In this document: positions 1-51,938 of the stretch, piece by piece
Position numbering within the stretch: the first letter of the stretch is position 1
Layout: every line of letters starts with the position of its first letter
Virus record (IMG/VR): IMGVR_UViG_3300026320_000008
Location: 1 to 51,938 of that record
DNA: 51,938 nt
Direction: 5' to 3' (one strand)
From: a virus
Translations under genes and position numbers: made by a program
The notes under the pieces: model-generated
What the model was told of the DNA's origin: nothing
Seen by the model: the letters and a program-made list of their open reading frames with translations, nothing else
The model's database searches: none

Positions 1-13
1 TCAGAATAATGCA

Positions 14-184
14 TCAGCGGCCTTCTAATGAGCTTGGCGGGGCATCGTAGTCTTCATGGAGGTTTGTTTGTATATCTTTCTGTGAAATATCTATTTCACG
101 TTGTGAATACGGGAAGAAATTCCAATATTCATCGAAATTAAAGAGATCTATATCTTTTTGTTGAATCTTCAGTTTATCACTCAT
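14..184 (-). CDS. hypothetical protein (56 aa)
   Basis: Small acidic protein that I do not recognise, with no transmembrane or metal motif. The ATG at 184 is preferred over the longer frame starting at 253 because an AGAAGGAAA Shine-Dalgarno lies just upstream of it and the longer version would run through the divergent promoter. It is divergent from the structural operon, and if the molecule is circular it would be co-transcribed with the small zinc-ribbon gene at the far right end. Confidence 0.65.
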   Translation of the reverse strand: MSDKLKIQQKDIDLFNFDEYWNFFPYSQREIDISQKDIQTNLHEDYDAPPSSLEGR

Positions 185-216
185 AAAAATATATTTCCTT
201 CTATGTACGATTTTAC

Positions 217-245
217 TTGACAAAGTTACGGAATTGTGGTATAAT
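217..245 (+). promoter_or_regulatory. consensus sigma-70 promoter for the rightward structural operon
   Basis: TTGACA (217-222), a 17-nt spacer and TATAAT (240-245): both hexamers match the consensus perfectly at ideal spacing. The start of transcription would be near 252, about 110 nt upstream of the first plus-strand gene. It is the only perfect promoter I found facing right, so it probably feeds much of the 30-kb plus-strand operon using host RNA polymerase. Confidence 0.85.
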
Positions 246-254
246 GCACTCAAA

Positions 255-287
255 ATAAATAATACTACAAAATAATAAATAATACTA
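255..287 (+). repeat. 13-bp direct repeat in the operon leader
   Basis: ATAAATAATACTA occurs at 255-267 and again at 275-287, a 20-bp period, immediately downstream of the consensus promoter. The region is almost pure A/T. It could be an operator in the untranslated leader or simply low-complexity sequence. Confidence 0.5.
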
Positions 288-362
288 TTATTTTCATTTG
301 TCTATTTATAACAGAAGGAAGAATGTTTGTCAAGAGAAAAACAGATTCATGAAGGATATTTA

Positions 363-665
363 ATGATTGATCATAGAGCTTCTCCAGGATTCACTGAAGA
401 AGAAGCTCTGAAGCTCGGTTATGGTCCTTTAGCTGCTGGAGAAGGTCAACTCTTCGAAGCCAAGACAAATCATTGTTCTCATTGTGGTACCGTCGTTATT
501 ATGAATCCTCTTCGTACGAGAGAAAGAAGCTATTGTCAGAAATGTAATAAGTACATTTGCGACAATTGCGGAATAACGATGAAATTACCAGATTATGTAC
601 ATAAAACTTATATTCAACAACAAGAAGAAGATTTAACCTTCTATTCAAACCTTAAGGAAAATTAA
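363..665 (+). CDS. small zinc-finger protein (100 aa)
   Basis: Three CxxC pairs (HCSHCG, YCQKC and ICDNCG) occur in about 45 residues, the signature of a small zinc-binding protein. The NPLRTRERSYCQKC core resembles a conserved zinc-finger family of unknown function that I recall from podovirus genomes. The ATG at 363 has GAAGGA six bases upstream. A TTG at 327 would add 12 residues and has a more distant SD. First gene of the structural operon; its stop overlaps the next start (TAATG). Confidence 0.75.
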   Translation: MIDHRASPGFTEEEALKLGYGPLAAGEGQLFEAKTNHCSHCGTVVIMNPLRTRERSYCQKCNKYICDNCGITMKLPDYVHKTYIQQQEEDLTFYSNLKEN

Positions 666-1201
666 TGGCTAAACGATCGTTTAACACCTTTGGTGTTACA
701 TTCCCAGCTACTGCCTTAGCTACTGCTGCAACCACCTCTGGCTATATGGCTATGGTTGGTTCGTCTACTACACAGGTTACGGACATCAACGAAATCTTGA
801 TTTCAGGGACTGCTTCTGCATCAACTATCGGCGCATTTGCTTTTATCCCGATCTCTACTGCTCAGACTGGCGGTGCATCTGCTCTAGCTGCTCCCAATTC
901 AGATGGTCCCATGCAATCCAATGCGACTCCAACCATCAATACAACCTTTATTGCTGCAGTTACTACTCAACCTCAAGCGTCCAATGCTATTACCGCACCT
1001 AAGATTAACGTTGGTCTAAACACTTTCGGTGGTATTATACGATGGAACGCAGCTCCCACACAACAGTTTACCTTAATTGGTAATGCTATCTTTGCTGCAG
1101 GTCCTCCTGTTACCTTCGGTCAGGCTATTCTTTTGAATATGTCTGCTGGTACTGGTGCGTCTACTACTGCTAACGTGCATATTATCTATGAGCCTTATTA
1201 A
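665..1201 (+). CDS. conserved phage hypothetical, probable minor virion protein (178 aa)
   Basis: Rich in Ala, Thr, Gly and Ser with almost no charged residues, a composition typical of beta-structured head-decoration or tail-associated proteins. No catalytic motif is visible. The start ATG overlaps the preceding stop and its own stop overlaps the next ATG, so it is translationally coupled within the structural operon. A virion role is inferred from composition and position only. Confidence 0.7.
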   Translation: MAKRSFNTFGVTFPATALATAATTSGYMAMVGSSTTQVTDINEILISGTASASTIGAFAFIPISTAQTGGASALAAPNSDGPMQSNATPTINTTFIAAVTTQPQASNAITAPKINVGLNTFGGIIRWNAAPTQQFTLIGNAIFAAGPPVTFGQAILLNMSAGTGASTTANVHIIYEPY

Positions 1202-1575
1202 TGGCTTTTAACGACGCTGCTATTCTCGCTGGCGACCCTGCTTTTCAAGGTAGGGTCGGAGCAGCTTTATTCACGTTTTGTCAAGTAGTTGCGACTGAAA
1301 ATCCAGCAACTGTTCCCTTTCATCGAGAACGTGCTAATTATGTAGTCCAAGTATTTACAGCATCTCTAAATGCGCAAGGAGTAAATCCTTGGGTACCTAT
1401 TTTCTCCAATACAGTAGCTACAGATACAACTGTTATAGCAGATGCTACAGTAGCAGGAACAGTTCCTCTAACTCTCGCTAATAGAGCTGCACAAGCACTT
1501 TTAGTAACAGATACTCATATTTCTAATGCAGTAGCTTCTCAATTTAATAGTTACATTAGAGAACCTGACGTTTAA
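1201..1575 (+). CDS. conserved phage hypothetical (124 aa)
   Basis: An Ala-rich, mostly helical protein. I do not recognise a named domain. It is coupled to the gene before it by a TAATG overlap and followed after a 7-nt gap by the WPxP-repeat protein. Its position among structural genes upstream of the terminase suggests a head or tail accessory role, but nothing in the sequence proves this. Confidence 0.68.
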   Translation: MAFNDAAILAGDPAFQGRVGAALFTFCQVVATENPATVPFHRERANYVVQVFTASLNAQGVNPWVPIFSNTVATDTTVIADATVAGTVPLTLANRAAQALLVTDTHISNAVASQFNSYIREPDV

Positions 1576-1582
1576 GTTTTAA

Positions 1583-3322
1583 ATGGCTATTACCTTTGTT
1601 CAAAAAGCTATATCTGCTGATAATGGTTCAGGTACAACAGTAACTGTAAATATTACAGCGGGAACAACAGGTAATTTGATCTGTGGTTCAGTTGTTTGGA
1701 ACGATCCTCAGACTCTAACGAGTGTCAAAGATAATAATGGCGTAACTTACAATATTGTAGATAATACAGATGATGCAGGTGATGGCGTGTCTATGGCGAC
1801 ATTCTATTTACCTAACATATCTGGAGCACCTACTTCTATTATTGCCACATTCAGTGCTAGTGCTATAGTCACTCGAATTGAAGTACAAGAATGGTCGGGT
1901 GTAGCCACTACAACTCCGCTAGATGGGCATATAGCGCAGCAGACTAGTGGAGCAACAGTTTCTTCAGGAAATATAACTACCACTGTTGGTGGTGATTTAA
2001 TTTATGGCTCTGCTATAAGTGCAATCAGTAATACTGCTCTAACAGTTGGTTCTGGATTTACCATAAGAAATAGTGGACAAGGTTCTGGCTTTGTCAGACC
2101 TATGGCAGATGAAAGTCAGATACAGTCTTCTGCAGGAACTATAGCAGCAACATTCACATCAAATCCTACTACAGATACATGTATTGTAGCTGTAATGGCT
2201 TTTAAAGCGGCTGCAGTAACTGCTAATCCTGTTGTTGGAAAGATCTACGACTTACCTCCAAGGGGATTTGTCTATTCCGAATGGCAAAAGTGGACAGAGA
2301 GTGGATTAACTACTCTTCCCGTTCCTACGTTATTAACTCAGACTTTACGTGTTCAAAGAGATTGGCCTAATCCTTATCCTGTAAATTGGTATCAAGATTG
2401 GAGAGAATGGACTACTTTACCTCGTCCTACTCCGTTTAGACCAATAGATACATATGCATTTCCACCTCTTTATTATAACGTCAATCTTTGGCAAGAAACA
2501 GGTAATTCTAGTCTTCCGATACCTCTGACTCCTCAAGGTCAACCATTTGGTTTAGATTTAAGTCAAAACAATATACCTAATCTTACTTGGTATCAGAGTT
2601 GGACTGTCTCTGGTAATGCGTTAACAGCAGTTACACAGAATCCGTTCATACAAAAGGATTGGCCTAATCCTCAGAGAATTAATTGGTATCAAAGTTGGAC
2701 TGAAAGCTTCAATCTAACTAATCCCTTCAGTCAGTTAGATTGGCCGGTGCCAAAAATTTATAAGCCTATTGATCAATTTTGGTCTCAAAGTTTAACGATT
2801 TTCTACCAATCTGAAACATTTCCATTCGTACAATTGGATTATCCTAATCCTCAGAGAACAATCTGGTATGAAGATTGGTTTCAAAATCTTCTTGAAAATA
2901 CGTTGGCTCCTGCGTTTCAGGCACCATTCAATCAAACAGATTGGCCTTTACCCAGAACATTTAACCCTATTGATCAGTTCTGGCAAAATAGTCTACAGCT
3001 TATACCCAAGCCTACACCATTTTTTCAGACAGATTGGCCGCTTCCACGAACATTTACACCTCTCGATCAATTCTGGGCTGCAAATCCAGAGCTTTTATTA
3101 CAGTTTGTATCAGGACAACCCTTTACTCAAACTGATTGGCCTCTCCCCAAAGGCAACATTCCGATCGACCAATTCTGGTCTATCAATACAAGTAATCTCC
3201 CGATTCCGTCTCCTCCTCCTGTGGAACAAGGTTTTGCAGGACATCAGTGGACAGAAGCAGATGTAAAACGTGCTGCAGCAACATGGTTAGGTCTATTGGG
3301 AGCATATAAGCGATGGCGGTAG
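1583..3322 (+). CDS. putative virion protein with C-terminal WPxP repeats (579 aa)
   Basis: Residues 1-210 form a Thr/Ser/Gly-rich beta-type domain. Residues about 255-545 hold seven irregular copies of a motif of the form [RKLT]-D-[WY]-P-x-P, each followed within about 20 residues by WYQxW or DQFW (for example TDWPLPRTF and KDWPNPQRI). Such tandem Trp/Pro motifs suggest a repeated binding or assembly module. A short basic helix ends the protein. The stop overlaps the next gene by 10 nt. It is probably a minor tail or head protein; no enzyme motif is visible. Confidence 0.75.
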   Translation: MAITFVQKAISADNGSGTTVTVNITAGTTGNLICGSVVWNDPQTLTSVKDNNGVTYNIVDNTDDAGDGVSMATFYLPNISGAPTSIIATFSASAIVTRIEVQEWSGVATTTPLDGHIAQQTSGATVSSGNITTTVGGDLIYGSAISAISNTALTVGSGFTIRNSGQGSGFVRPMADESQIQSSAGTIAATFTSNPTTDTCIVAVMAFKAAAVTANPVVGKIYDLPPRGFVYSEWQKWTESGLTTLPVPTLLTQTLRVQRDWPNPYPVNWYQDWREWTTLPRPTPFRPIDTYAFPPLYYNVNLWQETGNSSLPIPLTPQGQPFGLDLSQNNIPNLTWYQSWTVSGNALTAVTQNPFIQKDWPNPQRINWYQSWTESFNLTNPFSQLDWPVPKIYKPIDQFWSQSLTIFYQSETFPFVQLDYPNPQRTIWYEDWFQNLLENTLAPAFQAPFNQTDWPLPRTFNPIDQFWQNSLQLIPKPTPFFQTDWPLPRTFTPLDQFWAANPELLLQFVSGQPFTQTDWPLPKGNIPIDQFWSINTSNLPIPSPPPVEQGFAGHQWTEADVKRAAATWLGLLGAYKRWR

Positions 3323-3546
3323 ATACCAGCGCGCTAAAAGCGAAAACTAAACACATGCCAGCGCGCTATACCATCAAGTACAACGACATGCCAGCGCGCT
3401 ATAATTGGGGTCTTATTCTCGGTTATGCGAGTGCTAAAAAGGCAGGAAAAGCACGCATGAATTCAATGACAACAGAAGAAAAAACACAATTTCAATCTAA
3501 TGCCGCTAAAGCTAGATGGAATAAACAAAAGGAAAACTTAATATAA
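3313..3546 (+). CDS. small basic protein with MPARY repeat (77 aa)
   Basis: Lys/Arg-rich protein with a tandem MPARY motif near residues 15-30 and an AAKARWNKQ segment near the C-terminus, which suggests nucleic-acid binding. It overlaps the preceding gene by 10 nt and couples to the next by a TAATG junction. The MPARY repeat is encoded by an 18-bp direct repeat (see the repeat entry). Function unknown. Confidence 0.65.
   Translation: MAVDTSALKAKTKHMPARYTIKYNDMPARYNWGLILGYASAKKAGKARMNSMTTEEKTQFQSNAAKARWNKQKENLI
3326..3403. repeat. three copies of CCAGCGCGCT at about 32-33-bp spacing
   Basis: CCAGCGCGCT begins at 3326, 3358 and 3391. The last two belong to an 18-bp identical repeat (3353-3370 and 3386-3403). 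Each contains the 8-bp palindrome AGCGCGCT. The first copy is out of frame with the others, so the repeat is not explained by protein repetition alone. Spacing of about three helical turns could suit a protein-binding array. Confidence 0.6.
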
Positions 3547-3761
3547 TGGATTACGCAGTACACAACGTTCCTTCATATCAACATATGCAAGGATCTGCGT
3601 CACCCGCACATATGGGTTCCAAATCACATACATCTTCCACAAGTGGTCCAGTCACGCCGTCAGGCCATGGGCTAGGTGGTGGTGGCGCTGTGACCAAGGA
3701 TCCAGGTGGGTCGACACGCGGAAAGATCGGTTCTGGAGCCGGTAAAATGGGTATGGATTAA
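3546..3761 (+). CDS. Gly/Ser-rich small protein (71 aa)
   Basis: Low-complexity, His/Gly/Ser-rich protein with a GGGG stretch and a Met/Gly-rich end. It has no hydrophobic segment. The start overlaps the upstream stop (ATAATGG). It is probably disordered; it may be a virion accessory or linker protein. I cannot assign a function. Confidence 0.6.
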   Translation: MDYAVHNVPSYQHMQGSASPAHMGSKSHTSSTSGPVTPSGHGLGGGGAVTKDPGGSTRGKIGSGAGKMGMD

Positions 3762-3762
3762 G

Positions 3763-3945
3763 GTGAAGAAAAGAACTAAAGCAAGTCACATTCACTCTTC
3801 TTTCCCCTCGGAAGGAACAGTTCAACCAAATTATATGGGTTCACAGAGTCAGACACCCAATTTGGATCAACAATTAATGGGGCCAGCAGCTCCACAACTT
3901 CCTGTTGATTCAGCTACCAATATGACTCCTCAAGGAGAATACTAA
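3763..3945 (+). CDS. small hypothetical protein (60 aa, GTG start)
   Basis: The frame is open upstream, but the first start after the preceding stop is the GTG at 3763. The product begins VKKRTKASH and is rich in Pro, Gln and Ser. No strong Shine-Dalgarno is visible, so the start is uncertain and an earlier in-frame ATG at 3706 would overlap the previous gene by 56 nt. Its stop abuts the next start. Unknown function. Confidence 0.5.
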   Translation: MKKRTKASHIHSSFPSEGTVQPNYMGSQSQTPNLDQQLMGPAAPQLPVDSATNMTPQGEY

Positions 3946-4160
3946 TGGCTTATCTTGGAAATAGGTCTCTTCCTACGTCTAAATTTACATATAAAGACAG
4001 CCGAGGCAACGAATACTGTGTTTCCACTGAAACTGGAGATCAGAATCGTCCTTCTGCAGAAAGTCTCATGTATAGCGTTCAGGATGGTGGAGATCACACA
4101 AACTGTAAAGAACGAGAACTCGGTGTTCCCACATCATGGCCAGCTGAACAGAAGGTCTAA
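3945..4160 (+). CDS. small hypothetical protein (71 aa)
   Basis: A CAAGGAGAA ribosome site precedes the ATG by about 7 nt. The protein contains two Cys residues and a basic/aromatic N-terminus (FTYKDSRGNEY). I do not recognise the family. It is coupled by TAATG to the tailspike gene downstream, so it may be a tail accessory or chaperone-like partner, by inference from position alone. Confidence 0.65.
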   Translation: MAYLGNRSLPTSKFTYKDSRGNEYCVSTETGDQNRPSAESLMYSVQDGGDHTNCKERELGVPTSWPAEQKV

Positions 4161-6127
4161 TGTCTTTTTCAGATATGAGTACCATCGTTGATTTAGGTGG
4201 TCAAAATCTATACTGTAATAGTTTAAGAGTAGGAGTATCTAAACCTGATTTAGTAGGCCCTTTTAATGCAACTACTATAGGAAGTAGTGTATCAGCCAAT
4301 GTTATGAGCACCTTGGCTTTTGGAACTATAGGAGATGGTGTTGCTGATGATACAGCTGCGTTAAATTCTGCTTTTTCTTTCGGAGCAATCAACAATGTTG
4401 GTATTTATATTCCAGCAGGTAAATACAAGATCACTTCCCCTTTGTTTGTAACGCAACAGGGAAGTAATCAACAGTCTTGTCATATAGTTGGTGCTGGACG
4501 TGGTTTTAGTAAAAATCAAACTCAAACTATAATTGATGCAACGGCGATAACAAATAAACCAGCGATCATTATTCAACGTGGTTTCGGTTGTTATCTTGGA
4601 CATTTCATGGTGTTGGGTGGCAATATTGCTCCTCAAACATTTATAGCTAACTACGGTCCAATGTTGTACAATGCGGCATGGGTTACGGGCAGTTTGCGTG
4701 ATTCACGATACAGTCCACATTGTGGTATTTCTATTGATGGAGGAGTAGGATCTACACCTCCAGACGGAGGTTATCCGGGACTTACCTACCAAGGTGCTAC
4801 TACTGGCTCATCTGACGTCGTGCTTGATAATATCGGTCTTTGGAATTTTGTTGTAGGTATTATGCACAACAGTGAGCAAAATGTCGCTAATGGTGACAAT
4901 GTTCGTATTATCAATCCACAAATTGTATATGCAAAAGTTGGGATTGCCTCTGGTCAGTCTCAGTCGGATGCCTGCACAGTTTTTGGAGGTAACATTGGAT
5001 TTTGTCGTACCTGTGTGGATATGTTGGAATATGGTCAACAACAAGGGCATCCCATGACTCTTATTGAGGTCCAATATGGTCCTGGATTTGAGTGTTTTTC
5101 ACAGGGTGGTTCATTTGGTCCTCAGAATTTGTTCGGAGGTCGTGCGGAGAGTGTTCATCGTTTGGGACAAATCGGAACTGGTTCATCGCCATCTTCCTTT
5201 CCGCTTCTTCTCGATGGCTTTGATTGCCATGTACTTAACCAGACACTTTACCCACAGACTCGCTGTCCAATCGTTTTAGAATCGGCATCGAGTCCTGTTG
5301 AATGGAACGGTGGTGGTTTGAGTGAAGATTCGACCAACGGCGCATCTTCATTTGCACTTGTTGGTCAGCCATTGACTATGCGTGGTGCATTTATCCGTAT
5401 GGCTAACCGATTTCAACCTTTTATTGGCGGCTCGCTTGATTTTCAGTATCCTGTCGAATTACGTAACTGCCGAGTTGCTGACAATACCAATGCAGTTATA
5501 TACGGAAATGAATCTAGACAGTTTAGTTTGTCGAGTCGCGTAAGTGCGCACTGGTCAGAAGGTAAACTTAGAGATGCAAATAACTTATACCAGTATAAAC
5601 CGGGTGCTGGCGATAATTATATCAATATCGGTGCGCAATCAGCAATTGTCTTTACGTCTACAACATTGACTTTTAATAATAATGATCCATCTGGGTTGCA
5701 AATTGGTGATTTAATCATGTGGCGGTTCAATGCTGTTGGCAAGTCTTTGGTTCAACACACTGTTCCGGCTGTGCAGATTACCGGTATAGTTGGTAGCGTA
5801 GTTACGTGTAATTTGCTCTATCCTCTAAGTTATTATGATCAAACATATAACATAGGTACAACTTCGGTAGTTGTTAACGAATGGGCATCCGCGCCTACTG
5901 CAGCTCTTACAGCAAATACAACGAACACTAGTCCTACGCTTTCAAGTGTCTCGCCTACAACTGTGCTTCAAAATGGTGATTGGATTTCTGGTGCAGGTAT
6001 TCCAGCAAACACACGAGTTGTTTCAGGAGGCGGAACAGCAACGGTTACGATGTCACGAAATGCGACGGCAACAGCAACGGGAATCAATGTGGTTTTCGGG
6101 ACTGTTAAAACGGTGCAATTGGTATAA
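4160..6127 (+). CDS. tailspike with pectate-lyase-type beta-helix (655 aa)
   Basis: Residues about 55-95 carry the motif GDGVADDTAAL followed by VGIYIPAGKYKI, the N-terminal signature of the pectate lyase superfamily (right-handed parallel beta-helix) common in phage tailspikes and depolymerases. The following 350 residues are Gly/Asn-rich turns and short strands, as expected for a helix, and the C-terminal 130 residues are Thr/Ser-rich. It probably binds or cleaves host surface polysaccharide. It lies upstream of the terminase gene rather than with the other tail genes. Catalytic residues cannot be assigned by eye. Confidence 0.82.
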   Translation: MSFSDMSTIVDLGGQNLYCNSLRVGVSKPDLVGPFNATTIGSSVSANVMSTLAFGTIGDGVADDTAALNSAFSFGAINNVGIYIPAGKYKITSPLFVTQQGSNQQSCHIVGAGRGFSKNQTQTIIDATAITNKPAIIIQRGFGCYLGHFMVLGGNIAPQTFIANYGPMLYNAAWVTGSLRDSRYSPHCGISIDGGVGSTPPDGGYPGLTYQGATTGSSDVVLDNIGLWNFVVGIMHNSEQNVANGDNVRIINPQIVYAKVGIASGQSQSDACTVFGGNIGFCRTCVDMLEYGQQQGHPMTLIEVQYGPGFECFSQGGSFGPQNLFGGRAESVHRLGQIGTGSSPSSFPLLLDGFDCHVLNQTLYPQTRCPIVLESASSPVEWNGGGLSEDSTNGASSFALVGQPLTMRGAFIRMANRFQPFIGGSLDFQYPVELRNCRVADNTNAVIYGNESRQFSLSSRVSAHWSEGKLRDANNLYQYKPGAGDNYINIGAQSAIVFTSTTLTFNNNDPSGLQIGDLIMWRFNAVGKSLVQHTVPAVQITGIVGSVVTCNLLYPLSYYDQTYNIGTTSVVVNEWASAPTAALTANTTNTSPTLSSVSPTTVLQNGDWISGAGIPANTRVVSGGGTATVTMSRNATATATGINVVFGTVKTVQLV

Positions 6128-6240
6128 TGCCCGCAGGTTATCTTAAATTAAAACGTAAATACGGTACAGTAAAAGCCGCTAAGATTTGGAATTCCAAGAT
6201 GAAGGGTACTGGTAAAACCGTTGGAAAAGGAAGATCATAA
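6127..6240 (+). CDS. very small basic protein (37 aa)
   Basis: An open frame bounded by TAATG overlaps on both sides. The product begins MPAGYLKLKRKYGTVKAAK and is strongly positive (about 13 Lys/Arg in 37 residues). The exact double overlap with the tailspike stop and the spike-base start argues that it is translated. It may bind nucleic acid or be a virion component; function unknown. Confidence 0.7.
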   Translation: MPAGYLKLKRKYGTVKAAKIWNSKMKGTGKTVGKGRS

Positions 6241-6497
6241 TGGCTAATAGATTTGTTAGTAATGTTACTGCTGCTGCGAGTACAGCAGTCGCAATCACAC
6301 CTACAGATGGTGTTGATTTAACATCAAATACTCGTGCTCTTTGGATAGGCGGTGCTGGTACTTTGACTGTTAATATGGCAGGCGATGGTAATTCAGTGTT
6401 GTTTTCGGGTATTCCCGCAGGAACACTTCTCCCTATTCAAGTTAGTAGGGTATCTTCAACAGGTACTACAGCTACCCTAATTGTAGGTCTTAATTAA
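6240..6497 (+). CDS. spike base-like protein, RCAP_Rcc01079-type (85 aa)
   Basis: The pattern TRALWIGGAGTLTV, then FSGIPAGTLLPIQVSRV, then TGTTAT, matches the small 'spike base protein, RCAP_Rcc01079 family' known from the Rhodobacter gene transfer agent and related phages. It is expected to anchor head spikes or fibres to the capsid. The short beta-rich length fits the family. It is coupled to neighbours on both sides by TAATG overlaps, next to the tailspike gene. Confidence 0.75.
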   Translation: MANRFVSNVTAAASTAVAITPTDGVDLTSNTRALWIGGAGTLTVNMAGDGNSVLFSGIPAGTLLPIQVSRVSSTGTTATLIVGLN

Positions 6498-6541
6498 TGT
6501 CTGTTAAACATGTTAAAATCAATATAGGCTTAAGTCTTTAG
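6497..6541 (+). CDS. possible 14-aa leader or microprotein
   Basis: ATG at 6497 overlaps the preceding stop (TAATG) and runs for only 14 codons to TAG, 3 nt before the next gene's ATG at 6545. It may be a translated spacer that carries ribosomes into the next gene rather than a functional protein. Low confidence. Confidence 0.3.
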   Translation: MSVKHVKINIGLSL

Positions 6542-6544
6542 TGA

Positions 6545-6823
6545 ATGATTGTTTGGGAAATAAGTTTAGGAACTTTAATAACTCTTGTAACAGTTATATT
6601 TGCTGGAGCGGGCTTCTATTGGAGACAAACGTATGACGCCTCTGTTATTAAAGAAGATATAAGAGATATCAAAGAAGATATTAAGATCTTGAATAAGCTG
6701 ATTATTGAATCAGCTATCTTAACTAAAGATGTATTGTTTTTAAAAGATCGTCTTGAATTGTTTGAACGCAGATTTGATAAGGTTTTAGATTATCTTCGTA
6801 GAGATGGACATGGAATCGACTGA
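6545..6823 (+). CDS. membrane-anchored coiled-coil protein (92 aa)
   Basis: One transmembrane segment (about residues 5-27) is followed by a long charged helix with heptad-like Ile/Leu spacing (IKEDIRDIKEDIKILNKL). Proteins of this layout in phages are often annotated as holin-like or as inner-membrane accessory proteins. It overlaps the terminase gene by 20 nt. Because two other holin-like genes lie next to the endolysin at 15.4-16.6 kb, its role here is unclear. Confidence 0.65.
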   Translation: MIVWEISLGTLITLVTVIFAGAGFYWRQTYDASVIKEDIRDIKEDIKILNKLIIESAILTKDVLFLKDRLELFERRFDKVLDYLRRDGHGID

Positions 6824-8456
6824 AAAAAAGAAGGGTAGGCCTAAGGGTTCACTCAATAAACGTACTAAAGATAGAATTGAGGCTGTAGAGAAAGTACAAC
6901 GTGTTTCCAAGCTTAAAGAAGCTCGTGAACAACATAGAATAGAAGCTGAATCCAGATTCGAACGTTTCATTGAAATCATTCAACCTCGTAGAGTCTTAGG
7001 CAATATTCATAGAGAAGTGATATCCTGGTGGACACGACAAGATGCTTTAACACATCAGCTCATTCTTCTACCCCGCGATCACATGAAATCGGCCCTTGTA
7101 GTTCTTAGAGCTGCATGGGAGATTACACGTAATCCTGCTATTAGAATTCTGCTAATATCAGCAACATCCAATCTCGCAACCAAACAATTAAAAGCTCTTA
7201 AAGATATTCTGACTTGTGATCAATATCGGTTACTTTGGCCAGATATGGTCTTTCCAGAGGAAGCTCGTAGAGAGAAGTGGACTGAAAGGGAAATATCCGT
7301 TGACCATCCGAAAAGACGAGAAGAATACATTAGAGAACCTACCGTATTCACAGCAGGACTCACTACCAATATTGTTGGTTTGCACTGCGACATCGCCATC
7401 TTGGACGACGTTGTCGTCGAAGACAACGCATATACTCAAGAAGGCAGGGATAGAGTTGCCAGCCAATACGGTTATTTATCCTCAGTAGAAGGTGTAGGTG
7501 CACGCGAATGGGTCGTAGGTACTAGATATCATCCTAGTGATCTATATTCCAGACTTATCGAAATGGAAGTCGAAGAATACGATGAAATCGGTGATCTCGT
7601 TAATAAACGTTCTCTATTCGAAGTTAAGCAACATGAAGTAGAATCGATGGGAGATGGAACTGGTGAGTTCCTCTGGCCCCGCCAACAACGTTCAGATGGT
7701 GCTTGGTTTGGTTTCGATGCAAAGATCTTAGCCATTAAGAAAGCTCAGTATCTCAATAAAACACACTTCAGAGCTCAGTATTACAATGATCCTCGGGATG
7801 CAGAGTCAGCTCCAATCAAGAGAGAACAGTTTCAATATTATGATCAGAACTTCCTACATTGTAAGGAAGGTAAATGGTATTACAAGAACAACCGTTTGAA
7901 CATATTTGCAGCTGTAGACTTCGCTTATACCATCGGAAAGAAATCAGATTACAGCGCTATTGTAACAGTAGGTTGCGACAGTTTCAACAATTATTACATC
8001 CTAGAGATAGATCGGTTCAAGACTGACAAACATTCAGAATATTACAAGAGAATTCTAAAGTTATATGAGAAATGGGGTTTCAGAAAGATACGCGCTGAAG
8101 TATCAGGCGCTCAAATATCAATAGTTAATGATCTTAAAAACAACTACATACGTCCTAATGGTTTGTCTTTGTCTGTAGACGAATATCGTCCTTCTCGTTT
8201 AGAAGGCGCTAAGGAAGAACGTATAGCAGCTGTATTAGAACCTAGATACGATAATGGTCAGATATGGCATTACCCTAGTGGTAACTGTCAAATCTTAGAA
8301 GAAGAACTCGTAGTGATGAATCCTCCTCACGATGACGTGAAAGATGCACTTGCAGCTGTAATATCTATGGCTGTACCTCCTACCAGCTTCTTCTCATATG
8401 CAAGAACTTTGAATACAGACTTTAGTTTCCACCAGAAATTTGGAGGTGTTCTTTGA
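6804..8456 (+). CDS. terL: terminase large subunit (550 aa)
   Basis: DNA-packaging motor ATPase and nuclease. Walker A-like PRDHMKS lies at 90-96, Walker B IAILDD at 197-202 (Asp201/Asp202), and an RNase-H-type nuclease motif AAVDFAY with Asp372, followed by a late acidic HDDVKDA. This layout fits the T7 gp19-like terminase group. An AT-hook-like GRPKGSLNK near the N-terminus may contact DNA. Alternative ATG at 6810. No separate small terminase gene was recognised; one of the small upstream proteins could serve. Confidence 0.93.
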   Translation: MDMESTEKKKGRPKGSLNKRTKDRIEAVEKVQRVSKLKEAREQHRIEAESRFERFIEIIQPRRVLGNIHREVISWWTRQDALTHQLILLPRDHMKSALVVLRAAWEITRNPAIRILLISATSNLATKQLKALKDILTCDQYRLLWPDMVFPEEARREKWTEREISVDHPKRREEYIREPTVFTAGLTTNIVGLHCDIAILDDVVVEDNAYTQEGRDRVASQYGYLSSVEGVGAREWVVGTRYHPSDLYSRLIEMEVEEYDEIGDLVNKRSLFEVKQHEVESMGDGTGEFLWPRQQRSDGAWFGFDAKILAIKKAQYLNKTHFRAQYYNDPRDAESAPIKREQFQYYDQNFLHCKEGKWYYKNNRLNIFAAVDFAYTIGKKSDYSAIVTVGCDSFNNYYILEIDRFKTDKHSEYYKRILKLYEKWGFRKIRAEVSGAQISIVNDLKNNYIRPNGLSLSVDEYRPSRLEGAKEERIAAVLEPRYDNGQIWHYPSGNCQILEEELVVMNPPHDDVKDALAAVISMAVPPTSFFSYARTLNTDFSFHQKFGGVL

Positions 8457-8575
8457 TTGATTGGAATGAGATTCCAATAAAATGGATCTGTAGTTGTGGA
8501 GAATATAATTCAGAATCATGGAAAATATATCCAAAGAAATGCAAGAAATGTGGTTTAGCTAGAGGTTCAAGATGA
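8453..8575 (+). CDS. 40-aa zinc-ribbon microprotein (TTG start)
   Basis: A TTG overlapping the terminase stop (TTGA) is placed by a GGAGGT Shine-Dalgarno five bases upstream, inside the terminase gene. The product has CSC near residues 13-15 and CKKC at 30-33, a mini zinc-ribbon pattern. Its stop overlaps the next ATG. Short spacing and a strong ribosome site support translation; function unknown. Confidence 0.7.
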   Translation: MIDWNEIPIKWICSCGEYNSESWKIYPKKCKKCGLARGSR

Positions 8576-8745
8576 ATTTAACTGCTCCCAACGGTAGTAA
8601 AATAACCGTAGACGAAAAGAAGATCTTAGAGTTCGGTCCCCATATCGCTGGTGGATCATTTATAAAAGTAGGTAGCCAACGATATTTGGTGAAGGAGTCT
8701 GTTGAAGATATATTAAATGACCGGAAAAACGCTAGAACTACATAA
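8572..8745 (+). CDS. small hypothetical protein (57 aa)
   Basis: An ATG within the preceding stop region (ATGA) opens a 57-codon frame that overlaps the portal start by 29 nt. The sequence is mixed charged with no membrane segment or metal site; the second half (FIKVGSQRYLVKESVEDIL) looks like a small beta/alpha fold. It could be a head-assembly accessory by position. Unrecognised. Confidence 0.65.
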   Translation: MNLTAPNGSKITVDEKKILEFGPHIAGGSFIKVGSQRYLVKESVEDILNDRKNARTT

Positions 8746-10579
8746 TGTCCTTACACCGGATATGCTTGCTACTCGAATCACTGAAAGGTGGATCGAATGG
8801 GATACACTCCGTAATGTCAAGAAAATCGATTGGGAAGAGATCCGTCGCTACGTCTATGCGACAGATACGACACAAACAACGAATGCGCAGCTCCCGTGGA
8901 AGAATAAGACGACTGTCCCGAAACTTTGCCAGATAAGAGATAATCTCTTCAGCAATTATACAGCTACAAGCTTTCCCAAGCGTAAGTGGCTCATATGGGA
9001 AGCAGACGAAAAAGACTCAAATTCAGTACAAAAGCGTGATGCAATCACCAACTATATGAGTTGGGCGATCAATCAGAAGGCTTTCAAAACAGAAATATAT
9101 AAAATCATCTTAGACTATATCGACTTCGGAAATTGCTTTGCGACTGTTGAATGGATTGACAATAGAGTGGCTCAATTAGGAAAAACTCAAGCAGGCTACG
9201 TAGGCCCAGCTATTAGACGTATTAGCCCACTAGACATTGTAATGAATCCCACGGCAGAGAACTTCGAGTCTTCTCCTAAGATGATCCGTTCAATCATATC
9301 TCTGGGTGAACTTAGAGATTATCTACAAAGAATGTCCACCGATGAGAATCGCGTGGCAATGGAACAATTATATGAATACTTACGTAACATACGATTCCAC
9401 GCTAGAACGTTTCAGGGTGACTGGCAACAGCGCGATCGTCTATACTCCATGGACGGTTTCACATCGTTTAGAGCCTACCTCCTCTCCGATTTTGTGGAAG
9501 TTCTCACTTTCTACGGAGACTGGTACGACGTCATAAACGATCACTTCGAAAAGAATCGAGTGATCACTGTCGTCGATAGACACAAGCTCATTGAAAATAG
9601 ACCTAACGCTTCTTATTTCGCGAAGCCTCCAATATACCATGTTCCTTGGAGAAAGAAACAAGAAAATCTCTGGGGCATGGGTCCCTTAGACAATCTAATC
9701 GGTATGCAATATCGGATGGATCATGTCGAAAACATGAAAGCAGACGTATTTGACCTTGTCACTTACCCAGTACAGAAGATTAAAGGTTTCGTCGAAGAGT
9801 ATATTTGGAGACCAGGCGAGAAGATCTTCACAGGTGAGGAAGGCGATGTGGAGATGGTCGTTCCGGACGTCCAGGCTCTCAACGCTAATATGGAAGTACA
9901 AAATCTGGAACGCCTTATGGAAGAAATGGCAGGTGCGCCAAGGGAGGCCATGGGCTTTAGGACTCCTGGAGAGAAAACCAAGTACGAAGTACAGCGACTT
10001 GAGAATGCAGCTGCACGACTCTTTCAAAATAAAATCTCACAATTTGAAGAGGAAATGATTGAGCCTCTCTTGAACGCCATGTTGGAATTGGCAAGGCGCA
10101 ATATGACCGGCGTAAATGCCATACGCATATTTGACGACCAACTCAAGATCGCTACATTCCAAGAATTAACGGTTGAGGACATCACAGGAATTGGCCGTAT
10201 TAAACCCGTAGCCGCTCGTCATTTCGCTGAGCAAGCAGAATTAGTTCAGAATCTCACAAGTCTGACAGGATCCAACCTATGGCCTACAGTGCAACCGCAC
10301 TTCTCAGGCGTACGTATGGCACAGGTTCTTGAACAGGTTTTTGACATCGCTGACTATCAGATTGTTATGCCCAACGTGGCAATTGCAGAACAATTCGATG
10401 CTCAGAAGTTCTCTCATGCTCTTGAAGAACAAATGCATCAATCCACTATGACCGCTAGTGGTCAAGGAAGTGATTTTGATTTGAATGGACCAGATACCAA
10501 ACCGGAACACACTCCGATGAATCTTCAGAGACAACCACCCGCTAACGCGACCCCGTCGGGAACATTAGGAACAACGTGA
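8717..10579 (+). CDS. portal protein / head-tail connector (620 aa)
   Basis: Length, the position between terminase and scaffold, and internal features fit podovirus portal proteins: a basic helical N-terminal third, a WGMGPLDNLIGMQYRMDHVENM segment around residue 310-335 typical of the stem/wing transition, and a long C-terminal helical region. Twelve copies should form the DNA channel at one capsid vertex. The last 60 residues are Gln/Pro-rich and probably disordered. SD-like GGAG sits about 18 nt upstream, with AAGAT closer to the ATG. Confidence 0.87.
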   Translation: MTGKTLELHNVLTPDMLATRITERWIEWDTLRNVKKIDWEEIRRYVYATDTTQTTNAQLPWKNKTTVPKLCQIRDNLFSNYTATSFPKRKWLIWEADEKDSNSVQKRDAITNYMSWAINQKAFKTEIYKIILDYIDFGNCFATVEWIDNRVAQLGKTQAGYVGPAIRRISPLDIVMNPTAENFESSPKMIRSIISLGELRDYLQRMSTDENRVAMEQLYEYLRNIRFHARTFQGDWQQRDRLYSMDGFTSFRAYLLSDFVEVLTFYGDWYDVINDHFEKNRVITVVDRHKLIENRPNASYFAKPPIYHVPWRKKQENLWGMGPLDNLIGMQYRMDHVENMKADVFDLVTYPVQKIKGFVEEYIWRPGEKIFTGEEGDVEMVVPDVQALNANMEVQNLERLMEEMAGAPREAMGFRTPGEKTKYEVQRLENAAARLFQNKISQFEEEMIEPLLNAMLELARRNMTGVNAIRIFDDQLKIATFQELTVEDITGIGRIKPVAARHFAEQAELVQNLTSLTGSNLWPTVQPHFSGVRMAQVLEQVFDIADYQIVMPNVAIAEQFDAQKFSHALEEQMHQSTMTASGQGSDFDLNGPDTKPEHTPMNLQRQPPANATPSGTLGTT

Positions 10580-10713
10580 AAACCGAAGCATTAACAATAC
10601 AAAAGAAACTAATAAGCAATGAAGCATTAAACTATGAAGATCGAACCTTTTTGATCGGGTTTATATACTTCGCATTAGAACTCCAAGAGTTTATTAAAGA
10701 AAGGAAACTATGA
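10576..10713 (+). CDS. 45-aa hypothetical protein (GTG start)
   Basis: GTG overlaps the portal stop (GTGA), with TTAGGAAC just upstream as ribosome site. The product is helical, Glu/Lys-rich with an aromatic middle (LIGFIYFALELQEF). The stop overlaps the scaffold start (ATGA). It may be a small capsid-assembly factor by position; no family recognised. Confidence 0.65.
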   Translation: MKTEALTIQKKLISNEALNYEDRTFLIGFIYFALELQEFIKERKL

Positions 10714-11483
10714 CCGATAGTTTATTGGGACAGACAGAGTACCCAGACAGAGACTTTCACGCCGAGCTAGTTGGCGATGGAAAGAAGTTTAAAGACGATA
10801 AAGAACTAGCAAAAGGAAAATGGTACGCAGACGAGATGCTCAAAACAAATAACGCGAAAATGGACCAAATGCGCGAAGAGCTCCTCCGACTGCAAGAAGA
10901 AAACACAGCTAGTAAAAAGTTGAATGAAATGCTCGACCAATGGCAGAATCGTTCACAGTTACCTCCTGAAACACAAACCCTTATTCAGGACAAGTCTCCT
11001 AGTTTAGATACAAATCAAATTAAGAGTTTATTTGACAATTTTGCTCAAGAACGAGAACAAACTCGCAAGCAAACTGATAATCTTAATTATGTCAAAAATA
11101 AACTCACAGAACAGTATGGGCGTGATTATAACACAGCTCTAACTCAGCAAATGACTGATCTCGGAATTTCAGAAACATATCTCAACGATATGGCTAAAAC
11201 CTCTCCTAAAGCTCTTTTGAAGATGCTTGGTGTTGATGAAGCTCCTAAAGTCACAGATCCCTTCAGGGCTCCTCCACGGAACGCTATGAATCAAAGTCAG
11301 TACAAACCTCCTCAAGAGGAACGTACTTGGTCTTGGTATCAGAAACTCAAAGAAGAGAATCCCAAGAAGTGGGCTTCGCGAGAAACAAATGTTCAAATGC
11401 ACAATGATGCCATCCGTCTAGGAGAGCGATTTAATGATGGCGACTTCGATAGATACGAAAGAGATTTTCGTATCACTTATTAA
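10710..11483 (+). CDS. scaffolding protein (257 aa)
   Basis: Placed directly between portal and major capsid, as scaffolds are. Strongly helical and charged: residues about 45-90 form a coiled-coil-like stretch (MREELLRLQEENTAS) and the C-terminal third is rich in Lys, Arg and aromatic residues, the usual capsid-binding end. It would be present inside the procapsid and leave on packaging. GAAAGGAAA precedes the ATG. Confidence 0.8.
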   Translation: MTDSLLGQTEYPDRDFHAELVGDGKKFKDDKELAKGKWYADEMLKTNNAKMDQMREELLRLQEENTASKKLNEMLDQWQNRSQLPPETQTLIQDKSPSLDTNQIKSLFDNFAQEREQTRKQTDNLNYVKNKLTEQYGRDYNTALTQQMTDLGISETYLNDMAKTSPKALLKMLGVDEAPKVTDPFRAPPRNAMNQSQYKPPQEERTWSWYQKLKEENPKKWASRETNVQMHNDAIRLGERFNDGDFDRYERDFRITY

Positions 11484-11496
11484 GGAGACTTAGATT

Positions 11497-12468
11497 ATGG
11501 CTGGTTTTATGGACCAGAATACTCAGTTTCTTTTGAGGACTCAGCTGTGGTCACGCCACATTAAAGAGCTGCTCCTCGATGAACTGAATGCCATGAAATG
11601 GGTCCGACTGATTCAAGATTTTCCAGATGGCGTGTTGATTAACATCCCGTCCATCGGCGAAGCTGAAACTGCTGACTTCACAGAAGGTCAGGCAATTAAG
11701 TACAATGCAATGGCAACTGGTAACTTCACGTTCCAGTTTGACAACTACAAGTACTCAGCCAATGCTATCAGTGAGAAGTTCAAGAGGGACAGTTTCTATG
11801 CAGCCGATGTTATCGCTGCGTTCGTTCCTCGTCAACATCGCGCTCTTATGGAAGCTGTTGAAACAAATATCCTGTCAAAGGGTAATGCGGCTCAAACATC
11901 AGGCAATCCAAATATTATCAATCTTGCCGATCATCGGTGGGTTGGTACCGGCGCAGGAAGCGCGATCTCTTATCCTGACTTCGCACGAGCACATTATGCA
12001 CTCACAAAGGCTAATGTTCCTCTGGTGAATCTGGTTGCGATCGTTGATCCTTCCGTTGCCTATACAATACAAACACAGGCTAATCTTGTTAATCTGTTGT
12101 CACCAATGCCCATGTGGGAAAACGTCATTAAGGATGGCGCTGTTACGGGATTCAAGTTCAGGTTCAACCTGTTTGGGTTCGACATTTACGTGTCCAACTA
12201 TCTTCCGTCAGTCGGTTCTGAAACGATTACTTCAGGTGGTGTTGCAGGCGCAGTGACCACAGGTGTGGCTAATTACTTCTTCTCTGCAGCTCCCGGTGAC
12301 ACACTACCGTGGGTTGGAGCCTTTAGGCAACTGCCTACTGTCTACTCTGAGTTCAATAAAGACTTGCAGCAAGAAGAGTATCTGACCATTGCGGAATGGG
12401 GCTTTAAGCTCTACCGTCCTGAGAACTTTGTTACTATCCTCACAAACACCTCAGCGGTGCCTAGCTAA
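11497..12468 (+). CDS. major capsid protein (323 aa)
   Basis: The size, the strong TAAGGAGA ribosome site and its position right after the scaffold identify it. Sequence features fit an HK97-fold capsid: an extended N-terminal arm, a long central helix region (PRQHRALMEAVETNIL), and beta-rich A-domain near the C-terminus. No N-terminal delta domain or protease gene is present, consistent with a separate scaffold. Confidence 0.88.
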   Translation: MAGFMDQNTQFLLRTQLWSRHIKELLLDELNAMKWVRLIQDFPDGVLINIPSIGEAETADFTEGQAIKYNAMATGNFTFQFDNYKYSANAISEKFKRDSFYAADVIAAFVPRQHRALMEAVETNILSKGNAAQTSGNPNIINLADHRWVGTGAGSAISYPDFARAHYALTKANVPLVNLVAIVDPSVAYTIQTQANLVNLLSPMPMWENVIKDGAVTGFKFRFNLFGFDIYVSNYLPSVGSETITSGGVAGAVTTGVANYFFSAAPGDTLPWVGAFRQLPTVYSEFNKDLQQEEYLTIAEWGFKLYRPENFVTILTNTSAVPS

Positions 12469-12483
12469 TAGAAAGGATATTAC

Positions 12484-13182
12484 ATGGTCGCAGGTTTTTG
12501 GTATAATCAAGATGGACTGCCTCTGCAGTATGGTACGCAGAAGGCAATCCCAGAACTCGGTGGTGATTATCTCGTTTACGGTGAAACAAGGGAAATTGAA
12601 CAACTCATTCCTCTTGTTCCAATGGTAATCGCGGGTAACACTGTCCCAGCTCCACCCACAACGTTTACCGGCAATACTACTGTTATTGCGGCAGGTATTC
12701 AATCACTGACTAACCTCGTGCCTTTGCAGGTTAATGCAGTTAATGCTGGTGGTTCTACAATCACTCTTACAACTCCTCAGCTCTTCTTTGAAGAAGTGAC
12801 TGTTGAAGGTCTTATTACTGCCACTGGTGGTACTAGCATCGCAGTTGGTTTGGTGACAACAAGTCCCGGTACTCCGAACTCTACATTCGTTCAAGTGACT
12901 CCTAATGCAGGCAGTCAGTTGATCGGTACACTGGCCACTGCCAATATGGTGGCTGGTCAGAGGGTTTCATTCACACAGGCAGCTACTACAGGTCTCAGGT
13001 GGGACACTGCAACTGCTGTTGGAACGAGCGGTAACTGGATGGGAAATGTTCCTTTGGTAACAAATGCTCTTACACCGCTCCCACAGAGCGCTTGGATTAG
13101 CACTATCGCTACTGGTACGTTTACTAACGGGCTTATCAAGCTTAGGCTTCGTTACACCATGTATGGTGATATTAACTTCTAA
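12484..13182 (+). CDS. putative head protein downstream of capsid (232 aa)
   Basis: Thr/Val/Ala/Gly-rich, beta-type composition with few charges, immediately after the capsid gene with its own GAAAGGAT ribosome site. Position and composition suggest a capsid decoration (cement) protein or an additional head protein. A stable hairpin follows the stop, so the capsid and this gene may form an independently tuned mRNA segment. No named family recognised. Confidence 0.72.
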   Translation: MVAGFWYNQDGLPLQYGTQKAIPELGGDYLVYGETREIEQLIPLVPMVIAGNTVPAPPTTFTGNTTVIAAGIQSLTNLVPLQVNAVNAGGSTITLTTPQLFFEEVTVEGLITATGGTSIAVGLVTTSPGTPNSTFVQVTPNAGSQLIGTLATANMVAGQRVSFTQAATTGLRWDTATAVGTSGNWMGNVPLVTNALTPLPQSAWISTIATGTFTNGLIKLRLRYTMYGDINF

Positions 13183-13188
13183 TTAGTG

Positions 13189-13221
13189 ATGGGGAGCTCC
13201 GGCTTTCACCGGACTCCCCAT
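13189..13221 (+). terminator. strong hairpin after the capsid genes (partial terminator or mRNA processing site)
   Basis: ATGGGGAG and TCCGG on the left pair with CCGGA and CTCCCCAT on the right: 13 base pairs with one bulged C and a six-base loop. No uridine run follows, so it is more likely to stabilise or attenuate the message than to stop transcription fully. A terminator just after the capsid gene is also used by T7. Confidence 0.6.
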
Positions 13222-13240
13222 TCTAAAGGAAAGGAAACAA

Positions 13241-13744
13241 ATGGCAATTAATACATCTCAAATCGACCTTATGGGTGGACTTGACGAAGTAGTCATGAAT
13301 CAACGCGTTAGGGGCTATGTTCCCGGTGCTGCAGCAGGTGTTTCGGCACCAGGTGCACAACAGTATGGTACTATGTGGATGCAAGGCACTGGAGTTGCAA
13401 CTAACTTCGCTGCTGCTACTACTCCTAGCACTATTACCGCAGCTATGCTCGGTGGTGGTATTATAGTTCAAACTCCAAGTGGTGCAACAGTTTGGAATTT
13501 GGACAATGCAACCAATATTCTTAACTATATGACTGCTAATTCAGCGGGTGTTCAGGTCGGAGATATTCTTGTCTGCGATGTAATTAACGCTAGTGTTGCA
13601 GCCAATGCTATTACAATTAACGTTGGAACTGGTGGTAGTTTTGATACAGGACAAACTTCTCTCGTTATGAATGCAGGTACTTCACGAACGCTATTCATTC
13701 GAATTACTAACGTGACTACGCCCACATACGTCTGCTACGGCTAA
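13241..13744 (+). CDS. putative structural protein (167 aa)
   Basis: Ala/Gly/Thr-rich beta-type protein preceded by AAAGGAAAGGAAAC. It starts with a polar helix, then a long neutral region with TPSGATVWNLDNATNIL and a C-terminal TPTYVCYG. Low charge and position between capsid and tail-fibre genes suggest a head-decoration or tail protein. No family recognised. Confidence 0.68.
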   Translation: MAINTSQIDLMGGLDEVVMNQRVRGYVPGAAAGVSAPGAQQYGTMWMQGTGVATNFAAATTPSTITAAMLGGGIIVQTPSGATVWNLDNATNILNYMTANSAGVQVGDILVCDVINASVAANAITINVGTGGSFDTGQTSLVMNAGTSRTLFIRITNVTTPTYVCYG

Positions 13745-13760
13745 ACATAGAAAGTAGATT

Positions 13761-15290
13761 ATGGCTGAAAATATTACTCTCAATAACGTAGCTACGTTTC
13801 AAAACGATACGTCGGCAGTTAACACTGTCAACACTAATAACGCAGCTATAACTACAGCTTTTACGGATGTCTTATCTCGAAGTGGAGTGAGTCCTAATCC
13901 GATGCTCTCCACTTTGGATATGAATGGGAATCAAATTATTAACCTTCCGTTCCCCACAACTCTCAATTCTCCAGCTAGACTTGCTGATGTAACGAGTGCT
14001 CAAAATATTACAATTGTAAATGCAACTACGGGTACATCTGGACATACAGTCCCATTTTTAGACGGAGTTAATACTTGGTCTGCTGTTCAAAATCTTACAG
14101 CAGGTTTAAACAGTATTATAACAAATCCTGGTTCTTTTACTTCTAGTAATGTCTTTAATCAATTTTCTATTGGTGTCGATAATTTAGATGCAAGTGGTGT
14201 AGGAAACATTGCAACCAATTTCAATGTTTTTCATAGTTTCGGTGGATCAAGTACCAAAGGATCTCGTCAAGCTTTTACAGCAGTTGGTCAATTAACCTCG
14301 CCGACTTCAGCTACAAATACAAGTAGATTTTATGTTGGCGGTCAGTTTTTGATGCAAGCCGTTTCTAATGACGGAGGCGGAGTCGGTACTGAAAAAGGTT
14401 CAATCTTCGGTGGTAATTCAACAGCTATTATAAATGCTGCTGCCACTAATATGGCTGAACTATGTGGACATGAATTTAATACTACTGCCGTAGCAGGATC
14501 TACTGTTCTTGATAAATGGGGTTTCTCCGTTGTACAGCCATCAAATGATGCTGTTTCTGGTTCACGTAATGACGCTGCCGTACGTTTGACGAATCAAGCC
14601 GGTGCTGTAGGTTGGAACAGAGGAATTCAATTCGGAGATGGCATTAATCAATTCCCCGTTAAGAGTTCAGGAACACTTATTAAAACAGTAAGCGGTTCTG
14701 TAACTAATGGTGCTGATTTCTCAGTTACTACATTTAGTGGAAATGCTTTTGCAAGTCCTGGCTTTGCGATTAACGGAACGGGACAAATTACAACAGGTTC
14801 TTCTGGTGTCAGCAGTGGTAATGTAATTTTCAACGGAACTACTTCTGGTTTTGTTTCTGTCTTCTCAAGCGCTACTGGAAATCTCTTAACTGTTTCTCAA
14901 CCGATTCAAGTAGGTACTATAGGTTCTATAGCAGGTCAGATAAACATTGCAGGACAAACAAGTGGTTCAGCTCAGTTGAGTTGTTCCGCAACCGGTGGAA
15001 CACTATTACTTGGGAATGGAAATGTATCTATAACTACAAGTGGTAATACTGTTTCAAACGGGAATATGAAAGTAGGCGGAACTACAGCTGCAATATCTGG
15101 AGGCGATGCAAGTAATGCTTATTTCTATGGAACAGGAACTTTAGGTGTTTACTTCGGAGTAGGTGCTCCGACAATAACAGCAGCTCAAGGTTCTTTGTAT
15201 ATAAGAACAGACGGCACTACTAACGTCACTCGAGCTTATATTAACACAACTGGTTCAACGACTTGGACAGCTATTAATACGGTTGCATAA
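13761..15290 (+). CDS. tail fibre protein (509 aa)
   Basis: Residues about 40-75 contain PNPMLSTLDMNGNQIINLPFPTT, close to the conserved N-terminal virion-attachment segment of many phage tail fibres (LDMNxxxIINLPxP). The rest is long, Gly/Thr/Ser/Asn-rich and low in charge, as in trimeric beta-fibres. Together with the tailspike upstream it suggests two separate receptor-binding proteins. The stop overlaps the next small gene (TAATG). Confidence 0.8.
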   Translation: MAENITLNNVATFQNDTSAVNTVNTNNAAITTAFTDVLSRSGVSPNPMLSTLDMNGNQIINLPFPTTLNSPARLADVTSAQNITIVNATTGTSGHTVPFLDGVNTWSAVQNLTAGLNSIITNPGSFTSSNVFNQFSIGVDNLDASGVGNIATNFNVFHSFGGSSTKGSRQAFTAVGQLTSPTSATNTSRFYVGGQFLMQAVSNDGGGVGTEKGSIFGGNSTAIINAAATNMAELCGHEFNTTAVAGSTVLDKWGFSVVQPSNDAVSGSRNDAAVRLTNQAGAVGWNRGIQFGDGINQFPVKSSGTLIKTVSGSVTNGADFSVTTFSGNAFASPGFAINGTGQITTGSSGVSSGNVIFNGTTSGFVSVFSSATGNLLTVSQPIQVGTIGSIAGQINIAGQTSGSAQLSCSATGGTLLLGNGNVSITTSGNTVSNGNMKVGGTTAAISGGDASNAYFYGTGTLGVYFGVGAPTITAAQGSLYIRTDGTTNVTRAYINTTGSTTWTAINTVA

Positions 15291-15421
15291 TGGAACAGAA
15301 AGTTAAAGCTTTACTCGGTGAATATGCATTTACAATAACCGCTCTTCAACATCAAGTTGAACAGTTACAGGAAAAAATTAAAGAATATGAAGACAAGCCT
15401 CAACGGAAGAAAACTGATTGA
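15290..15421 (+). CDS. 43-aa coiled-coil protein
   Basis: ATG overlaps the fibre gene stop. The short product is one amphipathic helix (FTITALQHQVEQLQEKIKEY) with a basic tail, typical of a small coiled coil. It overlaps the endolysin start by 35 nt. It may be a fibre-associated or lysis-regulating microprotein; unknown function. Confidence 0.68.
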   Translation: MEQKVKALLGEYAFTITALQHQVEQLQEKIKEYEDKPQRKKTD

Positions 15422-15998
15422 ATCCTTTGAGGGTTTGATCTTACAATCTTACGATGACTACAATGATCACATCGTTAATGCCGGGGACACAATTCATGGA
15501 GTACTTACTATCGGGTATGGGCATACTAGCGTTGCTGGGGCTCCTATCGTATTTGCTGGACAGACACTTAGCAAAGACGAAGCCGATCAAATACTCGGAT
15601 CGGATCTCGGACGAGTCGAAGAAGAAGTCAACAGACTAGTTCATGTACCACTCAATCAAAATCAGTATGATGCTCTTGTTTCTTTCCATTTTAATACTGG
15701 TGCTTTGGGAAAAGCTTCTGCACTTACTCTTCTTAATTCTGGGGATTACGTAGGAGCTGCTGATCATCTTCTTCAGTACAATAAAGCAGGTGGACGAGTC
15801 CTAGCAGGTCTAATACGTCGTAGGAAGGCCGAGCATGAGCTTTTCATGTCCCCCGCTACTACCCTACCTGACACCCCTAAAAAACCTACCAGTGAGCTTC
15901 CTACGAGCTCCTTGCCACTGCCAAGTGGCAGTTGGAACATAATAGTAGATTATTACTGGAATTTAATTCTCAAACTCTTTAAAAGGAAAACAAAATGA
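15387..15998 (+). CDS. endolysin, GH24 (T4-type) lysozyme (203 aa)
   Basis: Cleaves peptidoglycan glycan strands. The motif IESFEG (catalytic Glu15), then SYDDYND and VLTIGYGHTS, is characteristic of GH24 muramidases; the conserved NQYDALVSFHFNTG follows. The ATG at 15387 places the catalytic Glu at the usual distance from the N-terminus; a TTG at 15357 is possible. A Pro/Ser linker (about 160-185) leads to a hydrophobic, basic tail (WNIIVDYYWNLIL then KLFKRK), perhaps a membrane or wall anchor. No N-terminal signal sequence, so a holin is needed. Confidence 0.9.
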   Translation: MKTSLNGRKLIESFEGLILQSYDDYNDHIVNAGDTIHGVLTIGYGHTSVAGAPIVFAGQTLSKDEADQILGSDLGRVEEEVNRLVHVPLNQNQYDALVSFHFNTGALGKASALTLLNSGDYVGAADHLLQYNKAGGRVLAGLIRRRKAEHELFMSPATTLPDTPKKPTSELPTSSLPLPSGSWNIIVDYYWNLILKLFKRKTK

Positions 15999-16222
15999 AT
16001 AGTGTAATTAACGTTCTTTCTACACTAGTTGGTCCCACTCAGCTTGGTGGCTGGATTCGTGCAGCTATTGCAGCTGCCGGTGGCTTTCTAGTGGCGCATT
16101 ATGGAATGCAGTATTGGAACGGTGATGCCGTTATTAGTGGAATCGGCGCTGCTGCTTCTGCTATAGTTGTTGGTCTATGGTCCTCGTTGGCTAAGACTGC
16201 GACTCCCGCTCCTGTAGCCTAA
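15995..16222 (+). CDS. holin-like membrane protein (75 aa)
   Basis: Two hydrophobic segments (about 20-40 and 47-66) separated by a short polar turn, with a short Pro-rich tail. The pattern LGGWIRAAIAAAGGFLV and VVGLWSSLAK resembles the Pam3-gp28-type putative holin family. Its start overlaps the endolysin stop (ATGA), the classic lysis-cassette arrangement. Confidence 0.75.
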   Translation: MNSVINVLSTLVGPTQLGGWIRAAIAAAGGFLVAHYGMQYWNGDAVISGIGAAASAIVVGLWSSLAKTATPAPVA

Positions 16223-16620
16223 TGCTAAGTTTCTTAGGTCTTCTTCTTCCTGGCCTATTCCAGACAATTAACAGCATAACTAATGCTATTGCCAACGAGA
16301 AGATAGCTCTTCTTAAGGCTCAGACTGAAGAAGATAAGACGGCTGCCCAAGAGCGAATAAACACTCTTGAAGCCAAGAGAGCTGCTCTGTTGGCAGATTC
16401 TCAACATTCAAGTTTAGATATGTGGGTTAGAGCAGGCCTCGCAGTAGGCCCCTCTGCCTATATCACCAAGATCTTTCTTTGGGATAAAGTACTTCAAACT
16501 TGGACGCATGGAAGTACAGAACCAGTTTCTCCCGATCAATGGCAAGTCTTAATGGCTGTTGTTGGTTTCTATTTCATATACTCAGGTGCAACAGCAGTTG
16601 CAAGGATTTTTAAATCGTAA
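16222..16620 (+). CDS. second holin/spanin-like membrane protein (132 aa)
   Basis: A hydrophobic N-terminus (1-20), a charged helix (about 25-65, with heptad-like spacing) and two C-terminal hydrophobic segments (about 68-90 and 105-128) resemble the three-membrane-segment holins of gene transfer agents. TAATG couples it to the holin before it and to the head-tail adaptor after it. It could alternatively be an inner-membrane spanin-type lysis partner. Confidence 0.65.
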   Translation: MLSFLGLLLPGLFQTINSITNAIANEKIALLKAQTEEDKTAAQERINTLEAKRAALLADSQHSSLDMWVRAGLAVGPSAYITKIFLWDKVLQTWTHGSTEPVSPDQWQVLMAVVGFYFIYSGATAVARIFKS

Positions 16621-17522
16621 TGGCTCAACAAACTCTACTAAACATGGTTCAGAATATTCTATCTGCTATGTCCTCCGATGAGGTGAACTCAATCGGAGAC
16701 ACAGTAGAGTCTATGCAGGTAGCCCAGATTATTCAGAATAAGTATTACGATATCATGGCCAGAGGAGATCTTACATTAGATCTTCAACTGTTCCAACTTA
16801 ATCCTTCGGATAATTCATCTTTCCCCGTTTCGATGTCATTACCTACAGGTGTCAGTAGAATCGACTGGTTGAAATATTATAATACTAATCCTCTGGATAA
16901 TACTCAAAATAGTCAATTTGGATCTTTCAGTCATGATCTAAATACTGATCTAAAAACGGTGGGAAGTGGTCCTACTGTTCCTCCTGGCTACGCCTATGTT
17001 CAAATTACACCTATTGATTATTTTCTCGAGATAACAGATCGTTTAGATCTTACTCAGAATAATGTGAAGTCTTATCTATTTAAAGAAGGTGGTAATAATT
17101 TCATCTTTAAATATTTTACAGATAGACAACCAAGAATGTGTACTATTATCGGTAATCAATTTGTTGTCTTTGATTCATTCGATAAAACTCAGGATAGCAC
17201 TCTTCAAGCTTCAAAGACAGAAGCATATGGACAGATACTTCCTACGTTTCTTTTACAAGATAATTTTGTGCCTGTACTTGATGATCTTCAATTTCCTTTA
17301 CTTCTTAATGAGAGCAAATCTCTGGCTTTCTATGAACTTAAACAAATGGCTCATCAGAAGGCAGATCAAGAAATTCAAAGGCAGTGGACTGTTACTCAGA
17401 AGACCAAATCAAAATCCAACAAACCTTCTTATTTTGATCAACTTGATAACTTTGCGAGAATTCCAAGAACAGGTATGGCTAGTGGATATCCTGTGTGGAG
17501 ATGGATGCGATACGGAATGTAA
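16620..17522 (+). CDS. putative head-tail adaptor / tail tubular protein A analogue (300 aa)
   Basis: Helical N-terminus with DEVNSIGDTVESMQVAQII, a segment I recall from podovirus adaptor proteins placed just before the nozzle gene, followed by an acidic, aromatic mixed domain. By position (directly before the large nozzle-like gene) it should correspond to T7 gp11, forming the ring between portal and nozzle. Identity with gp11 is inferred; only order and the N-terminal motif support it. Confidence 0.68.
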   Translation: MAQQTLLNMVQNILSAMSSDEVNSIGDTVESMQVAQIIQNKYYDIMARGDLTLDLQLFQLNPSDNSSFPVSMSLPTGVSRIDWLKYYNTNPLDNTQNSQFGSFSHDLNTDLKTVGSGPTVPPGYAYVQITPIDYFLEITDRLDLTQNNVKSYLFKEGGNNFIFKYFTDRQPRMCTIIGNQFVVFDSFDKTQDSTLQASKTEAYGQILPTFLLQDNFVPVLDDLQFPLLLNESKSLAFYELKQMAHQKADQEIQRQWTVTQKTKSKSNKPSYFDQLDNFARIPRTGMASGYPVWRWMRYGM

Positions 17523-19949
17523 ATGGCACTACAACAACAACCAGTTCCTACCGTTGAAAATCATTTTATCGCTGGACTGAAAACAGAATACACCGGCTTA
17601 AACTTTCCTGTAAACGCAGCTACTGATACACAGAACTGCGTTTATACTTTAATTGGAGATGTTGAACGTCGTGGAGGTATCAACTACGAATCTAACTTTG
17701 CTCTGAATAGTATCAATGCAGCTGGAGGAGTTGCAAGATCTTCTTTTAGATGGTTGAATGCAGGTGGCGATGGAACAAGTCAGATATTGGTACAACAGAT
17801 TGGAAACAATCTACATTTCTGGAAATCGAGTTCAGCTACTCTAAGTAGTCCTTTATCGACCACTCGTCTACCTTCTGTAGTAAATCTTCTCGGATTTAGA
17901 GCGGATAACACAATTAATCCAGTATTTCAAGAATGTCAGTATGCAATGGGCAATGGATACTTGTTTGTATTTCATCCCAATTGTGATCCTTTTTATTGTA
18001 TCTTTAACAATAATCTTGTAACTGCAAATGTAATAACTCTGCAAATGAGAGATTTTGTTGGTATACCAGAAACAGGAGTCGCTGATAACTTTAGACCTAG
18101 TACTCTGAATGATGAACACAAATATAACTTAATCAATCAAGGATGGACACAAGGATCTGGTTGGACAGGTATTACTACATACAAAGGTCAAATTCCTTTG
18201 AATGATCAGAATACTGGACCTCAAACTATAACTTTTACATTGATTTCACAAAGTAGTACATCCGTTGTAACTATTGGAAGTCAAGTTCAAATGGATGTGA
18301 ATCCTTGTTCAAAGACTGGCCCCAACAATAACAATCTCACTGGAAAAGTTACGTTAACAGGTGTTGTTACGGCCTATACAACTCCTTCCATAACTGTTAA
18401 TTTTAATAGTAATAACAACCATCCTTTGAATCAAACAGGCTTTTGGCAAGGCGGTAATTTCTTTGATACTGCAGCCAATGTAAATATGTCTTTGATTAAC
18501 GTAGGTTTTATCAATACTTGGTTTGCTGCTGTTGGAAACTATCCTTCTAATTCGGATATATGGTGGTTGTATAAAAAGACTGATAATTCTTTTGATCCTT
18601 TAACAACACTAGCTAATGTTCAAGCAGTACAGTCTCCAGCTCCTAAAGGATCTTTCGTATTAAGTGTTTTCAATCAAGATCGTTCTTCAGCATCTAGTAT
18701 TCCTGGTCTCACGCCAATAACAACTGTGTCGCGACCAAGTACAGGAGCTTTCTATCAAGGAAGAGTTTGGTATTCAGGTATCAATGCTTTTGATCCTGCG
18801 ATTGGAGACGCTCCCAATACGACATGGACTGAAACTGTATATTTCTCACAGATAGTAGAGAGTCCTCTTAATTTTGGAAGATGTTATGAAAACAATGATC
18901 CCACTTCACAGAATCTGTTTTCATTACTTCCTTCAGATGGAGGAACAATAACTATTCCAGGATCAGGAGCGATCTATAAACTATTCCCATTAAGGTTTGG
19001 TTTACTTGTATTTGCTGCTAACGGTATATGGTTTATAAGTGGTAGTTCAGGTATTGGATTTACAGCTAGTGATTTCAATGTAACAAAGATATCCAATATA
19101 CAAGCTATATCTGGTTCTTCATTTGTTGAGATGCAGGGTTATCCAATGTTTTGGAACCAAGAAGGAATATATCATGTTCTTCCTGCAGCAACATCAGGTT
19201 CAGCACATAGTCCTGACATTCAATTGGATGTTCAAAATCTATGTCTCGGAACTATTTTATCCTATTACAATAATATTCCATTGATTAGTAAACCTTTTGC
19301 GAGAGGAGACTATGATCAATTAAGTTATATTGTTCAGTGGTGTTTTAGAAGTACCAACGAGTCTGGAATAAACAATAGATATAATTATGATACTATATTA
19401 AATTACAATGTAGTTACTAAAGCTTTTTATCCTTTTACATTGCCTGCAAGTAGTTCACAAGTAAATGATATTAAATATATCCAGAATCCAGGTGGAAGCG
19501 GGGCTCCTGCTCCAATACTTAAATATATTGTTTCTGTAGGTTCAAAGATAACGTTTGCAGAAGAGAATGATTTCAGTACTTACAGAGATTTTATTAGCGA
19601 GAACAATACTGGATATAACTTCATCAGTTATTTCTTTTCCGGTTATAATTCAGCAGGTAAGTTTTTAACTAAGTTTCAGACGCCATATGTATATATGTTC
19701 TCTCGAAATCCTTCGAGTAACTCTTACGGTATAGCTGCTGTTTGGGATTATGCTGGAAGCGGTTTAACGGGCAAATGGAGCACAAGACAAATAAAAAGCA
19801 ACTCTCCCAATAACTTTTTTAATATGTATCATAAAATAAGGCTTAGGGGCAGAGGATTAGCAATGCAAATTCATGTAACATCTGTAGACGGTAAACCTTT
19901 CGATTTGATGGGTTGGAGCGTCTGGAGTGAAACCAATATAAACATATGA
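17523..19949 (+). CDS. putative tail nozzle / tail tubular protein B (808 aa)
   Basis: Large beta-rich protein beginning immediately after the adaptor stop. The N-terminal part has NAATDTQNCVYTLIGDVERRGG and VFHPNCDPFYC, patterns typical of T7 gp12-type nozzle proteins in which early residues bind the adaptor and later blades form a propeller. Its size matches gp12 (about 800 aa). It would close the DNA channel below the portal. Confidence 0.75.
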   Translation: MALQQQPVPTVENHFIAGLKTEYTGLNFPVNAATDTQNCVYTLIGDVERRGGINYESNFALNSINAAGGVARSSFRWLNAGGDGTSQILVQQIGNNLHFWKSSSATLSSPLSTTRLPSVVNLLGFRADNTINPVFQECQYAMGNGYLFVFHPNCDPFYCIFNNNLVTANVITLQMRDFVGIPETGVADNFRPSTLNDEHKYNLINQGWTQGSGWTGITTYKGQIPLNDQNTGPQTITFTLISQSSTSVVTIGSQVQMDVNPCSKTGPNNNNLTGKVTLTGVVTAYTTPSITVNFNSNNNHPLNQTGFWQGGNFFDTAANVNMSLINVGFINTWFAAVGNYPSNSDIWWLYKKTDNSFDPLTTLANVQAVQSPAPKGSFVLSVFNQDRSSASSIPGLTPITTVSRPSTGAFYQGRVWYSGINAFDPAIGDAPNTTWTETVYFSQIVESPLNFGRCYENNDPTSQNLFSLLPSDGGTITIPGSGAIYKLFPLRFGLLVFAANGIWFISGSSGIGFTASDFNVTKISNIQAISGSSFVEMQGYPMFWNQEGIYHVLPAATSGSAHSPDIQLDVQNLCLGTILSYYNNIPLISKPFARGDYDQLSYIVQWCFRSTNESGINNRYNYDTILNYNVVTKAFYPFTLPASSSQVNDIKYIQNPGGSGAPAPILKYIVSVGSKITFAEENDFSTYRDFISENNTGYNFISYFFSGYNSAGKFLTKFQTPYVYMFSRNPSSNSYGIAAVWDYAGSGLTGKWSTRQIKSNSPNNFFNMYHKIRLRGRGLAMQIHVTSVDGKPFDLMGWSVWSETNINI

Positions 19950-20248
19950 TTAATACTTCAAATAATAAAGTCATAATGCTCGAAAAGATACCTGGAGAGA
20001 CATATACCAGATCTGAGAAGGGTGAAAAGGAATATAAATACTTCTTAACAGATGTTCCTTTGCATGCTATTCAAGATGAATCTACTAGTCTCTGGACTAT
20101 GAGATATAATGCTCCAGCTAAACTTCCTCCGGCTTTACAAGGATTACAATTCACAACCTTCACAAGTTTACGAAAACATGCTGAAGCTTATTTCAGACTT
20201 CGTAACATAAGAATTAAAGATATAATAGAGAATATAGATAATGGTTAG
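19946..20248 (+). CDS. hypothetical protein (100 aa)
   Basis: Charged, mixed helix/strand protein that overlaps the nozzle gene by an ATGA junction and the next gene by 8 nt. It lies where T7 has the small gp13, but I see no specific similarity. A role in tail or internal-core assembly is plausible from position only. Confidence 0.65.
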   Translation: MINTSNNKVIMLEKIPGETYTRSEKGEKEYKYFLTDVPLHAIQDESTSLWTMRYNAPAKLPPALQGLQFTTFTSLRKHAEAYFRLRNIRIKDIIENIDNG

Positions 20249-20720
20249 TCCTGTTGGAATGGGTATGGAAGCTGCAGGCTTTGGTCTGGAGCTTTATGGA
20301 AGTCTTCAAGCTTCCAAGTATGCTCATCAAGAAGCTCAGATTGAAAAAGATAAACTCGCAAACGAACAACTACAAGATAACACACGTCGTGCTGCAATGG
20401 AGTTGAGTGCCGACAGGCAACAAAAAGAACAAATACGACAAATGCAGGTTAGTCGTTCTATGCAATTGGCTGCTGGACAAGCTTCCGGAGGTCAGTTCAG
20501 TTCAGGACTTGCAGGAGCTCAAGCAGGTACTTCCGGTCAAGGAAATGTAAATAGACTCGGTATTTCACAGAGTCTACAGTTCGGTGAGAAGATGTTTGAT
20601 CTCAACGATATGCTTAACTCTCTTAAGATGAGCGAGGCTGGTATCGAAGGTAAGAAAGCTGATGCTGCCGGTATATCTGCTATTGGCGGTGGCTTGATGA
20701 AGATGGGAAGTATGGTTTAA
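20241..20720 (+). CDS. internal virion protein, gp14-like (159 aa)
   Basis: Gly/Ala/Gln-rich protein with an N-terminal hydrophobic stretch (VSPVGMGMEAAGFGLELYG) and a central helix rich in Gln/Arg. This layout and its position just before two very large internal proteins match the T7 gp14-type ejection protein, which would enter the cell envelope on infection. Function inferred from order and composition. Confidence 0.68.
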   Translation: MVSPVGMGMEAAGFGLELYGSLQASKYAHQEAQIEKDKLANEQLQDNTRRAAMELSADRQQKEQIRQMQVSRSMQLAAGQASGGQFSSGLAGAQAGTSGQGNVNRLGISQSLQFGEKMFDLNDMLNSLKMSEAGIEGKKADAAGISAIGGGLMKMGSMV

Positions 20721-20723
20721 TGA

Positions 20724-23700
20724 ATGGTCGATGATTATAACAATCCTACAGATGAAGGAGTTTCTTTAAATCCACAACCGGTTGAAGATAAAGGAGTTCC
20801 TCTCGATGATCCCAATAAGCCTCTGCCTCCTGCGATAGCAGCAGACAGAGCTACTAAAGCTACTTTCGGATTAAGAGGAAAAGTAGATAAAGGGTATGAC
20901 GACTATTACAATGCTTTTGTTTCTGGACAAGAGAATCCTATGCGTGAGTACATTGTTAATGCATTGTATGAGCAAGATACTGCACGGAGACAACAGACAG
21001 TAATGGGGATGATGCAACAGAAGGGTGGTTTACTTTCTCAATCAGATCTCGACGATATTACGAGGGCTCATAATTATCCACCAACTGTTATTGAAGATCA
21101 TTATGCCCAAAGGTATATGGATCATCTTAATTGGCCTGTAGGTAAAGAAGAAACTAATTGGCTTAAAGATGCTTACGTTCAGATGCCTGCTGAAGTAGAG
21201 AAAGAAATATCGACAGGTGTTGAAGCTAGAGCGCGTCTCGAGTTCTTTCAAACAATGCAGCAGGATGCTCATGCAAATGCTGAGAAACAGTCATGGCCCA
21301 GCTGGGCTATCGATAGACTTAAAGAAGCATCAGGTCTATATTCTTTTATTAAACAACATGTTCCTGGAACAAGTTGGTTGTCTCTTCCAGGCGATCAACG
21401 TAGAGAAGCTGTAACCAATCTTTGGAATTCTCCTGATTATCGTCAAGAATATTTAAACTTCTACAACACTCTTAAAGCTGATAATCCAGCAATGGCTAAA
21501 GAGTTTGCTGATGATGTTTTAGGTATGACTTCTGATCAACGCTTCTTAGAGAATGTTATGCCTCTCATAAGTATTGAAGGCGGTTTTGCTGGTAAAACGA
21601 TTACAAATATAGGTATGCGTAATCAAATACGTACTGCTGTGCGTCAACAAGTTCTTGCAGGAATTTCAAAAGATAATCCAGAATTAGCTGCTTCACTATC
21701 TGCTGGTAATGTTGCAGAAGCAACTATTCAAAGAACTTGGGGAAGTATTATTAAGAGAGCTCGACGAGCAGATCCTCTTCAAGATGCATTAGATGATCTT
21801 CCATATCTCTTTAAATTAGGTCGTGAGAACATTGCTCAAGAAGCACAGCAATATCGAAGTGTTGGTATGGATCTTGCAGGTTCTCAACAACTGTTGGATA
21901 AGTATGATGAACTCATACGTACTTTTCCACAAATGATGTCTGATCTTACGCATGCTGAACGTATCCCTGCATTAGCAGAGAGGTATCGTCCAGCAATGGA
22001 AGCTGCACAACAGCAAGTCATCGACAATAATAAAACTCTTGCTTCGCGTATATGGAATCTCAGTGAACCTTGGTATAATCCAATTACCAAGAGTTGGTTT
22101 GTAGATGCATTCTTTGGAAAGAACAGTCAGGAACCTTTCGGAAGTCTCGGACATGCAGGTAGAGTCGCTAAAGAAAACGGACTGACTGGACATGATTATG
22201 TCGGTGAACCTATTGCACGATTACATGGACCACCGGCTCCAATTGATCTCGCCAAAAGAATTGCAGACAACAAAGTAATCTTCGAAGAACTGCGTAAAAT
22301 CATGGCGGCTCCTCGTTGGTCATCCCGTGCTGCAAAGTCTTTCGGAGGTAAGACACGATCTCAAATTATGAAGGAAGCTACAGATGTAGGAGCTCAAATT
22401 CAAGGAGATGAAGCTCTCTTGGCAAGCGGAGTAACTAAGTTTGCTCCTCCTCCTGGAACTTCTTTAGGACAAGCAGGTTCAGGTTTTTACATTCGTAAAG
22501 CATTTCCTGTTGACGAAACAGCTCCAGGGATGCGTCAGTATTATGCAAAGTTATCTACAGACTTAACACCTACTGGAGGTGTTCTTAATTCTTTCTTGAG
22601 TCGGCTTAGGACTCCCAATGAAACTCTCTCAGACTGGATGACTCGAAATAGAGAAGTTGCTACATTCGCTTCTTCGCGTATAGAAAAGTATGTTTTCGAT
22701 CAAGCAGAAGAGATTCGTAAACTTGCTCCCAACATTCCTTTTGGTACAAATAAGAAAGCAGTATGGGATGACTTTGAACGTGTAGTAAATGCTGCGCGAG
22801 AAGTCAGAGATCCTACAAATGGTAAAATAGGTTATACGTTTAAAACTGTAGGTGAACTTCAGATGAAGTATATGGAATGGATCCATCGTCTACCTACTGA
22901 TCCTGAAGTAGCCGCTTACTTTGCTTTCAAACGTATTCAAGAGATTGATCATGCTCTTCGTGTTATCGATATTGTAAGTAACAAATATCGCAACGGAGTT
23001 ATGTCGCATCGTATGTTCACAATCAAAGATGGTGAGCAAGTATATTCACCTGAGTTTGATGCTAAATCTCATGCTGAATTTCCTTCGGGACACACGAGCG
23101 ATACTATTGCAATCATTGGGGATGACGGTAAAGCAAAAGTAACTAAGATTGGAAAACTAAACAATCTTCAAAAAGCAAGATACGACTGGCAAGTCAAAAG
23201 CGGCGCTATGAAAGCAGCACGCGTTTACGCTCCCACTCAGAATCCTCTTGCTGGTTATGCAGGTATCAAAGATACAGATCACATCATCTGGGTGATGACC
23301 AAGAACATTGAAAACAAAGCTCTTGACTGGCAGAAGCAACTTCCTTGGCGCGGTGGTGGACATTTTATTTCCAAATGGGATAACTATATCAAACAGATTG
23401 ATGTAAAAACAGAAAACATCGATGGAGAGAAGTTCTATCATGGTGTTGGTGTTAATACACTCATGCCTGTTATCAATGGAGCTGAAGGACGTGCCATCAT
23501 TGGTCACATAGAGAAAGTCAGACAGTTCTTAAGAAGTGCTACTCCTGCTAATCTAGCTGCTGCCAAAGACATCGTTGAGAATACCATGAAGATGGATTGG
23601 AAAGAGGTCTACGGTTGGTTTAGACCTACTGCTACGAGAGGTCCAGGTGGTCAAATGGTTGCAGGGGCTAAACCTCTATTCAGTCTCACAGAACCATTTC

Positions 23701-25841
23701 AAATGGTAAGAGCCAATCAGAATCTCATGAACATTGATAAAGCTGGTTTGCTTTCTCGGTATCCTGAAGGTAGGTTTACTGATGCTACAAAGCATGGAGA
23801 TATGAGTTTACAACATCTTACTGAGTTTTCTCAGGAGCGCGATCGTGATACTCTCATGACTTTGAATAATAAAGGTTCCATATCTAATCCCGCTTACAAT
23901 TGGGAACCTGCTCCATTGCTCGATGCTATTCCTACAATGGATAGAGCAATGACTAAGATTGCCAATACGACAATCATGAACGACATGAAGACACAGGCTA
24001 TAGAAACTTGGGTTCGTGAAGCTCGTGAAGGACTCTTGGCAAGCGGTCTCACTGAAAGTGAATTACAAGCTTCACCGTTATATTGGTTTCACCACGGAGA
24101 ACTCGGAAGAGGCTGGGATCCTATACGTGCACGAGAACTTGAAACAGCTCGCATGCAGATTAAACAATTCGTTGGGCAGGTATCTGAAACCGATGCGATA
24201 ACGCATGCGTGGAGTCAGAAACTTGTTGACGCTACCTATGAACGTTTCCCTGGAGCTACTCGTTGGTTATCCGATAAAGGATACGATGCTACATGGACAG
24301 CACATCAGCTCTCTGATCCGACAAGATTACTAAGGTCAATGACATTCCATCTTAAGATGGGATTGTTTTCTATTCCGCAGCTATTAGTCCAAGGACAAAC
24401 CTATACAAACATATTGGGTATTGCAGGTCCAACTCGTGCAATGCAAGGAACGACTGCAGCTTTAATGTGGCAGTTCACGAGACGCAATGCAAGCGAAGCT
24501 TTCATAAAAACACTTGACAAACATGCAACGCGATTTGGTTGGGGTGACGGACAGTTCATTGCTGCTCGTAAGGATGCAATGGATACGGGATTTTTTAATG
24601 TCGGTAGAGAATACTCTATGATTGACGATCCCATGTCAAATAAAATGTTCAAGACCGCATGGGGTAAGTTCTTAGATATGGGTGCTTGGCCATTCACAGA
24701 AGGTGAACGTAATGTTCGCGCTGGCGCTTGGTTTACAGCATGGAAAGAATATGCTGAAACCTCCGGTAAGACAGTTATGAATAATACAGACAAGCTCAAG
24801 ATTCTTGATAGAGCTAGTCTTCTCAACGGTAATATGAATCGCGCATCCAATGCTCTTTATCAACGAGGGTGGGGGGCTTTCCCAACACAATTCTTTACAT
24901 ACACAATTCGTCAAGCTGAATTGATGTGGGGTAAGCGTCTCACTCCTCTTGAAAAAGGACGGTTGTTAATAACCAATGCTATGATGTACGGATTACCTGT
25001 TGGTCTCGGGATCACTGGTATTCCTTCAGATGTTCTACGTCAGAACATGATTCAGAATGGATACACGCCAGGTCAGAATCAAGTTGAATCCTTCTTTACA
25101 GAAGGTGCTATATCGCAATTAATTGATTCTATGACCGGTACGTATTACAACGTTGGTGAACGTTTAGGTACGACTGGTGCTACTCCCGTCTATGATCTTC
25201 TTTATGGAGACAAACCAACATGGGAGATGGTTATGGGAGCTTCTGGTTCTACACTTGCAAGTGTCTTTGAATCCTTTAATCCCTTCTATCAGAAGGTCAT
25301 GTCTACCTTTAGAGGTGATCCAGGTGGATTCAACATCATGGCTGAACATTATGCTCAGATAGCCAAGGAAGCAGGAAGCTTTAACAATACGTGGAGATCT
25401 TATATAGCCGCCGCAACGGGCAGGCTTATAACTAAGAAAGGTGAAACCTTATCTGGCAAGATGGATTTGTTTTCATCTATCTTAATGGGAACTACAGGTC
25501 TTCAACCTCAAGAAGCTACCGATATGTATCTCATGTCTGCTGCTGCAAAGGCTGAAAAGGAAACACAACAGTGGGCTGAAAAGAGGTTTATTGAAGAATA
25601 TCATAGAGGTCTTGAAGCTTACGATAACAAAGATATCTCCAACGGTAATGCCTTTATGGCAAATGCTTTTGCTTATTCAGATATGTTTGCTCCTGAAGAA
25701 GATAAGCCTGCATGGATGGCTCGCGCATCGAAAGGTTGGGAAACAATAATTGATAGAACTAAAGAATCGTTTGGTACTAAACATGTTCCGCCACAACTCA
25801 AAGACGTTCGTCGTAATCAATACATTCAAGGATTAAAATAA
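20724..25841 (+). CDS. very large internal virion (ejection) protein (1705 aa)
   Basis: The largest gene of the genome. Mostly helical and charged with several amphipathic or weakly hydrophobic segments in the C-terminal third (GLFSIPQLLVQGQTY and AMMYGLPVGLGITGI) that could insert in membranes. Its size and position match the T7 gp16-type ejection protein of the internal core. I do not see the lytic transglycosylase motif that gp16 carries at its N-terminus, so peptidoglycan cutting may lie elsewhere or be absent. One ORF with no frame disruption. Confidence 0.75.
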   Translation: MVDDYNNPTDEGVSLNPQPVEDKGVPLDDPNKPLPPAIAADRATKATFGLRGKVDKGYDDYYNAFVSGQENPMREYIVNALYEQDTARRQQTVMGMMQQKGGLLSQSDLDDITRAHNYPPTVIEDHYAQRYMDHLNWPVGKEETNWLKDAYVQMPAEVEKEISTGVEARARLEFFQTMQQDAHANAEKQSWPSWAIDRLKEASGLYSFIKQHVPGTSWLSLPGDQRREAVTNLWNSPDYRQEYLNFYNTLKADNPAMAKEFADDVLGMTSDQRFLENVMPLISIEGGFAGKTITNIGMRNQIRTAVRQQVLAGISKDNPELAASLSAGNVAEATIQRTWGSIIKRARRADPLQDALDDLPYLFKLGRENIAQEAQQYRSVGMDLAGSQQLLDKYDELIRTFPQMMSDLTHAERIPALAERYRPAMEAAQQQVIDNNKTLASRIWNLSEPWYNPITKSWFVDAFFGKNSQEPFGSLGHAGRVAKENGLTGHDYVGEPIARLHGPPAPIDLAKRIADNKVIFEELRKIMAAPRWSSRAAKSFGGKTRSQIMKEATDVGAQIQGDEALLASGVTKFAPPPGTSLGQAGSGFYIRKAFPVDETAPGMRQYYAKLSTDLTPTGGVLNSFLSRLRTPNETLSDWMTRNREVATFASSRIEKYVFDQAEEIRKLAPNIPFGTNKKAVWDDFERVVNAAREVRDPTNGKIGYTFKTVGELQMKYMEWIHRLPTDPEVAAYFAFKRIQEIDHALRVIDIVSNKYRNGVMSHRMFTIKDGEQVYSPEFDAKSHAEFPSGHTSDTIAIIGDDGKAKVTKIGKLNNLQKARYDWQVKSGAMKAARVYAPTQNPLAGYAGIKDTDHIIWVMTKNIENKALDWQKQLPWRGGGHFISKWDNYIKQIDVKTENIDGEKFYHGVGVNTLMPVINGAEGRAIIGHIEKVRQFLRSATPANLAAAKDIVENTMKMDWKEVYGWFRPTATRGPGGQMVAGAKPLFSLTEPFQMVRANQNLMNIDKAGLLSRYPEGRFTDATKHGDMSLQHLTEFSQERDRDTLMTLNNKGSISNPAYNWEPAPLLDAIPTMDRAMTKIANTTIMNDMKTQAIETWVREAREGLLASGLTESELQASPLYWFHHGELGRGWDPIRARELETARMQIKQFVGQVSETDAITHAWSQKLVDATYERFPGATRWLSDKGYDATWTAHQLSDPTRLLRSMTFHLKMGLFSIPQLLVQGQTYTNILGIAGPTRAMQGTTAALMWQFTRRNASEAFIKTLDKHATRFGWGDGQFIAARKDAMDTGFFNVGREYSMIDDPMSNKMFKTAWGKFLDMGAWPFTEGERNVRAGAWFTAWKEYAETSGKTVMNNTDKLKILDRASLLNGNMNRASNALYQRGWGAFPTQFFTYTIRQAELMWGKRLTPLEKGRLLITNAMMYGLPVGLGITGIPSDVLRQNMIQNGYTPGQNQVESFFTEGAISQLIDSMTGTYYNVGERLGTTGATPVYDLLYGDKPTWEMVMGASGSTLASVFESFNPFYQKVMSTFRGDPGGFNIMAEHYAQIAKEAGSFNNTWRSYIAAATGRLITKKGETLSGKMDLFSSILMGTTGLQPQEATDMYLMSAAAKAEKETQQWAEKRFIEEYHRGLEAYDNKDISNGNAFMANAFAYSDMFAPEEDKPAWMARASKGWETIIDRTKESFGTKHVPPQLKDVRRNQYIQGLK

Positions 25842-25842
25842 T

Positions 25843-27978
25843 ATGGTAGATTTAACATCTTTCGAACCGAGACCTACGCGAGAAGATAATTGGTTGGGGT
25901 GGTCTAGAGCAGGGCAACAACCTCGTGGTGATCAAGGGGGAGAGATTGCTGGTAAAGCGATTGGGAGTGCTCTTGAGAATGTAGGAAAAATAGGCGGAGA
26001 CATTACAAAAGCTTACGCTAAGTCTGGTGCTGAAGATATTCTTAATGAAGATACAGCCCGGCTTGAAGGTATTGCAGGGAGTCTGGGAATAGATCAAGGA
26101 AGTCTTTTGGGAGCTCGAGGGCAAGCGGATGATCCTAATAAAGCTCCTCAAGAAGTAATGAATGCCGGAACAACTATTGAAAATCTGCAGTCCAGTAAAG
26201 CGAATGGCGCTATGTCGAACACCTATATGGATGCAAGAATTTTACAGTTTCAAAAAGATACTCGTTCAAAATTTCCATTCTTCAGAGCGCAGTTTGACGA
26301 AGGAGTCAGGGAAGCAACTGGCGTAGCACATACAGCCAATGAATATCATCAAAAGCTTTTAGGAGATATTAACAGTTTTCTAACGGGTAAAGATAAATAT
26401 AAAGATATGGCTTTGACTGAAATCAAGTCACGTATGGGTGGTTCTGTTGCCGGTGTAACAGCTGATGTAGCTATGGCTAGAGTTCACAGTGGAGAATGGA
26501 CTCCCGATCAAGGACTTCAATGGTCCAATAAAGTTCAAGCAAATGAATGGCAACATACTCAGAATATGAATAGCTTGAATGAGGAAAAAGCAGTCAGAGA
26601 AAATTACTCGGAACGAGCTGTTCCTATTGCTCAAAATAGAGTTAATGCTGCTGTGAATGAACTTCAAATGGCTGCTGCTGAAAGTGTCGGACTTAAAACG
26701 ACTCAAGACATGTTGGATTATTTAGCGCATCCTGAGCAACACACTCCACAAGAGTATCAAAAAGTTGCACAAGCTTATGGAGCTCTTCATCCTAAAATAA
26801 GTCGAGAGATTGATACGAGACTTTATGGTCCCGTTAAAGATTCAAAAGGAAACATTGTTAACGGTCCGGATGGTAAACCTTTACCAGCTTTAGCTTCACA
26901 TCTTAAACCAGAAGAGATTCAAAAGATCCGTACTTCAGCTTTACAACAATTCAAAGATGGTGAGTCTTTTATCACGCAGGGTGACTTCGGTGGTTTGAGT
27001 TATTGGAATAGATCCATGCATATTGCGGAAACATCTATGAGATACGATCTGGATAAATCTTCTGCTGGTAATTATGTACGTATGGCTAAAACTCTTAAAG
27101 ATATGGGAGCCGATCAACTTCTCGCAGAATATCAAAAGCAAAGGTTAAGTTCCGGAATTATTCCTGAACTCAGCAGTGCTCTTGATTCTATTATGTTGAA
27201 GAGTTATTTTCCTGATCAACAATCATTGTCACAATCTTCTCCGGGAGCCAAGATATCTTTTCTACAAGCAGATATCAATGAAATGAAGAAACGATACGGA
27301 AGTACTCCAGATGCGTTGAAAGTATTGTTACAAGATATTCCTAAAGTTATAGGTGATTCAAGTGTTCCTGATTCTGTAAAGATTGGAAAGATCCAGCATA
27401 CATTTGATCCGAGAAACGTTAATGTTCTCAACACATGGACGAGAGATGATCGTCCTACTGCCTTCAGAACAATGGTAAGTGAACCTGTTGTTACAGCGAT
27501 TAAAGCACTATCCGATAAACATCCTGAATTACATCTATGGGAAGAGATGAAGTCCAACGCAACGATTCAAGCGAGAAACTTGATTGGCGAAGATGTAAGA
27601 GATCTTTCTAAGAGTCAGTTTAATGAAACGCGAGATCAAATAACTTATGATAATGAACATTATCGCTTTAAATATAATCCTCCTCCAGCTCAGGGACCTG
27701 AAGAAGAGCGTGCTCAATCTGCTATACACAGAATGCTTGGGCGCATCAACACAACGATGCAAGGCATAGCAGCAATTGGTAAAACAGATGAATCTGATCC
27801 CAATGCTTATATTCTTCAATCCCTCAGAGATCTAGGTTATGATCCTCGTGGTAGAGCAGCATCGATATTTCCTGAAGCTTTGTCCAATGCAATCAGAAAG
27901 ACTTATGGAACTGAAGAGTCTAAACGTAACAAAGGTTTGGAAAAACTCAGAGATGCAATGAAACCGGAAACTAAGTAA
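25843..27978 (+). CDS. internal virion protein, gp15-like (711 aa)
   Basis: Long, charged, alpha-helical protein with no hydrophobic segment, starting 1 nt after the previous stop and coupled to the next gene by TAATG. It fits the second large core protein (T7 gp15-like) that together with the gp16 counterpart forms the ejected channel. Identification rests on size, composition and order. Confidence 0.68.
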   Translation: MVDLTSFEPRPTREDNWLGWSRAGQQPRGDQGGEIAGKAIGSALENVGKIGGDITKAYAKSGAEDILNEDTARLEGIAGSLGIDQGSLLGARGQADDPNKAPQEVMNAGTTIENLQSSKANGAMSNTYMDARILQFQKDTRSKFPFFRAQFDEGVREATGVAHTANEYHQKLLGDINSFLTGKDKYKDMALTEIKSRMGGSVAGVTADVAMARVHSGEWTPDQGLQWSNKVQANEWQHTQNMNSLNEEKAVRENYSERAVPIAQNRVNAAVNELQMAAAESVGLKTTQDMLDYLAHPEQHTPQEYQKVAQAYGALHPKISREIDTRLYGPVKDSKGNIVNGPDGKPLPALASHLKPEEIQKIRTSALQQFKDGESFITQGDFGGLSYWNRSMHIAETSMRYDLDKSSAGNYVRMAKTLKDMGADQLLAEYQKQRLSSGIIPELSSALDSIMLKSYFPDQQSLSQSSPGAKISFLQADINEMKKRYGSTPDALKVLLQDIPKVIGDSSVPDSVKIGKIQHTFDPRNVNVLNTWTRDDRPTAFRTMVSEPVVTAIKALSDKHPELHLWEEMKSNATIQARNLIGEDVRDLSKSQFNETRDQITYDNEHYRFKYNPPPAQGPEEERAQSAIHRMLGRINTTMQGIAAIGKTDESDPNAYILQSLRDLGYDPRGRAASIFPEALSNAIRKTYGTEESKRNKGLEKLRDAMKPETK

Positions 27979-29966
27979 TGCCTATCGGAACATCAAACGG
28001 TGATCACTATGAATCTGAAATGCATCAGCTTTTGGATCTTCCAACCGTGTTTGATGATGCAGAAAACAAGCAAAAACACCTGTCACAGGGAGATCGTGGA
28101 CCTCTCAAAATAACGATTACTCCACACATGCAGGAAGGTGAATCTGAACAAGGAACATCTGAAGGTATTATTGAAGATCGTCGAAATAAACCTATGAATC
28201 CAGCAGAAACTCTTCCTCGAATGATTGTCGATAGAGTTAAGACTTGGATGGGAAAAAATCAATGGCCTGAAGGAGAATATGCAAACAGTCCATTATCGAA
28301 AGAATTAGGTATAGATGATATTACTTCTAAAGGTTCTAAAGGTAAACCTCAATCTCAATTGGATGAACCCAAAGAGGTTCATATCGTACGTCATGGTGAA
28401 ACTACAGCAAACGATAACAATACCGTACGTGGTACTAATATACCTACTCCTCTCAATGAGAATGGTCGCGCTGAGGCTGAGAAGGTCGCTGATAAGCTTA
28501 AAGAAGCAGGAGTGGATACTCTCGTCGCTTCTCCTTTAGAACGCTCCAAGGAGACGGCAGAGATCATTGGAAAAAAGTTGGGAATAACTCCACAGTATGA
28601 TTCGAGACTTGCTACGTGGGATGTAGGTGAACATGAAGGTAAGCCTTGTGAAACGTCTAATCCTGTGTTGGAAGATTACGCCAAGAACAAACAGGATGAA
28701 CCTGTTCCCGGTGGTGAGAGTTTCAATGAATTTATAAACAGAGCGTTTGCTGGTATCAGAGACGCAGTTCTCAATAACAAAGACAAGAACTTAGCGATCA
28801 TCACTCACAATAGAGTAGAAGCTACTCTCAGAGGTTGGGAGAAGACGGGACAAGATAATCCTGATATTGATTACAAAGAAGCAGTGAAAGAAGAGACGGA
28901 GCCGGGAGTCGTAAGGAAAACAACCTTCGAACCTGATGCTACGATTCTACAGCCTGGTCCTGCTGTAGGTTTTGACGAAAGATTCTCTGGAATGCCTTCA
29001 AAACTGCCACAGAAGGTTCCTGGTGAGAGTTTTAAAGGTACTCCTAGTTTATATAGGCCTTTCTTAAAAAATGCACCACCATGGCCTGGAGAAAATTTTC
29101 CAGGACAAGGATTTGAACATATTCCTTTTGATCTTGATGATCCGATGACAACTAAAGAACAATTGTTTAGACAGATGTCTGAAAAACTTCCAGGTATATT
29201 AGGTCCTATGGTTGATATAGCTAGTCAGAAAGATATAGGTACTTCCAGACATACGCAGAAAGAATTCGAAGATTATTATAATAAAAATATAGCGCCTAAA
29301 TTATCTCCTGAAGAACATAAAGTAATGAAGGATTATATTGAGTCTAGTTCTTTACGCGGAGGTAAGCGCGCTGAGATAATTTGGACTGATGAAAAGATTA
29401 ATGATTTCAGAAAAGTAATGCAACAGTTTGATAAATCTTGGAATGCTCGAGAAGCAGAAGCCAGTGAGAAATTCGGTATAACTAAAGCATCTGTTAGAGG
29501 TCTCTACAATAAATTTGATGTGAAATATACAAAAGCTCAGATGCAAAATCCTTCTCAACAACAACAAGGGAAACCTCCTGAATCTATTAAAGCAGCTGCT
29601 GTTCGTATGAAGACTCCACAAGGAGAAACAATTTATGAGGGTCATAGTCATCTTAATGCTATGCTCAACATGAGTAAAGAACATATGAATCTTCTCAATC
29701 GCCCTAAACAACCTGAGGGTGTTTCTATAGAAGATGGTTTCATAACATCTACGGGTAGATTTGTAAATAGAAAAGAAGCGGCTCAAATACATCAAGCTGA
29801 TAAAGGAAGATACACCGAACTTTCTGAGAAGATGGATTTATCTCCTCTTACGAGTGAAGAAGTTCCTGCTATTAAGAAACAAAAACCTCCGTTGACAGAT
29901 AAAGACATGCAAGAATTAATTGATGAATGGAATAGAATTGTAGACGAAAAATATCCTAAAAAATAG
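27978..29966 (+). CDS. virion-linked protein with histidine-phosphatase domain (662 aa)
   Basis: Residues about 132-290 form a histidine phosphatase (phosphoglycerate-mutase-like) domain: the RHG motif at 138-140 (phospho-accepting His139), SPLERSKETAE with Arg189, and the second catalytic-pocket His277 in ITHNRV. The usual Glu of the 'L-x-E-x-x-x-G' segment (here LATWDVG, 211-217) is replaced by Thr, so the acid may differ. The N-terminal 130 and C-terminal 370 residues are charged, mostly helical and unrecognised. It is the last gene of the operon, coupled to the internal virion genes, so it may be ejected into the host. Substrate unknown. Confidence 0.78.
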   Translation: MPIGTSNGDHYESEMHQLLDLPTVFDDAENKQKHLSQGDRGPLKITITPHMQEGESEQGTSEGIIEDRRNKPMNPAETLPRMIVDRVKTWMGKNQWPEGEYANSPLSKELGIDDITSKGSKGKPQSQLDEPKEVHIVRHGETTANDNNTVRGTNIPTPLNENGRAEAEKVADKLKEAGVDTLVASPLERSKETAEIIGKKLGITPQYDSRLATWDVGEHEGKPCETSNPVLEDYAKNKQDEPVPGGESFNEFINRAFAGIRDAVLNNKDKNLAIITHNRVEATLRGWEKTGQDNPDIDYKEAVKEETEPGVVRKTTFEPDATILQPGPAVGFDERFSGMPSKLPQKVPGESFKGTPSLYRPFLKNAPPWPGENFPGQGFEHIPFDLDDPMTTKEQLFRQMSEKLPGILGPMVDIASQKDIGTSRHTQKEFEDYYNKNIAPKLSPEEHKVMKDYIESSSLRGGKRAEIIWTDEKINDFRKVMQQFDKSWNAREAEASEKFGITKASVRGLYNKFDVKYTKAQMQNPSQQQQGKPPESIKAAAVRMKTPQGETIYEGHSHLNAMLNMSKEHMNLLNRPKQPEGVSIEDGFITSTGRFVNRKEAAQIHQADKGRYTELSEKMDLSPLTSEEVPAIKKQKPPLTDKDMQELIDEWNRIVDEKYPKK

Positions 29967-29987
29967 AATTAATCATTTGAACAAAAT

Positions 29988-30023
29988 AAAACCCCCGTAA
30001 GGTGCAGACCCTACGGGGGTTTT
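29988..30023. terminator. bidirectional rho-independent terminator between the two gene halves
   Basis: AAAACCCCCGTAAGGT pairs with ACCCTACGGGGGTTTT across a GCAG loop, with one mismatch. The A-tract on one side and T-tract on the other make it effective in both directions. It sits exactly at the convergence of the rightward and leftward gene sets. Confidence 0.93.
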
Positions 30024-30040
30024 GCTATGTAAGACATAGC
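30024..30040. other. second small hairpin next to the terminator
   Basis: GCTATGT, AAG, ACATAGC: a perfect 7-bp inverted repeat directly after the main terminator. It may add to termination of leftward transcription or protect mRNA ends. Confidence 0.55.
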
Positions 30041-30118
30041 GCTTCTATGAACTGTGCGGTGGTGCTAATGATCGCTACCTCGCGCACGCATAGCGTATCA
30101 GAACGTGTCCGTACTCGC

Positions 30119-30134
30119 TGGCAAGGCCTTGCCA
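30119..30134. other. 16-bp perfect palindrome
   Basis: TGGCAAGGCCTTGCCA is its own reverse complement and lies in the 120-nt non-coding space between the terminator and the end of the leftward operon. It could be a dimeric protein-binding site or part of a further hairpin. No other function is visible. Confidence 0.5.
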
Positions 30135-30153
30135 ATCACCGACGGGTATTCTG

Positions 30154-30648
30154 TTAGTGGAATTTGTGTCCTTCGAACTTGCGGAGAGCCGCGAGGCCTT
30201 CCTTGGGCTCCATGACGGCGATGTCGATCTCGAGAGCGTCTCGAGCTACCCGCATCACTTCGGCGGCCTTCTTGTAGCCCGCCTTGTCTTCCTTGACCGC
30301 CGTAAATCGCAGGCCGCGCAACGGGTTCATCCAGCCGTCCCATTCGCCGATGTCGTCACAAGTCTCCTCGTCGACATAGGTGAACTTTCCGGCCGTAATG
30401 GCTTCGACGACACCCTTCGGAGTCGTTGGACGATCGTCCACGATGCCGAAGTGCTTCTGAAGTGCCTGATCTTTGGTGTGAGACGCCGACCACATTGCGC
30501 TACGCAGAGCATCGCGCTCACGCGTGAAACAGGGAACCGTGCTCTTGTCCATGTTAACTTCTTTCTCCTTCTGTGCCTCGCAGATCATTTCGGAGGCTAT
30601 TGAGTTCATTGATACCGTTGCCGGGAACATGAACGAACTAAAATACAT
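30154..30648 (-). CDS. hypothetical protein, last gene of the leftward operon (164 aa)
   Basis: A GAGGAG ribosome site nine bases upstream of the ATG at 30648 and adjacency to the previous stop favour the long form. An alternative ATG at 30552, also with AGAAGGAG upstream, gives 132 aa. The C-terminal part is charged with Gly/Trp (EWDGWMNPLRGL). No recognised domain. Base composition is higher in G+C than its neighbours. Confidence 0.6.
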   Translation of the reverse strand: MYFSSFMFPATVSMNSIASEMICEAQKEKEVNMDKSTVPCFTRERDALRSAMWSASHTKDQALQKHFGIVDDRPTTPKGVVEAITAGKFTYVDEETCDDIGEWDGWMNPLRGLRFTAVKEDKAGYKKAAEVMRVARDALEIDIAVMEPKEGLAALRKFEGHKFH

Positions 30649-30981
30649 TTATAGAATCTCCTCTTTTCTTTTCTTTAGTTGAGCACGAACTATTTTACGT
30701 TTACGTTCACGCTCTTCTTTCATTATTGCATCGGCAACATAATCGTAATCAACTTTCTCAAACCTTTCAGTTTGAGTCCATGTTCGAATCAAGGGATAAA
30801 ACCTTTGTAAGGTTTCATCCCAACGTTGCCAAGGGAACTTTGTATATCCAATGTACATAGTTCCCCATAGTTTCTCCCGACAGAAAGAACAATCGCATTT
30901 ACGTTGTCCTTTCCTTGTGTGCCAAGTTATGTGGGCATCAAGCAGTAGTTTCGGAAGTAGTTCCGCCACTCTTGTCGCCAC
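30649..30981 (-). CDS. hypothetical Cys-containing protein (about 110 aa, GTG start uncertain)
   Basis: The frame from about 30969 to 30649 looks coding: CDCSFCREKLWG then a Trp/aromatic stretch and a Lys/Arg-rich tail. There is no ATG after the upstream stop. GTG codons at 30981 and 30969 lie behind AAGGATAAGGG, inside the end of the upstream gene, so the overlap is about 44 nt. Three Cys in CDCSFC could bind metal. Confidence 0.55.
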   Translation of the reverse strand: MATRVAELLPKLLLDAHITWHTRKGQRKCDCSFCREKLWGTMYIGYTKFPWQRWDETLQRFYPLIRTWTQTERFEKVDYDYVADAIMKEERERKRKIVRAQLKKRKEEIL

Positions 30982-31513
30982 TCTGGCCCTTATCCTTTCC
31001 AGCGGACTGTTGGGCAAGCTCGTAGACGAGTTTCCACTCATTCTTGGTGAGAGCGTCGATGAGAGCTTTCTCATGTTTGGCTACTCCATCAGAGAGCTTC
31101 TTGATTTCGTCGAGACGTCCGGCACTGAATTCTCGACGAACGACTTTTCGATCGCGATCGTACTTGACATCGTCGGGCTTGTCCACTTTGTCACGGGCCA
31201 TCACCAACTTTGTCAAGTTTTCATAGACAGCAGCGAAGGCTTTCGTTTTCTTTTCAGCCTCTCGTTTAGCAATCTCCTCGATAAACAATCCTTCGATAAT
31301 CTCAGGAGATGTTAGTTCCGCTACCTTCTCCACATACTTAGCGAGGATAGCGTTTGAAGGAACCTTTTCGTCGGGCTTGTCGGTGAACATATCAGTCATT
31401 TCCGGTCTCCAAGCAAAATCACCTAATTGTGAACAGGCCTTGGCATAAATGTAACGAAGGTAATTTAACCAAGATACATCAATGGCGAGGCGGTTGTCTG
31501 ATCCGATTGGCAT
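30938..31513 (-). CDS. hypothetical charged protein (191 aa)
   Basis: Very Lys/Glu/Asp-rich helical protein with a low-complexity Gly/Ser/Thr tail. The ATG at 31513 overlaps the HNH-like gene by 35 nt. An alternative ATG at 31399 has GGAG seven bases upstream and would give 153 aa. No named domain. Confidence 0.62.
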   Translation of the reverse strand: MPIGSDNRLAIDVSWLNYLRYIYAKACSQLGDFAWRPEMTDMFTDKPDEKVPSNAILAKYVEKVAELTSPEIIEGLFIEEIAKREAEKKTKAFAAVYENLTKLVMARDKVDKPDDVKYDRDRKVVRREFSAGRLDEIKKLSDGVAKHEKALIDALTKNEWKLVYELAQQSAGKDKGQSGDKSGGTTSETTA

Positions 31514-31721
31514 GTCTACTTACCACTTTGGTAGGGACACGACTTAATGAACCAAATCTATGGAATCCAACATGATCCAATTCTTTCTTGTCGCCCTTAT
31601 GCACGAGTCCCTTTTTTAGAGCTTTTCGTCGTGCTTGGTTGCGGGCCTCCCTTCGGAGAACTTGGGCTCTCGTGTCCTCCCACTTGTTCTCCTTCGCGTA
31701 ATTGTGCGCTATTGTTAGCAC
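31479..31721 (-). CDS. small HNH-like protein (80 aa, GTG start)
   Basis: GTG start with AAGGAGG three bases further upstream. The C-terminal half (KELDHVGFHRFGS and then VVSRHANRIRQPPR) resembles the minimal phage HNH pattern 'DHxxP..GG....R.....NR..P', though the canonical proline/glycine positions are altered. It may be a small endonuclease or a degenerate relative. It overlaps the upstream frame by 125 nt. Confidence 0.5.
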   Translation of the reverse strand: MLTIAHNYAKENKWEDTRAQVLRREARNQARRKALKKGLVHKGDKKELDHVGFHRFGSLSRVPTKVVSRHANRIRQPPRH

Positions 31722-31908
31722 CTCCCTCCTTATAGTAAATAAATATAGTATAGGTATGATCGTCGCCGTTTAAGTCAACGACGATCTTTTCAACTTCTTC
31801 TGAAGGTTTAAGAACCTTCGTTTGATAGAGGAACGGCGCTATCAAGTCCGTCATGTTCCCCTGTGACATCGTCACGCGATGCCACTTTCTTTCTTTTCTT
31901 TTTTGCAT
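31597..31908 (-). CDS. hypothetical protein overlapping the HNH-like gene (103 aa)
   Basis: The ATG at 31908 is coupled to the upstream stop by TAATG. The first 55 residues look coding (VVDLNGDDHTYTIFIYYKEGG). The second half, which overlaps the HNH-like gene, is low in order and Ser/Gly/Lys-rich. Either the two genes truly overlap or the C-terminal half is a non-selected extension. ATGs at 31869 and 31854 are alternatives. Confidence 0.5.
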   Translation of the reverse strand: MQKRKERKWHRVTMSQGNMTDLIAPFLYQTKVLKPSEEVEKIVVDLNGDDHTYTIFIYYKEGGANNSAQLREGEQVGGHESPSSPKGGPQPSTTKSSKKGTRA

Positions 31909-32063
31909 TAATCGCCAGCCTCTCTTGGCGGTTCTGAGGATGCTTCATTTTGTTTGAGTCCTGACGTTGGACCGACATTGTCGATCTCTGAAAGAATTAA
32001 AGAAATAAAGACAGCTAAAGCGCCTACAACAATCACAAGACCCACTAGATCCCAAGGCATCAT
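31908..32063 (-). CDS. 51-aa single-pass membrane protein
   Basis: MMPWDLVGLVIVVGALAVF then LILSEID: one clear transmembrane helix (about 4-25) followed by a short polar tail. GGAGGT lies two bases upstream of the first ATG and five upstream of the second, so the second Met is likely used. The stop overlaps the next ATG and the start overlaps the endonuclease I stop by 4 nt. Confidence 0.72.
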   Translation of the reverse strand: MMPWDLVGLVIVVGALAVFISLILSEIDNVGPTSGLKQNEASSEPPREAGD

Positions 32064-32404
32064 AGACCTCCGAGCCACTCATCAGGTATAGTTTCAACGG
32101 CATACCTGAAACCGTTTCTCTCAGCCCATTTCACATATTTCTTATCGTATTTATAAAACAAGATTCTTATGTCTTTCTCTGGATGTTGCTTCTTTACATT
32201 GCAGAGTTTCCTCTTGTCCTCTGGTCTGAAGTACCCCTTGCATTCAACATAGACTTTACCCAAGGGGGTATGCAATATGAAGTCAGGGATGTAGAAAGAA
32301 GCAATGATGTACGGTATTCGTTCAGCTTCATATTCAAACTTAATCCTCGTCTTTCTGAGAAAGCTTCTCGTATTCCTTTCGAATACGTTCCTCGGCTCTG
32401 GCAT
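32060..32404 (-). CDS. T7 endonuclease I-like Holliday-junction resolvase (114 aa)
   Basis: Close in order to T7 gp3: IKFEYEAERIPY, YIPDFIL, VYVECKG, then KKQHPEKDIRILF and TIPDEWL at the end. Expected catalytic residues are visible: Glu9, Asp41, Glu54 and Lys56, matching Glu20/Asp55/Glu65/Lys67 of T7. It cuts branched DNA before packaging and can degrade host DNA. The ATG at 32404 keeps Glu9. It overlaps the small gene upstream by 65 nt. Confidence 0.9.
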   Translation of the reverse strand: MPEPRNVFERNTRSFLRKTRIKFEYEAERIPYIIASFYIPDFILHTPLGKVYVECKGYFRPEDKRKLCNVKKQHPEKDIRILFYKYDKKYVKWAERNGFRYAVETIPDEWLGGL

Positions 32405-32486
32405 CTAGCAGAGGATCCCTATAGTCTTCGTTTTCAAAGAGGAAATCAACGTATGATTTCTCCAGCTTTATTAACTTCTGGGACAT
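32340..32486 (-). CDS. 48-aa hypothetical protein
   Basis: A perfect AAGGAGG lies seven bases before the ATG at 32486. The product is a highly charged helix (ARAEERIRKEYEKLSQK). It sits in the seam between the exonuclease and endonuclease I genes and overlaps both. Strong ribosome site supports expression; function unknown. Confidence 0.7.
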   Translation of the reverse strand: MSQKLIKLEKSYVDFLFENEDYRDPLLDARAEERIRKEYEKLSQKDED

Positions 32487-33312
32487 CTGGTATCCTCCTT
32501 ACAGTTGTGAGGTAGACTGGTCCGTCAGCATATATAAACGTGCGCAGATTAGGAAAGCAGCAGAACTTAAAAGGTTCGTAGCTTGCGCGCACATCAAGCT
32601 GGACATTTCCGGATGCTCCGTGCGTTCTTGTTCCGCACGTGCAATCAGGGGGAATGCTTCGTCCAACAAACTCTTTATATGCTGCAACTCGTGACTTAAT
32701 GTGCTCATGACGCACCTTATGTTCATATAGACAGATATGACCTAACTCTTTATGGATTGCTAATATGTAGCCTTTGTCTTTTACCAGTACCAGAGGGTCT
32801 GAAGCAGAAGCCACTGTGTAGCCGTCGAGCTGAGATAGAAAACCGAATCCATCACTTTGCTCGATAGTCTTTTGTTTGTACTTAAGAAACTGACGACCAG
32901 AACATGATTTGACATCCACCAAACAACCGTCAATAACAGCATCCCGGTGACCTTTAATGCCATCAAGTTCCAGTTCATCTTGCTCTCCTACAACATGATG
33001 ACCGGCAGCCCTAGCTAATTGAATAGCCAGGGCCTCGATCATGTCGCCGAATGCAAACTTAAACGTTGCCCAAGGGGGAAGGGGTTCAGCCTCGTTGGGT
33101 GTGTGGATAGAATGCCAGAGAGCGCGAGGGCATCGATCGCCCATGCCGGATAAACGTAAGGCAGGAGTTCTTTCTGTCCTTCCCAACGTCTTTGGCAAGC
33201 TCTGAGCAAGCTGTCCTGAAAGTCCTCGACAGAGTTCATCTGTGAACCAGCTGTCCTTTCTCTTGAGGAGGTCCTGAATATCAGGGACCAAGGTATAAAT
33301 TGATGTGTTCAA
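32446..33312 (-). CDS. PD-(D/E)XK exonuclease, Cas4/RecB-like (288 aa)
   Basis: Active-site pattern: FAFGDMIEAL (Glu93), GHRDAVID (Asp124) and VDVKS (Asp133, Lys135), the PD-(D/E)XK order of RecB/Cas4-type exonucleases. Cys61 in GDRCPRALWH and a C-terminal cluster (DCTCG, FCCFP) could hold an iron-sulfur cluster as in Cas4. Probably fills the role of T7 gp6 exonuclease in recombination and host DNA breakdown. TTG at 33312 overlaps the upstream stop (TTGA), a junction used elsewhere in this genome. A GTG at 33372 is a longer alternative. Confidence 0.8.
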   Translation of the reverse strand: MNTSIYTLVPDIQDLLKRKDSWFTDELCRGLSGQLAQSLPKTLGRTERTPALRLSGMGDRCPRALWHSIHTPNEAEPLPPWATFKFAFGDMIEALAIQLARAAGHHVVGEQDELELDGIKGHRDAVIDGCLVDVKSCSGRQFLKYKQKTIEQSDGFGFLSQLDGYTVASASDPLVLVKDKGYILAIHKELGHICLYEHKVRHEHIKSRVAAYKEFVGRSIPPDCTCGTRTHGASGNVQLDVRASYEPFKFCCFPNLRTFIYADGPVYLTTVRRIPDVPEVNKAGEIIR

Positions 33313-33653
33313 TGTAATGTAGATACGGCATCTTTCAGACTGTTCCACATATGGATCATCAATAATGACCACATATAGGTTGCTGGTGGACCGAATGCAA
33401 CGACGAACTTCATCATGTCCCAGTATGTGAGACTCTTGTCGCCTAGCTTCTGCATTCCGGTCTTAGGTGCTGGTTTATTGCCGCTATCTTGTCCTTTCTT
33501 TTGAGCTTCCTGCCACTTCTTGAATTGCTTCTCAATCTTTCTGTGTATCTTCACAGGATCGATTTCGGCAGAGGTTGATGATTGTGGTCCTTGCCACGGC
33601 ATGATAATAAATGGTTGTTGCTGCTGTTGAGGGTATCCCCAAGGCGGCCACAT
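33309..33653 (-). CDS. Gln/Pro-rich hypothetical protein with one membrane-like segment (114 aa)
   Basis: AAAGGAGAGAATCAG precedes the ATG. The N-terminus is Pro/Gln/Trp-rich, the middle is Lys/Gln-rich, and residues about 80-105 (MMKFVVAFGPPATYMWSLLMI) form a weak transmembrane segment. It is the first gene after the structured RNA interval, so it may share its transcript. Function unknown. Confidence 0.68.
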   Translation of the reverse strand: MWPPWGYPQQQQQPFIIMPWQGPQSSTSAEIDPVKIHRKIEKQFKKWQEAQKKGQDSGNKPAPKTGMQKLGDKSLTYWDMMKFVVAFGPPATYMWSLLMIHMWNSLKDAVSTLH

Positions 33654-33710
33654 CTGATTCTCTCCTTTCGCAGAGATGTTCGAATTATTGTTTTTTGAAA
33701 TGTACTAAGT

Positions 33711-34830
33711 GGGGCTCTGCGTCTCCGCTTCACAGCCCCAATGGATTAAGGAGGCATCTTCCCGAACCACTTGTTTCGGTTGAAGTACATACTTCACCTA
33801 CTCTCCTGTGGTTAGAGGGACCTCAGCAGGGACAGTCCCTGAACCCTGTTCTCACTGGCATCCCAGTCAAGACGGTTTCTGAGGCATTCCACAAGTATGC
33901 AACAGGTTCCATAGGTAACCATCGTGGTCCCAACATGTGCTCAAAACTAAGCCTCTTGCACACCCTTTTCGGATACATACCTATAGTGCCTTACTGGCAA
34001 CGCCATCTGTCGATGGCCACCGGACTCGCAGGTCACACAGGCTCTTCACACCCATGCGTCACGATGTCACTCGCAACGTTATCAGGTCGGTAAACCCCAG
34101 TACCCCTGTTGGGGTCACGGACTCGAACCGTTATTACCTCCCTGGGGCCTACAAACTGCGTAACAATCTCCAGAAAGTCCTACTGCTTTTAGTGCTGTGG
34201 TAGACAGCCACAGACTGCAGGCCTTTACGGTATCTCCAATAGACTTCTCATGTTACGTCTCGCTTGACCTTACGTAGTATATTCGCCTACGGGAGACGCT
34301 AGTCTATTGCGTTTATCCTACTTGTCTCGAAAGCATTCTCCATCGGGTACGAACACCCGAATGTCTTCTCTTTTTGCATCACGAGGGGATCTGTTTCCCA
34401 CGGCAGGATTTGAACCTGCACTGAGTTGGTGTGCCCAGCCATCGGTCTTACAGGCAACTTGCTTTCGATCCGAGTCAAAGCTACGAACGCTAGCTCTTCG
34501 TACCTACCGGGCCTCCATTGAATTGTTTGGAACCATATTCACAGAGTATCTCCCGTCCGGCCGCTCCCTGACTGAGTACAGTTACACGACCACTGGCATA
34601 AGACCCGAGCCTCCGCGTCTTCTTGGTCTATTGGCGCGTACTTTTACCTGTAGTCCGTACAGGCCCAGCAACCGCTAGTGCTGGTTGTCCCACCTGAGCT
34701 ACAACATTTGGGTGCAGCTTCAAGTCGTAGGCAGGTCATCACTCCTGCGCCATGTGGACGTTGCGCTTCGGACCCTTTTTCCCCGCCCGCTTTTCACCAC
34801 TCACCGATGATTCGTTCTACGCAAAGGGAC
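33711..34830 (-). ncRNA. candidate large structured non-coding RNA (about 1.1 kb)
   Basis: No convincing minus-strand gene lies between 33654 and 34830. Read on the minus strand the interval holds at least sixteen perfect or near-perfect hairpins: 34731-34748, 34665-34684, 34647-34663, 34482-34502, 34403-34419, 34344-34359, 34195-34213, 34102-34115, 34002-34017, 33854-33867, 33828-33840, 33781-33796, 33762-33779 and 33711-33739. Longer helices enclose others: CAATAGACT/AGTCTATTG (34301-34309 with 34237-34245) and GGCCTGCA/TGTAGGCC (34216-34223 with 34146-34153). Two hairpins are exact tRNA T-arms. Size, phage context and tRNA-like parts recall the GOLLD and ROOL classes of giant phage RNAs, but I cannot confirm membership by eye. 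Confidence 0.7.
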
Positions 34831-35190
34831 TTATGTATTTCTTTTTCGAGGAGGTTTACGTTTGGGAATTTCTTCCTCTTTAATTGCATACACCCCTTTA
34901 ATAAGCTTTTGTCTTTGCATGCCGCAAATATTGAGAAATCGTCCAACGGACAATAGAAAATCTTCATTAATCCAACGATCTACAGTATGTTTACGTTCAA
35001 GATCCATGTTGTACGTTTCCATTCGACCTTGTTTGCAACCTTCCTCTTTGTGAAGTTCAATAACACTTGCTGCATACTCAACCATATCAATCCATCCAGC
35101 TTGCGATTGCAATCTGAGGATATTGGTAACGAGTTCTTCCGCTGTTGGTGTTTTTGTCAACGTAACTAAAGCTTTCGTTGGAGCGTTCAT
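34831..35190 (-). CDS. hypothetical protein (119 aa)
   Basis: GGAGAAGTCCA precedes the ATG. Helical, charged, ends in a Lys/Arg/Pro-rich tail (PKRKPPRKRN) that suggests nucleic-acid contact. It lies just upstream of the structured RNA interval and just downstream of a terminator, so it may be the first gene of a separate transcript. No family recognised. Confidence 0.7.
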   Translation of the reverse strand: MNAPTKALVTLTKTPTAEELVTNILRLQSQAGWIDMVEYAASVIELHKEEGCKQGRMETYNMDLERKHTVDRWINEDFLLSVGRFLNICGMQRQKLIKGVYAIKEEEIPKRKPPRKRNT

Positions 35191-35211
35191 TGGACTTCTC
35201 CAGGGGTTATG

Positions 35212-35242
35212 AAAAAGAGTGGGGGCGTGCTGGGCGCCCCCA
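35212..35242 (-). terminator. rho-independent terminator (leftward)
   Basis: On the minus strand TGGGGGCG pairs with CGCCCCCA (8 bp, 7-nt loop), followed by ACTCTTTTT. It separates the SSB/polymerase gene block from the 119-aa gene and the RNA interval. Because downstream genes lack an obvious strong promoter, read-through or attenuation is likely. Confidence 0.82.
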
Positions 35243-35291
35243 GTCTTACACCCTAGCTCATTTATAATTTAGAAGGCCACTTGCTAGGGAG

Positions 35292-35513
35292 TTACTTTGC
35301 AACGACCATCATCACATCAGTGGGCGCTGGCGTTGCAGTCGTTTCGAGAAGAGTAAAGATCTGCTCTTCCGGAAGACCTTCTGACTTCTTTGCAGACTTC
35401 TTGGCGAACTTCTCCGCTTCTGCCTTGTCGGAGAAGGCACGCGTATAACGGTAACCCGCGTCACCGCTATCAATTTCCTTGGGTTTGAATTCAGACATCA
35501 CAACATAAATCAT
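35292..35513 (-). CDS. small hypothetical protein (73 aa)
   Basis: Start chosen at the ATG 35513 because GGAAGGAAAC lies upstream; an earlier in-frame start would overlap the SSB gene more. Lys/Glu-rich helix in the middle (DKAEAEKFAKKSAKKS). The start overlaps the SSB stop by 4 nt. No recognised domain. Confidence 0.68.
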   Translation of the reverse strand: MIYVVMSEFKPKEIDSGDAGYRYTRAFSDKAEAEKFAKKSAKKSEGLPEEQIFTLLETTATPAPTDVMMVVAK

Positions 35514-36013
35514 TCTTTTGTTTCCTTCCATGGGATGAGATCTGGGAATCCAGATGCCATCTTTGTTTGCTTTGGATCTTCGTAGTCATCGATTTCAAAA
35601 TCGACTAAATCATGAATTTTAACACCGACCAACCTCATTGCTTTACCTGTCTGTTTTGAGATTGGAATAGTGAATGAACGTAATTCTACTTTGACTTCTA
35701 CATCGCTTCCGTTCCCTATCTTCGTGCCTGTGTAAACTGTGTTATCAGCATTGAGTACAGAGGGAGGAGCCATTGGCTGTTCCACTCCATCTCTTCCTTT
35801 AAATTTAATGGGACGAGAGATTGTAACCCAATACCCATCATCGTCTTTAGTGATGTGGTTCTGAATACCTTCCTTTTTCCAAGCTAATACTTTGGTGAGA
35901 GAGTCGTTATCCAGATTAAGATCTATAGTCCACTTAGCATATTTACCGGGGACAATAACATTGGCCCACTTCGATTTTCCTCTCAAGAACTCGATTTTAT
36001 TTGGATTCGACAT
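35510..36013 (-). CDS. putative single-stranded DNA-binding protein (167 aa)
   Basis: Order and composition resemble phage ssDNA-binding proteins: KSKWANVIVPGKYAKWTIDLNL at the start, a polar beta-barrel-like middle with KIGNGSDVEVKVE, and a charged tail (KETKE) that is shorter than the acidic tail of T7 gp2.5. AGGAAG three bases before the ATG 36013 sets the start. It lies near the polymerase gene as expected for a replication partner. Function inferred. Confidence 0.68.
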   Translation of the reverse strand: MSNPNKIEFLRGKSKWANVIVPGKYAKWTIDLNLDNDSLTKVLAWKKEGIQNHITKDDDGYWVTISRPIKFKGRDGVEQPMAPPSVLNADNTVYTGTKIGNGSDVEVKVELRSFTIPISKQTGKAMRLVGVKIHDLVDFEIDDYEDPKQTKMASGFPDLIPWKETKE

Positions 36014-36170
36014 CGACTTCCTGAACACCCAGAACAACTACTGAATTAACATTGTCCTCTGGATACATCACCTTCCACTGTTCAATAGCTTCGTCTTCTG
36101 CGAAATTCTCATCAGGTGCCTTAATCTTAAACTTCTTACTTGTAGTAAATCCAAGTTCAACTTCAAACAT
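35997..36170 (-). CDS. 57-aa hypothetical protein
   Basis: GAGGGA lies eight bases before the ATG 36170. Acidic, mixed helix/strand protein (DENFAEDEAIEQWKVMYPEDN). Overlaps the SSB start by 17 nt. It could be a regulator of the SSB or polymerase by position; unrecognised. Confidence 0.7.
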   Translation of the reverse strand: MFEVELGFTTSKKFKIKAPDENFAEDEAIEQWKVMYPEDNVNSVVVLGVQEVDVESK

Positions 36171-36300
36171 AATAATAATCCCTCGTCAATGGTGTACTTC
36201 GTATGATGGCAAACTCATCTGGTGTATCAAACATGATACAACCACATATTCCTTCGCGCTTAAAATCTCGCGCCATTTCTTTAATGACTAGTGGGTTCAT
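36163..36300 (-). CDS. 45-aa hypothetical protein
   Basis: ATG at 36300 with a distant GGAG; the frame ends in a TGA overlapping the next start region. Contains CGC and a mixed charged sequence (KEMARDFKREGICGCIMF). Close packing favours a real gene but the ribosome site is weak. ATG at 36276 is an alternative. Confidence 0.5.
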   Translation of the reverse strand: MNPLVIKEMARDFKREGICGCIMFDTPDEFAIIRSTPLTRDYYYV

Positions 36301-36478
36301 CTTTTACTGCAACTCCATCTGTAATGGTATAATTATAATTCTTATAAACGTATTCCTTGGGTTCAATCATGTATTCATATGTCCATGCTGCCCAAGAACA
36401 CCATCCTACAACTCCTACCATAAGTAGAGAGTCAAGTGCTAAAATCAATCCTATAATATCTTTAACCCATGTATCCAT
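36281..36478 (-). CDS. 65-aa single-pass membrane protein
   Basis: AGAGGTAAATTTGG precedes the ATG. A hydrophobic stretch (about 8-32, IIGLILALDSLLMVGVVGW) is followed by a Tyr-rich polar tail. Overlaps both neighbours by about 20 nt. Function unknown; a membrane microprotein of the early region. Confidence 0.68.
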   Translation of the reverse strand: MDTWVKDIIGLILALDSLLMVGVVGWCSWAAWTYEYMIEPKEYVYKNYNYTITDGVAVKDEPTSH

Positions 36479-36671
36479 CCAAATTTACCTCTTCTAAAAA
36501 TTCTGTTTCTGTGAAGGGTTCACTGACAATACATTCTTCAACATATCCTAATCCGCTTTCGTGAGATAAGTATAAAGTCCTATTAAACTCATCTACGTCT
36601 TCAACGGGAACTTTCAATTTCAAAGTTATATTGACATATGTTCGTTTAGACATGTGAAGGATATCAGCCAT
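36462..36671 (-). CDS. 69-aa hypothetical protein
   Basis: The ATG 36671 overlaps the polymerase stop (TAATG) with GGAAGG about nine bases upstream. Acidic protein with a beta-like N-terminus (TYVNITLKLKVPV). It may be a polymerase-associated microprotein from its coupling; unrecognised. Confidence 0.68.
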   Translation of the reverse strand: MADILHMSKRTYVNITLKLKVPVEDVDEFNRTLYLSHESGLGYVEECIVSEPFTETEFLEEVNLDGYMG

Positions 36672-38644
36672 TAGTGCGTTACCTTCCAGTTCGTACCGAT
36701 GGTCCACGTCTTGGGATCATCGTGGTTCTTTCCGTAGGTGCCCTTCAATGGACACGCTAAGTTCAATTCTACTCCTACATTTTCTAATGCTTTACATTGC
36801 ACCTCCGCTATTTCTCGAGCATACCATATGTCTCGAGTATCCACTTCTGTCTGCCACTCATCATGGACTAGATTAACTAAACGCCATCCTTCGTAACCGT
36901 TGGCATTTAGGTAATCCATCCACTTGAGAGTGGCCATCTTCATTATCACAGCTTCTCCGTTTTGGAGATAGCCAGACATTGCAAGATGTTTTCTCTCGGA
37001 GAGAGAGTCTCCAGGTATTCGAACACGCCTACCGTCCAACCCTGTGAAGTAGCCTGCTTTTGCATCTTTAAGAGCTGTTTCTTCTTTAAGATGTAGCCAC
37101 CCTTGGTATTTAGACAGTAAACGATTAAGTGCCTCTTCGGTCTGTGATACTGAACATTCAAGAATCGAAGCCAGTTTCGCAATCCCCGCTCCGAGAACGA
37201 GCGCATATACAAAGCGTTTCGCAGCATCTCGGGTCTTACAGCTAGAACCAAGTACTCTTTTGTTGAGAGAATGTGTATCGGTTTCATCTTCCTTACGTCC
37301 TTCAACAAGAGACTTGGTGAACTCCGGATCCTTGATGTAGTGAGCAAGTATACGCATTTGTATACCATCTGCGTCCACACCAATCAAGAGTTTCTTTCGA
37401 GGAGCGATGAATAAGCCGCGCATATCTGCGCCTAAATATTTCTCCTTACCATTCAGATCATGGCTATTTGCAATGTTAGCCATGTTGGGTTTCTGATGGG
37501 ACATACGGTGAGTCCAAGTTCCAATGCTGAGAAACTTTCCACGGATCCGATCATCATAATCGTCGACGAGATCAAGCCACTCGGTAAGTGTACGTCGCCT
37601 GGACTCAACCGTAATCCTCCTTGCCAGTGTCTTTGCACTTTTTGGCGCTTGAGGAGGAAGAGTATTTAAATTAGTATCATTTATCTTCCAACCGTAAATA
37701 GATAGATGTGCTAAACGTTGTTCCCAATCGACAAGAGGGTCTCGATCTCTTCTTTTGGAGGCTTGCGCCACGTCAATATGAGTTTTAGTTCTGTCGGTAG
37801 GCTGCCACGCTGCAAGCCGTAGTACATCGATTCGTTGTTTATGTGAGTCCGGATTAAAAACTGTCCAAGCACATCTGCAAAAAGGACCTCCGTTGAACTC
37901 ACTGAGATCTCCATTCTCACACCATCTGAAGTCCTTACGGTGAAGTGTTCCATGTTTGGTGTACTCCGGTGTTATTTCTCGGATGAGTTGGAGTCTCGGC
38001 GGAAACTCTTCTTTAAGTTTATGATCGAGGTCATTAAGCGTATTAAGGACCCGGTCCAGAAGAACACGAGATCGAACACTATCGAAACCAAACCCAGTGT
38101 GACCAAGGCACCGACAAACATTAGCCATTCGTTGCTCAGTGCTAAGAGCGCGCCGCCAGTGTTTATTAGAGCCAGGGAGGAAACCTTTCCCATATACAAT
38201 AAGAATGCGCTCACAGATATCCACATCTCGTTCACAGTACTCCTCCATCTCCTGAGAATATTTACTAAAGTCTGCGAAGTCTATCTTCGGAAGACCGAAT
38301 TCTTCTCCGTAACTTTCAATCGAATGAGACTCTCTGGAGAAATCTATTAGCTGAGATATGATAAGAGTATCAATACATTTCTCCAGAGGAATTTCAAAAC
38401 CGAGGAGGGAAGAGAGAACAGGATTATCGTAACCGATACAATTATGGCCAATCCATAACCGAACACCTGCTGCAAATCGGAGAAAGCGTTCTTTCTCTTG
38501 TTCATCATCTGAGACCTTTCTGAAGATTTGTAAGGAGTCGTAGGATCCCTTTACATCGGACGATGACAACACCTTACAAACAATAAGCCAGATCTTTGTG
38601 GGGTTCTCCAACCCATTAGTTTCAATATCAAAGACAACCTTCAA
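36671..38644 (-). CDS. DNA polymerase, family A, T7-like (657 aa)
   Basis: Exonuclease motifs: FDIETN (Asp6, Glu8), GHNCIGYDNP (Asp73) and YCERDVDI (Asp140). Polymerase motif A IGVDADGIQMRIL (Asp424), motif B RDAAKRFVYALVLGAG (Arg472, Lys476, Tyr480) and motif C LVHDEW (His594, Asp595, Glu596). Gln429 stands where T7 has Glu480. Tyr480 matches T7 Tyr526, a residue linked to virulent phages. TTG start overlaps the upstream stop (TTGA). It is slightly shorter than T7 gp5 and replicates the phage genome. Confidence 0.95.
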   Translation of the reverse strand: MKVVFDIETNGLENPTKIWLIVCKVLSSSDVKGSYDSLQIFRKVSDDEQEKERFLRFAAGVRLWIGHNCIGYDNPVLSSLLGFEIPLEKCIDTLIISQLIDFSRESHSIESYGEEFGLPKIDFADFSKYSQEMEEYCERDVDICERILIVYGKGFLPGSNKHWRRALSTEQRMANVCRCLGHTGFGFDSVRSRVLLDRVLNTLNDLDHKLKEEFPPRLQLIREITPEYTKHGTLHRKDFRWCENGDLSEFNGGPFCRCAWTVFNPDSHKQRIDVLRLAAWQPTDRTKTHIDVAQASKRRDRDPLVDWEQRLAHLSIYGWKINDTNLNTLPPQAPKSAKTLARRITVESRRRTLTEWLDLVDDYDDRIRGKFLSIGTWTHRMSHQKPNMANIANSHDLNGKEKYLGADMRGLFIAPRKKLLIGVDADGIQMRILAHYIKDPEFTKSLVEGRKEDETDTHSLNKRVLGSSCKTRDAAKRFVYALVLGAGIAKLASILECSVSQTEEALNRLLSKYQGWLHLKEETALKDAKAGYFTGLDGRRVRIPGDSLSERKHLAMSGYLQNGEAVIMKMATLKWMDYLNANGYEGWRLVNLVHDEWQTEVDTRDIWYAREIAEVQCKALENVGVELNLACPLKGTYGKNHDDPKTWTIGTNWKVTH

Positions 38645-39543
38645 GCAGTCACGATCATAGGAAATCCTTGTCCTCTTAAAACATCACTTATATATTTCAG
38701 ACCATCTGTCTGTGTCTTCTCTTCAGTAGTAAAGAAATCATTTCCTTGTACAGAGGGTATAACATACATGTTTTTCTCTGTCAAGCCTTTTCTTTCGAGG
38801 TTTCCCACCATTCCTAAACCATGCCCCAACGCAGAATTTATGGAATGATAACCTTCTTCAGCGAAGATGAACCTTCTGAACATCGCTGGATGTCCTATAC
38901 CAAAAGCAATACGATGTATGTCTACAGGTTGATTACTATTCTTCACCTGTATCCAACTGCATGTATTGATATTGTCACCATAGTGACTTTTTGAAAAGAC
39001 AATAACATCACAAGCATATCCTGCTGCTTCTGCTTGTTCTACTACTGCGGCCACCGCAGCAGCCCTATTGATAAATTCATCAAAACTGTGATTAGCAGAA
39101 GCACATATATCACTGAGGAAGGTAACGATAGGTCTTCGAGAGGCCTTCGTTGTGTCTGGACCGCGCATATTAAGAGGATTACCTGCAACAGCGCGAGCGA
39201 CATTTGGGTAAGATCCCACCACATCGTGCTTCACTTTCTTCAGCTGAATGGGATTGTTTGCTCTGATCTTGTCTACCAATCGAGATGCTTGGGTAACTCC
39301 CTCCGGCCATCCCTCTCGTGCGAGTTTGATGGCTTCCTTCATGGAACTAGTTCCATAGAAATTACTGGACTCTACCCATGCTGAATTACACCATGCTTTA
39401 TTGACATCCCAGGTTTCTATTTCTTTCGCCATCGCTTCTGGGGAAGACCAGTATGAAGTAAATACTCTTTTTGCACTACTAGTTTCATGCTGTGGGAGAA
39501 CGTATTGAAGTTCTCCCGCATTCCCTTGTGTAAGTCTCTCCAA
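38641..39543 (-). CDS. DUF7192-like protein, MoxR partner candidate (300 aa)
   Basis: Contains MKEAIKLAREGWPEG (about 67-82), a motif I associate with a phage domain of unknown function (DUF7192) often found near a MoxR-type ATPase. Later ASRRPIVTFLSDICASANHS and YACDVIVFSKS fit a von Willebrand A-like beta/alpha fold. TTG at 39543 has AAGAGG seven bases upstream. With the ATPase upstream it could form a chaperone-like remodelling pair as in MoxR/VWA or CobS/CobT systems. Confidence 0.68.
   Translation of the reverse strand: MERLTQGNAGELQYVLPQHETSSAKRVFTSYWSSPEAMAKEIETWDVNKAWCNSAWVESSNFYGTSSMKEAIKLAREGWPEGVTQASRLVDKIRANNPIQLKKVKHDVVGSYPNVARAVAGNPLNMRGPDTTKASRRPIVTFLSDICASANHSFDEFINRAAAVAAVVEQAEAAGYACDVIVFSKSHYGDNINTCSWIQVKNSNQPVDIHRIAFGIGHPAMFRRFIFAEEGYHSINSALGHGLGMVGNLERKGLTEKNMYVIPSVQGNDFFTTEEKTQTDGLKYISDVLRGQGFPMIVTA
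38756..38784 (-). promoter_or_regulatory. internal sigma-70-like promoter upstream of the polymerase gene
   Basis: On the minus strand TTGACA, a 17-nt spacer and TATACC, inside the coding sequence of the MoxR-partner gene. The start of transcription would be about 100 nt upstream of the polymerase start. The -35 is perfect, the -10 is 4/6. Confidence 0.5.
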
Positions 39544-39640
39544 TTTTCAACCTCTTAACAATACGTTTGAGTTGTCCATAAGTGGAACCTCTTTTAATTT
39601 GAAGAATACCTTTGTTGTTATGATGACGCCTAGTTTTCAC
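39485..39640 (-). CDS. 51-aa basic protein (GTG start)
   Basis: An AAGGAGGTGAT ribosome site leads to GTG at 39640, which overlaps the upstream stop (GTGA). The product is strongly basic (KTRRHHNNKG, QIKRG, RIVKRLK) and probably binds nucleic acid. The last third overlaps the next gene by 59 nt. Unknown function. Confidence 0.68.
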   Translation of the reverse strand: MKTRRHHNNKGILQIKRGSTYGQLKRIVKRLKIGETYTRECGRTSIRSPTA

Positions 39641-39816
39641 TCTCCATCACCTCCTTCAGGGACCATTCCAAAGAACAGAGCTTGAGCGACTCTAATCGCT
39701 GTAGGTCTGTCTTTAATATGAAGAACTTCTTTGGTTAAGGTAAGAATGAATGTGTCCATGGTTACTTGGTTTCGTATGAACTCATCACACACTCTTTTTA
39801 TTTCTTCCTGACTCAT
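39637..39816 (-). CDS. 59-aa hypothetical protein
   Basis: GGAGG lies seven bases before the ATG 39816. A helical, mixed-charge protein (MSQEEIKRVCDEFIRNQ) ending in Gly/Asp/Glu. The start overlaps the upstream membrane protein by 32 nt. Unrecognised; part of a chain of small coupled genes between the ATPase and its partner. Confidence 0.68.
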   Translation of the reverse strand: MSQEEIKRVCDEFIRNQVTMDTFILTLTKEVLHIKDRPTAIRVAQALFFGMVPEGGDGE

Positions 39817-39916
39817 AGATCTGCCTCCATCTGTGGTCCAAGTAGAATGATCCCACCTTATCGACAAAGTATCCGAGTCCCCAAAGAAAGACACCTAAAT
39901 AAGCGAGAGTAATCAT
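39785..39916 (-). CDS. 43-aa membrane microprotein
   Basis: ATG overlaps the ATPase stop (ATGA); AGGAGAG lies upstream inside the ATPase gene. MITLAYLGVFLWGLGYFVD is a transmembrane helix, followed by a basic tail. Function unknown; tight coupling to the MoxR-type ATPase suggests linked expression. Confidence 0.7.
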   Translation of the reverse strand: MITLAYLGVFLWGLGYFVDKVGSFYLDHRWRQIYESGRNKKSV

Positions 39917-40812
39917 TGCTGTGCTCTCCTCTTGATACGTTCTTTCAAATCAGAATCAATACCTTTCCAAATGATCCTGCTCTCCACAACATCCTGTTTC
40001 CAGCCTGCTGACAGGAGCTTGGCTCCGTGAATGGATGCTCTGGGGGAGATGACGATACGAGCTTTCTCTTTGTCTGCTGCCCATCGTAGCTTCTGTACTC
40101 TACTCACCCACTTCTGGTTACCTGCAAGAATTAGTTCCATCTTCTCATCATAGTCGAAGTTGAAGAAGCAGAAGCGGTCTAACGTGGAGGCATCCAACTG
40201 ATTAGCACCCACATACATGCGATCAGCACCAGTGCCAAAAGTGTTAGCTGCAATAAGAATGCGGAAGCTACTGTGACGGCGGAGAGGATTACCGCTATCA
40301 GGAAACACAGCATAACCGTTAGCAAGACCTGTGTTAATCCACTTAAGAGCACTAGCTTCAGAGGTATCCACTTCATCGATGAAGATGAGTCCTCCCTTTT
40401 CGAAGGCTTCTCTGAAGGGGGTGGTTTGGTATCTTCCGTGTGCATCAACAAACCCCGTGAGTTCGTGAGTTCCAGTGACACCGTTCTGCAGGTAGAATGT
40501 CAGGTTTAGAGCCTTAGCAATCTGCTCACAACATGTGCTCTTACCTGATCCTGCAGGACCGATGAGCGCTGCTGGTATAGTCAAATTAACTGTTTCAAGT
40601 ATTTCTTTAAACAGATAATGTCGTGGTTCATTCGGTAGAGGTTTTGTCTCTTTCTCCGTTACAAGAGTAATCTCCTTATTGCAATTGAAATCTAATATCT
40701 CTGTCTGAACTATATCCTTGACTTGCTTCTCAGTCAAGAAGTTCTTCAGAGCTTCTCTCATTGCTTGTACTGCTGTCTCTGCAATGAGATTATTCGATGC
40801 TTCTGCTTGCAT
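39913..40812 (-). CDS. MoxR/CobS-type AAA+ ATPase (299 aa)
   Basis: Walker A GPAGSGKST (85-93), Walker B LIFIDEVD with Asp146/Glu147, sensor-1-like IAANTFGTG and an arginine-finger-like LDRFCFF. The pattern, with TGTHELTGF after Walker A, fits MoxR/CobS AAA+ ATPases that remodel or load cofactors into partner proteins. AGAAGGATAAT precedes the ATG. A DUF7192/VWA-like gene follows after three microproteins, so the pair probably works together. The target in the phage cycle is unknown. Confidence 0.85.
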   Translation of the reverse strand: MQAEASNNLIAETAVQAMREALKNFLTEKQVKDIVQTEILDFNCNKEITLVTEKETKPLPNEPRHYLFKEILETVNLTIPAALIGPAGSGKSTCCEQIAKALNLTFYLQNGVTGTHELTGFVDAHGRYQTTPFREAFEKGGLIFIDEVDTSEASALKWINTGLANGYAVFPDSGNPLRRHSSFRILIAANTFGTGADRMYVGANQLDASTLDRFCFFNFDYDEKMELILAGNQKWVSRVQKLRWAADKEKARIVISPRASIHGAKLLSAGWKQDVVESRIIWKGIDSDLKERIKRRAQQ

Positions 40813-40827
40813 ATTATCCTTCTATGA

Positions 40828-40916
40828 TATTAAACCTGAAACTTCTTAAAAACCCCCCCTCCCCCCATTCGGGAGGAGGGAGAGTTCTAAGAGCCTTCGG
40901 TGGTATTAAACCTGAA
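40828..40916 (-). repeat. duplicated 24-bp block on both sides of a terminator
   Basis: On the minus strand TTCAGGTTTAATA followed by a C/T-variant and GAAGG occurs just upstream (13-bp core at 40904-40916) and just downstream (40828-40840) of the terminator. About 21 of 24 bases agree. The downstream copy ends at the ribosome site of the ATPase gene. Such flanking duplication suggests a regulatory switch or a relic of duplication. Confidence 0.6.
40848..40884 (-). terminator. rho-independent terminator (leftward) before the MoxR gene
   Basis: On the minus strand a C/T-rich arm pairs with a G-rich arm across a GAAT tetraloop, 14 pairs with G-U wobbles, followed by TTTTT. It closes the transcript of the small genes upstream and lies only about 35 nt before the ATPase start, so attenuation of the ATPase is possible. 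Confidence 0.85.
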
Positions 40917-40964
40917 CCCGTCGGAGCTAGAACCCCCAAAACTAGTCTTGCGACCAATGAATTA

Positions 40965-40993
40965 CTTAAATCATACTTTTAAGAATTTGTCAA
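40965..40993 (-). promoter_or_regulatory. possible sigma-70-like promoter of a short terminated transcript
   Basis: TTGACA (minus strand, 40988-40993) with TTTAAG 17 nt downstream; a better TATGAT is present but only 12 nt away. A transcript from here to the terminator at 40848 would be about 110 nt and carry no gene. Weak -10, so tentative. Confidence 0.4.
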
Positions 40994-41146
40994 GTACTTT
41001 TTTCTTAAATCTGAAAATAAATTCATTTCTAGTGGTAAAGTTGTAGCGTATCTCACAGGTTCTTTCTGTTTCTCTGGAATGTTTCTGTGTAAAGTTCTCA
41101 TTAACATCCAGTCTTCATATGTGATTGGTCCAATTACATTGCTCAA
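40979..41146 (-). CDS. 55-aa hypothetical protein (TTG start)
   Basis: TTG overlaps the upstream stop (TTGA) with AGGAAAG five bases upstream. Product charged, mostly helical (ITYEDWMLMRTLHRNIPEKQK) with no membrane segment. The last gene before a non-coding gap that holds a terminator and repeats. Unrecognised. Confidence 0.65.
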   Translation of the reverse strand: MSNVIGPITYEDWMLMRTLHRNIPEKQKEPVRYATTLPLEMNLFSDLRKKYLTNS

Positions 41147-41463
41147 AACTTTCCTGCGTCTTTAACTTCAACGCACTCCCAATCTTTACAGAAGTCTTTA
41201 GGTGCGACCCATCTTATGACTTCATTGGACATATAGTTTTCAACGAATCGAAGTAGTCGAGATCCGGGAGTCTCTCGATCGACAACATGAATTTCAACGA
41301 GATCGGAAGCAGAGATACCTCTCTTTGCGCGTTGTTCAGCATTGAACCGCGCTAAGAAGAATGCTTCCTGACCGAGACGGGACAACCAATCTTCTACTTC
41401 TTTATCTTTGCCGTATCCTTTATTCAAAGAAACAACTTTATTATCAGACTCCGTTATGTTCAT
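41143..41463 (-). CDS. hypothetical protein (106 aa)
   Basis: ATG at 41463 with GGAAGGA about eight bases upstream; an earlier start at 41541 would overlap the previous gene by 98 nt. Arg/Glu-rich helical protein (DWLSRLGQEAFFLARFNAEQR). Overlap with the upstream gene is 20 nt. No named domain. Confidence 0.68.
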   Translation of the reverse strand: MNITESDNKVVSLNKGYGKDKEVEDWLSRLGQEAFFLARFNAEQRAKRGISASDLVEIHVVDRETPGSRLLRFVENYMSNEVIRWVAPKDFCKDWECVEVKDAGKF

Positions 41464-41842
41464 TAAGTAAATCCTTCCATATCTTCGTAGGACCGTCATT
41501 GGTGAATCCTTTTCGAAATGGTAGTATCGGAGGACCCCCATTACGGACGCAATCGTTGACCCACGTTAGCCAGCGTGGATCCTGAAAATCAAGCTGCCTG
41601 GGATCGACCTTCTTGGTCGATTGTTGATCGACGCTCTTCTGCACAAGTTTCGTTGTACTCTTTGAGTGATCGAAGTGCTGCTTCTTTTTTAAGGGAGATT
41701 TCTTCGAGAGCGGCGCGCACTCGCGGATCTTGTGAATCCCCGTATTCTTCAAACATTTGGTCTGCGAGACCGCATGCGAAGGCAGCGTATTGATTAAGAG
41801 TGTACTGCAAATCAAGAGCAACAGCGTGCCGAGCTTCTTCAT
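41444..41842 (-). CDS. exported protein with Sec signal peptide (132 aa)
   Basis: Begins MKKLGTLLLLICSTLLINT then PSHA, a textbook signal peptide with likely cleavage after SHA (residue 24). The mature part is Lys-rich with two Cys. ATG at 41842 overlaps the upstream stop (ATGA) and AAGGG lies about nine bases before it. The middle 254 nt also look coding in another frame (next entry). It could act in the envelope of the host, for example in exclusion or lysis; unproven. Confidence 0.65.
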   Translation of the reverse strand: MKKLGTLLLLICSTLLINTLPSHAVSQTKCLKNTGIHKIRECAPLSKKSPLKKKQHFDHSKSTTKLVQKSVDQQSTKKVDPRQLDFQDPRWLTWVNDCVRNGGPPILPFRKGFTNDGPTKIWKDLLNEHNGV

Positions 41843-41978
41843 CGCTTGTTCCCTTTTCTCTTGGCTTCACGTCGCTTATGGAGATTGATCCCTGCTCTAA
41901 AGCAGACAAGGGTAGCCCAGTGGATATCGTCTGCTTCTTCATCAAATTCATTTTTTCTAAGATGCTCTTCAATTTCAT
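41589..41978 (-). CDS. alternative-frame ORF within the signal-peptide gene
   Basis: A second open frame covers 41978-41589. Its part from 41842 to 41589 uses GAA, GCT, CTT and CGA codons like proven genes here and gives a sensible helical sequence (LADQMFEEYGDSQDPRVRAAL). No good ribosome site is visible for a start near 41842, and the upstream part overlaps a better gene. Confidence 0.3.
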   Translation of the reverse strand: MKLKSILEKMNLMKKQTISTGLPLSALEQGSISISDVKPREKGTSDEEARHAVALDLQYTLNQYAAFACGLADQMFEEYGDSQDPRVRAALEEISLKKEAALRSLKEYNETCAEERRSTIDQEGRSQAA

Positions 41979-42024
41979 GTAGTTGATCCTTTATTTTGAA
42001 TATCTTTTGAATTACTCTAATCAT
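41839..42024 (-). CDS. 61-aa basic helical protein
   Basis: ATG 42024 abuts the glycosylase stop. Charged helix (IFKIKDQLHEIEEHLRKNEF) with an Arg/Lys-rich C-terminus (KRREAKRKGNKR). It is coupled by ATGA to the signal-peptide gene. Nucleic-acid or membrane association possible; unrecognised. Confidence 0.7.
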   Translation of the reverse strand: MIRVIQKIFKIKDQLHEIEEHLRKNEFDEEADDIHWATLVCFRAGINLHKRREAKRKGNKR

Positions 42025-42672
42025 TTAGATTTCCCAGTCAATAGGTTCCTTTCCATGAACATTTACTAATAAGGCGTTGGCGCGAGAGAAAGGACGCGTC
42101 TTAAAGAACCCTCCACTACTAAGTGGCGACGGATGTGAAGTTTCAATGAGCGAATTATGTTCATTATCCACGTGGATTACGAGTTCTCTTGGTATTCTTC
42201 CACTTAGAATGAAAACGACGTCTCCTTTCGCGCTTAGTTTCTCTACGATTTCTGTGCTTAGAGTCCTCCACTCTGGCCAATTGTGAGAGCCAGAAGATGA
42301 AGTGAAGCAAGATGGTATCGCGTTCCATAAGAGTACTCCCTCTGATGTCCACTGCGTCAAGTCCGTTTTCTTCGGCATGGTATAGTGAAGATCATCCATG
42401 TACTCTTTGAAGATATTGGTGAGCGTTGGTGGAGTTTTAAGTACGTGATTGGGAACCGCACACGCGACGCCCGTGCAGTACTTTTTATCCGGATATGGAT
42501 CCTGAAAGATCCAAGCGACCTTGACTTCGTCGAAAGGTGTTTCGTCCAACGCAGCAAACAGAAGTTCTCTTTTGGGATTGTATGATTTTTTAAGAACATC
42601 ATAGCTATTTAACCTGCGTTGAACAGTATCCCAGTCAGGGGACCTCCAAAAGTCAAGATCATCCCAAGTCAT
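42025..42672 (-). CDS. uracil-DNA glycosylase, family 1-like (215 aa)
   Basis: Motifs of UNG-type glycosylases in order: FQDPYPDKK (57-63, catalytic Asp58), LLWNAIPS (114-121) and HPSPLS (180-185). It removes uracil from DNA. The usual His after QDPY is Pro here. Its start overlaps the preceding stop (TAATG), within the replication cluster. It may protect phage DNA or process dUMP-containing DNA; a phage carrying one is uncommon. Confidence 0.85.
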   Translation of the reverse strand: MTWDDLDFWRSPDWDTVQRRLNSYDVLKKSYNPKRELLFAALDETPFDEVKVAWIFQDPYPDKKYCTGVACAVPNHVLKTPPTLTNIFKEYMDDLHYTMPKKTDLTQWTSEGVLLWNAIPSCFTSSSGSHNWPEWRTLSTEIVEKLSAKGDVVFILSGRIPRELVIHVDNEHNSLIETSHPSPLSSGGFFKTRPFSRANALLVNVHGKEPIDWEI

Positions 42673-42812
42673 TACTTTACCTCCAGGCCTTCGGCCTCCG
42701 CTTCTTTTACTACATCTTCACCTGACTCCTGGTTGAAAGAAATGTTATATGGCGCTAGCCATCCTTTCTTAACAAACCACTCGTCTCCTTTCGTGCTCAG
42801 GGAGGTTATCAT
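42672..42812 (-). CDS. 46-aa acidic protein
   Basis: AGGGA lies seven bases before ATG 42812; the stop overlaps the glycosylase start. The C-terminal half is acidic (EDVVKEAEAEGLEVK). Function unknown. Between primase-helicase and glycosylase, it may modulate either. Confidence 0.68.
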   Translation of the reverse strand: MITSLSTKGDEWFVKKGWLAPYNISFNQESGEDVVKEAEAEGLEVK

Positions 42813-42822
42813 TAGCCGATCC

Positions 42823-44325
42823 CTATGTCTTGTAATTTTCAAATCCATCATTTCTCTCCCTTAATGTATTTGTCAGAGGATTAAATATGATGGGACCTGC
42901 TGGTCCCGTCTTCCCAGAGTATCTATTCTTAGAAACGGTGGGATAAATCACATTGTCCCCTGACAGGATGTCTCTAATTAAATCAATTCTAATATCTGCT
43001 ACCTTACTTGGGTATCGCGAGCCTCTGGTCTGCCCGTTGTCATTGACGTGGCAGACCATGATGAATGCGAAAAGTAATTCCTTCACCATCATTTCGATTT
43101 TGGTGGAGAAGTAGTCGATCGCACGCCGCTCATCATCCTCGTTACGACCGCTGAAAACCATAGTAAGGTGGTCGAGTAGAATACAGCGGCAAAGACAGCC
43201 CACCACAAGGAATCTGATTGTGTCGAGTAGTGCATCTGGGTCCATGCTCCCGAAGTTAGCATGAAGGAATAGACGCTCATCCGACCCCAGAAGAGTTCCC
43301 AATGCAGCAGGTGCTTGAGTCCCATGACCAGGTAAGTGGCAGGGTTCTCCCAATTCAAGGCTTGCAAGCCCCTGAAGATGTCTTCGAGTCGGTTCCTCCA
43401 AGAAGAATGAACCGACATTCCAATCCGTGGTTTTAAGGATTCTGTGTTCAATGGCGCGGACAAACTCGGTTTTACCGATTCCTTCTTGAGCGGTGACGAG
43501 GATGCTTTCTCCTGGTCGGATACCATACGTCATCTCCGTTAGTTTTGGAAAGGGGTAGTCTACGCCACGTTTGGGTTCCTCTTCCAATAGAACTTTGAAG
43601 TCAGATAACGAGGAGATTATGGTTTCGGGTAAGTACTTCTTACTATTGTACCAAATTCTCCGTAAGTCATCTTCTTCATCGTTGGTGAGAAACTCGTTGG
43701 CGTCCTTCCACTTCGTTAGTTTGACGTGAAAAAGCTTCTGAGGGTCGAAAAGCTTAGCCACTGCATGGAGGGCAGATTGTCCCGCGCTGTCTCCGTCAAA
43801 GCAGAGGTACACACGCTCGAAGCTTTGAAGCCAGGATCGATCGTGGCTAATGTCCCCCAACCCGCTAGCACTAGAACGAATACTGACCACAGGATGGTGG
43901 ACGACTTGATAGAGAGAACAGGCATCTAATTCTCCTTCCGTTATGGTCACACATTTATGTGACCCAGCCGCAAACTTATCACGACCAAATAAACCTGGTG
44001 TGGGTTTACCTTCTACCCAGAATTTCTTTTCTTTGAGTGACCTAACTTTTCTCGAACCGTCAGGATAAGTATAAACAATGTCCAATGGGCTGCCGTCATC
44101 GCCCAAAATACGGGTAAGTACTCCATAATGACGGAAGGTGTCTGCATGAACTCCTCTCCATGGTAAATATTCAAGAGTATACTCTAATGAATGTTTGGAA
44201 CCACCATCAGGTGGAATGAATGTTTTACAACTAAAACAATACCCGTGCCCGTCGCTCCAAGTGGAGTACGCATCAGAACTTGAACACGACGGGCATGGTA
44301 AATGAGCTTCAATTAACTGGGACGT
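42823..44325 (-). CDS. primase-helicase, T7 gp4-like (500 aa, apparent ACG start)
   Basis: Zinc-binding N-terminus C-x2-C-x15-C-x2-C (Cys11, 14, 30, 33), identical in spacing to T7 gp4; TOPRIM primase residues TEGELD (Glu130) and CFDGDSAG (Asp177, Asp179); helicase Walker A AQEGIGKT (279-286), Walker B LLDHLT (Asp385) and NRYSGKTG near the end. No ATG, GTG or TTG occurs in frame before the zinc motif. AAGGAGG lies five bases before ACG at 44325, which gives SQLIEAHLPCPSC. A TTG at 44106 would give a 427-aa form without the zinc domain, as gp4B in T7. Confidence 0.9.
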   Translation of the reverse strand, partial: TSQLIEAHLPCPSCSSSDAYSTWSDGHGYCFSCKTFIPPDGGSKHSLEYTLEYLPWRGVHADTFRHYGVLTRILGDDGSPLDIVYTYPDGSRKVRSLKEKKFWVEGKPTPGLFGRDKFAAGSHKCVTITEGELDACSLYQVVHHPVVSIRSSASGLGDISHDRSWLQSFERVYLCFDGDSAGQSALHAVAKLFDPQKLFHVKLTKWKDANEFLTNDEEDDLRRIWYNSKKYLPETIISSLSDFKVLLEEEPKRGVDYPFPKLTEMTYGIRPGESILVTAQEGIGKTEFVRAIEHRILKTTDWNVGSFFLEEPTRRHLQGLASLELGEPCHLPGHGTQAPAALGTLLGSDERLFLHANFGSMDPDALLDTIRFLVVGCLCRCILLDHLTMVFSGRNEDDERRAIDYFSTKIEMMVKELLFAFIMVCHVNDNGQTRGSRYPSKVADIRIDLIRDILSGDNVIYPTVSKNRYSGKTGPAGPIIFNPLTNTLRERNDGFENYKT

Positions 44326-45020
44326 GGGATCCTCCTTAAAGAGTGAAAGACAAAATGATTGGGTTGAACACCGTTGACAGCCTCATAAATTTGTAGAGGT
44401 TTGTAATCGTAGCCATTGTCCGGTATCCACCGTTCAGGATTAGCCACGTACATCCAAGTTTCAACACGCTTGGGTACAAGAGGTGTACGAACACGCGTAC
44501 CGAATTTGCTTTTGCTTAAGCGCGTACCTGGTTTTGGTGGTGTTCCGAATGGTGTCCAAATAGATTTGGCGCACCAGATTTTAATGGTTACTGTCGTGCG
44601 GATGAAATCATACCCGTTTTTCATACATTTGTCAAGTTCTTTTAACACTCCTGTGGGAACTAAATGAACTTCTCCCAAGACTGAAACCGGATGAGCAGAC
44701 GTTTGGTTGCTCCAATCTGGTTGAAGAGCTGTTCTCGAATTCGGAAGAAACAATGCTCTTTTTTCCGATAGGTGCCAATAACCGTTGAACAGAGCATCGG
44801 TAAATCCTCGTCCTCGATACTGTGCGTACTCTTTAATAATCCCGTGATTAACGTACATCGGACGATTACGCATGAAGTCGTCGCAGATAAATACAGGATG
44901 TCTCCACTGAGACTCAAGCTCTCCGGCATCTGGAGTGTATTTATTATCTTCCCACGTTCTCTCAACAAGGTTCTTGATTTGCCAGTTTCTGTATAACTGC
45001 AGCGGGTTCACGGTAAACAT
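44313..45020 (-). CDS. gamma-glutamylcyclotransferase-like (AIG2-type) protein (235 aa)
   Basis: VLGEVHLVPTGVLKELDKC followed by NGYDFIRTTVTI and later ETWMYVAN matches the central motif of the gamma-glutamylcyclotransferase/AIG2 fold (GE...v...LD...Y.R..v). The acidic 'EG' after LD is replaced by MKN, so activity is uncertain. GGAG precedes the ATG. It overlaps the primase gene by 13 nt. Phage role unknown; it might alter host glutathione or peptides. Confidence 0.68.
   Translation of the reverse strand: MFTVNPLQLYRNWQIKNLVERTWEDNKYTPDAGELESQWRHPVFICDDFMRNRPMYVNHGIIKEYAQYRGRGFTDALFNGYWHLSEKRALFLPNSRTALQPDWSNQTSAHPVSVLGEVHLVPTGVLKELDKCMKNGYDFIRTTVTIKIWCAKSIWTPFGTPPKPGTRLSKSKFGTRVRTPLVPKRVETWMYVANPERWIPDNGYDYKPLQIYEAVNGVQPNHFVFHSLRRIPRPS
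44607..44635 (-). promoter_or_regulatory. internal consensus-like promoter upstream of the primase
   Basis: On the minus strand TTGACA, a 17-nt spacer and TATGAT (5/6) lie inside the cyclotransferase-like gene. The start of transcription would be near 44600, about 275 nt before the primase start. May allow separate expression of the replication genes. Confidence 0.6.
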
Positions 45021-45054
45021 CGCAAGCTCCGTAGAAGATTGACAAAGTATACAT

Positions 45055-45092
45055 CCCCCGGAGGAGGTCCAGGTCGAGGAATCCTCCGGGGG
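45055..45092. other. 11-bp stem hairpin between the 475-aa and cyclotransferase-like genes
   Basis: CCCCCGGAGGA pairs with TCCTCCGGGGG across a 16-nt loop. No clear T-run follows on either strand, so it is more likely an mRNA processing or stabilising element, or a weak terminator. It lies in a 154-nt non-coding gap. Confidence 0.6.
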
Positions 45093-45174
45093 CGCCGCGC
45101 TGCTCCTGGTGCATCAAGAGCTGCGCTGGAACTTATCGCAAGATTTTATGCCCTGCGATATACCGTTCGCGGAG

Positions 45175-46602
45175 TCAAGCTGCCTTGGTGATCTTCTTCG
45201 CCTCGGCCTCTGCACGTCGTGCTCTGATCATCTCGTTGCAGAGTTCCTGTAACAACTTTGCGCCGACACGTTTGGGATCGATGGCGATAGCCTGCTCCCA
45301 GAATGCTCGTGTGTTGAACTTAGCAAAGAAATCCCATCCTTCGGGAATGCCTTTGTCACGCATCTCCTTGGTTGGCCAACCCATTTGCTGGAGCCAGGTA
45401 CCGACTTTGCCGAGTTCCGCTTCGATCCTAGCGGGATCCGCAACGTACTGATTTGCCGTATCTAACGTGCCTAAAAGGATCGGGCTGAAGATGTTCGAGA
45501 TGCGAGTGCGTTCGTCGGCGTCGAAAATGACAGGGCTAACGGCCTCCACCGGAGCCGGCTTTGCAGGAGCTGCAGAGGTTGCAATACTTGGTTGTCCCGC
45601 CAATATGACCCTGTTGTTTGCGACAAGAGCTTGGAGCGAACTGTGGTAAGCAGACTTGAGTGGCCACGGACCAGGTTTGTCGTTTTGCCAGTCTGGTGGA
45701 TTGCTTCCGATATACTGAGCGAGCCACTTCTTTTTGTTTTTATTGCTTCCGTCTTCGATACTCTTGGACCAGTAAACGAGAACGGTTGAGTCTGTGACTG
45801 GACTAACACCAGATTGAGAACCGGCTCCCTGGATTGAAGGTGCCACCGGAGCTGCAACAGTCGGTGGTATCGGAGCTGTGGGCGCTGCTGTAGGTTTACT
45901 CCCAGACGAAAACATGTCTCCAGTTTTGATTACAGCCGAAGCCGGAATTTCTGGGATCAATGCGACCGATGTCAGCAACTCTTTGTCGTAACCGAATCGC
46001 TGAGATGCCCAGCCGAAAGTGAAGTTGGAATGCTTGGGGTTCTTCGTGAATATGCAAACTTCGCCATTGGCAAATATCAAAGCGATACAACCTCGCTCAC
46101 CCATATTGGATCCCGCAAGTATCTCGCGGGTAACCATCGGAGTGCGCAGTTTTGCCACGAGTTTGTCGAGATCGTCGCCCACGGCTTCGTACAAATCCTT
46201 GAGCTTGGGTGCGATGTACTCCTCGTGAACCCAATATTCTGTTGTTTGTGTCGAATTGGCAGCTCCATAACCCGAGAACGTACCGTCGATGAAGCAAGCG
46301 CCAAGCTTAACATCGTTAGCGCCATACAAAGGGATGAAAGGCTGTTGGCTCTCTGTCGGCAAATCATTGTCGCTGTCCTCGTTGCCGAAGTTGAGCATCA
46401 AGCCATACGGTTTGTATTCTTCTTTGGCGCATGTATCCTTGACTGCTTGAAGTTGTGAACCGTCGAGGTGAACGGTGAGAAGCTTACCATCGACAGCCAA
46501 GGCACCGCCAATGACGTCAGATTTCTCAGCCGAACAAATGTCCAGGAATTCTTCAGGCATGATTTTGTATGGTGCTCGGTAAAGTGTGACTCCCGTGTAC
46601 AT
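45175..46602 (-). CDS. unknown protein with Ala/Pro linker (475 aa)
   Basis: Residues 1-230 form a mixed alpha/beta domain with many Gly and conserved-looking patterns (DICSAEKSDVIGGALAVDGK, GERGCIALIFANGEV). A long Ala/Pro/Ser linker (about 233-268) leads to a C-terminal helical domain rich in Trp and Lys. AAAGG precedes the ATG. I do not recognise any domain. It is a large early gene, so probably important in host takeover or replication. Confidence 0.7.
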   Translation of the reverse strand: MYTGVTLYRAPYKIMPEEFLDICSAEKSDVIGGALAVDGKLLTVHLDGSQLQAVKDTCAKEEYKPYGLMLNFGNEDSDNDLPTESQQPFIPLYGANDVKLGACFIDGTFSGYGAANSTQTTEYWVHEEYIAPKLKDLYEAVGDDLDKLVAKLRTPMVTREILAGSNMGERGCIALIFANGEVCIFTKNPKHSNFTFGWASQRFGYDKELLTSVALIPEIPASAVIKTGDMFSSGSKPTAAPTAPIPPTVAAPVAPSIQGAGSQSGVSPVTDSTVLVYWSKSIEDGSNKNKKKWLAQYIGSNPPDWQNDKPGPWPLKSAYHSSLQALVANNRVILAGQPSIATSAAPAKPAPVEAVSPVIFDADERTRISNIFSPILLGTLDTANQYVADPARIEAELGKVGTWLQQMGWPTKEMRDKGIPEGWDFFAKFNTRAFWEQAIAIDPKRVGAKLLQELCNEMIRARRAEAEAKKITKAA

Positions 46603-46606
46603 GGTC

Positions 46607-47026
46607 TTAACCTTTCAGATAGTTTGCGAAGTCCGGAAAGTATTTCCGGTGTACTTCGTCGTTGTTCGCGTACAACGATACCATTCTTCCACGAAGTTCG
46701 TAGAGATATTTCTGTCTGGCTCGTATTGCCTCCTTTGTTGGAGTTAAAGGTTGAGGTTTTATGCCGGGTATCCACGAGAAGCGGCGCATCCAACGGTTGT
46801 ATTCTTCACCACTAATCACACCTTTGTGGAAGTCATCAAACAGCATATCGTGTATCCTGTCAGAATAACGATCGAACTGTTCTAAATCCCTCCACTTCTC
46901 GTACATTGTCCACCCCCCAGCATTCGGTCGTCTCTTAAAGCGAGACTTAATTCTCGGCCAATAACGATAGACAATAAGAAACACAGCTAAGCCCAGCAAT
47001 GTTGGGCCTAGAGATATTTCATACAT
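46607..47026 (-). CDS. membrane-anchored hypothetical protein (139 aa)
   Basis: ATG 47026 has GGAGG five bases upstream. One N-terminal transmembrane helix (about 6-22) is followed by a basic, aromatic soluble domain. It ends 4 nt before the 475-aa gene and lies just after a leader with an 11-bp inverted repeat. No named domain. Confidence 0.7.
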   Translation of the reverse strand: MYEISLGPTLLGLAVFLIVYRYWPRIKSRFKRRPNAGGWTMYEKWRDLEQFDRYSDRIHDMLFDDFHKGVISGEEYNRWMRRFSWIPGIKPQPLTPTKEAIRARQKYLYELRGRMVSLYANNDEVHRKYFPDFANYLKG

Positions 47027-47046
47027 CTCTGCCTCCATACCTATAG

Positions 47047-47116
47047 GTAGACCACGGCCATCGGCGCCCGAGTGTATTGCACCTCGCTGAGCGGTCGAAG
47101 TTTCTCCGTGGTCTAC
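47047..47116 (-). promoter_or_regulatory. 11-bp inverted-repeat leader structure
   Basis: GTAGACCACGG and CCGTGGTCTAC are exact inverted repeats 48 nt apart, with small hairpins inside (CGC-TCA-GCG). It lies just after a terminator and its 3' side is next to the ribosome site of the 139-aa gene. It could be a cis-regulatory leader of the downstream genes. Confidence 0.55.
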
Positions 47117-47123
47117 TTATTAG

Positions 47124-47176
47124 CTAAAGAAAAACCCCGGTGATCCAAGGCTGGGGGGCAAGGAATCACCGAGGTT
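47124..47176 (-). terminator. rho-independent terminator (leftward)
   Basis: On the minus strand a 12-bp stem (AACC.CGGTGAT with one G-U wobble) around a 20-nt loop is followed by TTTTTCTTT. It closes the transcript of the small genes between 47.2 and 49.9 kb. Confidence 0.82.
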
Positions 47177-47208
47177 CGCTGTGTCTGAGGATCACAGCTC
47201 CAACAAAC

Positions 47209-47397
47209 CTAGCCCGAGAGTTTAATTACCCTAGGTTCGTTGTCTCGTTGGGTGGACAATTTGAACATATCCACCAATTGTCTTGGATTATATTTGGGGC
47301 ATCCTTTAGCACGGATGCATGGTGACTCAATTCTTTCATTACTCCAGAGCGGTTGACGTGTCTGCGTCTTACCGCATGATGTGCACACGCGAATCAT
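47209..47397 (-). CDS. 62-aa Cys-rich protein
   Basis: CTSCG at residues 5-9 and CIRAKGC at 27-33 form a possible four-Cys zinc site. ATGA couples it to the upstream gene. Basic overall. A terminator follows. Unrecognised small regulator candidate. Confidence 0.7.
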   Translation of the reverse strand: MIRVCTSCGKTQTRQPLWSNERIESPCIRAKGCPKYNPRQLVDMFKLSTQRDNEPRVIKLSG

Positions 47398-47885
47398 TCG
47401 ATTTGAACCTCCTGAACCCAGCGCAACTTACCCGTCCTGAGAACAGTCATTGCGCGATTACGGTCATTGAAGTCACTGGACATGAATGCTTGTTTCTTCA
47501 CCAAGTCATTCATTATGAAATAGCAATGCTGTGCATGAAAGAATAGATAAATTTTTAAAGTATCGGAACTGTGGTCTTTCATATAGATACGATGGTAATG
47601 ATCAAGACCGTCGTAGAAGTCACGGTCTAGTCGTACAATCCGTAATTTATTCTTGACTTCAGCTTTGGGTTGTGTTATCCTTGGCGTCCACTCTGTCGAG
47701 TAATCAGGCTGGATTTGTGTGCGAACAGGTTCGGTTAAGTTGCGTCGAACACTATCCATCCTGCGTTTGTATTGACGCAGAACTAATGGATTGGGATTAC
47801 GCCCCACTTGAATAATGTCGGAATTATAGTATCGGAGCTTGGAGCGGTTAACTCCCTTGTTACGCCCGCGTCTGTTCTTGCTCAT
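47394..47885 (-). CDS. hypothetical protein with basic N-terminus (163 aa)
   Basis: AAAGGAGCTGCGG precedes the ATG. The N-terminal 45 residues are strongly basic (SKNRRGRNKGVNRSKLR); the rest is mixed charged with aromatic residues. A consensus-like promoter ends about 30 nt upstream. It may bind nucleic acid. Unrecognised. Confidence 0.72.
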   Translation of the reverse strand: MSKNRRGRNKGVNRSKLRYYNSDIIQVGRNPNPLVLRQYKRRMDSVRRNLTEPVRTQIQPDYSTEWTPRITQPKAEVKNKLRIVRLDRDFYDGLDHYHRIYMKDHSSDTLKIYLFFHAQHCYFIMNDLVKKQAFMSSDFNDRNRAMTVLRTGKLRWVQEVQIE

Positions 47886-47916
47886 CCGCAGCTCCTTTTC
47901 TCATTATCTTACAACT

Positions 47917-47945
47917 AGTATAACAAACTTTATGACCTAAGTCAA
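47917..47945 (-). promoter_or_regulatory. sigma-70-like promoter TTGACT-17-TATACT
   Basis: Minus-strand hexamers TTGACT (47940-47945) and TATACT (47917-47922) are 17 nt apart. The start would be about 20-25 nt before the ribosome site of the 163-aa gene. The context CGACTTGACTTA is shared with the promoter near 49.98 kb. Confidence 0.78.
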
Positions 47946-47972
47946 GTCGTTTATCTTCGTTTTCAACGACTT
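47944..47972. other. 8-bp inverted repeat overlapping the promoter -35 box
   Basis: AAGTCGTT (47944-47951) and AACGACTT (47965-47972) flank a 13-nt spacer at the -35 side of the promoter. It is a plausible operator, or a weak transcript end for the gene upstream, whose stop lies in it. Confidence 0.5.
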
Positions 47973-48204
47973 AACCTTCTGGAAAGTAAAACCCACCGAA
48001 TTTGTCTGTCCAGGTCTGTCCCTCGAAGTCCTCCAAGTGCAAGGATTCCTTGCCTCCATCATAGAACTTCATGTGAACTTCTTTGTCCCACCAATTGATA
48101 TGTGTAACATACCCATTGGGTTGTTTGTCGAGATCATAGCGAGACTGAAGCCATACATGATCTCCTCTGCGTGGCTTGCTCTCTCGTTGTCTCAGTTGAG
48201 GCAT
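47971..48204 (-). CDS. 77-aa hypothetical protein
   Basis: Beta-rich, aromatic protein (VTHINWWDKEVHMKFYDGG) resembling a small KOW/SH3-like barrel, though this is only an impression. GGGGA about ten bases upstream lies in a 15-bp tandem repeat. It overlaps the upstream gene by 13 nt. Confidence 0.65.
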   Translation of the reverse strand: MPQLRQRESKPRRGDHVWLQSRYDLDKQPNGYVTHINWWDKEVHMKFYDGGKESLHLEDFEGQTWTDKFGGFYFPEG

Positions 48205-48398
48205 TCTATGGAATCCCCTTCTATGGAATCCCCTTCTAACAAGACGCAGTGATCACATTGGAACGTGATGATGCGGTCATGGTCAGCCGGGCAATCTCCC
48301 AAGGATACCGCGGATAGATTCTGTATCATGTCTTCCCGATCCATGAGTAGCTTGGCTCGGCATGTCACGCATCTCATGCGTATGAGCAGTCTTGACAT
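48192..48398 (-). CDS. 68-aa zinc-finger protein
   Basis: AAGGAGGTCATACGCA precedes ATG 48398. CVTC near residue 10 and CDHC near residue 47, plus another Cys (LGDC), form a zinc-ribbon-like pattern. The C-terminus repeats GDSIE because of a 15-bp tandem duplication. Probably a small regulator. Confidence 0.7.
   Translation of the reverse strand: MSRLLIRMRCVTCRAKLLMDREDMIQNLSAVSLGDCPADHDRIITFQCDHCVLLEGDSIEGDSIECLN
48205..48234. repeat. 15-bp tandem duplication
   Basis: TCTATGGAATCCCCT occurs twice in a row (48205-48219, 48220-48234). It encodes a doubled GDSIE in the zinc-finger gene and, at the same time, doubles the GGGGA ribosome site of the next gene. Likely a recent slippage event. Confidence 0.8.
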
Positions 48399-48651
48399 TG
48401 CGTATGACCTCCTTGGCCCATTCTGTGATTTCACTGTGACTCAAATCTAAAGAATCACAATATCCTTTGAACTTATGCTGAGACATTGACAACACACAGT
48501 ATGCCAACAGCAATGTACGTCGCTGTTCAATTATGCTTTCGGGAGGATTGTGCATTTTCACAATAGGCGGTGTATAAGCATTAGTGCTTTCGGCACCACT
48601 TTTAGGATGCACAATAAGAGCACGTTTGACGCCTGTGACAGGGCTACTCAT
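48283..48651 (-). CDS. hypothetical protein (122 aa)
   Basis: ATG 48651 overlaps the upstream stop (ATGA). The first 90 residues look coding (SIIEQRRTLLLAYCVLSMSQH). The last 40 residues overlap the zinc-finger gene by 115 nt and may be a non-selected extension or a real dual-coding stretch. No named domain. Confidence 0.58.
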   Translation of the reverse strand: MSSPVTGVKRALIVHPKSGAESTNAYTPPIVKMHNPPESIIEQRRTLLLAYCVLSMSQHKFKGYCDSLDLSHSEITEWAKEVIRNVKTAHTHEMRDMPSQATHGSGRHDTESIRGILGRLPG

Positions 48652-48920
48652 CGCATTGGACCATAGTAATACTGAGGTGGAACATAGGGACGCGGATACA
48701 TGGGATACGTCTGATATGGACGCCATCCCTGATATCCAGGATAAGGAGTAGTGCATCCTCTTCCTGGTCCCTGACAGTAGTAGTTACGGTCTATGTAATC
48801 GCCCAATGGACCGCGACTACGGTTCTCATATGGTGGTCCGCAGTACGGTGGACAGAACCTCTGTGCAGTAGCATCCGTTGTTACTGCTAACAAAGACAAC
48901 ATTGTGATGATGTATTTCAT
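48648..48920 (-). CDS. exported Pro/Tyr-rich protein with signal peptide (90 aa)
   Basis: Start at 48920 behind GGAGG. MKYIITMLSLLAVTTDATA is a signal peptide, cut probably before QRFC. The mature part is Pro/Tyr/Gly-rich with four Cys (FCPPYCGPPY), perhaps disulfide-linked in the periplasm. It is not a lipoprotein by motif. It may act at the host envelope; spanin-like or exclusion functions are possible but unproven. Confidence 0.7.
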   Translation of the reverse strand: MKYIITMLSLLAVTTDATAQRFCPPYCGPPYENRSRGPLGDYIDRNYYCQGPGRGCTTPYPGYQGWRPYQTYPMYPRPYVPPQYYYGPMR

Positions 48921-48945
48921 GAGATGCCTCCATACGCTCGTAGGA

Positions 48946-48975
48946 CGGTCACCCATGCATTTAAATGGGTGACCG
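48946..48975. other. 11-bp hairpin upstream of the exported protein gene
   Basis: CGGTCACCCAT and ATGGGTGACCG form a perfect 11-bp stem with an 8-nt loop, about 25 nt upstream of the gene start. No T-run. A further weaker stem (CCCCG/CGGGG) lies next to it. Probably mRNA processing or a weak terminator. Confidence 0.6.
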
Positions 48976-49025
48976 GTAGGTAGGTAGCACCCCGCGATTT
49001 ACGCTACCACGGGGCTTCCTAGGCG

Positions 49026-49295
49026 TTACTCGGCAGCAGCCTGCTGTTTCGTAGCCGACGTGGACTTGTCTTTCAGTTCGTCGAAGGTTTCCGACGACAC
49101 CATTGCAACCAGCTCCAACGTCATGCGGTACTTGCCGAACGGAGGATCGCCCTCGCCGACGATGTACTCGACGGTCGTCGTGTTGGTTTTCTTGTCGTGC
49201 TCGTCATGCGTGACGATGGAGTTATAGTTCTTGATGGACTCGCGATGCGTATCCATCTCCGCGCCCACGTCTGCATTCGGATGTTCGATACCCAT
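49026..49295 (-). CDS. hypothetical protein (89 aa)
   Basis: AAGGAGTTAGCTAT precedes the ATG. Acidic, polar protein with a beta-like middle (TTTVEYIVGEGDPPFG) and Ala-rich tail. No named domain. This and the next genes look higher in G+C than the structural half. Confidence 0.7.
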   Translation of the reverse strand: MGIEHPNADVGAEMDTHRESIKNYNSIVTHDEHDKKTNTTTVEYIVGEGDPPFGKYRMTLELVAMVSSETFDELKDKSTSATKQQAAAE

Positions 49296-49299
49296 ATAG

Positions 49300-49752
49300 C
49301 TAACTCCTTAGTTTACGATCGAGCTTCTCTGCCTTCTCAACGAGACGATTGATTGCCAACTTGGCAGCCGCTCGCTCATTCTCCGGTGTGTTGGGATGCT
49401 CAATCAACACACGAAGCTGCTTGATCTTACGTACTGCACTTGGATGTGCATGTGGCATAAGACCAGTATCAGGATCAGCCCCGCGATGGATGCGAGACTG
49501 TCGAGTCTGTGCACGTAGCTCAGCGCAGTAATCATCTGCACTTTGAGCATATGGGTTAACGAATACCATTCCTTGATCACGCTTGAATGGCGTGACCTCT
49601 TTGGCGAGGCGTAGTGGTACGCCGTATGGCCAGTGAGCATGCGTTTCACCGTACCATGTACCTTTCAATATGGCACCGAGGTGACGCTCAGATGCGTAGC
49701 GTATGTCCGCATCTCTGTGCTTGACACGTAGATTGAACATATCGCGAGGCAT
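49300..49752 (-). CDS. hypothetical protein (150 aa)
   Basis: The last 45 residues (IKQLRVLIEHPNTPENERAAAKLAINRL) resemble the DUF2786-type helical pattern, weakly. The N-terminal 100 residues are mixed and basic with many His. ATG overlaps the upstream stop (TGATG). Unknown function. Confidence 0.68.
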   Translation of the reverse strand: MPRDMFNLRVKHRDADIRYASERHLGAILKGTWYGETHAHWPYGVPLRLAKEVTPFKRDQGMVFVNPYAQSADDYCAELRAQTRQSRIHRGADPDTGLMPHAHPSAVRKIKQLRVLIEHPNTPENERAAAKLAINRLVEKAEKLDRKLRS

Positions 49753-49922
49753 CAGTATCCCCTTAGCTTGGTGATGCGTACCTCAATCCAGTCCGAGACA
49801 TCAAGGAAGTCTCGGAACAGTTCACGCGCTGCAGTTAGCGCCTTTTCTTTATCATCGAACAGACCCGTTAAGTTCCAGGTCTTATTCTTCTCCGACCAGT
49901 AGCTGACCACATACTTGTTCAT
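49752..49922 (-). CDS. 56-aa hypothetical protein
   Basis: GAGAGG lies eight bases before the ATG. Helical with a beta-like start (MNKYVVSYWSEKNKTWNLTG). The stop overlaps the next start. First gene behind the promoter near 49.98 kb. Function unknown. Confidence 0.75.
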   Translation of the reverse strand: MNKYVVSYWSEKNKTWNLTGLFDDKEKALTAARELFRDFLDVSDWIEVRITKLRGY

Positions 49923-49970
49923 AGTGTGAACCTCTCGGGTTTCTCTGCTTGTCTTCCAAGCATTATATAT

Positions 49971-49999
49971 AGTAGACCATACTTTGTTCCTTAAGTCAA
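49971..49999 (-). promoter_or_regulatory. sigma-70-like early promoter TTGACT-17-TCTACT
   Basis: Minus-strand TTGACT (49994-49999) and TCTACT (49971-49976), 17 nt apart; the -35 context CGACTTGACTTA matches the promoter at 47.93 kb. A TATATATAAT run follows. It would drive the 56-, 150- and 89-aa genes. The gap 49923-50153 holds no other gene that I can support. Confidence 0.65.
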
Positions 50000-50153
50000 G
50001 TCGATTACGCCATACACAGCGTGTTGAGGCTGCAACGCTACTAATCCTTGTGTTTAGCGTGATTACAAAGTGCTACTTTATGCATTGACGACGCCCTGTC
50101 ACACTATGTGTGTGATCCATAGGTGCGTAGTATATGCGTGGATATAACGCAGG

Positions 50154-50190
50154 GCAAAAGAAAACCAACGGTTTCTTTCTAACCGTTGGT
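50154..50190 (-). terminator. second of two tandem terminators
   Basis: Minus strand: ACCAACGGTT pairs perfectly with AACCGTTGGT (10 bp, 7-nt loop), followed by TTTCTTTT. It reinforces the stop of the 431-aa gene transcript. Confidence 0.88.
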
Positions 50191-50191
50191 C

Positions 50192-50223
50192 AAAAAGAAA
50201 CCCTCGCATTTGCGCGAGGGTTT
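50192..50223 (-). terminator. first of two tandem terminators
   Basis: Minus strand: AAACCCTCGC pairs with GCGAGGGTTT (10 bp, 6-nt loop) followed by CTTTTT. Just after the stop of the 431-aa gene. Two strong terminators in a row insulate this gene from the next operon. Confidence 0.9.
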
Positions 50224-50239
50224 GTTGGGGAGTTGAGAG

Positions 50240-51535
50240 TTACTTGATATTGGCGAGTGCTGCGGCTTGAACGAGTGCTGCACTCTCGGCGCCCTGTTGT
50301 TCTTTCGTCAGGGTCGCGTCCTGTTCCTGCCGTGCTGCTTCCGCTTGCGCGAGACGTGCGACACGTTCCTTGATGTGCGGAATGAGACCGTCCAACAAGG
50401 AATGCAAGGAGTAGATAGACAGCGCCAGGTCATCGCTGCCCTTCTTGTTCACGGCCGTTAGCAGTTCCGTGTAACGTTCGCGTGGTGATCCGGCCGCCTC
50501 AATCCACGAGTGGATCGCCGTTATGTTGGCCGTGAAATCCACGATACCCTTGACCATGCCTTCCTTTTCATCTTCCTCTCCCTCCGGAACGCCGCGCTCC
50601 ATTGCTGTGACCAGCGTATCCCAGTCATTCACGTCCTTGAGCTTGATGGAGTTGAACGTAGCGATAGACACGTAGTCGTTCTTTTCGGGATCGAGTGGTT
50701 GTGCCTCAAGGACTACGGGTTTTTTGTACTTGGAATAGAACGTGTTCCCGTTCTCATCCTTGTATGTGGCGAGACGTGCAGACACGTTGAGCGGATAAAC
50801 AGGCTGGCCTTGTGCATTGCTGACAGGAGCGAATGCGGCCAATTGCTTGGCAAGCGAACAACCTTGACGCATCCATTTGGTATGCTTGGAGAGTGCGTCC
50901 GCGCACGTGTTGAGTTCTTGTTCGTACCACACGGGACGCTTGCCTTTGAGTTCCTGCGGTGCGTCCGCCTGCTTGTTCTTGGCACGCCTCAGATTGAGGG
51001 TACGTTCGACCCACTCGTTGCCTTCGTCAGTCTGTTCAACGAGTTCGCGGTAAACGCTGGTCTGCTTTGAGCGTTTCTTCTGTTCCACCTTGTCGAAGTA
51101 AGTGATCGGAAACTTATCGAAGCGTTCGTTCGTTCCCTTCACGCCTTCCTCTGTCGTTCCACCCATTGGCAGAGACAACAGTTGTTGATGAGAGAGAAGC
51201 TTTTGAATGTGGGCCATGTAAGCGATAGGCGCATAGTCCACATCCTGTTGCGACACAAAGGTATGTTTCATCGTCGCTTTGAACGCCGCGTCATGACCGA
51301 TCTTCGCGGCGATAGAGGCGACATACGCGCGCTGGTTCTTGACCGTTGCGCTTTCCTCCTCAATCTTATCTTCCGCGGACAGATTGGGACGCAGGATGCG
51401 ACCCTTTGCGTCCGCTGCGTCACGTTGTGCGTTAGCCTCAACGATCTGCTCGTTGACGCTCGCAGTGCTGTCCTTGGGATCAGGCTTGCGATTGCGCGCA
51501 TTCTTCGCGGGTTGATTGAATATGTCTTGTGCCAT
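50240..51535 (-). CDS. large early protein of unknown function (431 aa)
   Basis: Charged, helical, Ala/Gln/Lys-rich protein with no recognisable domain. Residues 1-60 look disordered. It is alone in its transcription unit, next to the AT-rich repeat region, and closed by two terminators, so it is likely the first, strongly expressed early product. GAGAGTAAG precedes the ATG; the ribosome site is weak. Confidence 0.75.
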   Translation of the reverse strand: MAQDIFNQPAKNARNRKPDPKDSTASVNEQIVEANAQRDAADAKGRILRPNLSAEDKIEEESATVKNQRAYVASIAAKIGHDAAFKATMKHTFVSQQDVDYAPIAYMAHIQKLLSHQQLLSLPMGGTTEEGVKGTNERFDKFPITYFDKVEQKKRSKQTSVYRELVEQTDEGNEWVERTLNLRRAKNKQADAPQELKGKRPVWYEQELNTCADALSKHTKWMRQGCSLAKQLAAFAPVSNAQGQPVYPLNVSARLATYKDENGNTFYSKYKKPVVLEAQPLDPEKNDYVSIATFNSIKLKDVNDWDTLVTAMERGVPEGEEDEKEGMVKGIVDFTANITAIHSWIEAAGSPRERYTELLTAVNKKGSDDLALSIYSLHSLLDGLIPHIKERVARLAQAEAARQEQDATLTKEQQGAESAALVQAAALANIK

Positions 51536-51661
51536 CTGACTTACTCTCTACCGATCGAACCATTTCGACCGTACTTATAGCTTAGCATTGTTTAGTGCCT
51601 GCGGCAAGCGCATTACCTCATTGTCAATCACTTAACCCATGATGCGACAAAATGTCTCGAA

Positions 51662-51772
51662 GTTTATACAAAATAAATATCTATTTGCCTATGCACAAAT
51701 TGCATGGCTTAACTCATTGAAATCATTGAGTGTTTATACAAATAAATCTCTGCATGGATTTATACGTATAAA
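51662..51772. repeat. AT-rich iteron-like repeats and a 14-bp palindrome (candidate origin or operator)
   Basis: GTTTATACAAAATAAAT (51662-51678) and GTTTATACAAATAAAT (51732-51747) are near-identical; each is followed by a TGCATGG. TTTATACGTATAAA (51759-51772) is a perfect palindrome related to the same core. ACTCATTGAAATCATTGAGT lies between. The 270-nt gap 51536-51805 holds no gene that I can support. It suits a replication origin or a control region. Confidence 0.55.
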
Positions 51773-51805
51773 CATTGTGGCAATTGAGCGCGCGTGATGA
51801 CAGGA

Positions 51806-51910
51806 TTAAGGTGATCCATTCCAATGCGGAGAGCGCTTGCATTCAGGACAATAGTATTTGCGGCGATCATATTCGATTCCGCAATACTTACACTTAATAT
51901 AAACAATCAA
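51806..51910 (-). CDS. 34-aa zinc-ribbon microprotein (TTG start)
   Basis: GGAAG lies seven bases before TTG 51910. The product has CKYC and CPEC (C7, C10, C22, C25), a minimal zinc ribbon. Similar tiny Cys-pair proteins recur in this genome. Function unknown; the weak start codon keeps confidence moderate. Confidence 0.55.
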   Translation of the reverse strand: MIVYIKCKYCGIEYDRRKYYCPECKRSPHWNGSP

Positions 51911-51938
51911 TTATAAACTTCCAATAGTTTCAAACCAC

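Follow-up and report, generated by a model that had tools for sequence, protein, structure and literature searches.

The interval 33711-34830 of the 51.9-kb virus record analysed here (the window) probably holds a member of an undescribed class of giant RNAs, carried in a cassette with a ribosome-arrest ORF and a membrane protein and working through a parked ribosome. Across related phages, the RNA has a conserved fold, tRNA-type T-arms on the RNA strand, an ORF ending in Pro-Pro-stop in every member and a constant gene linkage, and its carriers form a single clade. The cassette lies inside a DNA-replication operon, in the order giant RNA, arrest ORF and small Lys-rich protein.

An ORF-free interval and its counterparts in related phages

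The features of the window on which the analysis draws are as follows, from upstream to downstream.

35510..36037, minus strand: SSB-like small protein, the upstream anchor, named from position and conservation only
34831..35190, minus strand: 119-aa ORF directly upstream of the RNA, outside the conserved cassette
33791..34830, minus strand: giant structured RNA, about 1.04 kb (ORF-free 1043 nt), lying between the stop codon of the 119-aa ORF and the mini-ORF, both bounds being gene edges and not mapped RNA ends
34403..34419, minus strand: T-arm 1, GCAGG-TTCAAAT-CCTGC, with a 5-bp hairpin before and a 4-bp hairpin after it
34195..34213, minus strand: conserved hairpin CTGTGG-[CTGTCTA]-CCACAG, the same 7-nt loop standing on other stems in other lineages
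34116..34132, minus strand: T-arm 2, AACGG-TTCGAGT-CCGTG, with a G+C-rich hairpin directly after it
33795..33807, minus strand: Shine-Dalgarno region of the mini-ORF (AGGAG, AGGTG), read from the sequence
33746..33790, minus strand: mini-ORF MYFNRNKWFGKMPP*, 14 codons, a predicted termination-arrest peptide ending CCT CCT TAA; Pro-Pro-stop in all relatives
33710..33740, minus strand: G+C-rich hairpin directly after the mini-ORF stop, with a hairpin there, by eye, in many relatives
33309..33653, minus strand: 114-aa protein rich in Pro, Trp and Lys whose C-terminal segment is hydrophobic by hydropathy, the probable membrane partner
32446..33372, minus strand: Cas4-like exonuclease, the downstream anchor (PHROG 1990, E=3e-17)

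The SSB-like protein has no family match, and the 119-aa ORF retrieved zero relatives as a query. The exonuclease is 51-55% identical to four relatives in A1, and its true start may lie about 20 codons inside the listed ORF. A DUF7192 protein adjoins the family A polymerase at 38641-39543 (-). An intrinsic-terminator-like hairpin (TGGGGGCG/CGCCCCCA, then CTCTTTTTC) at 35220-35242 (-), between a 79-aa gene and the 119-aa ORF, lies upstream of the RNA, which hints that the RNA is made by read-through or as a separate transcript; a scan for a promoter of its own gave matches below chance expectation.

An earlier, sequence-only reading had described the interval as free of minus-strand genes and proposed a protein-family match as the finding that would speak against an RNA. 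None was obtained with Pfam for any ORF of 33711-34830 on either strand, so the description holds as far as known protein families go, but the minus strand does carry a Shine-Dalgarno-led ORF of 14 codons at 33790-33746. This Pro-Pro-stop mini-ORF at the 3' end, which that reading overlooked, is the most informative part of the interval. A larger protein gene that had escaped notice because it is recoded, frameshifted or on the plus strand is the least credible of all the explanations weighed here. Plus-strand frames are open for up to 136 codons, yet they match no family, and the RNA strand is closed under stop recoding, its longest frame measuring 79 codons with table 11, 103 with TAG read as Gln and 114 with TGA read as Trp. 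Furthermore, substitutions between relatives show no 3-base periodicity in 4 of 5 pairs (L027/L042 is uneven, 33/16/33), most indels are not multiples of 3, and a conserved frame is absent in close pairs.

Related IMG/VR contigs were gathered via the polymerase and the Cas4-like exonuclease. In contigs of uncultured phages whose exonuclease identity is at least about 46%, the SSB-like gene and the exonuclease are separated by a long, mostly ORF-free region of about 1-2.8 kb; its part without Shine-Dalgarno-led ORFs of 60 aa has a median length of 1.4 kb and reaches 2.8 kb. Such a syntenic ORF-free counterpart of the RNA was found in 58 further phages and in 28 held-out contigs. More distant relatives, including the cultured Sinorhizobium phage phiM6, have about 0-1 kb at the locus, mostly filled with genes, and the long ORF-free stretch is absent from the outgroups of the clade. 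The exonuclease of phiM6 is the nearest from a cultured phage (41% identity), and its locus lacks the RNA, as do two distant MAG loci with exonuclease relatives, labelled Altiarchaeales and Dependentiae, which are probably viral contigs (L106, L107). In the exonuclease tree, all 55 RNA carriers fall into one clade of 57 rows with 100/100 support, the two other rows being contigs whose sequence starts within or at the exonuclease. The terminase is nearest to those of Lentibacter, Celeribacter and Roseobacter phages.

The RNAs themselves are hardly alignable between lineages, falling into over 20 blast groups of which the window RNA is a singleton; direct nucleotide homologues of it were found neither in phages nor at polymerase-relative loci nor among the 59 intervals. 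The tRNA-linked context once suggested for the interval does not apply: the window has 0 tRNA genes and hence no tRNA island, the RNA itself carrying two tRNA-type T-arms. Among whole phage records of the clade, 18 of 21 lack a tRNA gene and 3 have one.

Conserved fold and tRNA-type T-arms

The proposal of a giant structured phage RNA of a new class, absent from Rfam, is borne out by covariation in relatives, strand-specific T-arms and synteny. Covariation was assessed in seven alignable relatives (L005, L052, L055, L068, L069, L074 and L082), mostly 65-80% identical in their alignable parts, and a first consensus fold of these showed compensatory change in 116 of 268 pairs. In domain A3, 94.5% of cells are paired and 39 of 86 pairs show double changes, compared with 17.0 ± 2.6 in shuffles and 2-8 when slid; the corresponding values for domain A4 are 92.7%, 28 of 65 pairs, 14.6 ± 2.4 and 2-11. 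Since these same alignments also yielded the structures, the pairing percentages are inflated, the contrast of double changes with shuffles less so, and no shuffle reached the observed double-change counts in either domain. Compensatory pairs occur in other groups as well (no controls run). The fold is thus conserved in the relatives. The window RNA has no close nucleotide homologue, and its own predicted fold rests on motifs and synteny.

The interval had also been described as densely structured. The helix CAATAGACT/AGTCTATTG listed in support is present, although a third copy, at 34626-34634, offers the same arm another 9/9 pairing. However, the density does not exceed chance: over 200-nt windows on the RNA strand, the mean folding z is -1.1 inside the interval versus -1.3 outside, and since local folding energies are no lower than in the coding neighbourhood, a count of hairpins is not evidence by itself. 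Stronger local folding than in the RNA was seen at 36801-37000 of the window (z -8.5), inside the polymerase gene, and at 30701-30900 (z -7.3/-5.8), in the gene at 30649-31074.

T-arms were defined as matches to the pattern 4N-GTTCRANYC-4N in which at least 3 of the 4 pairs form. The 59 intervals contain 90 of them on the RNA strand and 0 on the opposite strand (0.6 ± 0.8 in shuffles), flanking DNA totalling 502 kb gave 8 and 5 matches, and the 28 held-out contigs contain 34 on the RNA strand versus 0 opposite. In 26 of 79 cases a hairpin begins no more than 3 nt after the T-arm, versus 11% at random. T-arm 1 of the window aligns with a T-arm of L013 through a compensatory C-G to A-U double change and lies within the only Rfam match at E<=10 in the interval, a partial, sub-threshold hit of the tRNA covariance model (34401-34485, 18.9 bits). 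Among the other loops shared across lineages are CTGTCTA and, near the 3' end, CAGATWA. ARAGORN found no tRNA in any of the 59 intervals and none in the window, and the intervals contain no cloverleaf and no consistent acceptor stem. Real tRNAs with long inserts were considered and dropped, since the sequences that could pair as acceptor with the 7 nt following a T-arm lie at scattered distances (no shuffle control). Neither a model match nor an ARAGORN call pointed to tmRNA in the window or the scanned relatives.

The T-arms might act as decoys for tRNA-recognising enzymes or nucleases, such as T-arm modification enzymes or tRNA-cleaving defence toxins, and so shield phage or host tRNA, a role that we regard as rather improbable. 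The loops are exactly of the tRNA type GTTCRANYC and enriched on the RNA strand only; T-loops are among the commonest 7-nt loops, TTCGAGT being the commonest among 5-bp hairpins, while their stems vary freely (GTTGG/CCAAC, GCTGG/CCAGC, GTCGG/CCGAC). However, neither an anticodon arm nor an acceptor stem exceeds background, so the RNA does not mimic substrates that are recognised by their anticodon; the strict motif is missing from 6 of 59 members, and large RNAs also use T-loops as structural modules.

Still less can be said for a decayed tRNA array or a diverged ribosomal RNA, which is refuted for practical purposes. Apart from the T-arms, this reading draws on a 19-nt exact match of L004 to positions 757-775 of Escherichia coli 16S rRNA. 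Decay is excluded by the strong covariation; the stretch resembling 16S forms a covarying GNRA hairpin (GC-GAAA-GC, GC-GGAA-GC and GG-GAAA-CC in L004, L012 and L077, respectively), and no covariance model for SSU, LSU or tRNA matches over threshold. The element concerned, GAGCCCCAC...GGTGCGRAAGCGTGGGAG, is shared by L004 (8100-8180), L012 (12890-12960) and L077. The sequence GAAGTACTCCGGGTCGGAGACAGGCTAAAT at about 14630-14680 of L012 resembles the 23S peptidyl-transferase region by eye and is not significant in blastn. Outside the RNA, L052 has a sub-threshold match to the His operon leader at 9085-9189 (-), 37 bits against a cut-off of 49.

The Pro-Pro-stop mini-ORF and the downstream Lys-rich protein

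All 59 intervals have, at the 3' end, an ORF of 11-33 codons that is preceded by a Shine-Dalgarno sequence and terminates in Pro-Pro-stop. The C-terminus is [Q/R]PP in 47 of 59 and the stop codon TAA in 58 of 59. When a strict Shine-Dalgarno sequence is demanded together with Pro-Pro-stop, 55 of 59 intervals qualify, versus 2 on the opposite strand and 1.2 ± 0.8 in shuffles; the four outside this count have a weaker GAGA site before the mini-ORF. The next commonest C-terminal dipeptide among such ORFs occurs in 7 of 59. As background, flanking DNA totalling 502 kb contains 2 Pro-Pro-stop ORFs, and 356 kb from outgroups contains 3. In a held-out test on 28 new clade contigs from two further scans, the ORF with its Shine-Dalgarno was present in 28 of 28 (one of 7 codons), whereas 1 of 21 distant contigs had one, by chance.

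Usage of the penultimate Pro codon matches that of the phage genes, so it is the amino acid that is under selection. For the last Pro, 46 of 53 phages use CCT, compared with 42% genome-wide, and an arrest specific to this codon or its tRNA is possible. Within groups, C-terminal residues are kept through synonymous changes, as for ...QQKPRPP in L005, L055, L068 and L074. A candidate mimic of the 16S anti-Shine-Dalgarno near the 3' end, CCTCCTTAA, was rejected: it is the end of the mini-ORF, and its penultimate Pro codon varies freely. Taken together, the RNA class and its mini-ORF are well supported.

TnaC and SpeFL are short ORFs that arrest at their own stop codon and have a C-terminal Pro. 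Arrest by C-terminal Pro-Pro at the ORF's own stop codon is likewise the hallmark of E. coli YbeL-PP, in which Pro-Pro before the stop impedes termination and leads to stop-codon cleavage and tmRNA tagging, with arrest in all contexts tested (PMC3834316). Release-factor-mediated release is slow on a C-terminal Pro (PMC7246954), and among Pro codons, CCU and CCC are the slower ones (PMC8129111). With a ribosome-binding site and Pro-Pro-stop, the mini-ORF resembles YbeL-PP in sequence and is predicted to arrest, although this behaviour is known from E. coli and may not hold for the hosts of these phages. The new class differs from TnaC, SpeFL and YbeL-PP in that only Pro-Pro-stop is universal, the rest of the peptide being variable, and in the giant structured RNA upstream.

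A Lys/Glu-rich ORF starts a median of 65 nt after the mini-ORF stop, in many members with a G+C-rich hairpin between, and is followed by the exonuclease. The encoded protein typically has 67-118 aa and a hydrophobic C-terminal stretch in 51 of 53 cases by eye, 37 of 53 passing a stringent hydropathy cut; the window protein itself scores low, its ORF having been truncated where the interval stops. The 114-aa window protein has no Pfam or PHROG match. Judged by hydropathy only, the protein is usually tail-anchored in the membrane. Its gene is co-inherited with the RNA and the mini-ORF, and a Lys-rich ORF with a C-terminal helix was not seen at this position in outgroups.

This arrangement invites the possible but unlikely explanation that the whole is only a cis-regulatory leader, the giant RNA acting as a sensor and a ribosome stalled as on TnaC or SpeFL freeing the Shine-Dalgarno sequence of the membrane-protein gene. 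Mini-ORF, hairpin, Shine-Dalgarno and gene are spaced as in an attenuator, and the CCUCCUU end of the mini-ORF can pair with the membrane-gene Shine-Dalgarno: the CCNCCUU/Shine-Dalgarno duplex has a mean of -5.6 kcal/mol versus -1.7 for random 8-mers, and the cluster-A consensus pairs CUCCUU with the downstream site. This pairing nevertheless lacks compensatory change, is weaker in many members because the first Pro codon is free at its wobble position, and could be a by-product of C-rich Pro codons; moreover, a multi-domain fold of 1-2.8 kb far exceeds any leader known to us.

Comparison with known RNAs and a proposed mechanism

At gathering thresholds, no Rfam family was detected in the window or in 20 relatives. 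The interval had been likened to GOLLD and ROOL, an assignment that model searches of the window and relatives did not sustain: E-value searches, run up to E=10 on the window interval and also on six relatives, gave no match to the GOLLD, ROOL and OLE models. A separate GOLLD search was likewise without a match in the window (a member would score over 150 bits), but it found none in control genomes either and is no proof by itself, while the ROOL model (RF03087) did recover ROOL on pMP118. The accession formerly quoted for GOLLD, RF01998, belongs to the group II intron family group-II-D1D4-1; that of GOLLD is RF02032.

GOLLD resembles the new class in being a large structured phage RNA of unknown function. 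It often lies near or contains real tRNAs, unlike the new class, which has T-arms only and no covariance model match, and we know of no Pro-Pro-stop ORF described for it. In pull-downs, GOLLD was reported to be ribosome-bound (PMC12286853). ROOL and the large ncRNA of phage ICP1 are comparable in being ORF-free, several hundred nt to about 1 kb long, and encoded by phages or plasmids. The most abundant ICP1 transcript is an ncRNA of about 800 nt in an ORF-free gap (PMC7567579), located in our set as follows.

L105 20098-21108, minus strand: ORF-free gap of Vibrio phage ICP1 with the ncRNA

T-arms and a Pro-Pro-stop ORF are both absent from the pMP118 ROOL and the ICP1 ncRNA; thus, the link between RNA and Pro-Pro-stop is not general to large phage RNAs.

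OLE is a cellular RNA, and we know of no Pro-Pro-stop ORF associated with it. The new RNA shares with it a charged membrane-type protein encoded directly downstream (51 of 53), the commonest downstream neighbour of OLE RNA being the membrane protein OapA, which has a positively charged cytoplasmic face and is required to bring OLE RNA to the membrane (PMC12265935). The two differ in that OapA has four predicted helices and the protein of the new class usually one C-terminal hydrophobic stretch, and in the lack of a covariance model match. Like tmRNA, the new RNA combines a short ORF with tRNA-like elements in a single molecule; by contrast, it has its own start codon and Shine-Dalgarno, is several times longer, and shows no acceptor stem or CCA end. 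No counterpart of the RNA class or of its pairing with a Pro-Pro-stop ORF was found in Rfam 15 or open-access PMC.

We infer the parking of a ribosome, and with it the role of the RNA, along the following lines. A ribosome would start on the mini-ORF and stall at its stop codon, the stall being predicted from the slow release of a peptide ending in Pro-Pro, and would thereby be parked at the 3' end of the RNA. Less confidently, the parked ribosome may control expression of the membrane protein, define and protect the 3' end of the RNA, or both; 3'-end formation comes into question because arrest on YbeL-PP yields cleavage at the stop codon. With similar reserve, RNA, ribosome and membrane protein may form a ribonucleoprotein during phage DNA replication. 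A ribonucleoprotein combined with arrest ranks before a pure leader, and the leader before a tRNA decoy. Going further, we tentatively picture an RNA device that captures a host ribosome, with the Pro-Pro-stop lock at its 3' end, T-arms touching the translation machinery and the Lys-rich tail-anchored protein as a membrane tether during replication.

Large ornate RNAs are known as a broad kind, and it is this RNA class and its combination with a Pro-Pro-stop ORF that appear to be new. To our knowledge, the function of large structured phage RNAs such as GOLLD and ROOL has remained unexplained since their discovery. The new class comes with a built-in clue to its role, the linkage to a membrane protein together with an invariant signal for ribosome arrest, which narrows the question of what giant phage RNAs do to two codons, Pro-Pro, and suggests that an arrested ribosome may be a structural part of a noncoding RNA or the maker of its 3' end.

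Follow-up and report, generated by a model that had tools for sequence, protein, structure and literature searches.

The primase-helicase of phage T7, encoded by gene 4, is made in forms of 63 and 56 kDa, the latter lacking the zinc-binding domain (PMC9198812) and arising from an internal second start. Start codons other than ATG, GTG, and TTG are known from bacterial genes in which their effects have been measured, such as infC (ATT/ATA), ccpN (AUA), cvfC1 (AUU), and sigR (GTC). In Staphylococcus aureus, infC, ccpN, and cvfC1 stand behind extended Shine-Dalgarno (SD) sequences, and AUU or AUA starts so equipped give about 10-30% of the yield of AUG (PMC13009471). Near-cognate starts are repressed by IF3, the GTC of sigR being one such IF3-repressed case (PMC5472188). 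Our literature search found no paper describing a rare start codon in the primase gene of a phage.

The DNA analyzed here (the window) is a 51,938-bp IMG/VR record encoding a family-A DNA polymerase, a terminase, a head-tail adaptor, an internal virion protein, and tail genes, a gene content pointing to a tailed phage that is probably podovirus-like. In their terminase protein, four further IMG/VR contigs (L066-L069) match the window with 98-100% identity, and thus the same species of phage is present in other metagenomes too; none of the four carries the primase. The window's primase-helicase is probably an ordinary full-length protein of the T7 gp4 type, whose translation would start at an ACG codon at 44325 on the minus strand. 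This start is well supported by the start column of relatives, an optimal SD, and the recurrence of near-cognate starts in the family.

A T7 gp4-type primase-helicase and its probable start

Judged by its profile and fold matches, the frame at 42823-44382(-) is an intact, full-length T7 gp4-type primase-helicase. The product read from ACG (CDS 42823..44325(-), 500 aa) matches PHROG 239 over residues 5-497 (E 6.5e-118) and the T7 gp4 profile 6n7i over residues 7-493 (E 2.6e-68), and the best Foldseek matches of its predicted fold (mean pLDDT 82, pTM 0.53) are all gp4. It shares with T7 gene 4 a zinc ribbon of identical cysteine spacing, a TOPRIM RNA-polymerase domain (RPD), and a RecA helicase, although the two proteins are only ~25% identical and the start here is ACG. 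The spacing of the ribbon, C11-x2-C14-x15-C30-x2-C33 (44227..44295(-)), is as the sequence-only reading had it, and the ribbon is also detected by Pfam Zn_Ribbon_Prim at E 4.6e-4, slightly below the gathering score. The RPD (43648..44184(-), residues 48-226, with EGELDA and FDGDSAG) and the RecA/DnaB-type helicase domain (42847..43626(-), residues 234-493, with Walker A; GIGKT and HVND..Q.RGS) both retain intact catalytic motifs.

The frame ends at a stop at 42823 and is open back to 44382, with no ATG, GTG, or TTG between 44382 and a TTG at 44104..44106(-), which is codon 74. Thus, the earlier claim that the zinc motif lies upstream of every canonical start in the frame is correct. Read directly, the minus strand runs ...CTTTAAGGAGGATCCC and then ACG TCC CAG TTA ATT GAA..., which confirms an AAGGAGG (44331..44337(-)) separated from the proposed initiation codon (44323..44325(-)) by the five-base spacer ATCCC. 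Immediately upstream lies a gene for a 235-aa protein of no Pfam or PHROG family (44313..45020(-)), whose stop TAA (44315-44313) falls 10 nt inside the primase gene, giving an overlap of 13 nt.

Among 50 candidate starts, this SD has the best predicted anti-SD pairing, at -12.1 kcal/mol (the next are -10.6 and -9.2), and the start region is weakly structured (-6.1 kcal/mol). The two strands of the window together contain eight copies of AAGGAGG, against a shuffle mean of 5.6; by that count of eight, the expectation is about 0.006 copies for the ~88 nt that separate the upstream in-frame stop from the first zinc cysteine. An SD followed by ACG is in itself not rare (five instances of AAGGAG-N4-10-ACG versus 2.1 expected), and the informative point is its position ahead of a conserved N-terminus. 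One other such combination, at 46724(-), heads a 108-codon frame that overlaps two other genes and is without a homologue; it was rejected as a chance occurrence.

The sequence-only reading had further proposed that a shorter helicase of 427 aa is made from TTG 44106 and that the rare ACG might set the ratio of full-length primase to this form. Neither proposal found support, on the same grounds. The TTG lies ~26 residues inside the RPD, whose match to the T7 domain begins at residue 48; by this match, the structured RPD starts at residue 48, and residue 74 falls just past one of its predicted strands. The TTG has a weak and badly spaced SD (-5.9 kcal/mol at 13 nt), sits in a region more strongly structured than that of ACG, and is not conserved; nor was any internal start found to be common to the primases of relatives. 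Unlike in T7, no SD-supported canonical start is present in the linker between the zinc ribbon and the RPD, and we found no evidence of a second product. Two nested products are a property of T7 gene 4 and are not required for membership in PHROG 239.

The start column in relatives

The closest named relatives are the primases of the Rhizobium phages RHph_I3_11, N3_13, and N3_19 and of Sinorhizobium phage phiM6, at 37-39% identity (38-39% for RHph_I3_11, N3_19, and phiM6); ~60 IMG/VR relatives are 35-59% identical. Codons 1-73 are about as conserved (48-62% identity) as the remainder (57-61%), and hence translated. The N-termini of the named relatives align at the ACG, but their primases begin at ATG, which stands exactly at the ACG column in phiM6 and one residue later in RHph_I3_11 and N3_19. 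Many of the IMG/VR homologues likewise have ATG, GTG, or TTG at this column or a few codons from it (e.g., ATG in L092 and L141, GTG in L150/L102, TTG in L103). Alignment of this position had been suggested as a check on the ACG, and the ATG found at the column itself in phiM6, and at it or within one codon in L092 and L141, supports the start. Counting against it, the window's ACG might be a former second codon, threonine being codon 2 in some relatives (ATG ACG TCT in L156, TTG ACG TCA in L111); however, the codon preceding ACG in the window is CCC, 2 nt from the SD.

Loss of a canonical start is not confined to the window. In three lineages (L120, L126/L127, and L135), the primase column holds ATA and no canonical codon precedes the zinc ribbon, while siblings of these lineages have ATG (L121, L122, L123, and L128) or GTG/TTG (L129/L131). 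The ATA codons stand behind SDs of -8.7 (L120), -6.0 (L126/L127), and -8.8 kcal/mol (L135). In a hand-compiled comparison, uncorrected for relatedness, the SDs of four near-cognate sites were stronger than those of 49 canonical ones (median -5.4 kcal/mol; one-sided rank test, p 0.002). In L108/L116 (~2986-3030), the primase has neither an ATG, GTG, or TTG ahead of the zinc ribbon nor an SD-supported near-cognate start, an ATT three codons upstream being without a good SD. In these two loci, the upstream gene ends in ...KKYYKF* (TTC TAG C) in a different frame.

On a tree of 60 primases, a quick one with many weak branches, the canonical start was lost five independent times: to ACG in the window, to ATA in the three lineages above, and in L108/L116, which have no recognizable start. 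Among the other primase loci checked, all of 51 marine-phage-like and 70 further ones have canonical starts. Among the relatives compared, only the window has ACG as the sole start.

The primase overlaps the conserved 3' end of the neighboring gene in this group. The start column holds TCG in L104, L110, and L140, where a canonical start remains only 9-20 codons upstream; thus, the start position drifts within the group. Together with L114, these loci have TCG or CCG at the column and canonical starts only far upstream. In L140, the change at the column, relative to L103, is a synonymous TTT>TTC in the overlapping upstream gene.

Other genes and rival explanations

In an all-against-all comparison of frames, convincing conserved N-termini without a canonical start were confined to the primase (8 of 70 rows, including L138, whose start is unclear) and the DNA polymerase (2 of 24). 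In some 25 further gene families at the same loci, no canonical start was missing apart from frames judged to be overlaps or shadows. The scan picked up numerous antisense and overlap shadows as well; these were discarded by eye, together with a 78-codon cluster showing homology upstream of a GTG that probably reflects an overlapping gene.

In the Rhizobium phages I3_11, N3_13, and N3_19, alignment of the DNA polymerase N-terminus suggests that the gene begins at ATA (L063 7686, L212 7686, and L065 7353, respectively), where relatives have ATG or TTG. I3_11 and N3_13 read ATA ACA AAG ATT TGG GTA, against ATG AAT AAA ATA TGG GTA in phiM6, and their ATA stands behind AAGGAAGGAGG, with 13 nt to the last AAGGAGG. 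The GenBank start lies 120 nt downstream of the ATA in I3_11/N3_13 and 96 nt in N3_19, shortening these polymerases by 40 or 32 codons, with loss of the conserved N-terminus. These are isolate genomes, which argues that near-cognate starts in this group are not an artifact of metagenomes.

Two further starts in the window drew attention. A small basic HNH-like gene (31479-31721(-)) has an ATA at 31712 behind AAGGAGGGAGGTG where its homologues in L076, L113, and L115 have ATG and begin MA(H/R)(N/D)Y; the case is ambiguous, as the gene may instead begin at a GTG that lies three codons upstream, overlapping the SD. The window's own DNA polymerase A (38644(-)) starts at a TTG with essentially no SD that overlaps the upstream stop (TTGA), and its start is probably coupled translationally to the upstream gene.

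Since one copy of the locus is available, the main rival to a start at ACG is a sequencing or assembly error, or a transient strain variant, in which a single T>C change hides an ATG carried by the population. We consider this improbable, though far from negligible. The window is a single metagenomic contig, near relatives have ATG at or beside the column, and no second copy of the primase locus was found: searches of viral_contigs and phages returned no near-identical one, and genome contigs yielded no relatives. Against this stand the near-cognate starts in independent contigs, the ATA starts of the DNA polymerases of three isolates, and an exceptionally strong SD, as expected of compensation. 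Natural near-cognate initiation is thus the likelier of the two.

Much less probable is initiation at another non-canonical codon of the frame, such as ATT 44313 (codon 5). Rare starts at ATT are known (infC; PMC5472188), and a product begun here would still include the zinc ribbon; however, this codon is ~17 nt from the AAGGAGG, far beyond the usual spacing, and the homologues start at the ACG column. Slightly less credible still is that ribosomes translating the upstream gene shift frame and so supply the N-terminus as part of a fusion protein. The 13-nt overlap, the overlap of these two genes in several relatives as well, and the rare codons AGG AGG in the overlap region are compatible with it; yet a -1 shift would be needed, no X-XXY-YYZ slippery site is present, and the frame relation to the upstream gene varies between +1 and +2 among relatives, with no conserved shift. 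The least plausible reading is that only the 427-aa product is made and the zinc ribbon is a relic: TTG 44106 is the sole canonical in-frame start near the N-terminus, but the ribbon and codons 1-73 are conserved, and the position, SD, local structure, and lack of conservation of the TTG all speak against it.

Initiation at ACG and its consequences

The preferred reading, translation from ACG 44325, most likely involves a weak initiation, perhaps sensitive to IF3, for which an extended SD compensates. We infer that the strong, well-spaced AAGGAGG would place the 30S subunit on the ACG, where the initiator tRNA would read the codon with a second-position mismatch and insert fMet. No tRNA or Rfam elements were found in the window, and hence no phage initiator tRNA. 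The upstream gene ends 10-12 nt past the ACG, and coupling to its termination may contribute. The yield would be lower than from ATG, and the gene would be sensitive to IF3; any regulatory benefit is likewise conjectural. ACG ranks among the weaker near-cognates, which counts against its use here.

Like infC, ccpN, cvfC1, and sigR, the window's primase would have a non-canonical start codon, and with the three S. aureus genes it shares the extended SD; in contrast to these bacterial genes with measured effects, it presents a predicted start, ACG, in a phage replisome gene. As in infC, a near-cognate codon occupies the homologous start, with a strong SD and no canonical alternative. However, the identity of the codon is not conserved, close relatives having ATG, GTG, or TTG; therefore, we do not class it with infC-like regulatory starts and liken the two only at the step of initiation.

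Across the group, near-cognate starts look like a recurring, weak way to begin replication genes. A tentative extension, which we hold to be doubtful, is that this lineage repeatedly evolves ACG or ATA starts with compensating SDs in its primase-helicase and DNA polymerase, thereby throttling replication proteins by, or tying them to, host IF3 and translation status. Gene callers normally take only ATG, GTG, and TTG, and therefore genes with near-cognate starts are annotated in truncated form or missed, at the cost of the zinc ribbon in the primase or the conserved N-terminus in the polymerase. If the start proposed here is true, ACG would join the short list of natural start codons in bacteria and phages, and a testable link would emerge between the fidelity of initiation, through IF3, and phage replication.
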